NCBI GenBank assembly: GCA_033065855.1
Contig: JAVXUO010000181.1
Location: forward strand, 99,797 to 163,796
Length of the DNA stretch: 64,000 bases
Reading direction: 5' to 3'
Source of the DNA: Escallonia rubra
Lineage: Eukaryota > Streptophyta > Magnoliopsida > Escalloniales > Escalloniaceae
Made by a program: the position numbers and the translations under genes. The notes beneath the pieces are model-generated. The model did not search any database. It saw only the letters and a list, made by a program, of their open reading frames with translations, and was not told the DNA's origin. Below are positions 1 to 64,000 of the stretch, in pieces (within the stretch, counting starts at the first letter, position 1; each line of letters opens with the position of its first letter).

Positions 1-790
1 CCGGGCCTGCCGAAGGCAAACCTAGGCCTAGGCCCAATATCTAGGGCCGGGCCTAGGCCCTTTTTTTTTTTGGACAAAATTCTTTAGCTATTCTTCGTAT
101 AACAAGAATTAATACTTACTAAATTTGGTTGATAGCATTTTACAATAATAGGAAGTTGTATCTATTGTAGCATTACCAAGAAATTGACACTAACCATATT
201 TAGTAGTCATCAATATCAACAAATAGGAGGTTGTATCTTCTAGTTACAATCCAAGTTGCAGGTAAAATAATCTTTTTGTTTTTTTCATATTCCAAGCCAC
301 TGCTAGTCTCATAAGAATAGTAATCTAGCCTATAATAATCTTGACCTTTTTTGACCTTTTGAAGATTTCTCAAACTTGTCATCTTTAAAGGACTACTAAT
401 AATTTAGTATAAGAGTTATGAATTGTTTATTGTAGACCCACAACAAAATCTAATTCCGTATCATTTCAATCTTTGCGACAAATATATCTATAAGTTCGAA
501 CTCATGTGGACTTATTAGTAGTGGAATTTTGGAAAAGGGGTGGAAGAAAGGGGGTGGAAGAAAGGGGGGAAAAGCAAGAAATTAAAAAAAGTGGGGCCAA
601 ACCCGGGCCAAACCCGGGCCGCAGACCGGGCCAAGCCCGAGCCGTTTTCCAGATTTTGAAGGCCTGGTCCAGGCCCCAGGCCCTCTGCACGCGGGCCGCT
701 ACTGTTCATCGACGGGGCCGGGCCAGCCCGGGCCAGAACCGGGCCGGGTCGGGCCAGCCCGCGGGCCGCCCGGCCCGTTTGACAACTCTA
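1..790. mobile_element. Non-autonomous hAT-type DNA transposon, left end outside the window
   Basis: The right end reads, on the minus strand, TAGAGTTGTCAAACGGGCC, a terminus style (TAGAGnTGnCAAA followed by GGGC-rich DNA) known from plant hAT elements such as nDart. It is followed at 791-798 by CTAGCTAG, a candidate 8-bp target duplication. The segment 560-790 is dense in GGGCC/GGCCC motifs, and 1-60 holds the same motif type, as expected of the opposite subterminal region. The middle (60-500) is AT-rich and encodes nothing I recognise; no transposase is visible. The matching left terminus and duplication would lie before position 1, so completeness cannot be judged. Confidence 0.5.
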
Positions 791-834
791 CTAGCTAGGT
801 TCGATTTGGGCGGGCTTAACGGGCCTTTTTCAGA

Positions 835-1425
835 TGTAGAGATTAAATGTCTTATAGTGAAAGTGTAGTTCATGTTCTAAAACAAAAAAATGAAGCAATT
901 GTCTGCAAGAATAATAGGTTACATAATACGACGGGACGGGTTGTAAAATACTTGAGCCCATATTTTTGACGTAACGATATTTTTTTGACCTTACGTCCAT
1001 CACCACGGGCTGGCACGGGTTCATTACACGAGTTCATCACAGGTTGTTCAGGTCAAGTTGCACTTTATCTTGTAGTTGCTAGATTTTACTGTCACGTCGG
1101 AACCAAAATCCCATCGAACGCCAATTCAAGATTAATGGTCTTATCATGAAATTTTAGTACATGTTTGAAATAAAAGAAATAAAAAATATATTTGTGAAAA
1201 TAATTGGATACATAATACTATAAAACAGACGGGATGCATTGTAAAATACTTAGTCTTCGTTAAGCCCATGTTGTTGACGTATTGAGATTGATAATTTATA
1301 CGTCAGTTAATTACAGTTTGTTCAGTTAAGTTGCACCTTAATTTACAGTTGCTAAATTATATTGTCAAGAAGCGGACTTCCATCGAACAAATCATCGCCA
1401 TTTGAATGAGGTTCGTACGGTTGTG
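835..1425. repeat. Diverged tandem duplication, about 275 bp per unit
   Basis: Two adjacent blocks, roughly 835-1130 and 1131-1425, share the same order of words: a track ending in acataatac, gacggga, tgtaaaatactt, agcccat, ttgacgta, then TTGTTCAG and AAGTTGCAC, then atcgaac. The TTGTTCA word recurs at 1044 and 1318 (274 bp apart). The copies are strongly diverged, so the event is old. No coding content is seen. Confidence 0.6.
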
Positions 1426-1599
1426 ACATGTAATGAATTTATCTGTGCACGTTAATGTTTTTTTTTATGCTTGCGTTTGCTTTTTTGTTGTTCTCGTTAG
1501 AGGTGAGCGCCATTTGTTTTGAGGGTCAAAACAACAAACAAACCGTAGCCCATCGGTTTGAATTTTTTTGAATCGAACCGAATCAAGCATTACCAGTTT

Positions 1600-2112
1600 G
1601 GATGATTCGGTTTTGTCGGTTTAAGTCAATTTATATCCAGTTGAAAAAATTTGCCCTTACATCCTTATTATTAAATAATGTTGTATCTAGATAATATTGC
1701 TACATTTAATCTAACTTATGTACGTGCTAAAATAAGTTATATTTATATTTTAGGAACTTAATTATAATGAAAAGTCAAGTATGTGTTTCTCACCGATGCA
1801 CAATAATAGTGAACTACACCAATGATCACCGAATCAATTTTATTCCGGTCGGTTTAGGTCAGTTTGTATCCGGTTGAAATTTTTTGCCCTTACACCCTTA
1901 TTATTAAATTCATGTATTATTCAAATTTTTGGTTATGTCGTATCTAAATAATATTGCTACATTTAATCTAACTTATGTACATGCTAACAAAAGTTATATT
2001 TATTATTTTAGGACCTTAATTACAATGAAAAGTCAAGTATGTCTTTCTCACAAATGCAAAATAATAGTAGTAAACTACACCAATGGTCACCGAATCAATT
2101 TTACTGTTGTCA
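1600..2112. repeat. Tandem duplication, about 258 bp per unit, inside the hAT-like element
   Basis: Unit one (about 1600-1845) and unit two (about 1846-2112) share the words AATATTGCTACATTTAATC (at about 1691 and 1949), GAAAAGTCAAGTATGT and AACTACACCAATG, in the same order. They are clearly less diverged than the neighbouring 835-1425 pair. The second copy has a small insertion near 1910-1935. Confidence 0.75.
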
Positions 2113-3129
2113 TTGGACTATAATTTGTTTAGTCATTAGACTCATTCATTTGGCCAATCTGACCATTCATCTAGTTGGAGTTAGGAACACCCTCATTTAC
2201 TTCCTTTTTTTTCTTTCCCTGTTGCTGCTACTACCCGCCACTCAATCACAACCACCACCCCCATCATTCAATCACCATTGGCCAAACCTCGCCGCCGCCC
2301 CCACTAAAACCCTGCAAAACCTCCATTGCCATTGAAAACCAAGACCCAACCACCCAGTGTGAGATCCCATACTTGATGTGTACCAGGGAAGATGGAGATC
2401 CCACGACAGCTATGGTCCTGGGCTATATTTGATATAATGTTAGGTTGAATCTTGTCCCATATTGAAAGTGGTACATAAATAATTTGGCCTTATAAGAAAT
2501 TGTCAATGAACTTTGAAGTATCTATTGACTCGCCTCGTTAAGGGAGGCACTGTGGTGGGGATATGAACCAACGACGTTACAGCCTCCCAAACCCATCAAC
2601 ATCTCTTCTTCCACTTAAAGCACATATTCAACAACCTAGCTCAACCTCGCCGTGGCTACCACCTAGCTTGTCCAACCAATACTTATCCCGCAAATCCAAT
2701 CCCAAAATCGACCCAGTGTGCGCATCGATAACCCCATCCACAACCACCGACTGACCGAGAATAATCAAGACTTTCGTGGTGATTTTGACGATTCAGAGTC
2801 TCTTTACACCACCATTACCCATTGATCGGCGAACCCACAAAGTCCACCAATAGGCTAATGTGACAATGGTGGCCGATCTGATGACGACAAGATATCATTA
2901 ATGTGCTGATGGTGGCAAATCTGTGTGCGTGTGCATTTGTGTACCTGTTAAGGAAGGAAGGAGAGGGGTGTGAATGCTATGTGGCGGAGTTGGGTTGTGG
3001 TGGTGAATCAGTTTACAAGGTTTGGTTTGTGGTGGTCAAGGGTGGTGGCATAGGTGGGTTGAGGTGGTGGTACGGTTGAAAGACAGAAGAGAAGGATTGA
3101 TAGGGACAATGTTGGCAGTGGCATGATAA

Positions 3130-3455
3130 TTTTGCCCCTGAATTAAGCACATAATCACTTAATGGGGATCTTCCTAACACCAACTAACATAATAACCTAA
3201 CCAAATTAATGAGTCGAGTGACTAGTTTGGAACAAATCATAGTTCAACGATCAAAGTGAAATCGCGCCAACATTTGTGTAGCACCAAAGTGAAATAGCGC
3301 CAACATTTGTGTAGCGCATGACCACTTAACGGGGCTCAACCTGACACCAACTAACAGAATAGCCCAACCAAATTAATGAGTTGAGTAACTAGTTGGAACA
3401 AATTATAGTTGAATGAGCAAATTGAAATTGAGCCAACATTTGTGTAGTCTACTCG
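3130..3455. repeat. Tandem duplication, about 175 bp per unit
   Basis: Two adjacent blocks share ACACCAACTAACA, ACCAAATTAATGAGT, ACTAGTT and CCAACATTTGTGTAG. The last word occurs three times because a short piece at 3280-3315 is repeated once more. It lies within the right part of the hAT-like element at 1498-3804. Confidence 0.65.
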
Positions 3456-3812
3456 CACAATAGAGGATAAGTGAATATAAAAGGGGAATTATTTACTGGA
3501 CTTTTGTATGAGTGCTAACATTAATTTCTTCTTTTTCTCTTAGCTTTTAAGGTTTTAATTTACTTGGCTCTGCGCAGTATTATGAATATAGAAGTATTTA
3601 ATGGATATTACTGAAAATATTATCAAAATAGATTAATATGTTAGAGCTGGTTCCGTTCGGCTTATGTTCGGTTTCAAAACATTGATTGTGAGCCGAACCA
3701 AACCGAGGCTGGTGAAAAAAAATGTTAAATCGAACAGTTGAGATTTTTGACGGTTCGCACTGAGTCGGTTCAAATCGATTTAAGCAATTCTATGGTCACT
3801 CTTAATTCTCAT

Positions 3813-6430
3813 GGGTCAATTCACGTAAATCTTTTATTCATGTGTCCATGCTTATTTTTGTAGTCATTTCTAGTCCCGTCACTTTTTGTTATTGCGCTAC
3901 ACTTGCACTTTTTTGCTCTGCTTGTTACATTAATAGGATTTTGATTTTCCCTACCATTGTCCTTGTTGCTTTATACTTCTAAACCCCCAAAAAAGTGAAA
4001 AAAAAAATACTACCATACTCCCAACACCAATCAGCCATCCGCGAGACCATCAAAATCAAATCGAAAACAATCATAAGAAAGACACTTGTAATTTTACTTG
4101 GCGCCTATTGTCCATTAAAAAAACCAAACACAAGAGTATCTTCATCCACCATTTGCTTTCAAGCAAACGACCTTGTATTGGATTGGCCAAAAGAAATCAC
4201 CCCTTTTAGCGACAAAATTGGTGCATAAACAATCCCGACGCCATCGTTGCCTTGCTTTAGGTTTAGTGGTGGGTTGTGCATTGATACCCTGACCAGGTTT
4301 TACACCAAAAAAGTTCTTGACCGATGTGGTCTATATATTGGCTGATGCAGTCTAGTCTATTCAATACCCGCATCACCTATAAAGAATTGAAATCGGCTCA
4401 GTGGTGGGTCGTGCATTGATACCCTGAATAGGGCAGTCATCTTCATCTCCCTGATTCCTCAAATGCTCATCTCCAATAGTTTTTTCGCAAAGGGGCCATT
4501 GGGGCACCTTTAACTAACTCAATTGCATCCTCAGAGAGCCCCATTTATTCACTTTGCACACACCAGCATGATAAGAAATGAGTAGAATAGTAAAGTTTCC
4601 ACACATTTCCTCTATCCAAATCTGTGATCTAGCCATTGAAGAATATTATCCTTGTTTAATTATTGAAGAACCTTTTTTGCCTTTAATTGTGAACCCCCCA
4701 CAATGGAGACAACATAATGCTTTTGATAATTATTGCTTCATTAGCATAAACTTTTGCTTTATATTCGGTCAATTGGTCGGGTTAAGTGTGATACTGATAA
4801 ATTACTTTAAATGCAGAGATAACATCTATTTTTACTAGAATTTTTTGGGCATTTAACATTTGGAATTAAATCTTGGATGATGGACACAACATTGTTCCGT
4901 GTACTTTACTTTTTGATGGGCATACATTGAGTAAACTAACTCATTTCAAATGTATTTTAGTAATCAAGAGGGTGGGAGAAATGACAGAGGTCTCGTGGGA
5001 TAACTTCAAGGTCGCTGGTTTCAACTCCCATACTGCCGGACCATATAAAATTACAATTCTAACCATAACAAGAAATATATTTCATGTTTCTTACTATCAT
5101 TCTAAATTACTTGGTTACGTAATGTCGTGCGTACCAAATTACAGTGACTAGAATTTTGATGCTCAGAGAAGACCTGATTTTCTTCTATAGTAGCCACAGT
5201 AAAATACTTGACACACGTTATAGACTAACTTCGAACTGTTGTTAACGCCTATCGGCACACCCTCTGCTTTTCCGAAATTCTTCAATTAGTTCGCGTATGT
5301 GTTGAATTGCATGCGTATCTGAAAGGAAAAACGTGACATCGAAGGATTAGGGTAAAAATCATATATTTTGTGAAACCTCAATGTTTGGCACTCCAATGCC
5401 ACTCATAGAATTCCAGCTCAAGCACTTGGCTTCCGATAGCCACTGCAAGCTTTTCTACTTTAATAATGAACCATCATTGCATTTAAGGGTAAAACCAAAA
5501 AAACATTTTGGTCACAACTTGAATCGGATCATTCTAGTTATGGTCCTATAATGATAATTAATAGTAGTTATTAAGTATATTTAGTGATTTTTCTGAAGAA
5601 GAAAAAAAAAAAAGTTCAGCCAACGAATTATTGTAACACCTTTTCAGTAATATGGAAATACATCACTTTCATATTTTTTAAAATCGAAATGAAAAGAATG
5701 AAATGGTTAGCGAATGAAGTGTCAATGTCATAATAAAAGGTGTACACTGCATAGCTTGATGATTTTATTCATTGACTTTATTACCGTGAATATCAAGTTT
5801 CATATCGTTATTCCCTCTCCTCTAATCTTCATTCTCCAAGTGCGAGAACAAAAGTCATTACCCAATTACGTATTGCCCACTGCAACATCGTACTTTAAGA
5901 GCATGAACAAGACTAATACGATCAAAGAGTTTGTAGTCAATTTTGGCGTCGTCAACATTCCAACGACACATGATCCTAATAAACTTTAGACTGCGGCAAA
6001 ATCTAGCCATTAATTTGATAACATTGTTCCACCATTTGCATGCAAATGATTTTTGGTTGAAATTTATTGATAAGAACTATAGTTTGAACCAAATTTGTGA
6101 GATTGTCTGGCAATTGCTTGGTCAAGGTCCCTTGCTAAGAAGGACCTCAGGTTGTACTCTACAAATCAAATTTCAGGGTTCTAGTCTTGACAAAAATGAC
6201 TAAAATAAAACCAGCGTCAAGACCATAAGGTGAGAAAAGTGCTGCAGCAGCCAAAAAAAATTGACTGACTTCCGATTCATGGTCTAAATGATGTTGCACC
6301 AAACCCATTAATTAATCGCTGTGTGGATCAATTATGGTTTGGGTTAAACTAAAGGACAGCCGTGGAAGATTTGGCATGAGTATACTCGTGAAAGACCGGA
6401 TGGCAACCCGTTCGACTAAATACTGTATTG
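3813..6430. other. Gene-free AT-rich stretch
   Basis: No reading frame here shows a recognisable domain, codon bias or splice structure. The longest open stretches (4578-4838, 4873-5151, 5714-5989) look like chance frames in AT-rich DNA. The block 4230-4440 repeats the phrase GTGCATTGATACCCTGA twice (about 4278 and 4413), which suggests an old local duplication. Confidence 0.5.
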
Positions 6431-6434
6431 TTTT

Positions 6435-6780
6435 GGACAGTTAGCCCCTGTAAAAATATAATATATGTCATTGAATTTATTTTTTAATAACGTAAACTTT
6501 TGGAATAGATAATAACTTAGTATGGTATTCGAGATCTAGTTTGGTAAAATTATTGGTTCAATTTTTCATGTTTATATGTTTAATTTTCATCCATACTAGT
6601 GCAATTTGCACTTCTTGGAGGTAGTGCACCTTATTTTGTCTCTTCACGTGCAACTGGGAACTTGCACGTCGTGAAGGGAAGTATTAAAGTATAACATACA
6701 TTATTGGATCCATTCTCTAACAGTTTAAACTTTTAGAGTAAATGATAACTTAACAATCTTAATCATCTAGAAGTGTTAGA
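6435..6780. mobile_element. TRIM-like short LTR retroelement relic
   Basis: Two similar blocks near 6445-6510 and 6690-6765 have the plan 'attattggatccattctcta...ttaaacttttag...gataactta', a widespread plant terminal-repeat pattern. The first is followed by TGGTATTCGAGATCT, resembling a Met-tRNA primer-binding site. A related single block lies at 46040-46260. It is small, strongly decayed and carries no coding region. Family assignment rests on general resemblance only. Confidence 0.35.
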
Positions 6781-9110
6781 TTAGCTCCGTCCCACGTAAA
6801 TTAATCATCTTTCTTTTTTGAGTCATCCCGCAAGAATTGCTCACTTTTGAAATTAAGAAAGATTCTGCAGGTTTTTTTTTACGTATGTGCCCTTTTACAC
6901 TTTTCTTTTAAAATTTATGTTTCTACATTTATTCTTTTTACACTTTTTTTTTAAAAAAGCGATCGAATTATGTGAGACGGATGGAGTAAAACGATAAAAT
7001 TAGGAGAGAAGAGCCTATGCGAGCATGCAATATAATAGAATGGACTAAAAGAGAAAAGTGTATTACATACTGTATATTATAGTGACCTGATTTTTTAATG
7101 ATGGGGATCATAGATCTCAAATAATTCAATATTTCTAAACCGGCCCGCTGAACTTAACCGAGATGCCGTCACGGTGGCGAGTCGAATCATGCAACCAAAC
7201 AATGACTGGACGCAACTGAGAAACATAATTGAGCCCTCAGCCCCATGCAACCGACACAGAACAATGGTCCATCACCTTCCAAGTGGTTGAGACTACACAT
7301 CATGGAAGCTTACAACTAAATTTTCATGCTTGCACATTATTTTCTCCAAACTTTATAATAAAAACCTGTTCATAATGCGTATGCCAGATCAAAAACACTG
7401 GGCAAGCAGTGCTATTCAGTACTAGTTGTCACACTCGACCCAAATGTTGCATGCTTCCTAACCTATAAGCAAATCACTAGAAGAGAAATAAAAAAATTAG
7501 GTCCACTTACCACGTGCATGGCACTTTCAGCCTTTTGAGGTGCCATCCCCCACCAATTGGCCCCTCAAGAACTTATCATGTTAGGTCACTTGGCACATGG
7601 ACCTGGCTGTACAACTCCTTCCTTCACTCAAAACCTTGGATACCATGAGGTTGTTTTGTCCCTAATAACTTGATTACCCCTTTTGACAAGCTTCGAGAAT
7701 AAGATTTCGGACCATGACATGACCCCAAGGAATACATGTGGGTACGTGTCCTAACTCCCGATCCTTAACTTGATGATTCGGAGATTCAAATGTCGGCAAG
7801 ATTAGGTTTCTTATCTGCAAGTGTAAGAGTTTCGAAAGAATTGTTCATCGTCTTATGAAGGTTAAGAGTTTGAGAAAGAAATATGTACATCAATTTACTT
7901 CCCAGATCTAGAGTTTCTATTAGAAGGTTGGTACGGGACTATGGGTTAGACAAAATTTTGTTGATTCTTGTCGAAGAGGAGTCTATGTGTCAATAGAGCT
8001 TTTAGTTAGCATCGATCATGAAAAGGTTCCATATTTGTTCATCGTAAAGCTCTCAAATTCCCCCATTAATTTTGTTAAGCCCATACTTGAGAGCTTACAT
8101 GCAAGTCATTCTTGTAATCCTTCATACAGATTCCAAATCCATGTCTTTCAAAGTCACAAAACCATAAGCAAACAAAGCGATTTAAATCCTTGGTCTTGAG
8201 GGTCTTGAACATTTAATGTTGTATGAATCTGAAGGTAAGAGCTTTTCTTTAGATTGTTTGAAAGGGAAGAAGGAATAGGGACGAAGGGAATAATGCGTTA
8301 CAAGGGTTATTCCCGTGGAATCAGCCAACCACAAGAGAACCAGGGAAAAGCCGTGGGGGAAGGGGCGCCAAGGACCACAAGGTGAAGGCCCGCTGCAAAT
8401 AAAGGTAGTGGCTAAAAAATAGAGGAGTTGGTGTTGAACAGTAGATGGGAATTAAACGTTGCACCTATTGTTAGCCGATCGAGGATGAGAAGAGAGGGTT
8501 GGATTATAAAAACTTGGCCACCCGTCGGTCGGTCGTATCAAGAGTCAATACAACGTACTGTATAGTTTCTCGATGAGAACTTGTTCTACTTGTTTTTTTC
8601 TAATCGGACCATCAATCGTGTGTATGCTCACAATTACAACTTGAATTTACTCCAAAAGGCTTTTATAATCAGTTTATGCATGAAGACAATTCTCTCGTAA
8701 AAAGTTAATTTACCTCGACGGTGATATTAAAGCCAATAAATCAGACACAGATACCCTGCACGTAGAAGACAAACAAATCAAGCATAAGTTACACCACTAT
8801 AAAAAAACCTTCTCTGACCACGTTAAGTTACGCATGTTGTATATATTTAAAGCGTAAAACACATATATGTATCTGTCTCGGTGTGTGTAAAAGTATCTTT
8901 CGTGCCTTGATGGCTTCTCACGTGTGACAAGTTTGGGTCAAACTCTTGCATCCTCAATAGATAAACCAGAGGTACCGGCATGAACCAGCACAGTTCAGAC
9001 AATTCATCACATTCCAATTTCTTTATGTGAGCTAGTACCTTAAGATGCCTTTGTTTACTTATAAAATAGTCATAAAACATATCTAAACTTTAACTTAAAG
9101 AAATCTTGAT
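6781..9110. other. Gene-free stretch
   Basis: I see no supportable gene. Reading frames of 60-80 codons (7987-8199 plus strand, 8847-9080 minus strand) lack recognisable motifs. Around 8250-8420 a short, more GC-rich patch occurs without coding signature. Confidence 0.45.
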
Positions 9111-9129
9111 TCGTAATGGTACAAAGACT

Positions 9130-9715
9130 TCCCAAATAAAGAGAGCTAGAGTGCTTATTTTATACGACAATCAACGACATTAAAAAATCAATAAGATGGT
9201 TTTCTATCTTATTAATCTAGATCTTCGTGAGTACGCAACTATATAAAATAAAGAATTTTTGCTATTAACTATGTCACTATAAGTACTAAAAATAACTTTT
9301 TGCTACTCTTAAAAGTTATAGACAATCTTTTATTCCTAAGTTACGTTTAGCTATAATTGTAATTACTACGAGTATATCGTACATCAGAAGTAACTAGTCC
9401 TATAAACTTTATATGACGATCAACGACACTAGTGGAAGCGCGGATCACCCATGATCGGCTAAAAAGCAATAAGATGACTTTCTTGTCGATCTAGATCTTC
9501 GTGAATACGCGCCTGTATAATATAAGGAACCTCTCAACTGTATAGTATTTTTGTTTTAACAATTTTAGTGACAAAAGTATGTCACTAAAAGTGTTTTTTT
9601 GGTCATTTTCAAAATGTTTATTGATAATCTTTTGTAAATAAAATACATTCAATAATTTTTCTTATTTCGGCAAACGAGTTGTACAGCAGAAGTTACTAGT
9701 TCCATAAATTCCAAG
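9130..9715. repeat. Diverged tandem duplication, about 285 bp per unit
   Basis: Block one (about 9130-9410) and block two (about 9411-9715) share tatacgacaatcaacgacat/tatatgacgatcaacgacac, ATCTAGATCTTCGTGA, TACGC, a tgtcacta...agt core and a closing cagaagtaactagt/cagaagttactagt. The cores with GTCACTA resemble those of the small inverted-repeat elements at 13.8 and 63.4 kb. Divergence is high, so the duplication is old. Confidence 0.6.
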
Positions 9716-9719
9716 TACG

Positions 9720-12700
9720 TCTAGAAGCTTTGTTTATCATCGACCTGGTACCATTAGCTAGGTGGTCACTTTCGTTGTCATGATCCATGTTGTCTCAAGG
9801 AACCAAATTAGGACAAGTAACCAGATTAGGACAAAGTTAGAAGGTAAAAACAAATGAGGTGTTTAATGGGTGTGGGATTTGTCCTTTCGAAGGAGAGTCA
9901 TTGGGAACCTATTCTATGTAATCTTTTGGACTGCACAAAAGTCTTCCTATTTGTGAAGAAAAACAAAATGTGTGCACTTTTATTGAGCACTAGGCCTCCC
10001 TCTCTGGCTTGCTTTCTAGTAATTCATATGCTTAATTGGTTCCCTTGTTCCTATTTCATAACAATTTGGTACCATTGTATTTATTTGACCTTAGCTACTA
10101 CATTGGACTGCTCAAACAAACATTTGTAACAGCATTTATAATCTGTAGACAGCCACCAAACGTCTGGCACAAGGTTGGTTTTAGGAGGAGGGTCAGTGCC
10201 TGACGATCGGACCACCCGCTACGGTTAGTGATGACCTCGATCGATCGCTAGGCGAGATGGCGCACTACGGGATCTTATTGACTACATTATCTTTCATTCA
10301 TTGTACCCGTTACGCTTTATGATGTATTTCTAGAACCAACAATATTATTCGGGTGAGGCATCAGCACTTTTTTTTTTTAACTAAATCCATGCTCGTGTCA
10401 CTTAAAAGTTTAAAAGTATCGTTAATATGTTTTTTGCTGACAAAAGGAAGTGAATTTAAGCAATAAAAATACAAATTTAATTCCATGCACCCTGTAATTT
10501 CTCGTTCCAAAGTGGAAAAAATATAAAATTAAAGCCAAGAAACCAGCACCACCATGCACTTGCTTTTATTTATTGAGATGCATTGATGTACTTGTCGTGA
10601 AGATGACTCCACAAGATGATAGTATTATTGTATAGTTCCTATTGATACGCCATATATTTTGGTTCTTTAATGAATAAGTCATGCAAGGCTTGCATGCGAT
10701 GCCTAATCATTCTTAAATATATACACATCTCATCATAGACGAACGAAACTGACCTCCTTGATTCGTTTAGAACCCCCTATTATCATGTCTGAGTAGGATA
10801 GTTTTTGTATGATCCTATAATCTTACGATCGAATCTAAAAAGTGGATTACAAAGATCCGACTCACAACAGCCACTGCATTCGTATGACATAATTCTTTTA
10901 TCAAAGATAAAATTGTTGTTTATACACAACTTGGGTTATAGATCGAGACAAACCTAATCTCATAGTCCAGGCATGCATGGCAGATCATACCAAGACCTTT
11001 GCTTGTTTGTTACCAGAAGTCTCATGATAACACCTAATTAAGATGTTTAAGGAGGAGGTTAGGTGTTGTGGACAGATTACAGAGGTGTGGACACCTATCC
11101 CTGAATCCTGAAATCATGTCCTTTGAATGCTACCTGCCTAAAGTGTGAATGTCCCTTTCATCCCCCTCTCTCACTTCTCTATCAACTTCTTATTATTATT
11201 GTATTAATTATACTTGTTTTTTAAGCTCGCGCGCTTCCAGTTTTCTACATGAATGTCTTCCCAAAGTATCCTGATCCTGGACCCCTTGATCCAGAACTAC
11301 GTGGGAGGCAAATAAGTTGTCAACTACTGCACAGTTTTGTGAACTTTAAATAAGTTGTAATTACTTACCGTACAACTAAATATCACGAACAAGTGGAGTT
11401 CCCTTCCACGCATTGAAGTGTTTTGAGTGCAAGCCTTCCCAAGTAGCCATGGGGGACAGAGGCATGAATTCTCGGATAATCACAAGTCACACCGACGTAA
11501 TGTGTCACTTTCTTCATCTCATAGTTCCTTACAACCCGAATGATATATACAATTGTCTGTAAAGAAGACATAAAGCGCCACTAAAGATTATACGATGCTT
11601 ACGTACAATGTCGACACGCCGTTAAAACCTAGCTAGAGAGGGTTTTGCGATTGAGTTCAAACATAACTTTTACAAAAGAAACGCATGTTTTGAAACGTTT
11701 TGTCGCTTGTTTTTGAGTCAATGATCGAAATAATTCTTGAATAGATTACTAGTAAACTAACTTCGTTCGAAGTTGATGATTATGTTTTGGAAGCCATAAC
11801 GTATGGGTAAATATTTGGGCGGTAATCGCAAACTTTATCGATACTAGCCTAAGAAGAAAAACGCTATCTTTGTCTTTGTCGTAGAGATTGCATCAGAAAA
11901 CAAAACGCATGAAAGACGAGAGCGTCTACCCTCACAAATATCACAAACAAGAGGGGCTAGCTGCGAAATTTCCTCGAATACCAATCCTAGTACCACAAGA
12001 TCTTTACTAGGTCAAAACCTAACCCCCTGTTTCCACCACTTACTTCGAGGAATCTTTATGAACTGGGTCTCTTCCCCAAGTACCCAACAGGTTCCTGGTA
12101 ATAACTCGTGGCAGAATTGCCGCTGCCACAGGGAAACTTGCAATTGTGAACTTGTGTACCATGTCCTCTGTTGAGTAGATATGCTGCTACAGCTTTATCT
12201 CGAAACCCGTGAGAAAGATGAACCAAAGATCCGTCGTCGTTTGTACAACGCACAGACCCCACCTGGGCCCGGTGTGAATGGGAGTCGCTCTGTTTTCTTC
12301 TTCACGTAATAATCGTTTAAGTTAAGAAGATAGGATCATTCTCAGCCTCATGTGTCTTCGTAGCCCTCATCATCTTGATATCTCCTCAAAGGTTCTATCT
12401 AGCCTGTAGGTTTTGTACACACATTGATACCGTATCTATTATTCAAAATTGTTTTTTTTTTTTAATAAAAAATAATGGACGGTTCAGAACGAACAATTTC
12501 AACGATCTAAAACGTATGTTCAAGACTTTTTATCCAACATACCTAAACGGTGAAATCAGACAGTATTCGCTCCCAATATATAGAATTTTACTGTTAGTCC
12601 AACAACTTTAAATGCTGAAATTATGCAATATTCACACCTTATATTTGGAATTAGTGCATTTTATTTTGTCGTTGAATTTTAAATTGATGATTGAAGTCTC

Positions 12701-13780
12701 GCTAAGCTAACGGCCCTTTTGAGGTGGACTTATTCAATTAGAGGTGATATTATCATACTCTTATTCTAGAATTTCGAAACAATGGACCGTTTAATTAATT
12801 AGACTATAACGTGTAACATTGTGAACGGTGGAAACCTAGAATAAGGGTAAAGTAATAAAGATATTTAATTGCCTTGGATCAGGAGTGTCAAGATCGAGTG
12901 ATGCTTGATTCATCTGGACCAAAGATAGAAGCTATATTACATTTTTGCCCCTTGAGATATTATGTTCAAGAAAACTAGGCCTTAATACCCAAAACTGTTA
13001 GTGTTTAGAGAAGCTAGCTCCCTCCAAAAATTGCTACTTTGTTCGCTTTTTCTGAACCGTGCCCGCGGTACAAGAATTCTCTCGTGTCGCATCTAATTCA
13101 AAATCAATTGGTAACGAGAGCAGAGACGTACAAAACTTATATATCAAAGTATTATTTGTTATTTACTCAATGTTGGATTAATATCTCTCAACACGGCCCC
13201 TCACGTGTGACCCGACTAATTTTGAACTTTTAAGTGGACCTAGCACGCGGAGAAAATGACTAGATAACATTGAGGAGTTACTTTTTGAATTTGTTTACCG
13301 GGTCTGAATCGACCAAATATGATATTATGTGAAAACATCCGATTCAAAATCATTTGTAAACGAGAGAAGAGACATTTAAAACTTATATTTTAAAGTATTA
13401 TTATTGTAGAGGTCCATGACACATCCTCCGTCAAGTCTTTTTGCCTTTCGCTTACCCACTTTGAGAGATGCTGTAAGCTCAAGAAGACCTCCCCGACTGA
13501 AGAAGTCGGAGAAATTGCTAGAGTTACGGAACGTCACACCTGGTAAAGGTAAAAGGCTTCTACAAGGCTCTTTATCCACTTTCCGTTCAATTCGGGGTTT
13601 CCAACGTTTGTTATGTTTGTGGTTTGGTAGGGTAGTTGTGTTTCTTTGCTCTCATCTCAGTTGGCAGTACACTCATTCTGTTACACCTTGGTGCACTTGA
13701 ACCCAACAACACTTTGCGTTCGGATAAAAATGTATTACTCTACCAATTAATATTAAGTGCGAATTTGATTAATAAAAAAA
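9720..13780. other. Gene-free stretch
   Basis: No gene is supportable. Open frames at 11383-11571 (-), 12056-12262 (-), 13039-13233 (+) and 13416-13700 (+) are short and unlike known families. The frame 13416-13700 overlaps an opposite-strand frame of similar length, which argues for chance. Confidence 0.45.
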
Positions 13781-13799
13781 AAGAATAATTTTTTGTTGA

Positions 13800-13998
13800 A
13801 AATTTAGATTACAAGAATCTTCTTCCAATCCCGTATACCGTGACCATTAATAGTCGCTAAACATACATAGCGACTTTTTTATTAACACTTTCAATAACGG
13901 TTCTTAACAGTATTTTTTTAGTATCACTAGATATAAGTCATTAAATATATTTAACGATCATTAATTATCGCTATATGAAGAGTAGAACGACGATTTTT
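13800..13998. mobile_element. Small inverted-repeat element (MITE), same family as 63371-63577
   Basis: The block shares with 63371-63577 a left part containing AGAATCTTCTTCC, a core 'gaccattaatagtcgctaaac', an internal 'cttaacagtatt..ttta' and a closing 'cattaattatcgctatat'. The core is self-complementary. The termini are more decayed than in the second copy. It lies about 390 bp upstream of the start codon at 14388. Confidence 0.55.
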
Positions 13999-14278
13999 CT
14001 TTTGACTCCCCAAGTAGCGTTCAAAAAAAAATTTGAGAAAAAGAAATCAAATATTGATTACAAGAGAGTTGATTTTCATTTCATTTTAAAAGCTTTCAGA
14101 GGAAAAAGGTAAAGGTGATAGAAAAGAATGGGAAAGTACACTCCCATTTCTTTGTTAGTATCTGGTGTTTGCTTTTCTCCAAGCATCTCTCTCTCTCTCT
14201 CTACTGTAAACCAATGCATTAAATATTCTTCACATTCTTACTCCATCTTGACCGGACCTCCACTCCCCCTCCTCCCAT

Positions 14279-14287
14279 CTATATATA
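14279..14287 (+). promoter_or_regulatory. TATA box of the 14.39 kb gene
   Basis: TATATATA-type core about 100 bp before the start codon, followed by a CT-rich leader (14300-14385) of the kind common in plant 5' untranslated regions. A CT microsatellite lies just upstream at 14187-14202. Confidence 0.5.
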
Positions 14288-14387
14288 ACCCCTTTCAACC
14301 CCTTCTCTCTCCTCTCATCCCTACCTCTTTCTCACTCCATCTCTCCCTTTTACAGCTAATTTATCAGAGCCTCCCTCTCTCTCCCCA

Positions 14388-14897
14388 ATGGCGGATGCAG
14401 TGTCAAAGCGCCAAAGAGAAGAGACCCACTTGCAAGATGTTTCAGACCAAGAAGCAAAGCGCCACAAGTCGTCTTCGTACACGCACATACTCTCCATACT
14501 GGAAGAAGAGGAAGACGAGGCAACCCAAGACCTGTCGGCCATCTTCGCAACCCTCCAGCAGGAGCTCTGCTCCGACTTCGCCCTTTTCGACGACCCATCT
14601 CCCTGCCCCGCCTCCGGACCCGACCCGGACAGCCAAACGACACCACTTTCGACCTCGGCCACCACCGGCGAGTCGAAGGGAGAAGAAGAAGAGGATGAGA
14701 AAGTGAGGGTTATCAAGCACCTTCTGGAGGCGTCTGATGACGAGCTTGGAATACCGCAAAGATCGGAGGACGGAGGTTATGACGACGCCACCGTCGACGG
14801 CGGAGACGGGCCGGTGGCTCTCGGTGGTGGGTTTTGGGAGCTTGAAGATGAGGCTGCTAACTACTATACGTTGTGGCAGTCTGAACTTTTCATGTAG
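14388..14897 (+). CDS. Acidic plant protein of unknown function, single exon
   Basis: This is a 169-residue uninterrupted frame with plant-like codon use, a TATA box about 100 bp upstream and a pyrimidine-rich leader. The start MADAVSKRQREE is the first ATG of the frame and sits in a good context (CCCAATGGC). Residues 1-25 are basic, with a possible nuclear-localisation-like KRQRE...AKRHK pattern. Residues 32-58 form a probable helix (YTHILSILEEEEDEATQDLS then ATLQQEL). The middle is rich in acidic residues, Ser, Thr and Pro. The last 20 residues (FWELEDEAANYYTLWQSELF) are aromatic and well-ordered-looking, as in a conserved C-terminal motif. I believe similar short acidic proteins occur in other plants but cannot name a family or function. 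The basic start with an acidic, hydrophobic tail would fit a nuclear cofactor; that is inference only. The neighbourhood is repeat-rich and gives no functional clue. Confidence 0.8.
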   Translation: MADAVSKRQREETHLQDVSDQEAKRHKSSSYTHILSILEEEEDEATQDLSAIFATLQQELCSDFALFDDPSPCPASGPDPDSQTTPLSTSATTGESKGEEEEDEKVRVIKHLLEASDDELGIPQRSEDGGYDDATVDGGDGPVALGGGFWELEDEAANYYTLWQSELFM

Positions 14898-15199
14898 TAT
14901 CAGGGGCTAAGACGCAAAAATGGAAATGTTTAGGGGGGATGATAGTGATAAAGAAAGAACTGTGAGGGGTGGAAACAGAGATGGAGACGTTTTTGGTTTT
15001 TCGTTTTTGGCCCCCACATGTTTTCTGTAATATCAAATAGGTCCCCCTGTCCCTGTTTTTAGGTCATACTATCAGCAAGGGTAGAACCGTAGAACAAGCA
15101 AAAGAAATGTATAATTGATTCCATTTGCTTTCTTCTTTTTAGGGAATATTAAAAGAAAATGGATTATGTTCTCTGAAGGAGAGATGATATTTGGTATTC

Positions 15200-18100
15200 T
15201 ACTTTTTTAGACTAAAGTCTTAGGAGAGAACCAAGTTAATATTTTGGTGTGTAAATTGAGGCCTCTCCTTTTGCTTGTAAGATCAAGAGGATGCGACAAT
15301 GGAATTACTATCATTGTGTCAAAAGAAAAAGGGAGAGAGACTCAAAATCATGGAATAAAAGAGATTTCAATAATACCCTCAAATGGACCAAGTGATGTTT
15401 ATTTTTTATTTTTTTATGGGGAAGGCATGTGTTGAAAGCCATAGAGAAATTTTCAATGCAATTAATAAAAAAGACGGTTATACCCCTTTTCAAAGTCTAC
15501 ATGTTTTAATCTGTAACCGGTAAAGAAGTCAGTTTGTTTGAATTGATTTACAATTTTGATGTAACTCTAATTCCTTTCTCTTTCTCCTTCGGCCATTATC
15601 ACTGTCCCCAACGTCAACCCCATCCCCCAGTCACCAACTATGTCGGGCGTCGGCAGCCTCCCATGGTCGCCCCACCGACTGCCGGCGGGATCTAACGAAC
15701 AGCTAGTGAGATTCAAGGACAATAGGGAGTAGAGTATTCCTATTCGATCTTTGCTTTCTCGCTGCCGCCATGTGTTGCAGCTGTCGTGCGCTGCAGGTGG
15801 TGGTGACGGCCAGGAAGAAAGTGAAACAATTAGGGTTTTGTAAAACTTAAAAATGAAATTATCTCTTTACCCTTAACAAATAAATACATTTAAGATTGAT
15901 ATAAGAACATAATTCTCTTTTTGATTTTATGCTATAGAAAAGTTCTTTATAGCATAACATCACATCAGATTTTGCGTATTCATATATTTCCGGTCGACAT
16001 TTTAATTCTATGGCATAAAATGGAGGGGTAAGCATAGAAAAATATCTGTTGGCGTAACAAAATCAATGCCCACTTGGCTAAAATGGGCATACATTTTAGT
16101 CGACCTCACTCTACATCTACTATAGTACAATTAGGTTTGTTGTCCTCTCACATTTACATCTTCTAATTGAGCAATTTTGGAAGCACGAACAGTGCAACCC
16201 CTAGTGAGATGTTGCCGAAACGAGCGTGAATTTAACCTCACCCACCCTCTCTATCTGTTAGCCTATAGTTTTCTGCTCTATAGTCCAAGTTCCCGGCGCA
16301 TCCACTTTTTCTAATTGAACAATATCGGACGCACAGGCACAGTGGAACCTTATTTTCTTCTAAGGCATAATAGGTAACTATGCAAGGTCATAATATGTTG
16401 GACAAGGACCTTCTTGAAGGCCAAACTGGGGCGACATAACAAGAACTGAAAGCTCAAAAGGACCCAGAATAGGTCATGTGGTCCCTTTGACAGTGAGTAT
16501 CCAACCATTCCAACGTAAGAGTGCGTTGTCTGCCATGTCCCAATATGATTTTTTGAATGGTTCAGTGGCCCATAATAATAATCTTAATGAGGTCAATATA
16601 TTTCTATTTTTTTTTTTTTTGTGGAATTGATTTTTGTTTTCTTTTTTCTATGTTTTGTCTTGGAGGTACTTGAATTTTTCGATAATCTCCGATGATATAG
16701 CGGGGTCTCCATAACTATATCTTGTAAACGACAAAAACTATGGATTATGTGGGTGATTCAAACCCGATACCTCGTTGTCTTAGATGATAAAGATCACGAG
16801 TAAACGTGTTTAACAACTTTATCTTGTCACCTAAACTTTAGTTGGATTGAATCTCCCAACAACTTTTTATTTCAACTTTTTCATCACAATGGAAGAAATC
16901 TCGTCCACATAAAAGTTCTTTCGGTGCAATCACTTGTTGCACAAATTGATGTTGAAATGTGAGCAAGAAATTCTAGCGCGTCACATAAAATTTAATGAAC
17001 AACATTAAGATCTTAAGTTGCTGGAGGTTAGTTCTACCCATGTACATGTACTTAACATTTCTTTCACATCTACTTCTCACGTGTGAATCTCAACAATCTC
17101 CTTCTCACGTGTGAGTCTATCCACCATCAAAGTTCCTTCTCGCATCCTGCTTTGTCGAGATCACCGTTCTTTCGAGAGCCATCGCACTAGTGCAACACCG
17201 AGGCCATTAACCATGGCTTGGAAAGTTTCTTTGAGCAAAGCGTCACAGAAGGCCAGCATGAGAAATAGGGGATTAGGTTAACTCGACTAACAAGTTTAAG
17301 CCAAAAGGATTTGATTTCATTCATGCGAAAAGCGATGATACCAACTCCGATAATACACTAAACAAATTTCAATTATCACTGTTTATGCGAACTGTCACTA
17401 TTTATGTGATACCAAACAAAAGTGAGCTAGTCCAATTTTAGAGCAGGAATCAATTTCCTTGATTGTGAATTACATATCTTCAAGAAGCATTCTCATACGG
17501 CTCAACAAGATTCTATCCTTCATCCACCACTATCCCCTACAAAGGCTAAATAATTTGTCACAAGTCAATATCTACTGATAAATATAGTATGAAATTGCTC
17601 AAGATTTAACACCCAAAAAAAAAAGACATCCATACATTTTTTTTTTTATTAAAATCCATACATATGAGTTATCAGTAAATGCTACAAATCTACCCATAGC
17701 CGCCCACTATTAATATAAGCTACTTGTAATAAGGTTTAGTATCATCAATTAGGCCAAAAGTTCCTATAAAGGCTAAAGCCGTTGTGAGATTGTCTTTGAC
17801 TAGTTGGCCTATTGCTAGAACTATAAGGTGCTTCCACATTTTCAAAGTCAGAAGTTCAACAATAACCCATAAAGTTACTCATTCCTTGTGATTTTTGGTT
17901 TGAAGTGGACCTTAGAAGTGTGTGATGGACAAAGAAGGGTGAACGACTTGGAAAAGGCCGTGCCGTGACGGTATTCTTCCACTTTCTTTTTCAATTTTTG
18001 TGACTCAAGATTGAGTCAAAGGTTCGAGATTACAAGTTCGAGTTTTATGGAAAACGGAGAATTTAAACAAAAAATATACACTGTTTTATTTAAAATTGAA

Positions 18101-19330
18101 TTTTGACCATTTTTTGTTACTTGCTTATTAGTTTTATAAAAAAAAAATCCAAGGGCTGGCTTCGGCCTAAACCCTGCGATGAGCACTGGGCTGGTTTGAT
18201 AAACAGCTAGGAAAGTTCTCATGAATCGGTGCTTTTTTCTTGAAAAAGGAAAAACGCGTTATTGCCATACTTGGGATATATTTGGCCGACCTTATTATCA
18301 TCTCGTTAATCGGACGAAAGTCTCCGCTCCACAAAGCGCCATCAACCCGTTCTGAAGGTCGTTAACAACAACAATCGTGACAAGGCTGGGATCGTCATGG
18401 TTCTTCAATTCACTGATAATCATCTGAGCATGACCTTCAAACTATGTCCAATTTTATGTTTATTGCAATCACCTATTCGCGAAATAAGACTTGTGAAAAC
18501 TTTGATACGTTCAGGTTGAGTTTTTTTTTTGTAAGCTTTCAGGTTGAGTTATACATAGATAGATAGATAGGGATCTACATGCAGTGAGACAAAACAATGG
18601 AGCCCTTGAGCTGTGCCTTGGTCCATGATTGGCACTCCAATGCATAACATAGAAGCAATACTCTGATGGCCTCGTGTTTCTCATGCACTAGATTTACAAG
18701 TGGGGATCAAGCCCTGTCAATCAAATCAATGAAGAAGTTGGATAATCTAAACGGAATATAGAAGGCCAATCTTCATTAGTAAGATTGCTACGGCCACCAG
18801 CGTCACCTTCACATAGCAAGAGTGCTTTAATTTCTGCAAGCAAGATGATGATGTTGTTGATATGTTTGCAGCAAAGTTATAACACCTCGACGGAGAACAT
18901 TGTCATTTCTAAAGTCGTGGGGTAACAAAATCCCCTTTGTATGATTGCTGTCCACCTCAACCCTAGACTTCCATGTTGTCGCCTCGATTACTATTTATTT
19001 ACTTAGGCTGCTTGCCACTCTTGGGCTGCATGTTTCACGCATTTCTTCGGTAAGTTGGACTTTGTTGTACACATTCTCTTCTGCATAGCTTAGTGACGGG
19101 CTACACGTTTTGGGCATGCTCCATTCGAGGCGATAAAGATAAAGCTTTTTGGGTGTGTGGCCACGGCACACATTTTCTGAGTTGGGATCCTTTGTTGTAC
19201 AAAGATGCTGAAACAAAAAGGCGTCGAGTCAACTGACGCCCTTGTCACTTTTGCTTTCAAGGTTAAATCAGAAGTGTCTATGATTTGTTCTAAAAATGGA
19301 GTAGATATTTTTTTTTATCTAATTTTTGTA
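15200..19330. other. Gene-free stretch with scattered repeat relics
   Basis: No gene is seen. A GC-richer patch at 15590-15830 has no coding signature. The block 16990-17350 contains two TTCTCACGTGTGA words and, on the minus strand, GAGTTGGTATCATCGC. This combination resembles the end of a plant LTR element with a Met-tRNA primer site, but it is too decayed to place. A TAGA microsatellite lies at 18555-18570. Poly-T and poly-A tracts are common. Confidence 0.45.
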
Positions 19331-19894
19331 ATTGTAGACAATGTTTAGCTCCATATCCCCACCACCCCCCTCCTTTTGCTATCTTAACATGTCTGTAAGA
19401 TACCCCCTTTCCTTTGTGATGGCCGGGAAGGCTCAAGATCTTTTTATATAAATATTTCTCTTCTTAGTTAGGGAAAAAAAACCGTTGCTAATATGTTTAC
19501 CGACAAAAAGTTATTGCTATACTTTTAGTACAACCGAGAAAGCATTTTTAACAGCAAAAAAGTATAGTTAAAACTGTTACAATATCTCAGCAGAGGATCA
19601 TATCCGTTTCCTAGATGTTAGTTGCATTTAATTATGAAGGCTTATTTTATTATTTTTTTCTTTTTGGAGACAAATGCAACACTGAAGTGTCAACCCAATA
19701 TGATAATTATACAATTTCATCCACTTAACCGAGACTAGCTTTGTGTCCTTTCCGGGATGCATCATTTAGGGAGCTCTCGTATGTGGGTCGTCTCGCTTCT
19801 GCTCTTCCTGCTTGGCCTCTCCACCCCCCCATCTCGATATTGGCCTCCATGCCAACGAAGTGTGTGGGTCGGCAAGTTGCATACTTTGAGAACC

Positions 19895-19980
19895 GGGGGG
19901 GGGGGGGGGGGGTGGTGCTATTTATAGTTCTCATAGCAGAAAGTGGACGAGAAGTACCCAGCCCCCCCCCCCCCCCCCCC
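19895..19980. repeat. G18 run and C19 run separated by 49 bp
   Basis: An uninterrupted run of 18 G occupies 19895-19912 and an uninterrupted run of 19 C occupies 19962-19980. The two can pair as the arms of a hairpin with a 49-nt loop, and each G-rich strand could form a quadruplex. They sit in an otherwise mixed-composition segment (19740-20130). Runs of this kind are also typical sites of sequencing length error. Confidence 0.9.
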
Positions 19981-20702
19981 GTGCTGCCAACCTCTTCCCG
20001 ATGACTACAGCTTCCCACTTTGTGCGTGTGCTGGTTTTTGAAGGGAGGTCGCTTGCTTGATCTGCCATGGTTAGGGCTGGTGCTTAAGCTTTATCTCGGT
20101 GCATCATGCGTTGGATTGGTTTGGTTTGCCATCACTGCACTTCCCAAGTAACCATGCACAGATACTGATACTTTTGGCCGGGGGGTTGTTCATAATCAGG
20201 GAAGTCATATGGACACGTTTTTAGTTGGGTTACCCCTTTCATTCATGATTCCCGGGAACGTGGTTTCCTCAAACTCCAGTATAAAAAATGACCCAAAGCA
20301 ACAACACAGAACCAGGACCTTATTATCTACAGAAATCAATCAATATTGAAATCAGGCTGTAAAAAAATTAATGCCCAAAGAAATTGCAAAAAGATTCATA
20401 CTGCCACGTCTACCTGTTGTCCTGGATCGGTGGATCTCTGCCAAGTTATATAGTATGAAAACATGGAACAAAAAGAATACCCAAGTACTAAAATCTTGTA
20501 TAACAAGTCGCTGCAATTCGAAATTGAAATTAGCCAAGGCTTCTTCATGACAACCGCGAAGGGCATAAACAAAAAGCATTCAAAACTTCCTGTGTTCTCA
20601 AACAACTACGGTGCAGGAAAAAACGATACAAAGCAAGCAAAATAGAAAAACTCCCGTCCATAACAAAGTTTTATCATTAGAAACTACATTGAATATGAGA
20701 CC

Positions 20703-23330
<2,628 letters not shown>

Positions 23331-23342
23331 GATGCTGCCGCC

Positions 23343-23363
23343 GCTGCTGCTGCTGCTGCTGCT
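23343..23363 (-). repeat. (GCT)7 microsatellite in the RPS9 5' leader
   Basis: Seven perfect GCT units (AGC on the transcribed strand) lie 13 bp upstream of the RPS9 start codon, within the likely 5' untranslated region. They could be length-variable. Confidence 0.85.
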
Positions 23364-23471
23364 TGGCCGGCGATGCGGTTCTCAGGCCGCCGATCTGCAC
23401 TGAAAGTGAAAGAAAGAAAGAACTGCGGTGTTTGTGTGTGCGCTCGGTCTCGAAAACCCTGGTTATGGAGG

Positions 23472-23603
23472 GGCTTTATATGTAGGGCAAAGCAAGAAAC
23501 CCTAATGGGCCTAAATGGGGAATAGGGCCTGAGCATAAGGGCTCGTCTCCATGTTTTGTTTTTATTGGGCTCGTGGACCTTTTTTTGAGGCTTTATATGT
23601 AGG
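23472..23603 (-). promoter_or_regulatory. RPS9 promoter: two TATA boxes, telo-box and site II element
   Basis: On the minus strand a TATA box (ATATAAA, 23475-23481) lies about 145 bp before the start codon. Just upstream are AAACCCTA (telo-box, 23497-23504) and TGGGCC (site II, 23506-23511). This pair is the known signature of plant ribosomal-protein and cell-growth promoters; site II is bound by TCP factors. The 15-bp block containing the TATA box (23472-23486) is repeated exactly at 23589-23603, giving a second potential TATA box 117 bp upstream. Confidence 0.7.
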
Positions 23604-24004
23604 CTAAAACCGTTTTATTTTAGATTTAGATCCAAAAGAACGGCAAAAAAAAAAAAAAAGTTTTATTTGGAATTTAGAATTCCAAGTTCCATTCACCTTC
23701 GAATTGGAGTTGGATTTGAAATTGGCCCGGAGAATTGTAATTCTGCTGTTTAGAGTGTGTTCCCAACCCATCTTGGTCAGACCCAATGGCCCGCTAGGGG
23801 TCCCACTACGCGCGAACACGTCAACATTGTCAACGGTCAATTTTCCAGCGCATCAAACCGGTCAGTGCCCGCACACCCAAGACACGTGTTCTTCTCGCTT
23901 CACGTGCTTCGTGCGCGACTTAGACATTTTATTTTTATTTTGCATTGACGTCACTCGCGCTAGCGCAATCGTCACACCAAGATCACCCAAACACCTTACC
24001 AAAA

Positions 24005-24880
24005 ATGTCGACCGACGGCGCAACCGGAGCAACAGGGTCAACGGGCAAAGGCCTTGGCCAACCCCATGGGGTCGGCCTCGGCCTCACCCAAGACCATGGG
24101 GTCGGCCTCGGCCTCACCCAAGGTCATGGGGTCGGCCTTGGCCTCCCATGGGGGTTTGGCCTTGGCCTTTCCCCCCCGGTTCTTCACTCTTCGCGCAAAG
24201 TCTTTTTTGCACTTTTTTCGCTTTGTACGTTTCGTACATGACTCTGGCACCCTGTTCATCATGTGGGTATGATTCTTGGTAGCATGCTCGTCGCAACACA
24301 ACTTTCGGATTTGTCATTGCTTATCAAAACACCTACCGACGGTGCGCCCGAAGTTCGCAAAAGGAAAAATGGCCTTGGGCTCCGAAAATGGAATTTGGCC
24401 ATTTGGCCTTGGCCAACCTCAGGGGGTCGGCCTCGGCCTTCCCCAGGCCTAGGGGTCGGCCTCGGCCTCCAGGAGGGGTTGGCCTCGGCCATTTTCCCCC
24501 GGTGGTTCACCCCTCCGTGCAAACCCCTTTTTCGCATTCTTTTCGCTTCGTACGCTTTGCGCGTGACTTTGACGCTTCGTTCGTCATATTGATACGATTC
24601 GCATCAACACGCTCGTCGTAACGCAACTTCCGGATTTGCCTTTGCTTATCAAAACACCTACCGTCGGCGCGCCCAAAGTTCACCGAAGGGGGGAGTGGCC
24701 TTGGCCTCCCTTCATGGGAGTTGGCCTTTTACCTTAGCCACCCCCAAGGGGTCGGCCTCGGCCTCACCAAGGGGTTGGCCTCGGCCTCCCCAGGGGTGGT
24801 GGCCTTGGCCTTCCCCCCAATGTTTGGTCTTCCCTCCTGCGCGCACTTGTTTTCCCGAGTCTTTGCACCTCCGCGATGTT
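24005..24880. repeat. Three degenerate tandem units of about 325 bp with GGCCTCGG clusters
   Basis: The word CCGACGG/CCGTCGG marks unit starts at 24012, 24336 and 24661. Each unit opens with GGCC(T)TGG/GGTCGGCCTCGGCCTC clusters, then a cttttt..cgctt..cgtac stretch, then GACTctgGC...ATG(A)TACG, the third copy being incomplete. The short GGTCGGCCTCGGCCTC motif is itself iterated inside the units. Open frames here are by-products of the repetition. Confidence 0.75.
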
Positions 24881-25129
24881 TACGGACGTTCGTACATCAA
24901 CCTTTCGACGTCCGTCGTCCATCAACTTCGCGACGTCTGTCGCCCGGGACCACACGCCGCTCCCGAGATGCCCGTCACCCAAAGTCGCGCGTTACAGCCG
25001 AATGACCCGTCGCCGACGACCGCATACCATCACTCCCAACTTTGTCACTACTACATGTTGCATTCATTATCTTGTTATGACAGGTACACTTAGCTCACAT
25101 CCTGTCTTCAAGACACCCGACGCGCGCCC

Positions 25130-25335
25130 TTACGCCATTCTCATGATACGCGCCTCGGCACCAAATATTGCTCCGCGACGTTCGTCGCCGCGCCCTCGCG
25201 CCATTCTCATGATACGTGCCCCGGCACCAGATATTGCTCCGCGACGTTCGTCGCCGCGCCCTTGCGCCATTCTCATGATACGTGCCCCGGCACCAAGTAT
25301 TGCTTCGCGACGATCGTCGCCGCACCACTTTCACA
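25130..25335. repeat. 66-bp tandem repeat, three copies plus a decayed fourth
   Basis: The word CCATTCTCATGATACG starts at 25135, 25201 and 25267, each followed by GCC(t/c)CGGCACCA, ATATTGCTCCGCGACG and TCGTCGCCGC. It lies inside the LTR relic. Confidence 0.9.
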
Positions 25336-25411
25336 ACACGTGCCCCAGGCACCAGGTATTGTCTCGTGCTATAAGCACCGCGCTCATGCGCCACAATCAT
25401 GTTGCATATTA

Positions 25412-25640
25412 CTGGGATGGGCTCACAACCTTATAGCCATCGCCGTCTCAATCAAAAGGGAGGCTTCGGCCTCGTACCGGGATGGGCTCACAACCTTATA
25501 GTCATCGCCGTCTCAATCAAAATGGGGGCTTCGGCCTCGTACCGGGATGGGCTCACAACCTTATAGCCATCGCCGTCTCAATCACAAGGGGGCTTCGCCC
25601 TCGTACTGGGATGGGCTCACAACCTCATAGCCATCGCCGT
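25412..25640. repeat. 65-bp tandem repeat, four copies
   Basis: GGGATGGGCTCACAACC begins at 25414, 25479, 25543 and 25608. The copies share TTATAGCCATCGCCGTC, ATCA, GGGGCTTCGGCCTCGTAC. They are less diverged from each other than the 325-bp units, so this array is younger. It lies inside the LTR relic. Confidence 0.9.
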
Positions 25641-27412
25641 CACAGTCACAGGGGGCTCCGACACAAGGACCCCTCGCCACAGACTCGGAGCACTGAGCTG
25701 CGACCATGTCCGCTCATGTTACCATCGATCTTCGACACCACCAGGGCAATGACCTCCGGGTCACTCCGGGACGGGAGCAGGTCCTTGGAGGGCATCGCGC
25801 CTAGTCCGCCTGACAGTTGGCTACAGGGGTAACCCTCACCACTGTCAGGTTATCTGCGCGTCTCTTGACGCACCTCATGGGATTCAGTAAGGGCTTGGAT
25901 TGGTGGCTGGGGCAACGGGTTTACTCTGACCATGCCGTCATGGTATGGTCAGTCTTCTCAGACAGGCAGAGCGACGCTGTGCGAGGCAGGCAACGCGAAT
26001 TTGAGAACCGGCAGTCCAACGGAGAACCGGTATTTTGGGACCCCCTGGTGATGTGTCACTCCCAGGGGACGACACGTGGCACTTTATGACATAAGCACCC
26101 TGTTTCCTATAAATAGTGAACTTTACAACTCAAAAAGGGACTTTTGGCTTTTCTTACAAAAATCACTTTCTCACTCTAGAATTTGGGAGCTCTTGGATTC
26201 TAGTGAGAGAAATGTAACTTTGGACCGTAACTTCGGACCGTAGCATTGGACCTCGACTTGGACTATCGACTGCCGGCCCTATTCGTCTTAGCTTTGCCTT
26301 CGCAGCACTGCCATTCCTCACGGCCCGTCTGAGAAGCCTTGCCCTCAGCCCTTACTCCGTCTTTGCTGTCTCCCGCTTTGCATACTTGGAAGCTGATACG
26401 GGCTGTAGCCTTTGTGGCACCTCCACGTAAGTACGAACCCATTTTCTTTGGCATCAGAGTGTTTATCTGAATCTCGAATTAAGGGAAGTATGGATTATTA
26501 TATAACACTATGTTATCTCATATGGTCGTGATCATTGATTCTAAATAATGCAATGTTTTCTACAAGTTTGAAGTCCCTTGCCCTGTCCACATAGCTTAAG
26601 AAACTTTGAAAATTTTTATTCTAGATAAAAAAACATGATTCTCTATAATAGCCCATTTTTGTCTCGAGGAGGTCTGACTCAATCACAACATCACGATCAC
26701 ACCCCTGATAAGGAAATTATATCTCAGCGCCTGTTAGCCAACCTTATCAAAGTGAATGGCTCCCTGTTAACCATAATTATAAGATCAAAAAAGATTTATA
26801 TATATGTAGCTTTATGTTCACCATACGTAGACAGTTTATTTTCACGTTCATTAACCTGTAAAATTCAAATCCCAACATCAAATATAAAAACAAGTAAATT
26901 GCAAATAACCCCTTGACTTTTGCAACTTTGTCTCACTTAACACCCTATGATTCAATTGTGTCATGTACCACCCTAACGTTTATAAAATCGTTACAATTGA
27001 ATCCAAAATCGTATTTCTGTTAAATAAAGAAAAAGGTGGACGGAAATTCTCATGTGCCCCTCCCCTCGCGTGATTGTTTTGGAGGGGCGAACGTGTAAAC
27101 ACATAGATTTTCGTCTTCTTTTACTTTCCCAAATCCAATCCCAACCACCACTTACCCACCATACCACGATTCCAATCTGCTCTTCCACCTACCCTTTTTT
27201 TAGAAGATTTTTTCATTGAACAAATCCTAGCACAAATTCCCCATAATCCCCAAAAACCTAAACATTCTAAGACAAACCACCACCAACTCACCTTACCCCC
27301 ACCACCACACCCTTCTCTTTCACCCAAATTCACACACTAACCCAAATTTGCCACCGTCGCTTAAATTTATGAGGTGTGTGAGGTGGTGGGTGACGGAGGA
27401 TGTGGGGCAAGG

Positions 27413-28422
27413 TAGACTTGGCAAAAGGGTATACCCGTCGGGCACGGATAAAAACGGATTGGGTAAATTTTACCCGATTTTCCCTGGGTAGACTTTTCCT
27501 GGATCCGTACCCTACCCAGGCGGGTAGGGTATTACACGCGGGTAAAACATTAAATTTTACAATTTTTTTGAAACAAATATTCCTGTCTTCTTAGATGTTT
27601 TTCTCCTTTCTTTCTTATTTTATTACACAAAATCAGATCTTCAACATTGCCAATTACTACAATAATCAATCTCTATTGAGATCTATTACACAACAAACAT
27701 AAAATCAAGACCAGGACTCTTGAATATACAAAATAGGACTAAAAAAAATTCAAGATCAGTAGATCTAGTGGCGACGGTTAACCATAGATCGATATTGCCA
27801 ATTACAATAATCGAACTCCATTAACATCTATTACACAACGTCCATAAAGTCAAGATCAGGATTCTTGAAGAAAAAAAAAATACAAGATTAGGATTCTTGA
27901 ATAAATAAAAAAAAATACAAGATGACGATCAACAGCAGATCTAGTGGCGACGGAGGGAAGATCGACGACGGAGGACGGAGAAACGATCGACGACGGAGAG
28001 ACGAAGGCTTACGGTCGATCACTTGATCGGTGGCTACGCGCGGTGACGGATTGACGACAGGGGCGGCAAAGAGTGAAGGGGAAGACGGAGTGAAGGTGGT
28101 GGTGGTAGATCTCGAATGAGGGGCGACGGGAGGCGGCAGAGAAGAACGGGTAGCGGTATGAGAAGTGAGAAGAAATGAAGAAGAGTGAAGAAGAATGAAA
28201 GTGAGAGCAGAGGCTTTAGGGCACAAAATCACAAATGGTTGTATATATAGTTTGAAAAACGGGTAAAGCGTGGGGTAACCCGACCCGGACCGACCCGAAA
28301 ATTAATGTTCGATTCGGGTACGGGTCTAATTTTAGCGGGTAACACATATGTGTACCCGTTCTCGGGGTTTTTGGCCAGGTACGGATCGACCCGCGGGTAC
28401 GGGTAGTAAATTGCCAGGTCTA
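27413..28422. mobile_element. Non-autonomous hAT element, nested
   Basis: The left end starts TAGACTTGGCAAAAGGGTA and the right end on the opposite strand starts TAGACCTGGCAATTTACTA, an imperfect terminal inverted repeat of hAT type. Subterminal regions are packed with GGGTA/TACCC and CGGGT words on both sides. The flanking 8-mers GGGCAAGG (27405-27412) and GGCGAGGG (28423-28430) are only partly alike. No transposase is seen; a 114-codon minus-strand frame inside (27888-28232) is Ser/Pro-rich and unrecognised. Confidence 0.7.
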
Positions 28423-28786
28423 GGCGAGGGTAGAAGAGGGCACGCGATCATGTTGTATGTGCGCATGTGCAGGGTTTGTATGTTTGTGGGTGTGGCTGAT
28501 GGGGATGAGGATGGTGCAGGTGGGTGTTGTGTGTGTGCACTGGTGATCGGTCGTGGTGGGTGGGGTACTGTGGTGTGTGTGGGTGTATCTATGGGGGGTG
28601 GTTGTTGGGCTTGGGCCTTGTGCGTCTTGAAAGACATATTTGCGTCTCTATGTACACAACTATCAACTTTTTTCAACAGAAAGACGGATTTAAGTTCAAT
28701 TAAAATAAATTAAAAATGTTAAGGTGTTATGTGATACAATTGAAACTATAAAATTTTAAATAAGACGACAATGTAAATTTAGTTTT

Positions 28787-28793
28787 TATATAA
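28787..28793 (+). promoter_or_regulatory. Candidate TATA box of the GCD1-like gene, inside the transposon end
   Basis: TATATAA lies 140 bp before the start codon and within the terminal inverted repeat of the element at 26892-28801. No better TATA-like word occurs between it and the start codon. Confidence 0.4.
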
Positions 28794-28932
28794 TTTACCC
28801 TATCAAAATGACCCATTTGGTCAACATTTTGGACGTCATTTACTGAAGCACCGTCGCTAAATTGTCATAGTACGTCGGTGGCAAAAATGCGGACGTGATT
28901 TTGCAACACACAGCCTGCACTTTGCCGGCACG

Positions 28933-31900
28933 ATGAATCCTCTCCGCCGCCTCTCCGCCGCACTCAGACCACCCCTCTTCACCCCCACCACAACCAATCT
29001 CCGTCGACTCTCCACCAAATCAACCGCCGACGACGAGTGGAACAACGCCTGGGAGTCCGCCTGGCTCCCCAACGACCTCACCGCCAAGAACCGCGCCCCA
29101 TGGGAGGCCGACGTCAACTTCTCCCTCTCCCCCGCCCCATCCGCCGCCGTGGTTCTCCCCTCCGACGCTGACGCCGATACTAAAGCATTCGTCGAGGACA
29201 TGGCCGATAACTGGGATCAGCGGCGAAACAGAAGCCCAAAGGCGGCGCAGGCCCAGGCCCAAGCCCAAGCCCAACAATTGGAGCAGGGAAAAGACCAGAG
29301 TAGCCTTTACAGTTTGGAAAATGTGAAGAGGGATTACAGGGTGAAGAAGCAGAGGATACATGCTGGGCTATGGAGTAAGGAGATTGAGAAGCAGGAGGAG
29401 GCCAAGTTGGGTGATTCGGGTTTGGGTGGTGATGACATCGATAAGTTGCTCGATAGCTGCTCTGAGTATGCTTTCCCTTCTCACATATCTTCGCTCTGTA
29501 GCGCTCGCTATGTTTCGTAGTTATTGTCTTGTTTGATTGTTTTTGCGAATTCCCAGCAGTGGATTAGTTCAGTAATTACTATTTGAGTACGAGTCAATGT
29601 TCTTATGTCCCGATTTTGTCTTACTGATTCATAGAAAGTCAAGTGGGGACATAATTATGAAACGGGAGTAATGCACATTTCTTGTTTGACTAGTGTGCTT
29701 GTGTGGGTGGGTTGGTGTGTCAGTTGAACTTGATTAGTTTGATTTGAGGATTACATGAAGCCCATTGATGTATGATTATGTATTCATAGTTAGACAAATT
29801 TAACATATTATTTTGATTGAGAAATAGGAGAGACGTGTAGCATTTTCGTTTATAATATGCACATTTCTGGTTTGGGTTGTTTGCTTGTGTGTGTGTGTGT
29901 TGCATCTAGTTAGTTTGATTTGGGAATGATGTAGCCCATTGATATGTGTTCATTGGTAGATAGATTCTGGATCATTGAACAAATTGGACTTGTTCATTGC
30001 ATGGATTCACTTATTTTTCAGCAAAAAATAGATTCACGTCTATTTATTAATTCGTAGACCTTAACTGGTCACCATTTATTGCATGTGAACTGGTTCAGGT
30101 TGCTATCCTTGTGTTCAACTAATCGGCCATTGCTAATTCTTAGCTACTTGTGTGTTAAGTCCCAGGTGTAGTTTAGGATGGACTGGAGTTGATGAGTTAG
30201 TTTTTAGTGAGAAAATATGAGGCTACGTTGGACTTGGTAAGATTAGGTTAGTTATTGTGTACTGCAACTGAGGTACTGATACCGAGTATCCAAACCGATG
30301 TCTCAAGAAAGTTTTCCAAGAGGGTTAGAAAATACAAATAGAAAAGGAAAGCATAATAGGCTTTTTTGAGATTCCTGTTGCAATCTGGACTTCCCTCGAT
30401 TCTGGCATCAAGTTTGCGACTTAAACATGCTAGATGTACGTTCATTTATCTGGGCCATGGTTCATATGCCTTAGGGAAGCCTTGTGGATGAATACCCCAA
30501 CATCAAGATGACCACTTACAAGAAGATGAATTGCCATTAGTTAGATGTTGATAGAGTTGCTAGAAAGAGGAAATAATGTATGTAGAATTCGAAGATCCCT
30601 CATAAAATTTCAGAAGATGCGTTGCACTGCCTGCTGAAGTTGCATTTCAGCAAACCGCCAAATGTTGAACACAAGTTTCTTGTGAAACTTTTAGGACCAC
30701 ACCTTGCATTTTGGAGACTAGCTATGTGTGTTTTTATATGAAAACCGCCAAATGGTTTTTGAATAGAAAATCATGAAACAGTACGCCCGTTAGATTATCC
30801 TTAGTTTTGTCACAGGCCTTTTGAAAGAATTGGAAACAATTGAAGTTATAATAAATCATCATGGGTTTTGCTTCACAAAGAACCAACATATTTTCTTACA
30901 CAGACATAGGAAGTTTGATGTTTTCTTTCTGAGGCATCTTGGGTTCAATTGACGCAGGATTTTTGACTCTGCCAACGACGATTTGAACAACTCAAAAGTC
31001 CTTGGTTCTTCTGAATATAAAAATAAGCCCGATGGTTGGGAAACAACAGCTAAAGCGCAAGATGGGAATATCTGGGAGATGTCACAGCGGGAAGAAGACA
31101 TTCTGCTCCAAGAATTTGAGCGAAGAATTGCATTCAGTAAATTCCAGGTTGGTTATTTCTATCATATGTTAGTTAGCCTCATGTCTACATTGAACAGCGA
31201 AACAGATGCACGAATGCACTTAATTTTAAACGCTAATTTAGGTTCATGGTAAGAATATAGTTAATGAAGTAGCTGATCTGCATTGTTTTGCCGTTCTCTG
31301 TTGGTCTCATCTCTCTGCTGGCTTAAATTGTAGACCTTATTTTTTTTTGGTTAATAGGAGAATTGCATAGAAAAATTAAAGAAGTAGCCGGCCTTAGGGC
31401 CATACAGATAGGTTACAATCAGAAGGCAGCTATAGCTGCCTGTAAAACAGTGTACTACACATATCTATGAATGGATCATCACAGCAAAAATAAAAGAAAA
31501 TAGGCTAGCGTTGCACATGTTCATCAACCCAATCTTGGTAGACAGTAGTCCGGGCCTGACAAGCAAAAGTAGCAAGGAAGCGTGCTTCCTTCAAAAGGTG
31601 TAGAGCCGCCCAGTCAATGCTAAAATGATGATAGTCCATTACAGTACTACAAAAGTCATAGATAATGGGTGCCACCTTATGATTATAGCAGAATGTGTCA
31701 AGTCTTGCCATTTGGTTTCATATACTATGGTTGTTTCTCTTCGTAGCTTTTGATTTCTAGCCTAAGCAGATCCAGATTAGACAATAACAGATTGACCATG
31801 TGAGTGTTTCGTCGGTAGATTTGTGGCTTAATGCGGACTGTACATGTTTCCCTAAATGGTGTATATTTTATGTCTTCCTGCCTTACAATTGGGTGCCATC

Positions 31901-32261
31901 TTGTATTTGCATCTCGAGGACTCTACTTAGTGCATGTTGTACCCAAAGTTATCGTGTTTAGGGACATTGAAATGCCAAGCGTATTTGTTGATGACTGATC
32001 TTGGAGGTCTTTATTGTGTCTGAGTCACTTCTGCTTGACATTATTGGTATGCAGATAGCAAGTTTCATCAAAACTCACATATTTAGCCGGAGGAGACCTA
32101 TTGATGGATGGAAGTACATGATAGAGGAGTTGGGACCAAATGCCAGGAAAGGAAAGGGTAGCGTCGCAAGGTTACCAAGTCCATCTGATCCATCCACGCA
32201 ACCCTTCAAAGAGGAAAAGACACCAACTGCAGGCAGAATCTCCTCTTGGAAAGGGAGTTAG
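28933..32261 (+). CDS. GCD1: GAMETE CELL DEFECTIVE 1-like mitochondrial protein, three exons
   Basis: Exons 28933-29465, 30958-31147 and 32055-32261 join in frame through GT-AG introns of 1.49 and 0.91 kb, giving 309 residues. The first 30 residues are Arg/Ser/Leu-rich with few acids (MNPLRRLSAALRPPLF), a clear mitochondrial-type presequence. The mature part has DDEWNNAWESAWLP, then a Gln/Ala run (about 105-116), SLYSLENVKRDYRVKKQRIH, and across exon 2 EGNIWEMSQREED-like sequence (here DGNIWEMSQREEDILLQ). Exon 3 gives IASFIKTHIFSRRRPIDGWK and GPNARKGKGSVARLPS. I recognise this as the plant GCD1 family, reported from Arabidopsis as mitochondrial and needed for gametes and early embryos. A role in mitochondrial translation is likely, but I am unsure of it. 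Splice junction 1 falls inside codon 178. The gene is convergent with PRAF. Confidence 0.8.
31361..31715 (-). mobile_element. Possible LINE RNase H-like remnant in GCD1 intron 2
   Basis: The minus-strand frame 31505-31711 contains APIIYDF, then KEARFLATFACQAR and DWVDEHVQ. This is reminiscent of the C-terminal RNase H segment (NxVAHxLAxxA...W) found in plant LINEs and related domain proteins. No adjoining reverse transcriptase is seen. The match is by eye and weak. Confidence 0.3.
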
Positions 32262-32745
32262 ATCTTCGTTTTATAGATTTATTATAGTATTGTATGTATT
32301 GAAAAGACTGTCAAATGAGAGGACCGTGAATCATTTCGTGTATTCTCAATCTCAATGTTCATATTCGTTATGTAAGATTTAAATCCATGACGACTTATCC
32401 GGGTGAAACTGTAGCACTTTTAGCAAGGAGTAGAAGTATGGTGGCACATCGTATTTACACCAAAAAATAAAGGAAAACTAAAATTAAAATAATAATAATA
32501 AAAAAATACAACTACACGTGGTTAAAATTAAGGTGCAAAATATCCACTTTCATAGCTTCTCTCTTTCTGGTTCAGGTTCTTTTCCTACATGGCCTTTTTA
32601 CATTTCAGTCTACCTGTTAATGCCGCAAAAAAGGTAGAAAACAAAATTTTACAATTTCCAGTAGAGAAGAGAGGCTCACAAGAAGCAAACAAGTTGGATT
32701 GGACTCCCTGTACATCAAGTAGAATCAATAGATGCGAGCTGCAAA
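32262..32745. other. Shared 3' region between convergent GCD1-like and PRAF genes
   Basis: The stop codons of the two genes face each other across 484 bp. The middle (32450-32520) is A-rich with AATAAT repeats on the plus strand and could serve polyadenylation in either direction. No other feature is seen. Confidence 0.6.
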
Positions 32746-35700
32746 TTAATCCATTGTTCGTATTTTGTGTCGTTCGCATACTTTGGGGCCATTTTCAGCC
32801 CACCACTTCTCTGCCTGTTGCTCGGTGAAACGTTTCCGACTGTAGGAAGACCAAAAAGAATGATCAATAAGCGTGCACATAAGCATTACAAGCTACAAAA
32901 TCATAAATGTTATTGTATATATAAATCTTAAAAGATGTTTGTTAACGTCCTTGGATTGTAATGGCGACCCACCAACAAATTAGGGTGTAAGTTTGTGAGG
33001 ATATATGCACCGGATCATGTGCACTCTTGACTTCAAATGACTGTCGATGCCATCACACAGTAATATGGATAGTAAAATGTAGTTCAATAGTTGTATGCAT
33101 ATGTAGAAAATATAGGCAGCGCCAACCGTAATCATGCCAGCATAGTTCTGGTTAATTATGTTGTAAATACTCTAGTTGACTCCCAATATAGTAAGGTATT
33201 CTTACCTGAAACGAACTCGTCTGAGTTCATGGCCACCACTGGGTAAGGAGGAAAGAGTAACATAGACTCCTGGTTCATCTTGCACCACCCACTCTGCCTT
33301 CTCATTCCGAGCTTTGTTTCCATTAACCAAGGTTTGATTGCTTGAATTCTCGTTGGACTCGCTTTTAGGAGAAGTTAGGCTTGTCACACTGCTTCCGTTG
33401 GAGTGGCGGCTAGGATCGTTGTATATTTTTTCAGCATCAGAATCTATTTTGTTGCTGGGACTCTGTCCTTCTGGCACTCTTTCAGCCATCTCCTTCAACT
33501 GTCGGGACATTGGAACTTCAATAGAAGTGCAAATAAAATGCACTGAATGGCGGAAAAGGGAAAAGCAGAGGTACAAACAGATACAAGCAAGAATGTAATT
33601 GATTAAAGTAGTTCTCTGTATGTGTGCGCAAGTGCGTTGATGGGAGAGAGAGGGAGGGAGGGAGTTGGTAGTAGGGCTTTGTAGTCTCGTTGAGCAGTCA
33701 CCCATGGCCTCGGAGAAAAGTGAAGAGAAGGTTGGTTCTACTTCTAGTTGGTAGCAGGGAATACAGCCAATATTGCCCTTCAGTCATAATATCCTGAACT
33801 TCTGAAGGAATCAGATCTAGTCTCATAAATAAAACAAAGAGAATGAGGAAAAGTGGGCACTGAAGCTGTAGTTATTTGTTCTTATTCTTTTCTTTCTCCT
33901 ATTAACTGATCCGGAGCTGAACCGCAGGTACATGGATATATTCATTTCTCAGTTAAGATTAATTTGCTTTGTCCATGTCAGGTCTGATCAGCAGGGCAAA
34001 GTATAAAACCGTATACATCATCCGTCTCCAAGAAGGTGGTACCACCTCCATTTTTGAGCCATTAAAAATTCCTTAATTCATAATGTTCAGAATTTTCGCC
34101 AACAAGAGTCACAATACCACCAGCTCTCCTCCACTTCCAAACCACCATCTTCTGCCACCACTTTCCCACCAACACTAACAAACGGCCACCGTCACCAGCC
34201 GCCACCTCCAAACAACCACTAGCCCGACCAGCCACCACCTCTAATCTCCGCCTGCCCCTTCCCCTCCCACAAACCCCAATCCAAAAACCTCCATTGCCGG
34301 CAACCTTGATGCAGCTTCGAATTTCTCAGGTTGGGACTATATATAATCTCTTGATCAGAAGCAGGGCCCTCTCAACTTTCACATCTCTGTCCTTTCACCA
34401 AGGAAGATTTCCAGACTTCACTTGGAGTGGAAAGATTGCCCTGAAATAATATTCAGTCCCAATTTAATTGGAACCGACCAGGCTATTTCTTAGGATCATT
34501 TTGTTAAAGCAGAATTTTTTATCAGCCATGGATGGCAAGACAGTTACGCCATGGACGATGAGAAATCGTCAAAAGTATGAGATCAAAATGATATTGCAAA
34601 CATAGGGGTACTTTGGGATACAAATTATGTCCATAAAATCTTTGACTTTTGAAGTGATACCACCATTTTGAAATGGCAGGAGTACGTTACAGAGATTCTA
34701 ATAGTTCCCCATATTTGAGTGCTAGATATCTTCAAAACAAGAACTTTCTTGATGAGTATGGCTTGTTAAGCTATCTTTAGAGAAAAAAGTAGTTTGACAA
34801 ACACAGGAGTATATGCTTGATTGTTTCTACAACTTACTAGCATAAATGACAACCACTTGCGTCTTGACAAAGGGTGAAGGTGCAATTGGTCGATGGCCAG
34901 TAAAGTTAGTCATATCTAAACATAAGCCCTGAAGAGCATTTGTAACTCTACGAGGATGTGGTGGATGAGACACCGGATGCTTCAAATTGGTGAATGCTGG
35001 ACCGCCATCACATAAGTGATGTGCCATTCTGGGAATTCACCAAAACTCATAAAAAGGGGAATTTTTTTTTGAGACCAGAGGGTAGAAAATGAGGGAAACA
35101 ATAGGACGTCATCTGGCCAAAAATTAGGGAAAAAAAGAAAAAGAAGAAGAAGAAAGGCAGTTGATAAAGCTAGAGGTAAGTCATATCAGAACTTTTATTA
35201 GGAGGTTGTAGCAAAGGATAATGGACGAGATTTACAACCTCATTGAGTTGAAGGATAGTAGCCTTGACTCGTACAACGGCATTAAGGAAGATATTCAACC
35301 CATACAGCTCATCGAGCTCAGTGCTTGGAGTGGCAGCCATGACACGCGGTCCATTCTCAAGGATCCTCGAGTGTAAGGGATTCCATGGCTAAAGCCAAGG
35401 TTCTCTCCGGGACTGTCATCAGCACATATTTGTGCCTAGTCAACAGATTCTCCATCACTCGTTTATATTATTCCATCTTGAGTTGGCTTTCACCTTAACA
35501 CTTAAATGGTACCGTGATGCACACGTCTCCTAGAGTCGACATCCAGCTCAGTATGCTAAACACAATTGTAACATGTGAATATCAATTGAGCCCTGCTCAG
35601 TGTACCATTATTAAGTGCCTGCTAGTTTTACCTTATTTTGGTTGGAATAGAACCGAGGCAAGTCAAATGACCAGCGTCAACCATTGTACTTCTTCTGCAG

Positions 35701-38700
35701 AAGTCTCCACAGCCATGTGTCACGGACTCATTGTGTGGGCATCTAGTGCAGGGGTGCACATGGGAAATATAGGCATTGGACCACACAACGTGCCTGGCGT
35801 GTAATGCCACAGCCTAATGAACTGGCTTTGCACCGATCCTAACATCACCCACGCATTGGGGGATCTATTGGGAAAAGGGCCTGGGAGCCTCATTTAGTTA
35901 TAGTCGGCTGCTTCTGCATGAGAGGGTCCACGACACACGTCTCTTCCATAGAGCTGCCTGATGTTTTCTCCCCAGCCGTTAGTTTTTGGATCCAAATAAC
36001 TTTTGCTTACCCATCCAGTACTCTTCTGACCCTACTGTCTTCGAACCTACGTACCTTTTTGGCTTCATTGTGCTACTTCAATTTTCTACAATACAGAAAC
36101 ACTTCAGACAAATTTGGTTGTTTCGATCACATTCTAACTGGTTTTAGTCATCTATGAGAACTAAAACCAATCAGTCATGTTGACCATCACAAAAGGAATT
36201 TCTAATGATTTTCCTGTAAGATGGACACTAATCTGCCTTAGATAATATAGTTATATATCTTAAATACTCAGCCCAAACTGGCAAGTAGACAACTCCTCAT
36301 ACTGAATACGTGGGTGTACAATGATATTAACGAACACAGTACCATTTGGCGTGGCACATGATGAACATATAAAGTACCTACGAGGAAGTACACCAAAATT
36401 AGAGAAGTGGAAGAACACTGTGCCTATGTGTATAATAAAAAATATGACTAGATTGGTGTTCATTTAGCTGTAGAGGAGGAAACCAATGACTACAGTGTTG
36501 TTGGTGTGAAGCTACTTAATATAGCTATATGATTGAGCTGACAACTACTCAAAAAAATTCTAACTCCTATATTCCCAGAAACAAGAGAAAGTGGGTCAAC
36601 GACTATGTTGCAATCACTATCTGATCACTCTAGTGTATGGTGAGCATGAATTACATGGGAGGGTACGTGTATTTGCGCAGATGTAAGGGTAACCAAAAAA
36701 ACTATGTATATATGTATATATCCATATTTAAAATGCAAAGTGCTAGCAAAACCTAAGTGTGGGAACAGCTAACCTGGACAGTTAGAGACTTGATTACTTC
36801 CTTTGCAGCTTTGCATTTTGCAGCTTCATCTTCTGCTAATGCAGTGGCTTCCTTCAATTCCCTTGATTTTCTTTCTAGTTCAGCCTCAAGAAGTTGAGAT
36901 TTGCTCGCAAGATCTTCTACCTACACTTGTGCATGAAACCTCAACTAAGCAATGTTTCCATCTCCTTAATCCAATTATGGAGAAGTCAAGCATAATGTGG
37001 GTTTTACTAATGTAAATGTGGACTTGCGGTAAAACATCTGATTCCACTGTACCAGTAACCGATATTACAATGCTTTGAACATGACACAAAACCACTAAGC
37101 CCTAGAAGATAGATGACTAATCAACTCATAGACAGAAGTAAAAGCCCTTTATATCTACATGATAGTATAATCTCTAACGCCCAAGCCCTAATTCACGATG
37201 CTCACAAAGGAAGTTTGCCAGAAAACCAGAATAGAATGTCCAAAGATGAAAAGAGCAAATGCCACTGGATGCAATACTGTGCCATTGATTGTTGTTGTGA
37301 CCGCCAATGTGCAAAGGAACTAAAAAAACCTAGGCTCTTAAACTGACTACGACCGGGCAGCTATAAATTTACAAGAAAAATGAGGAAATAGCAATTAATT
37401 AATATCAATCCAACGCTACATACGGCACATTAAGAATTTAAAGAAGAAACATGGAAGAATGGGGGTGGCCTAGTGCCCGTCCCCTGAGGCCCCTGCCATT
37501 GCGGGGTTGAGGAGGATTGTGAAGCAGCCTTACCCCCTCTATGTGGTGAAGCTGTTCCACACAAGAAGCAACTATAGAGTTAGGAAACGAGCTCCGAATA
37601 TATTCAGATGTAAAGTTCTCCAAATTTGCACGCCAACGTTTCATAGCAGTTAATGACAACTAATTTTCAAATTGGGGACACCTCTAAACCTTTAGAATCT
37701 TAAACAGGCTTGGCAGCAGCCTCAGAACCGTCTAAGTTCAGAATAACTGATTCTTCACGAATCACATTTTCGGAGAAATGGTTTAAAAGTGCCACTCTAC
37801 AGTGGAAAATCTACAAGGTTTTACGAATCCAGTAGCTAAGAAAACACTGCATCCTAGAAGAGAAAAGATTAAGGCAGTGGAAGGGATAATGCATCCTTTG
37901 TTCGAGCATTTAAAGGTTTATCAACTATGCAACATGCTAGTGCTCAGCAGTAAAAGTAAACAAAAGATTGTATATTATGGAAATAAAGTGATTATGTTGA
38001 ATGAAACAACTTCTGCAGATAAGCTTACCTGCGCCTTTAAATATACGATCTCCTGGCTTAGACTTTCATTGTTATGCTTTGGATCATAAATAGCCAATTC
38101 TGCTGTAGATAGAGCACGGGTTGGTGTAGGGGTTGCAGATAGAGGTGGACTTGATTTTGCCGAAACGGGAGATATGGCCCGAGAAATCATTCTGGAATTA
38201 GGAGCAGAAGCTGAATGGACATGCTTTGAAGATCCAAACATGGCAGTTGGTGGTTTTGACCAAGAAAAACTTCCCCTCTGGATATTTCCATTTACATTGG
38301 GGAAAAGACGGCCATCATTAGTATCTGTTTTTCCGGTGAGTGTGGAACTTCTGCCTTCAGGCGGATTCAGCGAGTCAGCAGACGAGAGTCTGGAAAATTG
38401 TCCTTGGAATCGACCCCCAGCCTCTTTTTCTGCCAAGTCACCGGATTTATAAAGCATATTCCCACTTCTAACTTTGGAAACTCGCCCAACAGATCCAGAA
38501 TCCATGGCCTTCTGTAGCTTGGTAAAACAATCATCACAGACACGATATGGCTTGCTCGTACTTGGGGCCAACGATGCTTTCAGGGATTTCCTAGTGCTGC
38601 ATACTTTGCAGAAAACAAGCCCGCAATTATAACAATTGTGACGTTTTCTTCTAAAATTAAATGGATTATGACAACCGGAGCACACAGAATTATCAGCAGT

Positions 38701-41700
38701 AGATACCCATCTATGAAGACATATAACAGCTGTAAAATTTGAACCACATACTACACTCTTTACTTGCTTATCTTTCAAAAAATCGACAAGAGTAGGCATA
38801 TGTCGGTCTTCATTATCTCCATGGCCCAGTTGCCCATTTGCACCCTTTCCCCAGGTATAAACCTCTTTGTTCGAAGTCAAGACTGCGGCATGATGGGAAC
38901 CACAGGCAATTTCTTCAACAGAAATGTCAGCAATTTTACCTTCAATACAATTGGGAATCTTCCCATCAGCTAGAGGACTCCCCAGCTGTCCGTAATCAGG
39001 ACTACCCATTGTATATACTCGTCCTGTGGTTGTGAGCCCGATGGTTAGGTTATGCCCGCAGGCTACCTGAGAGAAACTTGTATCAATCAATGCAGCTATG
39101 CGCTTGGGAACTAGCCTATTTTCCTTATCACAATGACCAAGCCGGCCTTTGTCCCCATCACCCCAGGTGAACAAATTTTTCGATGAAGCAACATCAGATG
39201 GTCCAGAATCTGAAGATTTGTTTGGTACTTCAACAACTGCGGCGGTGTGCCAAACGCCACAAGCAACCCTCACTGTCCGCATTTCTTTCAATGCGTCCAC
39301 TTCTCTTGGGGTACCAAGGCTACTATGATCTCCATGGCCCAAGGCTCCAAAAGTTCCATCTCCAAACGTAAACAATTGGCCTAGAGATGTTATAAAAGCT
39401 GTATGCCAAGGTCCACAAGAGACAAATGATACATGTATACCTTCCATGAATCCAATAATTTTCTTTGGTATCCAATGACTGACTTCACTTCCATGGCCAA
39501 GCATACCAGAGTTGTGAGCGCCATCACCCCAAGTGTACAGATCTCCAGAAAGTGTAACAGCACATGTATGATACTCTCCACATGCCACCGTTTCAATGTT
39601 CATGCCACTGAGAGTGTCGATGAGCTTTGGGTGGGAAACATCTGCTCCAATTCCGTGCCCAAGCCTGCCTCCTGAATCCTCTCCCCAACTGAATAGCTCC
39701 CCTTGTTTGCTGACTAACACAGCATGCCTACTACCGCAAGCAATACTATGAACGTCAAGTACCATGGTCGACTCCAGCGCTTTTGGCAAATAAGCATCCC
39801 TCTTGTCACTAGACGATCTACCAACTCTAAGCACACCACCCCCCAGTACTCCATCACCAATGCCTTCTCCCCAAATGAAGATATCCCCAAGGGCATCAAA
39901 CTCCTCATGACAAGAACCCTGGCTTGATGAACTAACAACACTAGATAAACTAACTCGAACTGTATCAGCTGCAGAACTTCGACCATTTGTGTTGTCTACA
40001 CACACAGGTGATAGTGAGCTCGGTGAATAGGTCACTGGCTCTGCTTGAGAGTAACTTTTGGCAACTGCAGTATATGTAACAATGTCAGCAAATGCTTTTC
40101 CCAATCTGCTCTGAGGAATACCCTCAGCTAGTGGATTATCTCCTTGATCCTGATGTAATTAGGAATAGAAGAGATTAAACATAGAATAGGTGACTGAGGA
40201 ACGGTAAAATGATCACACTACCCCCCCCCCCCGGGCAAGAAAAAAAAAAAGGCAAAAACAAACTTTAAGACATAAGAAGGATGTGTTTTCGACTCACAAA
40301 ATATGCAGTTGGAGCAACTCTTCGACCATGTGGACTATCTGATGATACGCTCTCACATCTTGATTCACTTCTCACTTTGCGGTAGCTACTGCGTGCAATC
40401 AATGCCTTTAAACCAACGAACCAAATCTCAGCTTCATCCTTATCTTTACATATCTGTCCATAGAGAGGTAGTGTTGTCACACAAGGTCAACAAAGACATT
40501 GTTATTGTTAAGATCGTGATCCATCCATAGAGAAGGTAGTGTTATCACACAAGCCAAATCCTGTTTTGTGATTGATCTTCTCAACTTGCACATGGAGTAC
40601 TCATAGAAAAGATTGATTACATCTTCTTTTGGCATTGCTACTGAAGCCCACTTTGGCTCTTAGAGAAAATTAATTAGAAACTTACCAAATCTAAAGATCT
40701 ATCATTATATATGAGAGAAAATGATTGATATTCCTTCTCTGGCCGAGGATACCTCTGGAATATTGCCTGATAAAGAAAGACACTGCTGAATTAGTCAAAT
40801 GTTTGAACTTTGAGTATCGCTATTATACTTTGAGAACAATAAGGCATGCTGAAAACCAAAAGAAAGATACAAGGGCGGCATCAAATGAGTAAATTTAGAA
40901 AGTGAACTCATAGCAGCAATATTGAATGCCTCCTCAACGACGTTCATAGCTGCCAAAACGCAGGTCGACAGGTCGTATAAAGGACTTTCTGAGATCAAAA
41001 TGTAGACCTATTAGACATCTCATAAGACTTTTCGTTACAACGACTAACCTTGTAGTCTATTCCTGGTAAGAACCACCATATTTTGTCCAAAGGTTGGTTT
41101 TCTTCTTTTTTAATAGGTTGAAAGGTGTGCAACACAAGGACTTCCTTAGGGGGTCACTTATCCTATCACCACTCAAAGACTTTCCAGGGGGTCTCTCATA
41201 TCACTCAGGCCCAAGCATGTTTAACTGCGGTGTTCTGATTGTACCCATTGCATAAAATGTATGCTGAATGTTTTCTTCGTCCACCGTGTTGGTTAATAAC
41301 TGTTAAATGTTACTTTTGATAAGTATCTCTTATATCTCGCAAGCCAGGGAGCAACTCATGCCTACATTAGAATCAATAAAAGTTCCTACACCATCCATTT
41401 TTCTGATGTAGTTACTATTATTCGTTTTCTGCACAGTAGTTACTATTTCTCTTTTCCTGTACACCCTGACAGTCAATATATAACTTTAAGCATGCCCAAT
41501 GTTTCTGAGAGGGCATGCTTTCTACAAGTACAGATATTATCCAGAAAATAAGGTTCATATAAACCAGGGTAACTTATAACAAGCTAAGAAGCAGTGTATA
41601 GAAAAGAAAATAAGAGGTGGGAGGACCTTGATTGCTTTACTTCAGGACAAAAGTAAGAAAACTTACAGTACGCTGTCCGGGAATAATCCTTGATACATGA

Positions 41701-44700
41701 CGTAGTTCAAGCTGTTTCTCTTCCTTGCCATAGTACCATATCAGCGTAGACTCATCCTGAAATGTAGCCACAGCACTGGAGAACCTAAGCAAATGGACAC
41801 TGAAAAGATGGAATGCTGTTGTTCCCTAGTTAATGCAACTAGAACGTAGATATGATTTATAAGCAGCATAAAAATCGTCTGTAATCATCGTTTATGGTAT
41901 TTGTAAGAAGGATCGCGAGTGCACCCTTCGTTGCTGAATTGAAACCCTACACTGGTCATTTTGAGGTTGGTTAGGGTGCGGCTTAGAAAGAGCTTCCAGG
42001 GTACCCAAGCATGCCCAGAAGTTGAAGTTGACTCTGTTGTGCCTTATGTGTCCCACTTCAAGGGAGGGACAGATAAAGACGTATATTCCAGGGGTGAGCT
42101 CCTCCTGCGCATAATGCAGCCTCATATTTTTCCTTTAGCCTTCTTTTTCTGGTCCAAGGAGGAGTTTTTCAGGACAGATGTGGCCTTTGAGGGCTCTGGT
42201 GAAGATATTATCAATCAGGAATATCTGTATTTTTCTTTGTTCTTTTCCTTGCAGATGCTCGGTGATCCCGTTTCTGAGTAGTGGTTGCGGAGGGTCCGAT
42301 GCTTGCTAAGTTGAGAAGAAGTGCATCAAGGATGGAATTACAGACTATCAGATTGAGAAGATCAGGTTAAACAGAGATGGAGCTTGGTGACTTGGCAACT
42401 GAAGAAAATTCAGGAGAACTTGGTGACTTCTATGATGATGCTAGTTGGAGGCTCGTTTATGGAGGGTATAACCTGTGATGGAGCAATTAGGCAACTGAAG
42501 AAAATTCAGGAGAACTTGGTGACTTCTATGATGATGCTAGTTGGAGGCTCGTTTGTGGAGGGTATAACCTGTGATAGTGTGATGTAAAGAAGCTTCAGAA
42601 GTATGGAGACGCTTAGATGATATGGGTCTGGATTGATTGACTGAGGGTGCTAAGACTTTTAGTACTAAAAAAAAATGCTTGATGAGAGTGGAAAAACATA
42701 TACATCTAACAATAAACGAGTTTTTAACTTGCACCAACAATAGGGGGATTAAGCTTACAAGTCATACTATAAAGCTTTGGAAGAGGGTAGTTGAGCATGT
42801 ACATTACAGAATCAGCTTGATTGTCTCAGAGATCACTACGAAGGCTCGTTTCTTAATTTGGCGATCAACGACGAAATTAGTGGAAAAAGAAGTATTTTAT
42901 ATGGTCTTTATAAATATAAAAAGAATATGACAGACTACCAACGAAAGTTACGAGGTTGGGTCTCTAGAAAGAAGTAGTTACTAAGTAAGTCCATGCGACT
43001 ATGGTTCATAATGATGAGCTGCATAAGGTCAATTGATCAGAGTAGAATGAGGGTTGATCTAGAGTTGGATTAATTATTAAGTACTTTAGTATCCAAGAGC
43101 TTTAGAGGGTGTTTGGGATTCACTCTAGAATGGTCAGACCTGATTAGATCCAAATTAAATCAGGTTTAAAATGTTTGGCAAAAAAAAGAAAAAAACAAAG
43201 CTGATTAAATCTGCTCTAATGTGCTCAAAACTGATTAAATCCATAATCCTGATTTTCTTGGATTCTGATTTAATCAATTTTGGAGAATCAGGTTTGACCT
43301 TACCTATAAAGAAACACTAGATGCCCGAATTTTCAATATATTATATGGTAATTTTAACACAACAAACCTACTTTCATCCCTCTTTAGCCTAGGATACGGG
43401 GATATGTCATTTCTAAAAATTACAAGATATGGGTGCGGCAGGGATACGACAAATATCATAATTTACATATAAATAAATATGTGTGTGTTTGTGTGAATAC
43501 ACACATACATATATGTATATATGTACATGTGAAAAAGTAACATTTGAGAGTTTGTTAAGTTTAATGGGCTGTTCATAAATATTGAAATTGCATAGCTAAG
43601 TTTGTTTGCGTATTACTGTTTTTTCTTTGAAGTATTGGGGTTAATTTTGTAATAAGTTAATAAGTGGATACTTAAATAAAATAGCAAATCGAATCCAGCC
43701 GTCAAAAAACCACTCAACATCAACCAGGTTTCTCCTCTTCTCTGGAATCACAGCCCAAGTTCTATTGCTGCTGCAGCCTTGGGTCGCCGCACGCCTCACG
43801 CTGCCGCCCCGTTGGGTCCCAGGTTCTATCTTCTTCTTCTCCTCCTCCTCCTCCTTCTAACTTTCTCTCTTTCTCATCACTCTCCTACGAGATCTCTCTT
43901 GGGTGGTCGCCGGAGTCGCTGATGGTTGCCGGGGTGGCTACTTCGTCGCCCCTGCTCTCTCTCTCTCTCGGTCTCTCCAGTCTCCCCTCTTCGCAGATCT
44001 GCCCTCAAAATATCTCAACTATAAGTTTTGTTACTTATGATTTGACCCCTAAAACTTCTGTTTTATGTTTTGACCCCCAAAGATTCTTTTGAAAACTATG
44101 TTTTCACACCATAAGTGTTCAATATGCACCCAATCCGTATCCTATCTGCACCTGGTATTCGAGAAATAAAAAAATAAAAAAAACAGATATGCACCCGACA
44201 TGCACTTGCACCCGAGGCCCACCCGATGTCGGTGCTTCACTCTGTTTGGAGCACCTGTGCTTTAGAGCCTTGAAAAACTTTTAATCTAGGGTTAATTACT
44301 CACGGCACCCCTGAGGTTTACCCTAAATTACACACGAACCCCCCTATCTTTTGAAAATTACACTCCGCACCCCCAGGTTTGTACCCGCATTTCACGGAGC
44401 CCCACAAAATTGACGGGGACCCTAACTCCGTCTAAAGATTCCCTAACACCTTACTTTTTTATTTTTTCATCCCCAAACTACCCTCCCTTTCTTGAATAAA
44501 ACCCCCCTTTGCCCTTTAGGTTTTTCTTCTTCTTCTGTTATATCTTTTTTTTTTAACTTTTACCAACAGTGATGTTGTACAGCCAACAATGCATGTTGTA
44601 CAACCAAAACTTCACACTGTACAACCAATAATGCAGGAACAAATGGGATTGCTGGCTGCTCTCATTTCACACATCACCATCCATCACCGCCAGGGACACC

Positions 44701-47700
44701 TTCCGACACACCTCCGGCGACATCCCGGTGACCATGCCGACATCACCCACTGCCCTTGCGTATCTACTCATCACGCCGATCCGGCCACCACGCCGGCCTC
44801 TACCTCCCAACGAAAACCACCCACCCAAGACCCACACCGCCAGCAACACCCACTGTCCCTGCCAATCAACTATCCTCATCACCACGACCCACCACCACTG
44901 GCCACCACCTCCCCACGAAGATAAACTACGACCACCCACAACCACACCGGCGCACCCAAGGCCGCCAACCTCACCAAGGGCCATTACAGGCGACACCTTT
45001 GGTTGCCTAAATCAGTCGCCCACCTAGTACCCATCCACAACCGACACCGGCACACCGACAACCACAGCGGCAACCGATCCCCGTTCCCAAGGGCTACAAA
45101 ACATACATATACAATCTTGCACGCCGAGGATAGCCAACGAGTTAGGTAGAGTTGACTCGTCGATCTCGTTCATTTTCTTCTTCGACTCGTCCGTCTTGCG
45201 TTCGTCCTGAGCCACCTCAGCTTGCATTTTCGTCTCCACTGCCTCCGACTCCTTCGCGTCGGCACTCCTGCCGTATCTCACCGCCTGATTTCGCCGAAAC
45301 GGCGGCGCACGAGCAGGTAAAGACTTAGGCAGAGTCGACTCGTCGGCCTCGTTCCGTTTGTCCTGAATCTGCATTCCCATCGGCTCCCGCTCGCTAACCT
45401 CAGCACTCCTGCCGTCTCTCACCTCTTGATACCGGCGATTCAGCCGAAAAGATGGGGTGCGTGTAGGTATCGACTTAGGGCGAGCCAACTCGTCGGCCTC
45501 GTGCAGCATGTCTTGAAATTTCGGCCCCACCTGCTCTGGCTTGCTCGAACCGGCATTCCGGCTGTTCTTCACCGGTTGATGTCGGTGAGTGCTCGAATCC
45601 GGCGTCGTGCGATTGGAGGAGGAGTTGGGGACACTGGTCACTCCGTCATCGTTCATCTTTTGCTGCTGCTGGAGCCATCTTGAAATTTATACAAGGGCAT
45701 AAATGTCTTTTTATGTCCAGCCATTAACACCGTTAAAGAAAGTTAGATTTTAGGAGCGGAGTGTAATTTACAAAGATAGGCGGGTCCGCGTGTAATTTAG
45801 GGCAAACCTCAGGGGTGCCGTGAGTAATTAACCCTTTAATCTATTATGCTTAAAATATATTAAAGTTGATTCTAAAAACTGATCCTAATTTAATCAAAAT
45901 CTACTTTTGAGAATCAATCTCAAACGGCCTCTTAGATTGACATAGTACATAGCTTAGGTAAATATGGGTGGGCAGGAGGTATGTAAGTGTAACAAATACT
46001 CTTTTGCAACAACTAGGACCAACGATGCATACTGAATGTGATGGACATTGTTGGACCCATTCTCTAACAACTCAAGCTGTTAGAGCAGATAATAACTAAA
46101 CATGGCACAAAAAAGCTTGTTTGCCAAGGCCTTGGGTTCAAGCCTTGCAGCTTTCAGACGGTCCTCCATATTCGGTTAATTGCCTCACCTGGTGGCGGTG
46201 ATCTGTTTTCCTCTTCACATGCAAATGGGTGGATTTGGTTTTGGAGGGGGGCTGTTAAAATTGTTTGGCCAAACCTCTAATATCTTAAGCATAATGCTCG
46301 CGATATTCAATATCAAATCTAAGTGAAAACTTCATAGGACAATCATGAGGCTTGCTCCGGTTCAGAACTTTGGTAAGACGTGCATAGTGTAGGTGATATG
46401 GAACACTTCGTGAATGAGGGCTCACAAGAAAGGATAGAGAAAGAAACGGTGATAATCAGCAAAAAGGTGGAGGTGGCAACGATGTGAGAAGAACTTGTAA
46501 GACCGAGATGGTACGGAAAAATGCTCCCGTACAAAAAAGAGACTTCTTGATGAGGTAAGCAAGGTAGGAGAAGATTGATTTAGAGAGGATGATGTTGCCA
46601 ACCAACTACTTTCTAAATCAAATTTCCATACAAGTATGGCGATTCTCATCACTTTTTGTCATCGCTTTACCAGGAAGAAAATCTTCCTTAACCTTAGTCA
46701 AGAATGACACCAATTGTAGCAACATACGTTTGTATATGCCCAATTATTTAGCATCAATTGCATGCATGCTATAGGACCCAGAAGAGGAAAAAAATGTAGT
46801 GAAACACCGATTTTAAACTTGTTGTTACTCTATGAAAATAGAGACAGTCCATGGTAAGCATTTCGAAGTGCTAACTCCATGGATATTTGGTGGTTGTTGC
46901 TCACAAATGATGAGAAAAACCGGCCTCCTTTACTTCTATTTTCCCCCCTTATAAACATGCCAATTACTACATTTGGAGAGTCTTGTGTGTCTTTTAAACC
47001 ATTTCGGTCAAGCTTAGATTCCTCCCTAGCGGCTTCTTTAGACATTGTTTTGACGGATGGTCATTGAGAATTTGGGCCAACGACAGTAAAGGGAATTTTA
47101 AAAGCTTATTTTTACAAGGCAGTAGTACCACTAGACAACAACCAATAAATATAGGACTTAAGTTGTTTTCCTTCAAACAAGCGAAAAGGATAAAGATCAT
47201 CCCAAAATTGCTATGAACACATTTTTTTCCAGTGTTACATAACACTCCCATAGCATGCATGCATCAATCGCATGCATGCTATGGGACCCAGAAGAGGAAA
47301 AAAATGTAGTGAAACACCGATTTTAAACTTGTTGTTACTCTATGAAAATAGAGACAGTCCATGGTAAGCATTTCGAAGTGCTAACTCCATGGATATTTGG
47401 TGGTTGTTGCTCACAAATGATGAGAAAAACCGGCCTCCTTTACCTCTATTTTCCCCCCTTATAAACATGCCAATTACTACATTTGGAGAGTCTTGTGTGT
47501 CTTGTAAACCATTTCGGTCAAGCTTAGATTCCTCCCTAGCGGCTTCTTTAGACATTGTTTTGACGGATGTTTATTGAGAATTTGGGCCAACGACAGTAAA
47601 GGGAATTTTAAAAGCTTATTTTTACAAGGCAGTAGTACCACTAGACAACAACCAATAAATATAGGACTTAAGTTGTTTTCCTTCAAACAAGCGAAAAGGA

Positions 47701-49144
47701 TAAAGATCATCCCAAAATTGCTATGAACACATTTTTTTCCAGTGTTACATAACACTCCCATAGCATGCATGCATCAATCGCATGCATGCTATGGGACCCA
47801 GAAGAGGAAAAAAATGTAGTGAAACACCGATTTTAAACTTGTTGTTACTCTATGAAAATAGAGACAGTCCATGGTAAGCATTTCGAAGTGCTAACTCCAT
47901 GGATATTTGGTGGTTGTTGCTCACAAATGATGAGAAAAACCGGCCTCCTTTACTTCTATTTTCCCCCCTTATAAACATGCCAATTACTACATTTGGAGAG
48001 TCTTGTGTGTCTTGTAAACCATTTCGGTCAAGCTTAGATTCCTCCCTAGCGGCTTCTTTAGACATTGTTTTGATGGATGTTCATTGAGAATTTGGGCCAA
48101 CGACAGTAAAGGGAATTTTAAAAGCTTATTTTTACAAGGCAGTAGTACCACTAGACAACAACCAATAAATATAGGACTTAAGTTGTTTTCCTTCAAACAA
48201 GCGAAAAGGATAAAGATCATCCCAAAATTGCTATGAACACATTTTTTTCCAGTGTTACATAACACTCAATGCAACTTACAGTAGAAAGTCGAAATGGGCA
48301 GAACTTTGGCTTCCCTCTGCGGCCGTACTTCAGCAAATATGCCCCTTTCTTAAGGGCTGTAATGGCCTGCATATTATATTAAAGCAGGAAAAAAAAAACT
48401 ACAGCATAAGATTCAGTTCTCCATTCAAGAGCATTAATTGCAGTGAAATGAGTCCAATACTTCCAATCATATCCTCTGCTCCCCCACCCCCCAACACGCA
48501 CGCACACACACACACAAGAACAAGTGTTTCTCTAGTCATACTTGATTAACATATAATCCATGGCTGTCAAGAAAATGCAAAAGTGGTGATCATAGTGATT
48601 TTGCAGGTGAAATGAGAATGCTTATACATGTCTTGTATTATGCAAAATAACAAACCAGGATAGCATTAAATTACCAAATATGCTGCTGTTATAATACATA
48701 TACACACCATAATCTGATTTCTCGTGTATGAACTTCAAGAGAGCTCAATAGTGGCATTAACACTAAACTTAAAACTAACTTTAGAGCAAAAGGGCGGCCA
48801 GGGGAACGAGATCACAATCAAATACTAATCTCCTTCAGGGCTTCCCCCATGACAGGTGTCTAGGGAGGGTTTTTGTATGCAGCCTTTCCTGCACTTACGT
48901 GGAGAGACTGTTTTCGTTTTTCAAACACGTTACCTCCATGTCGTGGTGGAGCAACCTAACCGTTGCGCTCAGGCTCATCCTCTACTTGAAACTAACTCTA
49001 TTCCTTTGTTTACGTAGTTACCTATTCGGACGCATATAATCACCAGACGAGTAAGATTATCTGCGTGGTGTGTGAGATGCACGAAATCGTATGTACCTGG
49101 TCCGTGTCCCTTTCTCCGAGACCAACCCTCTGCAAATCAGCCAT
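32746..49144 (-). CDS. PRAF: PRAF-type protein: PH, RCC1 repeats, FYVE finger, coiled coil, BRX; nine exons
   Basis: Minus-strand coding exons are 49097-49144, 48280-48366, 41667-41756, 40686-40766, 40298-40453, 38029-40149, 36774-36920, 33206-33498 and 32746-32839. Every junction is GT-AG, and the join is open for 1038 residues, close to the roughly 1100 usual for the family. Exon 1 encodes MADLQRVGLGERDTDQ. The PH domain covers about 17-130 (LKKGAYLLKYGRRGKPKF...DEAEIWFVGLKALI). RCC1 repeats run about 240-632 (CGSRHAVLV, GRLGHG, CGEYHTCAV). The FYVE finger covers about 634-700 with eight cysteines and the plant-type RKRHNCYNCG core. A coiled coil spans about 850-910. BRX ends the protein (GVYVTLSSLPSGGHELRRVRF, RKRFTEQQAEKWWAEN). 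The family binds phosphoinositides and has RCC1-like exchange activity on small GTPases in vitro, at endomembranes. The second intron (about 6.5 kb) is swollen by insertions. Confidence 0.95.
33499..36773. other. PRAF intron before the BRX-encoding exon
   Basis: This 3.3 kb intron holds a CCACC-rich block (34090-34300) and short unrecognised frames: 34827-35027 minus strand, with HPPHPRRVTNALQ, and 35514-35804 plus strand. The latter two may be pieces of an unidentified insertion or pseudogene, but I see no domain. A GGGA/GGGAG purine tract lies at 33640-33665. Confidence 0.45.
37442..37565 (-). mobile_element. 5'-truncated Au-type SINE in a PRAF intron
   Basis: On the minus strand the block reads GGAACAGCTTC, GGGGGTAAGGCTGC, then CCCCGCAATGGCAGGGGCCT and GGGCACTAGGCC near the end. 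This matches the 3' half of the plant Au SINE (…GGGTAAGGCTGCGTACA…GACCCCGC…GGGCTGCCC). The tRNA-derived promoter half is missing. It is in the same orientation as PRAF. Confidence 0.65.
40219..40232. repeat. Poly-C run next to a poly-A run in a PRAF intron
   Basis: A run of 13-14 C is followed within ten bases by a run of 11 A (about 40240-40250). It is likely length-variable. Confidence 0.7.
41120..41290 (-). mobile_element. 5S rRNA-derived relic, probably from a Cassandra-type TRIM
   Basis: On the minus strand the segment reads ATCAGAACACCGCAGTTAAA, CATGCTTGGGC, GAGTGATA, CCCCCTGGAAAGTC, then a second GAGTGgTGATAGGAT, AGTGACCCCCTAAGGAAGTC and CTTGTGTTGCAC. This tracks plant 5S rRNA (ATCAGAACTCCGAAGTTAAG, CGTGCTTGGGCGAGAGTAGT, GTGACCTCCTGGGAAGTCCT, CGTGTTGCACC) through the box A/C control region to the 3' end. 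Cassandra TRIMs carry such 5S sequence in their LTRs; an ordinary 5S pseudogene is the alternative. It is diverged and carries an internal partial duplication, so it is an old fossil. It lies in a PRAF intron, same strand. Confidence 0.65.
42394..42585. repeat. 96-bp tandem duplication in PRAF intron 2
   Basis: GGCAACTGAAGAAAATTCAG begins at 42394 and again at 42490. The two 96-bp copies are nearly identical (a handful of differences), so the duplication is recent. On the plus strand both copies are open and in the same frame. Confidence 0.9.
42640..42965 (+). mobile_element. LINE reverse-transcriptase remnant (RTE-like)
   Basis: The plus-strand frame 42637-42930 reads NNRGIKLTSHTIKLWKRVVE, then ISLIVSE, and ends FYMVFINIKRI. 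This parallels the reverse-transcriptase block of plant RTE-type LINEs (NYRGIKLMSHTMKLWERVIE ... HMVFIDLEKAYDRVPR). Shortly after, in another frame, DRLPT-like sequence continues the same domain, so at least one frameshift is present. Only the finger/palm part of the domain survives. The element is dead and antisense to PRAF. Confidence 0.7.
44289..45834. mobile_element. Mutator-like non-autonomous element with perfect 9-bp target duplication
   Basis: Both ends start GGGTTAATTACTCACGGCAC and stay alike for about 79 bp (roughly 90% by eye). TTTAATCTA flanks the element on both sides (44280-44288 and 45835-45843), an intact 9-bp target duplication typical of Mutator-like elements. The intact duplication suggests a moderately recent insertion. 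The 1546-bp interior is GC-richer than its surroundings and holds a 210-codon frame (45024-45656, minus). No MURA-type transposase is seen, so it would depend on a partner. The plan (long TIRs around gene-like DNA) is that of a Pack-MULE, but the donor gene is not identified. Confidence 0.8.
45024..45656 (-). CDS. Frame of 210 codons with internal repeats inside the Mutator-like element
   Basis: The frame begins MNDDGVTSVPNSSSNR and is hydrophilic and low in cysteine until its end. It contains two and a half imperfect repeats of about 50 residues. Repeat one has HEADELARPKSIPTRTPSFR then RDGRSAEVSEREPM. Repeat two has NEADESTLPKSLPARAPPFR then RYGRSADAKESEAV. The last half-repeat has NEIDESTLPNSLA. 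The last 35 residues (CMFCSPWERGSVAAVVVGVP) differ in style and may be read-out into unrelated DNA. I do not recognise a family. It may be a captured host gene fragment or element-specific sequence; whether it is transcribed is unknown. Confidence 0.35.
   Translation of the reverse strand: MNDDGVTSVPNSSSNRTTPDSSTHRHQPVKNSRNAGSSKPEQVGPKFQDMLHEADELARPKSIPTRTPSFRLNRRYQEVRDGRSAEVSEREPMGMQIQDKRNEADESTLPKSLPARAPPFRRNQAVRYGRSADAKESEAVETKMQAEVAQDERKTDESKKKMNEIDESTLPNSLAILGVQDCICMFCSPWERGSVAAVVVGVPVSVVDGY
46040..46262. mobile_element. TRIM-like retroelement relic in PRAF intron 2
   Basis: The phrase TTGGACCCATTCTCTAACAA, followed by 'aagctgttagagcagataataact', then a GCTTGTTTGCCAAGGCCTTG GGTTCAAGC block and CTCTTCACATGCAAATGGG, matches the plan seen at 6435-6780 and in many plant genomes. 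It is decayed and non-coding. Family naming is tentative. Confidence 0.35.
46757..48267. repeat. Three near-identical 510-bp tandem units with palindromic junctions
   Basis: Units begin about 46757, 47267 and 47777 and repeat at exactly 510 bp (for example, the same frame recurs at 46830, 47340 and 47850). Only a few single-base differences separate them. Each junction reads CCCATAGCATGCATGC, a 7-bp spacer ATCAATC, then GCATGCATGCTATGGG, so each unit has 16-bp inverted termini. The last unit lacks its closing arm and stops at 48267, 13 bp from the splice donor of PRAF exon 2 (48280). The unit could be a tandemly amplified inverted-repeat element. Open frames of 60-97 codons inside are shared by all copies and show no domain. 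Confidence 0.9.
48499..48516. repeat. CA microsatellite in PRAF intron 1
   Basis: A run of (CA)n with an imperfect ACGC start, preceded by a C-rich patch. A second CA run of similar length lies at 51894-51912. Confidence 0.8.
48788..48985 (-). mobile_element. Au-type SINE, near full length, in PRAF intron 1
   Basis: On the minus strand the element opens GATGAGCCTGAGCGCAACGG (box A-like), followed by TTAGGTTGCTCC, ACATGGAGGTAACGTGTTTG (degenerate box B), then GCAGGAAAGGCTGCATACAA, and it closes GCCGCCCTTTT. This is the known order of the plant Au SINE. It is about 198 bp, normal length, in PRAF sense orientation. The box B is worn, so it is probably inactive. Confidence 0.75.
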
Positions 49145-49810
49145 TCAAGGTGCAAAGGCAGGTGGTGCTGCAAGGCAGATGTTAAACTCAAACCCATTTG
49201 AACAGGGCAATGCAGTCCTTCTCTGGCCCATACACATATCACTTCCAATTCCCACTCATCAACTCCACCTCCAAACCCTAATTCCTTCATCTACCCCATT
49301 TTCATCACCAAAAGCATCATCAAAGCCCAGAAATCCAGCTCACAAACTCCAGTAGAAAAGCCCTAATATCTCTACCAAAGCCCTCTCCAATTGATTTCAG
49401 CTCTTCAACAGCTCAGCCAAAGGGGGAAAAAAAATCTGCAAATTGACAAGAACAACCCTAAGAAAATTGACATGTACATTCACAATGCATCTATCAAAAT
49501 GGAAGAGCAAATGAAACAAGCTACCTACATACATGTAGAGCAATGTGGATGGCAAATTCGTAATGACTCACATTTCGACAGAGTTAAGGAATCTTCCGCT
49601 ATTGCAGACGAATCTGAGCTCCAAAATTGGTTGCACACAAATTGGATTCAACAGTCGAGGTTTCTGTTCGGGAACCAAATCGAGCACTTAGGGGTTTTGC
49701 GGAAAATTGGGAGGGATTATGAGCACGACGAAGGGGATGATTATGTTAACGTGCGCCTCTGCAATAACATGCGCCAGCCTCCGTTCTTCTGTGATTCTCT
49801 CTCCAAAGAT

Positions 49811-49819
49811 TATATATAT
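49811..49819 (-). promoter_or_regulatory. Candidate PRAF TATA box
   Basis: ATATATATA on the minus strand lies about 670 bp upstream of the PRAF start codon. The region between is pyrimidine/purine-rich and contains several ATGs, so a 5' untranslated intron is likely. A good acceptor (CATCTGCCTTGCAG, ending near 49170) lies just before the start codon, with TTTAAC as a possible branch site. The donor was not placed. Confidence 0.4.
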
Positions 49820-49984
49820 TGGCGCTGCCTTTTTCTTTTTCTCTCTTTCCCTCTCTGTGTTCAGTTGGTGCCACGTCGGCAACTGAAAGTCGTTTTCGTT
49901 TCGATTTTGATAATATTAATTAATAATAATATGTTCCTGTTATCTGGGATTTTCTTATGATTGGGATGGGGGCTGTTTTTGGGT

Positions 49985-51160
49985 CATTGTCTGAATCGGA
50001 CTTCCCCTGTTTGCAAATAAAAGTCCAAAAAGTGAAAAGATAAAGAAAGCCTGGCCCACTTCTTTTTGGGCTTTTATGGTCACAGTGTCGTATCAACCTG
50101 ACAGCTTTTTGACGCTCTTTTTGACCCTCTAAAACAAAATTCCCCTCTATGACTATGCCCATACATCTTATCTTAAAGGGTGAATTTTTGCTGTTGATAT
50201 ATAAGTTGATGGTGATTGTCGAGTCTCACGTACACGGTAGAGGTTCTTATACTTGGTGATTTTTTTCGGCTCTTAAAAATATTAGATTGAATACCAGACT
50301 TTAACATGATATCAAATCTAGATTACACTCGTGCCTGATGGTCTTTAAGTTGCTACATTGTTGCGCTTTTATTCAAATTGAGTCTTGAGAACACGTCATA
50401 TTGCATAATATGTGTTAAGTCTACATTGACTGTACATAGAGATTGAAATACACAAGTCTACATCGACTGTACATAGAGATTGAAATACACGAACACTAGA
50501 CTTTAAAGGTGATATTACAAAGTTTTTTTGCAAGGGCCTACACATGGACTATGACAAAGAGGCGCCATTTTTTGGTATGTTTTCTAATAAGCGCTTGTCA
50601 AATATGTCTAAAAGTTCAGCGTTAATGTACAAGTTACATTGACTTGGTTTCGTATAAGGCCTAACTCACAAGTAAATAGGTTTCCAAAATGAGCTCAAAA
50701 AATGGAGGAGTTAATATGGGCTCATTCACTTTAAAGAATTAATCATTTGGTACAAGGAACAAAATATTCAGTGGCCAAAACTATTGCGTTGTATGGATTA
50801 ATGGCCCAAACTATGTAAAACTATGGGATGAGGGGAAGCTAATGCGATAGGAGTAAGAGGTAAGGCAGAAAGAGGGTTTTGTATTACGATTGAAGCCAGA
50901 GGCATAAGACAATACACCGATGTAACTCAAGAGATCCAGTCAGGGCATGTCTCGAGTGTCAACCTTGTCGAATTAATAGCGGGAGCTTGACTCTTCTTAA
51001 ACCTCCCATGAAATTGCATTAACACTAACTGATGTTCCTGTCACAAACTCTCGTAAACTCACATGAATGCTTCTCATGCTGAAAAGTTGAAACTGCTCAT
51101 ATGGTCACATGAAGTATGTGGCAACTCTAGTAATATAGAGCTTACACTCCTCTACACCTA
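49985..51160. other. Gene-free stretch between PRAF and HVA22
   Basis: No gene is seen. A 36-bp direct repeat, each copy holding ACTGTACATAGAGATTGAAA, occurs twice between 50420 and 50492. Confidence 0.5.
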
Positions 51161-51161
51161 C

Positions 51162-51464
51162 GGGTCCGTACGTTTACCATATTTGTTTTCTGTTTTTTTT
51201 GTAATGATGATAAAAATAATTCTTTTTTGTGTACTTTTACCATTTTTGATTTTCGTTTTGGGTAAATTACTCAAACAGTGACAAAAAACTAAAACATCTC
51301 CAAGATGTTTTCAGCTTTTTTTTTACCCAAACTTAATCCAATGTAAGAAAAAGTAGCTAAATTTTTTTGGTGAAAATGATAAAAGTACAGGAGCGTATTT
51401 TTTAACTGAATACGAAAATTATGAAAATGAAAACAGAAAACAAATATGATAAACATAAGGGCCC
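51162..51464. mobile_element. Foldback MITE of about 300 bp
   Basis: The left end GGGTCCGTACGTTTACCATA continues TTTGTTTTCTGTTTT. It matches the opposite strand of the right end (GGGCCCTTATGTTTATCATA then TTTGTTTTCTGTTTT) over about 35 bp with few differences. Inner parts are also partly complementary (GTACTTTTA...AAAAGTAC; TTTTCGT...ACGAAAA), so the whole element can fold. A target duplication could not be identified with confidence. Confidence 0.65.
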
Positions 51465-52253
51465 CCTTCTGCAGAACTGAGTTCGTATCCTCACATAGAC
51501 TACTCCATGGTATATGGTGTCTAAGCCGAATGAGAGAATTGGAGGAAGTTAAACCACTTCGCATAATCCTACAAAAGGAGGTTTAATTTCCTCTAATGTC
51601 TCATCTTCGGCTCTAGCATGAGTAGATTTGTAAACAAATAGGAACTGCTAAAACTGCACCTGTTTTTGTTGTATGTAAGCAAAGGGTCTGAATATGGAAT
51701 TAGAGCAGGCATAGCAAGTCGTGACATGATCATGGAACCGGTGCAAAATCTCGTGTAACCCTCGATTGTCAATTGAAGAATGCATTACAAGTATGCTGAA
51801 TCCGTTCATGTGTTTCCCGCTTAATTTAAGTTTGATGTTCGAAGTCCAAGAATGTTGTAGGACGCGGGTCTCTCTTCTTGATGTCCATTTCCATCACACA
51901 CACACACACAGAGGAAAGAAAAACCCTGCATGTTTTGTTTCGTGCGTCATGCATCAAACTTGTGTTATTCTGAACTAGAAGTTTGAGATTCATAAAATGA
52001 CCAACGCAATGCACGAGTCCCCCCTCTCTGCAGGGTTGGCCAACCCCAAGTAAGAAATAACCGGCATGAAACCTATGGTAATGCCTTCACTAAACACAAT
52101 ACCACTTCACCAATCCATGACTACAACAAGGAGAAAAGAGGGACGTCACGCACAGTAATACGCATGTCTAAACATCTTATCATTTTCAACATCAGATGGA
52201 GATCAGAAATCGAAGACCATAAAGCCAAGAGTGGAATTTTCATAGATTAAGGT

Positions 52254-55200
52254 TCAATATCCGTAATCATCATCGAATATTGTATAGTCTCCCCTCCTGG
52301 TTCTTGCTTCTCTATCAGCCTGTAAAAATATTATAGTCAACATTTTTCCCCATTGATCATCGCGGGAATTAAAGATTCATTAGTCGATAAGAAGTAAATC
52401 ATAAAGAAACCAAAACAACCCTCTTGCTATAGCCAAGAGAAGTATTAAAACCTGAAATATTGAGTAAACTGGAATCAGATATGTACCATAATCTGTTATG
52501 TGCCACATGGAGTAACAGGCGTCCAACAGATAATTTTGAGGATAAAAACAACATAGAGGGCCAATGCAACTTACCCCAAAGTAAGAGGGCCGTAGGTTTG
52601 TCAGCAGCATTTAATGCGTAGCATCAGCCAAATGTACCATAATGCAGAGATAAGATTCGCATTGAATACTTGCCCGAATTCAAATTACAAAATAAGAGTA
52701 CAGAGAGATTCTTCAAATCTAGTGGATGTGCATGAAGCATTTGAAATAACAAATTTAGCTCATTTGGTATGAGAAAAATGTAGGATGAAAAATGGTGAAG
52801 GGAAAGGGGAGGGATGAATGGATTTCCCTTGTTCGGTATGAGGGAAACGGGGGAGGAACGGCAAGTAGGAAGGATGCACTTTCCTTCAGGTTCTACTATA
52901 CTCCGTTTGTCCGCTCCTAAGGTCTAAATGCGATGCATCTGAAATCGTAGATCGTAAAATTATCAAGATCCTCTCAACCGTTCCTCTTTTCCTTATACTT
53001 AACCAAGCAACATGGAAAGACATGATACTTCTTAGTCCTTCCAATTTCTGTCCTCTGTACCAGACATGCTCGAGGACGATTTGTGGTGTAGGGTGAGTTA
53101 GTATCTGGAGAGTAAATACCTAGCCAAGCTAATAAAAGCTGATTTGTCTAGATGGCTCTAATGAATTCCCATTCCAGCTCGAGTCTTAAAAGAAAACTTA
53201 TTAAAGTGGCAACAAGCAGAATCCAGAAGCACTGCATAATAGACTGAATACAGACCTCCAAAAATAAATGTATGCAGTGTTGACTTATGAGTAATTATTG
53301 AGAGTAGACTTCTGATGATGCTGTTCTACAAGCAATTCCAGAACTTGAAGCTAGGACCATTAAATACTCTAATATAGTAAGTTGTAACTCGACCCAAAAG
53401 AAGGACCATCAGAATTTTAGCGTTTCCTATTATGCTGGTCACTGTGATTGCATGTTCCCTTACGAGTATGTCAACCCAAGCGGCCGTATCATTTCAGATA
53501 ACAAGGGAAATAATCATTCAAGTGTTTCAAAGTAACGGAAGGTTATCAAGAAAGGCCATACCCTGCTTATGAGCCTTTCAAATTCTTCTGTTCCATTCTC
53601 CTCTATATATCTCTCTGCGGCAGTTAAAACATCATCTGGTTTACGGAAAATATTCTTACGCGGGATATACCAGATTTTAATCTGTGGATCCCTGTAGAAA
53701 GGTCTAATGAAGTGTGCATAAACGTATGCTGCTCCGTTGAAGTAAGGTAGTACCAACCAGCATGTAGCAAACAGCCTAACATAAGGCCAAATGGGGAACC
53801 TGAGTAACGAAAAGACAATCAGAATTGAAGAAAATATATCCATATATATCTACCTTGACACACGCATTTTTTAAATAACATAAAAGGAACAACACATTTC
53901 ATGTATAGCAGGTTAATTTGCACCTGTGTAATGAACATCAATGAGAACTTTTGTGCCATTTTTGACAAGTTTAGCAACGGCGAATATAACATAGGTTAAC
54001 AAGCACACCCCGTCATTGTGAGTAATTATCTTATCTTCATACTTTAACTATTTGGGAGCAGCAAAAACAGGTGCGAAAGACAGTGAGCAGTTATTGCCCT
54101 CAAACAGTCAAACATCAGGGAACAAAAGTTGCCAATATGCTTTTAAGAGACTCATTTTGTGAAACGAACAATTATCTCCACACAGAACTTCGCTATTTTT
54201 GCGATTTGGTGCTTAGGATGTCTCTATATCTACATTGGTTTCGATTCTAAGTTTCTAATTTTTAGTGATTATAGAAAGAGCAGGAAACGATAGTATTGTG
54301 GTCGATTGGTACCTTGTTGGAAGTAAACTGATAATTTTCTAAGTACCACAATAAGAAGAATAAGAATATGCATTAGCTGATACCAAGTTTATGCATCACC
54401 TGATGGAAATGAAAGCACAGCTTTCAGTAACACCCTGTGGCTCTTGAGTAGCAGCCAACATGGATATCAGGAATGTCTACAGTCATCTCAGTTTTGAAAA
54501 GTGAAGTGGGTGGCAGTAAGAATGATATTAAACTATGGGCGACTGAGTGCACAAGGACTAATGTATGCAATCATACATTCTTACCCCAAGTTTCCGAGAG
54601 CCTGATTTCGTGATTAATGGGTAATTAACAGTAAGCAAGACGCTTTTGGTCACTGAAATTAATTCTTACAGTCCAGATGGTTGAGGGGGCTGGTGCAAGA
54701 ATTATTAGTCATAGTAGAACAATTGTCACAAAGAATTATCATTTACCAACGGAAAAGGAGAGAAACATTTGACATATGACAAGCTTACCATTCAAGAAGC
54801 TTGGCAAATGTGAGCTCAAATAGTGTGAGCAAAGAGTATAGAACCCAATATGTTAGCCATTGCTGGTCATCCGCACGAGACCTGGTCTCTATTGCCCTAA
54901 TTGAAGCATATCTGCACCAAAGCCACAATAAGTTATGGCATTGAAGTCCAATACTTGCACACCGACGATACGATTATAAGTCCACGCACTTATTTGATGT
55001 CTAACCAGTTAAAGATTGTCACATTAAAGCCTGCCTTCATTCCTAAAAAAAGGGTCCCCTAAAACTAAACTGTTGCAAACATTTATGCATTCAAATAGCT
55101 ATTCCGAGGTGAGGAGGGCTTGACAGAAAAACCAAAGGCACTCTTTGCATTTGAACACATTCAAACTCCTAATATCCCAATATGTGAAACGCTATTTCCA

Positions 55201-55733
55201 TCCCTTATATGCGTTTACACCTCTTTTTTGTCGCTAAAGATGCATTATATTGGTAATTGTTAACCACTTAACAACCATTAAAAATGGTGGAATAGCATTA
55301 ATAAGGGGATATAAACAGCCTCCCCAGCACACAGTACTCAAGAACACAAACTCTGCAATCCTGCAAGCAAACAGACGTTGCAATAAAGCATCTTATCCTT
55401 GGATTTTAATTTGAGCAAACGGTACAAGAATCAAACTTACAGAGGATAAACGAGAGTGATCACTGGCCTGCAAAAGGAAAAAGAAAAGCCCAAAATGTTG
55501 AATTAGGAGTAGGAAAGAACAATGAAACCGAAAGCATTACAAGCACGCTTGGGAGGCAAATTAAACGTTTGATTGCAACTAAAAGATTATGCTTTCACTG
55601 TTAGTACATGACTGTCGTTAATGTTGCAAGATTTAATTACGCAGTGAGAAGTAAAACAGAGACATGCATGGCATTACCCAGCAAGGACATCAATATTCTT
55701 GGCCACCACAGATAGAAAATTCCCAGAACCCAT
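52254..55733 (-). CDS. HVA22a: HVA22-like protein (TB2/DP1/REEP family), five exons
   Basis: Minus-strand exons are 55678-55733, 55441-55467, 54789-54911, 53562-53799 and 52254-52319. All introns are GT-AG and the join is in frame: 169 residues, near the roughly 177 of Arabidopsis HVA22a. The protein starts MGSGNFLSVVAKNIDVLAGP and continues VITLVYPLYASIRAIETRSR (first hairpin segment), then QQWLTYWVLYSLLTLFELTF, WFPIWPYVRLFATCWLVLPY and FNGAAYVYAHFIRPFY (second membrane hairpin and amphipathic part). The tail is FRKPDDVLTAAERYIEENG, ending RRGDYTIFDDDYGY. Family members are ER membrane proteins related to yeast Yop1 and REEPs that shape tubules. In plants several are induced by abscisic acid or stress. 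The 27-bp second exon is unusually small but keeps frame. The intron before the last exon carries a repeat-like patch (52760-52900). Confidence 0.94.
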
Positions 55734-55791
55734 CTCAATTTTTGATGTTGCAGTCCTCTCTATAGAGTGTTAAACAAGTGCGTGAGAGTGT

Positions 55792-55818
55792 TTTATAGAT
55801 CACTTGTATAACGCGTGC
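55792..55818 (-). promoter_or_regulatory. HVA22 core promoter: TATA box and a CE3-like word
   Basis: TATAAA on the minus strand (55792-55797) lies about 60 bp upstream of the start codon. ACGCGTGC (55811-55818, plus strand) overlaps the consensus of coupling element 3 (ACGCGTGTC), known from abscisic-acid-responsive promoters. A single short word is weak evidence, and no ACGT-core element lies right beside it. The nearest CACGTG found is at about 57446. Confidence 0.35.
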
Positions 55819-55819
55819 A

Positions 55820-57930
55820 AGATGAAAGTGGAAGTGTACTAAAAGTATATGGAAAGTATGAAAAGGTGATTGATTGACAGAGGAAAGGCGCAAATTTCTC
55901 AAGAAGAATCTTATGAAACGCGAAGAAAGAGGCACCGAAAATTTTCGTTGTGTATAAGGATTCTCGGTCGGCATATCTATCATAATTGTATTCAAGTTCT
56001 TTTTTTGGGTACAAGATGTGCAACAAGCTACACATTCAAGCCAAGTTAGTGCCCGCCATATGGGACAAGGTCAGACAGATTGTCGAAGCACGAAGTTCTC
56101 CAAATGGATCATTGCCATTAGAGGTAGAAGGTTTTAGCAAAAAGACAGCAAGATTTTGCCATTATCGCATTATTGATCGCTTTTTGTTGCGACAAGTTTG
56201 AGTTTCGGGGTCAAAATTCTCAATTTTTATCACGCATATGACAATAACACATAAAAAATAGTGATACGGTAGACTGCTTCTGTAACAATTGTTGATTTTA
56301 ACTATTTAATACACATGTTATATAAAGAGCTAATCAAATTTTACCTCTGGCAGCCATATCCGACCGTCCATGCCATTAGCTTGGACCGGCCATATTACTA
56401 ATTTTTTTTAGCCAACTTACAATTTTTACGTAAAAGAATCTTCAAATGCTCAATCATAAAAGATGAATACTTTTACGGCGTTCTTTATCTCATTTTTTTT
56501 GCTTAGAAAAGTATAAACAACTCACATAATTACCTACATAACGGTCATCACGGATCACTCTTATCGAATAAAGAGTGACAATAAAAAGGAACATTCTATT
56601 AATTGCATTGTGCTTGAACTCCAACTCCGGAACGAGATCAATAGTTTCACTTAACTCATCTTATACTACACAGCTAACACAAGGTAGATGCTTTTTGAAT
56701 TTCTTTTTTTGCCTTGCGACAAAGGTAGTCAATAACTAATGGGTCAAGTACTACACATTGCAAGTTTCGATTGTGACTATTAAATCTACCCTGTGAAAGT
56801 GCACAACAAATTCTTTGACAGACTGAGGACTACTGAGAAAGCGTTACGAGTAATTAAGATTCAATTGAACGTCAATCATAAAATGATCTTTCATAGTTAT
56901 GTACGTACCCTTTGTGCTAACCCGTTGTTGTACGAAAATATGCGGATGATCATTGACTTGTTTCCATAGAAGGCCACTAAAGTTGTTAAGTTAGCATCAT
57001 CAATTTGCACATTGCAATATATGCAAGCAGGAATAATCAAAGTCAGAATTTTATCAAACCATGGCTCCGATATCATGTTAACTTACTATCAGCTCTAAAA
57101 TTTTAATCTAATAAAGAATGAGTCCAACAGTATATATCACGCTTTATCAAAAGTTAACTAGCGAAGAATGAAAAAAGAGAAAGAATCAGAAACGGTAAAT
57201 AGCCTTACCCTCTCGTACTGACTGGTCTTCTTTGCCTCTCACATACTTAATTAATAACGTTGGTGATGGGTTGGGGTTTTGTAATATAACTTACAATTTA
57301 AGTAAGTTGCCTAATTTAGACCTCTAGTGCGCCGATGAGTTGAAAAGGTGTCCATTTAAGCGAGTTGCCTAAGACTTTTGTTGACAATTTTGTCATTAAG
57401 CATTGAGGATCCCTGTCTCTAATCATAAACCCATTTGAACCAACCACGTGTGAAATGAAAAGGTCTCTAATGAGATTTAAGCAAGTTATTCAAGACTTTC
57501 CTCGACAATTTTTTTGTTGTCGAAGGTAAACTAGCCACGCGTCGGTGCATTAAGGATCCGTGTATCATTAATTACGAGAAACCCATCCGAACTGATGTCG
57601 GTAATATCTTCGTCTACGTGAAGAGCTTAGATTTTGATTTATCATTTAAATCTTCCGTTCTCAAACCCATCCCAAGACTATTGTCTAAAGTCTTATATGT
57701 GCATCCCGTTCTGAATGATTAATCTAAATTGACTAGACAAGAAACAAATGGCTGCAGCCCCACCAGTTTTTGGCAAGAATGTGGGTTCCTTTTTCTAAGT
57801 CGGGGAGAAGATCTGGAACGAGATCAACACAAATATCATTGCTCTCATTATCATGCATATGGTGGTTTGGAAAGCTTGATGATCTTGGCATTTCCCTTAA
57901 TTAGTTAATAATCTGATAACTCAAACCTGT
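55820..57930. other. Gene-free stretch upstream of HVA22
   Basis: No gene is supportable. It includes a diverged tandem duplication at about 57340-57600 (unit near 121 bp) sharing TTAAGC(g/a)AGTT, CAAGACTTT, GACAATTTT, GGATCC(c/g)TGT and AAACCCATC/T. Confidence 0.5.
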
Positions 57931-57949
57931 TCTTTCATTTGATCAGAAT

Positions 57950-58215
57950 TATATCATGGGGAGCAAGGAGCTCCTTAGGAAAGGAGAAGTCACGAGAGGG
58001 AGCTCCCGAGCAGAGGAGAGATCCAAGGGCAAGGAGAGGGAGCTCCCACGGAGAGGCTCTAACCGACTTCCCCAAGGGAGGGCACGGGCGACCTCCTTGG
58101 GAAGGGCCTCGGGCCGACCCCTCAAGGAAAGGCGCGCTCAAGCCGACCCCCTCAAGCTTCGAGTCACTGATACCAACACTTAGAATGTTCTTGGTGACAG
58201 AGTCGGGCACTTGAC
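57950..58215. repeat. GC-rich island, probable fragment of a mobile element
   Basis: A 265-bp block rich in GGGAGCTCCC, AAGGAGAGGGAGCTCCC and GGGCC words stands out from AT-rich flanks. It is open in several frames on both strands at once, which is typical of biased composition rather than coding. Its style resembles GC-rich plant LTRs, but no ends are visible. Confidence 0.35.
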
Positions 58216-58520
58216 TTGAGGCGTGCGCTCCGAATTGACCGTATCGATAACATTGACTTTAACCGTTGAATAATTGTTAAGATATTGCGAAAGTGGGACT
58301 CATAAACAGTCAAGGATACGTAACCATGGTAAACTAGCAACAAAAGGTTATAATGAAACTCAACTAAAGTTGATACGATCATTCTTCTATGCCAGGATTA
58401 ATTGAACGAAGAGCCCGATCATTCGGTTTAATCGAGTAGTGCTAGAAGGTTCACAAAATGTAAGCTAGTGAACCCAGAATCAAATACATTTACACATTGT
58501 TAGATGAAAAAAAAAACCGT

Positions 58521-58935
58521 TCAGCTAAGAGACTCATTGGGTGCAGGATATGAGTTGTATATAAAGAGAGGCTCCACTTGCATTATTAGAACCATATACA
58601 TGGAAAGATATTTATTGAACTTGCAAGAAAACAGCGATCCAGGGAATATGTATATGCTCTTGAAGAAATGACAACAATGTACTGGAACATTACAGCAAAG
58701 CAAAGCCAGCTGATACCCTAATTCCAGATTTTCAGCATAAGGAAAAGTAACCATAAATCTTTTGAACAGTCCTGATGATTCATCAAGAATAAGCCATTTA
58801 AGTAGAGGTCCAGATACGAAAGTTGTGAGCAACATGTGTGGTAGGGTCATGAGCACCCACCATATAAATATAGCTGCAGCCACCTTATACAAGAAAAGAG
58901 GAAATGCAATCCTGCTGGTACCCCAGTAACTGTAG
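58521..58935 (-). pseudogene. Possible gene remnant: short membrane-protein-like frame
   Basis: A minus-strand frame reads YWGTSRIAFPLFLYKV, AAAIFIWWVLMTLPHMLLTT, FVSGPLLKWLILDESSGLFK, RFMVTFPYAENLELG and then runs on for about 60 residues. One clear hydrophobic segment is present. It could be an exon (acceptor CATACTACAG near 58933 and donor AG|GTATCA after ENLELG near 58707 are available), but no partner exons were found and I do not recognise the family. It may be a relic of a duplicated gene or a chance frame. Confidence 0.3.
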
Positions 58936-58939
58936 TATG

Positions 58940-59785
58940 AGTTTCAGGCAATAAGCAGAAACTAGGGCTCACCAGTCACCACCTAGAGAGAGGAACCTTA
59001 AAAGGCTGAAACTGAGCACATTGTATGGGTTCCCCCTTCTTAAAATATGGGTTGAACAATGCAACATCCAGTAGGAGTGAGGCATGAATAAGACCCTCGA
59101 CGCCTAAAATCTACTGTTCGATAGAGCACCACCATCTCTTGTTTACGGTCTAGATCATTAGTGAGATTTCAAATTAGTGAGATTCCGAATCTGACTCTTA
59201 TCCAATGTTGACTCGTTTTGACTTGGATCCCATTGCCGATTTTGTTGAACCCTTAATCAGTGTGTCCGGGGCCAAAATGAGAGCGAGCACGAGAAGGGCA
59301 ACGACCTCTTCTTATCACCATATTTTTCAGTTGCAAGCATGACAAAGCATAGTACTGGGGCAGTGCCTTCTTTGCAAGAATTGGATACTCAAGCTACAAT
59401 ATGTACGTAGAGTCAGAGTTATTATACTAGTAACTTTGACCTTGATTGCTTGTAAATATGGCTTGAATCCCTTTCGGTCAGCTGGATCCCATTATGAGTT
59501 TGTTAAACCTAAGTACTTCAAGGCAAGTCAGAAAGAAGCCATAAGCTCATAATGATGCAAGATAACATGCATATCAGTCTCTTTCTTGAACCCAATAATC
59601 ACAACCAATATTGCTTATTGTGTTTTCTTCAAACCCTCAAAGAGCGCTCTCAGTACTCGCATCAAAGTTAGTTGCAATCAAACTCAAACCTAGCATTGTA
59701 ATTTGCAATTATATACACCAAATTTGTATAGAAAACAAGTTCAACAAAATAAGTTCATATCAAACCACACACATTATATGGAAGA
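58940..59785. other. Gene-free stretch downstream of the TCP gene
   Basis: No gene or clear repeat is seen. The part next to 59790 is expected to hold the 3' untranslated region of the TCP gene. Confidence 0.5.
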
Positions 59786-59789
59786 TGAT

Positions 59790-60770
59790 CTAGGAATGGT
59801 GACTAGTAGTTGTATCATGCCGATCTACTCCTCCCTGACGTAAATTAGACCCGCTTGCCTGTGACTCCAAAAATCCCGAACCTTGCATTGGCCTAAACGA
59901 ATTTAGCGCCGCCAGCATCCCCATTTGCCCCTCCGCCACCGCACCACCACCCAAAGCAAGTGGAGTGGGGAAATTCATGAAATGCAATCCACTGCTAACG
60001 CTAGTTGAAGGGAAAGTCCACATAGATTCGCCGCTGGTGACTTGGTTGCTAGGGTTTGTCATCATCAGAAACGGGATCTGACCTTGACTCGGAACCGCGC
60101 CGGTCCCAGAGTGCAACATGTTGTAAAGTCCCATCTGATTTTGCAGCGACAAGTTATCCTCTGATGTCGACCGCCTTTTCGACGCGGTCGCTTCCGGGCA
60201 GGTCTCACCACGTGATTCTTGCTTCCCTTGCAGCATTGCAATGGCGTTCATGTAATTATTAGTAGTAGGATAGCTCGAGTGCGACTCTTCCAACCTCGAA
60301 TTCTGACTAAAATAGTTACTCCCGAAATGCGAAGGTGTTGACATGGACGAACCTGAGCTTCTCAGCGAGATGTTTAGCGACGTAAAATTAGCCGGGATGG
60401 TGCCTGTGCCGGTGGCGGCAATGACGGCCGGCTCCGCCTGCTGAAGCAGCCACTCGATGGTCTCGCCGTCAGATTTGTGGCCTAGTTCTCGTGTGAGCTG
60501 AAAAACCCTAGCTGCACAGGCGGCCGGCATGCGGATCCGGCGGCCGCGGCCGTCCACTTTGGTGTGCCTGTCCTTGGTTGATGCCCTCTTCGGTGGAGGC
60601 TTTGCGGCGGTTTTATCCAGCTGGGAAGCAGCTTTTTCGCTTGTTTCGCCGGTGGCAGTGATGGAAAACGGCGGGTAGCCGGAGTTGCTGGAGCAGGCTT
60701 CTTCTTCTTCCTTTTTCTCTAGCAACTGCAATGGGAAGTTTGGCCGGCGCATGCCATATTCACCTTCCAT
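59790..60770 (-). CDS. TCP15: Class I TCP transcription factor, TCP14/15 group
   Basis: A single-exon frame of 326 residues. The start is placed at [20 protein letters not shown] because RPNFPLQLL near the N-terminus is shared by TCP14/15 proteins. An in-frame ATG-like extension of 22 residues upstream is of poor, UTR-like sequence. The TCP domain spans about 61-117: [20 protein letters not shown] is the class I basic region, [20 protein letters not shown] the first helix with the redox-sensitive Cys at 85, and [20 protein letters not shown] follows. The stretch [18 protein letters not shown] follows, as in TCP14 and TCP15. Further matches are LHFMNF (TCP14/15), [11 protein letters not shown] and the end TTSHHS (TCP15). 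Class I TCPs bind GTGGGNCC/TGGGCC in the nucleus, promote cell proliferation and ribosomal-protein genes, and link gibberellin and cytokinin signals to growth. miR319 sites belong to class II and are not expected. No intron is needed. Confidence 0.95.
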
Positions 60771-61120
60771 GGTTATATATATGTATGCTTTTCTTTTGCC
60801 TCCTTTCTCTTTTGGCCTAGCTAGTAGTACAATCAAGCTGTAGATGGCCCTAAATTCAGGTCACTTGTGGGTCTCTCTCTAGCGAATGTAGTTTGAGGAA
60901 TTCCCTTCAAATGGGAGCTGGCTGCTGGTTGGTTTCTCTCACTGGGGAGAGAGAAGATAAGGGAGGGGGGGCATAAGCTTTAAGCAACAAACATAATGAG
61001 TGGGAATTATATGGGTGGGCTGTGGAGAAGCTTTGTGCTTTATCAAAAATTTTGCTTTTAGGAGGGAGGGGCTCAATTGTTATTTCCTTCTTTCCATCGC
61101 ACACATTTGTGCTTCACGCC
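60771..61120 (-). promoter_or_regulatory. TCP gene 5' leader and proximal promoter
   Basis: Upstream of the start codon are TATATATA only a few bases away (too close to act as a TATA box) and GA/CT-rich tracts (60935-60970). TATAAT-like sequence near 61002-61012 is a possible core promoter. Nothing more specific is seen. Confidence 0.3.
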
Positions 61121-61439
61121 GGCCTCCGAAGCCATCTGCAAATTACATTTTGCACGCTCGTCATTAAAGGCAATTATTTGTTGTTAGAAGTAGGATTAGA
61201 CCTTATTATATCAAATCATTCATCGGATAGCTTCTCGATCGTCCAGTTCTTAATTAGCAGTTTTATGTTGTTTTCGTTCTCGATAACCTCTAGTCTTAAT
61301 TCGTTGTTTCCTACTTAACCAATTTCATTTAACTTCTAAGATGTCGATCATTAAAGACTCCCTTTAAGTGACATTTCAAATACTCTTTACTTACATTTTA
61401 AAGCTCAAATTATATAACATAACAATCTCCTTAGGCACA

Positions 61440-61780
61440 AAACTTTTTTTTTTTTGTTTTCAGTTTTTGGAAAATACAGTTTAATTTTTTTTTTTTACAA
61501 AAACAAGTGGGTGTTTGATAACCCTATTTTTTTTTATTTTTCTTTTGGTGTTTGATAACTCAAATTTTATTTTGTGGTGGTTTGCGGTGGCGGTGGTAGG
61601 GCGTGGCGATGGCTAGTGGTTGTTGGCGGCCGGCAATGATCGCAGGAGGTTGCTGCCGGCGGTGGTCGCCGAAGGTTGCTGTCGGCAATCAACCTTCGAT
61701 TTTTTAAAACTAAATGCGATTTTTTATTTCCCAATTTCTAAAACTTAAAAAAAAAAGCTCCGTAAAATGGGGCCTTCATT
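61440..61780. repeat. Probable inverted-repeat element relic with a GC-rich centre
   Basis: T/A-rich outer parts (61440-61570 and 61690-61760) are partly complementary and enclose a GGTGGC/GGCGGC-rich centre (61575-61690). GTGTTTGATAAC occurs twice (about 61512 and 61549). The plan resembles plant inverted-repeat transposons, but exact ends are not visible. Confidence 0.35.
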
Positions 61781-61789
61781 TGGACATTT

Positions 61790-63365
61790 AAGTTTCGGGC
61801 ATCTTTATAATTGTTGTTGTTGGACATTTCCTTGATTCAGACTCCACGTGCGGTCTCTTTAACATCAATCCGTAAAGACAACGGAGGATAGCGAAGGGTG
61901 GGACACATTAGTCTATGTTTTTTAACCTCCCAAAAAAAGGTTAAAATAAATAACACAACCGAAACACTTGATAGAAAAGAAAAGATAATCAAAGTGGTTC
62001 CCGTGCAATCATTGTCCACCTTTGCCTTTCTCTTCTTAAATCAACCTCCGTGGTAATTTGACCCGTAACAATCATGACCTAGGCCGACCTAATCCGTTCG
62101 AAGCCGCTAATTTTGATTTTTTTTGGTCTTAGTTTAGGGTTGAATCTCGCGTTAAACATTAAATTTGGTCCGAGTCTCAAAAATATTCTGTTAGGTAGGC
62201 GCGTGTTTTAACCGTTATCAATTATACTTCATTCTGTTAATCGATAACAACATTCAATATAATGCTTAGTACTCGTTATTATGTGATACAAGAATATGGT
62301 ATTTGGTTTGTACGTTAAACTAACGTTGTTCGTTGTTTTCGATGTTATATTGACTAATGTTTCTCTATAACATGTTCTCTCTTGATCTTTCTTTTTTTTT
62401 CTTTGATTTCCTATTATTCAACAAACGTAAATAGGAAAGGGCGCAGCTAAGCAGGCAGGGTTTGGGTCTCCACTGTCCCATATACGACTTAGGACGGGTT
62501 TGGTATTTACGTAAATGACCCGGATGCAGAGCGAGCGGGTCTAAATCTTACCTAAATGACAACCGGTGCAAATTTGCGAGGGCCGATCCACATTTCCGTT
62601 AACTAGTGTGATGCAATTTGCTTGAAAAATGTTATCAAATTTTCCTTTGTAAGTTTTGCTTTAACAGATACTGATAACCTTTTGAAAAAGTTGGTCAAGA
62701 CATTTGCATGTATCAGTTATTTTGCAAGTAATCCTTTAAAAAAGATATTGATAAGTGTAGTCCACTTTTGACACTAAACATTCATCATTACGCATGACTT
62801 TTCAAGATCCTTTTGCGACACTCTTTTGATCTTTAATGAGGAAAACTGATCAGGAGTGTGAAGAAAATTTGTATTTGTACGTATCGATCCCATGTTGAAA
62901 TCATTCTTTGTTTGGAAGGAAGTGAGCAAGAATTTGTGAAATATCAAGAATTGGATTTGACGAATCTTAGAGCAAATTAATTCTCAAAATAGTTTTCAGA
63001 TTAAAACATAATCAATTTTCATAAAAAGGTTTTAATCAGTTTTTAGCAGAAACAATTTTCTTTTGGCAGAGTTGGAGAAAACTTGTTGAAAGCCGTGTAA
63101 GGTACTTAGTAAATATGATGAAAATAGTTTTAATGTGAAAATATGATTAAAAAGGCATTAAAAAAACATGCAAGATTCTGCAATATTTTTCGCTAACCAA
63201 ATTTTCATAATAAGTGAACTAATGATTATATCTTCACCTTTCTGGATATTATCATATTCCCTATAAATATTGGAGTACTATATATCCATTCATACGTAAA
63301 AAAAAAAAAAAAAAAGCAAAATTTGACCGCTTTAAAACCAAGTCCAAAAAATAAACTTTATAGCT
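61790..63365. other. Gene-free AT-rich stretch
   Basis: No gene, RNA gene or clear mobile element is seen. It ends in an 18-base A run at about 63298-63315. Confidence 0.5.
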
Positions 63366-63370
63366 GGTAC

Positions 63371-63577
63371 CCGGGTTGTAGGAATCTTCGTTCAACCCCT
63401 GATGTAGTGACAATAATTAATAATCGCTAAACGTTTCTAGTATTTTTTCTGCAAACACTCGCGGTGACAATTCTTAACAGTATTATTTTAGCGTTACTAA
63501 ATAAAAGTCACTAGAGACTTTTAGTGACCATTAATTGTCGCTATATATGGAGTATGAGGAAGATTCCTTCAACCCGG
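63371..63577. mobile_element. Small inverted-repeat element (MITE), 207 bp
   Basis: The left end CCGGGTTGTAGGAATCTTC and the opposite strand of the right end CCGGGTTGAAGGAATCTTC differ at one base over 19. The interior has TAATAATCGCTAAAC and CATTAATTGTCGCTATAT, shared with the relic at 13800-13998. The well-kept termini suggest it is the younger copy. No target duplication was recognised. Confidence 0.75.
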
Positions 63578-64000
63578 ATCTAAGCCAAAAAAATTTCTAA
63601 GTCGAAATACTTACATGCATTGTATTTAGATTCAAAAAATTCATGAACCAAAGAAAGTCAAAAACGCTGGGGGAAATCATATATAACTGCAGCAACCATA
63701 CAGAGTCGTTTCCAGACTTGGAAACCAAAAGAGGTGGTTAGTCGATCTCTGTAAATTGCTTGACTGCATGTGTATTCAACTAATTAAGTTGATGAAGTGG
63801 AGCCAATCCAACTAGCTGGCAAAGTAGACTATTGAAAAACCATTTCAACAACCAATATTCCTGCTTACTAATGAATCAAGTCAAGTACTGAAACAGGTAC
63901 TTACAGCCCTAATATCTTTGATTATGGCTCCACCATATGAGTTCGGTTACTGCAAAGCATGATTAAGATCATATATAGTTAGTCATGTCCTTCCCTATAA
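63578..64000. other. Gene-free right edge
   Basis: AT-rich sequence with no recognisable coding or RNA feature up to the window end. Confidence 0.5.

Follow-up and report, generated by a model that had tools for sequence, protein, structure and literature searches.

The window analysed here, a stretch of 64,000 nt from Escallonia rubra, carries on its minus strand a PRAF-like gene, the exons of which we placed by eye from their translations. PRAF proteins combine PH, RCC1 and FYVE domains, and the label that the first-pass annotation had given to this gene is backed by the RCC1 repeats and the FYVE domain of the large exon within an open frame at 37978..40158. Exon 2 (AITALKKGAYLLKYGRRGKPKFCPFRLST; 48280..48366) shows nothing but a PH-like match below the Pfam cut-off (E 0.0099; 16 bits vs 29), and an 85% identical paralogous exon was found for it. 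Because exon 3 begins at 41756, intron 2 (41757..48279) should span about 6.5 kb. It opens with the GTAAGT donor of exon 2 (48279-48274, minus strand), which is intact and lies outside the repeated unit described below. A protein-level paralogue search returned 22 matches, one being the PRAF-like gene of the window itself and 16 being short; the five long ones, all elsewhere, cover 467-710 query residues at 51-59% protein identity. For the one paralogous exon 2 that was found, the start of the adjoining intron, inspected by eye, nowhere resembles the unit, and the paralogue is therefore no guide to the pre-duplication state.

The second intron of the PRAF-like gene carries a real tandem array, which we confirm with small coordinate corrections. 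Both a period-510 self comparison and a repeat finder place three head-to-tail copies at an exact 510-bp period at 46751-48267. The 1,517 bp comprise three 497-bp copies (46751..47247, 47261..47757 and 47771..48267) and, between them, two 13-bp fillers of the same sequence, CCATAGCATGCAT (47248..47260 and 47758..47770), each the reverse complement of part of the adjoining unit start. The homology begins with GCATCAAT at 46751, 6 bases ahead of where the first-pass annotation had set it, and finishes at 48267; in the phase of that annotation, the units run from 46757-47266 (u1), 47267-47776 (u2) and 47777-48267 (u3). Its description of three near-identical units at an exact 510-bp period was borne out by a base-by-base alignment, in which only seven columns vary (unit positions 3, 17, 178, 238, 298, 304 and 306), all of them by substitution and none by an indel. 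The first unit differs from both others at positions 3, 17, 238 and 304, whereas private differences are found at positions 178 and 306 in u2 and at 298 in u3, giving pairwise counts of 6/510 (u1-u2), 5/491 (u1-u3) and 3/491 (u2-u3). Substitution rates in plants are put at 6.5e-9 per site per year, with a slower figure of 2.6e-9. The divergence of the units would then correspond to about 0.5-0.9 million or about 1.2-2.3 million years, respectively, an age that is to be read as an order of magnitude only because there are so few changes.

Stop-to-stop frames of at least 100 aa lying within the array are lacking (one of 111 aa, at 48214-48549, starts within its last 54 bases), and no Rfam family scored above threshold in the 64-kb window. 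The motif CATGCATG, which we take to be the RY seed-promoter motif, has five occurrences within the array and two in the rest of the window; TATAAA is present once per unit. Every unit also carries a small perfect hairpin, GTGTTA-CA-TAACAC, at its right end (47232-47245, and again at +510 and +1020), located 2 bases ahead of the filler or, in copy 3, 2 bases ahead of the end of the array.

Copy 3 meets the flank of the exon 2 donor directly, without a filler. The last copy had been described as stopping 13 bp from the splice donor; it does end just inside the intron, but the gap consists of 12 intron bases (48268-48279), which separate the array from exon 2, whose minus-strand end is 48280. 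In total, the array accounts for about 23% of intron 2, which is about 1.0 kb longer for the two extra copies. The first-pass annotation had proposed that the position of the array could affect splicing or intron length; a scan of the array on the gene's strand found no GTRAGT sites, and the array is presumably removed by splicing along with the intron. Further tandem repeats exist in the window. The same intron harbors a second tandem duplication at 42394-42575 (96-bp unit, 1.9 copies, 98% match), the first copy of which closes, as judged by eye, with about 10 bp (GGAGCAATTA) that are missing from the end of the second and that may represent another filler. Upstream of exon 2 in gene direction, a 37-bp unit is repeated twice (50417-50490; 97% match), and a GC-rich block at 24050-25657 (58% GC in 24001-26000) consists of nested tandem repeats that include GGCCTCGGCC-type units as well as units of 65-66 bp and 325 bp.

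What distinguishes the joins between the copies? Filler and neighbouring bases together make up a perfect hairpin at each internal join, with 17-bp arms, a 7-bp loop and a total length of 41 bp (47246..47286 between copies 1 and 2; 47756..47796 between copies 2 and 3), and filler and hairpin do not differ between the two joins. This agrees with an earlier description of the joins as palindromes with a 7-bp spacer, except that the arms measure 17 bp instead of 16 and the whole structure 41 bp instead of 39. When the 64 kb were scanned for perfect hairpins (loop 3-11, arms of at least 11), the two junctions emerged as the longest and the sole other hit had 11-bp arms, so that the junction hairpins are not a product of chance. 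The fold of the first junction has a free energy of -20.4 kcal/mol (z = -8.6). The left edge of the array has one unpartnered arm, which departs from the joins at 2 bases (T for C and A for G); filler and hairpin are both missing from the right edge. Since the left edge of u1 lacks the palindrome and u3 lacks a closing filler, the palindromes are confined to the two internal joins. At unit position 17, the base paired by the filler arm is G, but copy 1 carries an A, which fits a later change in copy 1.

How is the unit distributed across the genome? Our searches covered the 566-Mb assembly with its 3,222 contigs. Matches to the whole unit (3/3), to its first half (3/3) and to its second half (3/3) all fell at the array locus, as did those to the junction 26-mer (2/2), the left-end 24-mer (3/3) and the right-end 23-mer (2/2), each with up to 3 mismatches, and to a terminus pattern in which the hairpin arm is spaced to the subterminal motif (4/4). 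With up to one mismatch allowed, 10 matches to the 17-mer arm were obtained, namely 5 at the array and 5 elsewhere with one mismatch each. At these five sites, likeness to the unit is restricted to 17-20 bp without wider homology, the remaining unit matches in the surrounding 3-kb loci being 12-27 bp long (E of at least 1.4); four of the five seem to belong to one unrelated repeat, as their flanks are, by eye, alike and unlike the unit. As a control for sensitivity, a query from the left flank, for which 40 of 219 candidates were scored, produced at least 67 matches; at least 66 lay away from the locus, with identities of 76-89% across about 45-113 bp. The dispersed repeat responsible for these off-locus matches is unclassified, lies about 600 bp left of the array (46045-46156) and has two or more nearby matches on many contigs. 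Searching for single copies by unit and by termini thus led to the array locus only, bar the five one-mismatch 17-mers, and neither the unit nor its ends turned up a second time in the 566 Mb, where strongly diverged relatives could be missed. A mobile-element family was discarded on these grounds, that is, from the unit, half-unit, terminus, junction and end-pattern searches combined. Within the sensitivity of the searches, the lack of any dispersed copy of unit or termini, an outcome that the first-pass annotation itself had named as speaking against its proposal, weakens the original description of a single inverted-repeat element. The head-to-tail, high-identity copies at a single locus, with the unit absent elsewhere at the sensitivity reached, support the accompanying idea of local tandem amplification rather than transposition.

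Together, we consider it reasonably probable that a single-copy 497-bp segment of the intron was tandemly triplicated on the spot and that the joins are a scar of snap-back microhomology end joining. In the first event, the DNA would break near 46751, next to the alternating, self-complementary run GCATGCATGC, and free a bottom-strand 3′ end (...AATTGATGC), which could fold back on GCATGCATGC using its terminal GC as a 2-nt primer and copy its own strand for about 15 nt (ATGCATGCTATGGGA). The extended end would then join the other boundary (GAGTGTTATG) via a 2-bp GA match. Fold-back copying and GA join would amount to microhomology end joining with a snap-back templated insertion of the polymerase theta type, presumably by that enzyme, and the outcome would be two copies with a hairpin scar in between. 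The third copy and the second, identical join could have been added by unequal exchange or slippage across the 510-bp homology.

Several details of the edges bear on this proposal. As expected of a snap-back scar, the 13-bp filler repeats the start of the adjacent unit in reverse complement. In bottom-strand orientation, copy 1 shows ...GCATGCAATTGATGC at its left edge and continues into unrelated flank; in the join, this GATGC leads into ATGCATGCTATGGGA, after which comes GTGTTA, and the right edge of copy 3 reads TTGAGTGTTA. Copy 1, at its left edge, and the joins are identical exactly up to the would-be primer GC, and the far side has the GA match. Support from these primer matches, a GC where copying begins and a GA where it ends, is weak because each comprises just 2 bp, expected about once in 16 cases by chance. 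The snap-back explanation also takes as chance a 12-bp subterminal inverted block, whose halves are located in copy 1 at 46786..46797 (GGAAAAAAATGT) and 47219..47230 (ACATTTTTTTCC) and recur in copies 2 and 3. Explaining the array requires no function. With respect to the palindrome, the first-pass annotation had proposed that it drove the amplification. That the amplification was tandem and local stands, but the palindrome is missing at both outer edges and cause and effect may be reversed: as it is absent there and depends on a 13-bp filler present only at the joins, the palindrome looks like a product of the first duplication. The hairpin is thus more likely to be a scar of repair than a mobile-element terminus or a driver of amplification, and it may have aided later expansion of the array.

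The main rival account, which we regard as rather unlikely, would start from a lone, non-autonomous inverted-repeat transposon, a MITE-like element with the terminal repeat CATGCATGCTATGGGA that inserted in the intron, generated the 9-bp target duplication CATCAATTG (a length typical of Mutator-like elements), was later tandemly amplified across its target duplications and lost its right terminus through a deletion of about 18 bp. Such an element would explain why 17-bp inverted arms occur together with the 12-bp subterminal inverted block (GGAAAAAAATGT). In control comparisons, subterminal inverted matches of 12 or 11 bp were seen in 0/6,090 overlapping windows of the 64 kb and matches of 10 bp in 24; none of 33 control windows with A7 or T7 at both ends had a 12-bp match, and in a first test the block was equalled in 0/634 windows and 1/2,000 shuffles. 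As the unit ends share a 12-bp inverted motif unmatched in control windows, a lone inverted-repeat relic is conceivable. However, an element with perfect 17-bp ends, which imply youth, should have relatives, and the transposon reading is weakened by the fact that the 566 Mb yielded neither a second copy nor a related terminus, and hence none of the dispersed related copies that are characteristic of MITEs. In addition, the left edge of the array lacks its partner arm, and no stop-to-stop frame of at least 100 aa is contained in the array. As to terminal inverted repeats, the picture is mixed: 17-bp arms that are complete at the joins only and the 12-bp subterminal block on one side, incomplete outer edges on the other. 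Inside the outer 17 bp, the unit ends score 53 in a permissive gapped alignment, compared with a mean of 56 and a maximum of 78 for 300 shuffles; long inner terminal repeats were accordingly dropped as no better than shuffled sequence, though the exact 12-mer is unusual. A target duplication has some sequence to point to, in that every unit has CATCAATT/C ahead of it and the right flank looks like a damaged copy of this sequence. Since this flank (AATGCAAC) resembles the left-edge sequence CAATTGCA, it might be a remnant of such a duplication; an equal prefix match exists at 2.3% of 21,300 window positions, and a looser test was matched by 7.4% of 5,000 random 14-mers. Tandem MITE arrays, moreover, have a precedent in corals (PMC2872659). 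A hybrid history is possible, too, in which an old inverted-repeat relic was subsequently duplicated by break repair. Helitron ends and a geminivirus-like circle were dropped after inspection by eye for their end and loop motifs.

Could all copies have been made at once? In a one-step, replication-based amplification, whether by fork stalling and template switching or from a rolling 510-bp circle, the hairpin would derive from an inverted template switch. We consider this improbable, notwithstanding that both array edges are located at the hairpin and that the private differences of u1, u2 and u3 (4, 2 and 1, with most u1 polarities unsettled) allow a simultaneous origin. The identity of the two joins over filler and hairpin would follow from a single event, yet is equally expected if a second duplication copied the first join. 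That one or two real copies were merely expanded by the assembler seems very improbable: while the array is known only from an assembly, one in 3,222 contigs, each unit has private substitutions (seven columns in total, without indels), and at both outer edges the sequence departs from that of the joins. Equally slim, in our estimate, are the chances of a more elaborate scenario, wherein the unit would be the only survivor of an unknown inverted-repeat element, the join hairpins would promote growth to a satellite-like array and copy number would tune the PRAF gene.

How does the favoured snap-back triplication compare with known systems? Tandem duplications in plants are reportedly the subject of Vaughn and Bennetzen 2014 and of Schiml et al. 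2016, and the study of mutagen-induced polymerase theta deletion scars is said to have used C. elegans. As far as the cited passages of the latter study go, snap-back insertions are reverse-complement copies of the flank and constitute a minor part of polymerase theta scars (PMC5068794). The array resembles them in its reverse-complement filler from the flank, started by very short pairing; those scars, however, belong to mutagen-induced deletions, whereas here the scar would sit at the join of a tandem duplication (PMC5068794). In the cited parts of a study on polymerase theta in Arabidopsis, one 97-bp duplication is tabulated and the phrase 'tandem duplication' is absent (PMC12231562). For the transposon alternative, the nearest parallel is provided by the coral MITEs, whose tandem units are likewise bounded by inverted repeats and are ascribed, in the passages cited, probably to replication slippage and not to independent transposition (PMC2872659). 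The coral families, in contrast, occur in many sequences and have TTAA target duplications, while the present array occupies one locus and has no TTAA.

Structurally, the array is of the same kind as the grape GCE and the maize b1 repeats, a tidy and fairly ordinary structural variant. According to the passages cited, the GCE of the VvmybA1 promoter is a 408-bp non-coding repeat, present head-to-tail in 2, 3 or 5 copies and confined to the colour-locus VvmybA genes, and expression rises with its copy number (PMC7464560). Both are locus-specific segments repeated head-to-tail beside a gene, and the ends of the GCE share 3-bp microhomology (PMC7464560). Unlike the GCE, a perfect repeat in a promoter, our array is imperfect, intronic and known from sequence alone, and its hairpin joins have no counterpart in those passages on the GCE, which make no mention of inverted or palindromic sequence (PMC7464560). 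At maize b1, the sources' cited portions describe 853-bp repeats that lie about 100 kb upstream, number seven in B′ and B-I but one in neutral alleles, and are required for high expression and paramutation (PMC3798267). These, too, are tandem repeats of a sequence unique to one genomic location, but seven distant, upstream regulatory copies there stand against three intronic copies here, which we know solely as assembled DNA (PMC3798267).

What, then, can be learned from this intron? The array is a clean example of a young tandem repeat arising from single-copy DNA, and its join may preserve a trace of the event behind the first duplication. At two plant loci, grape VvmybA1 (PMC7464560) and maize b1 (PMC3798267), unique tandem repeats of similar size alter expression, according to the passages cited, and copy-number variation of the array in the PRAF-like gene could therefore merit genotyping.
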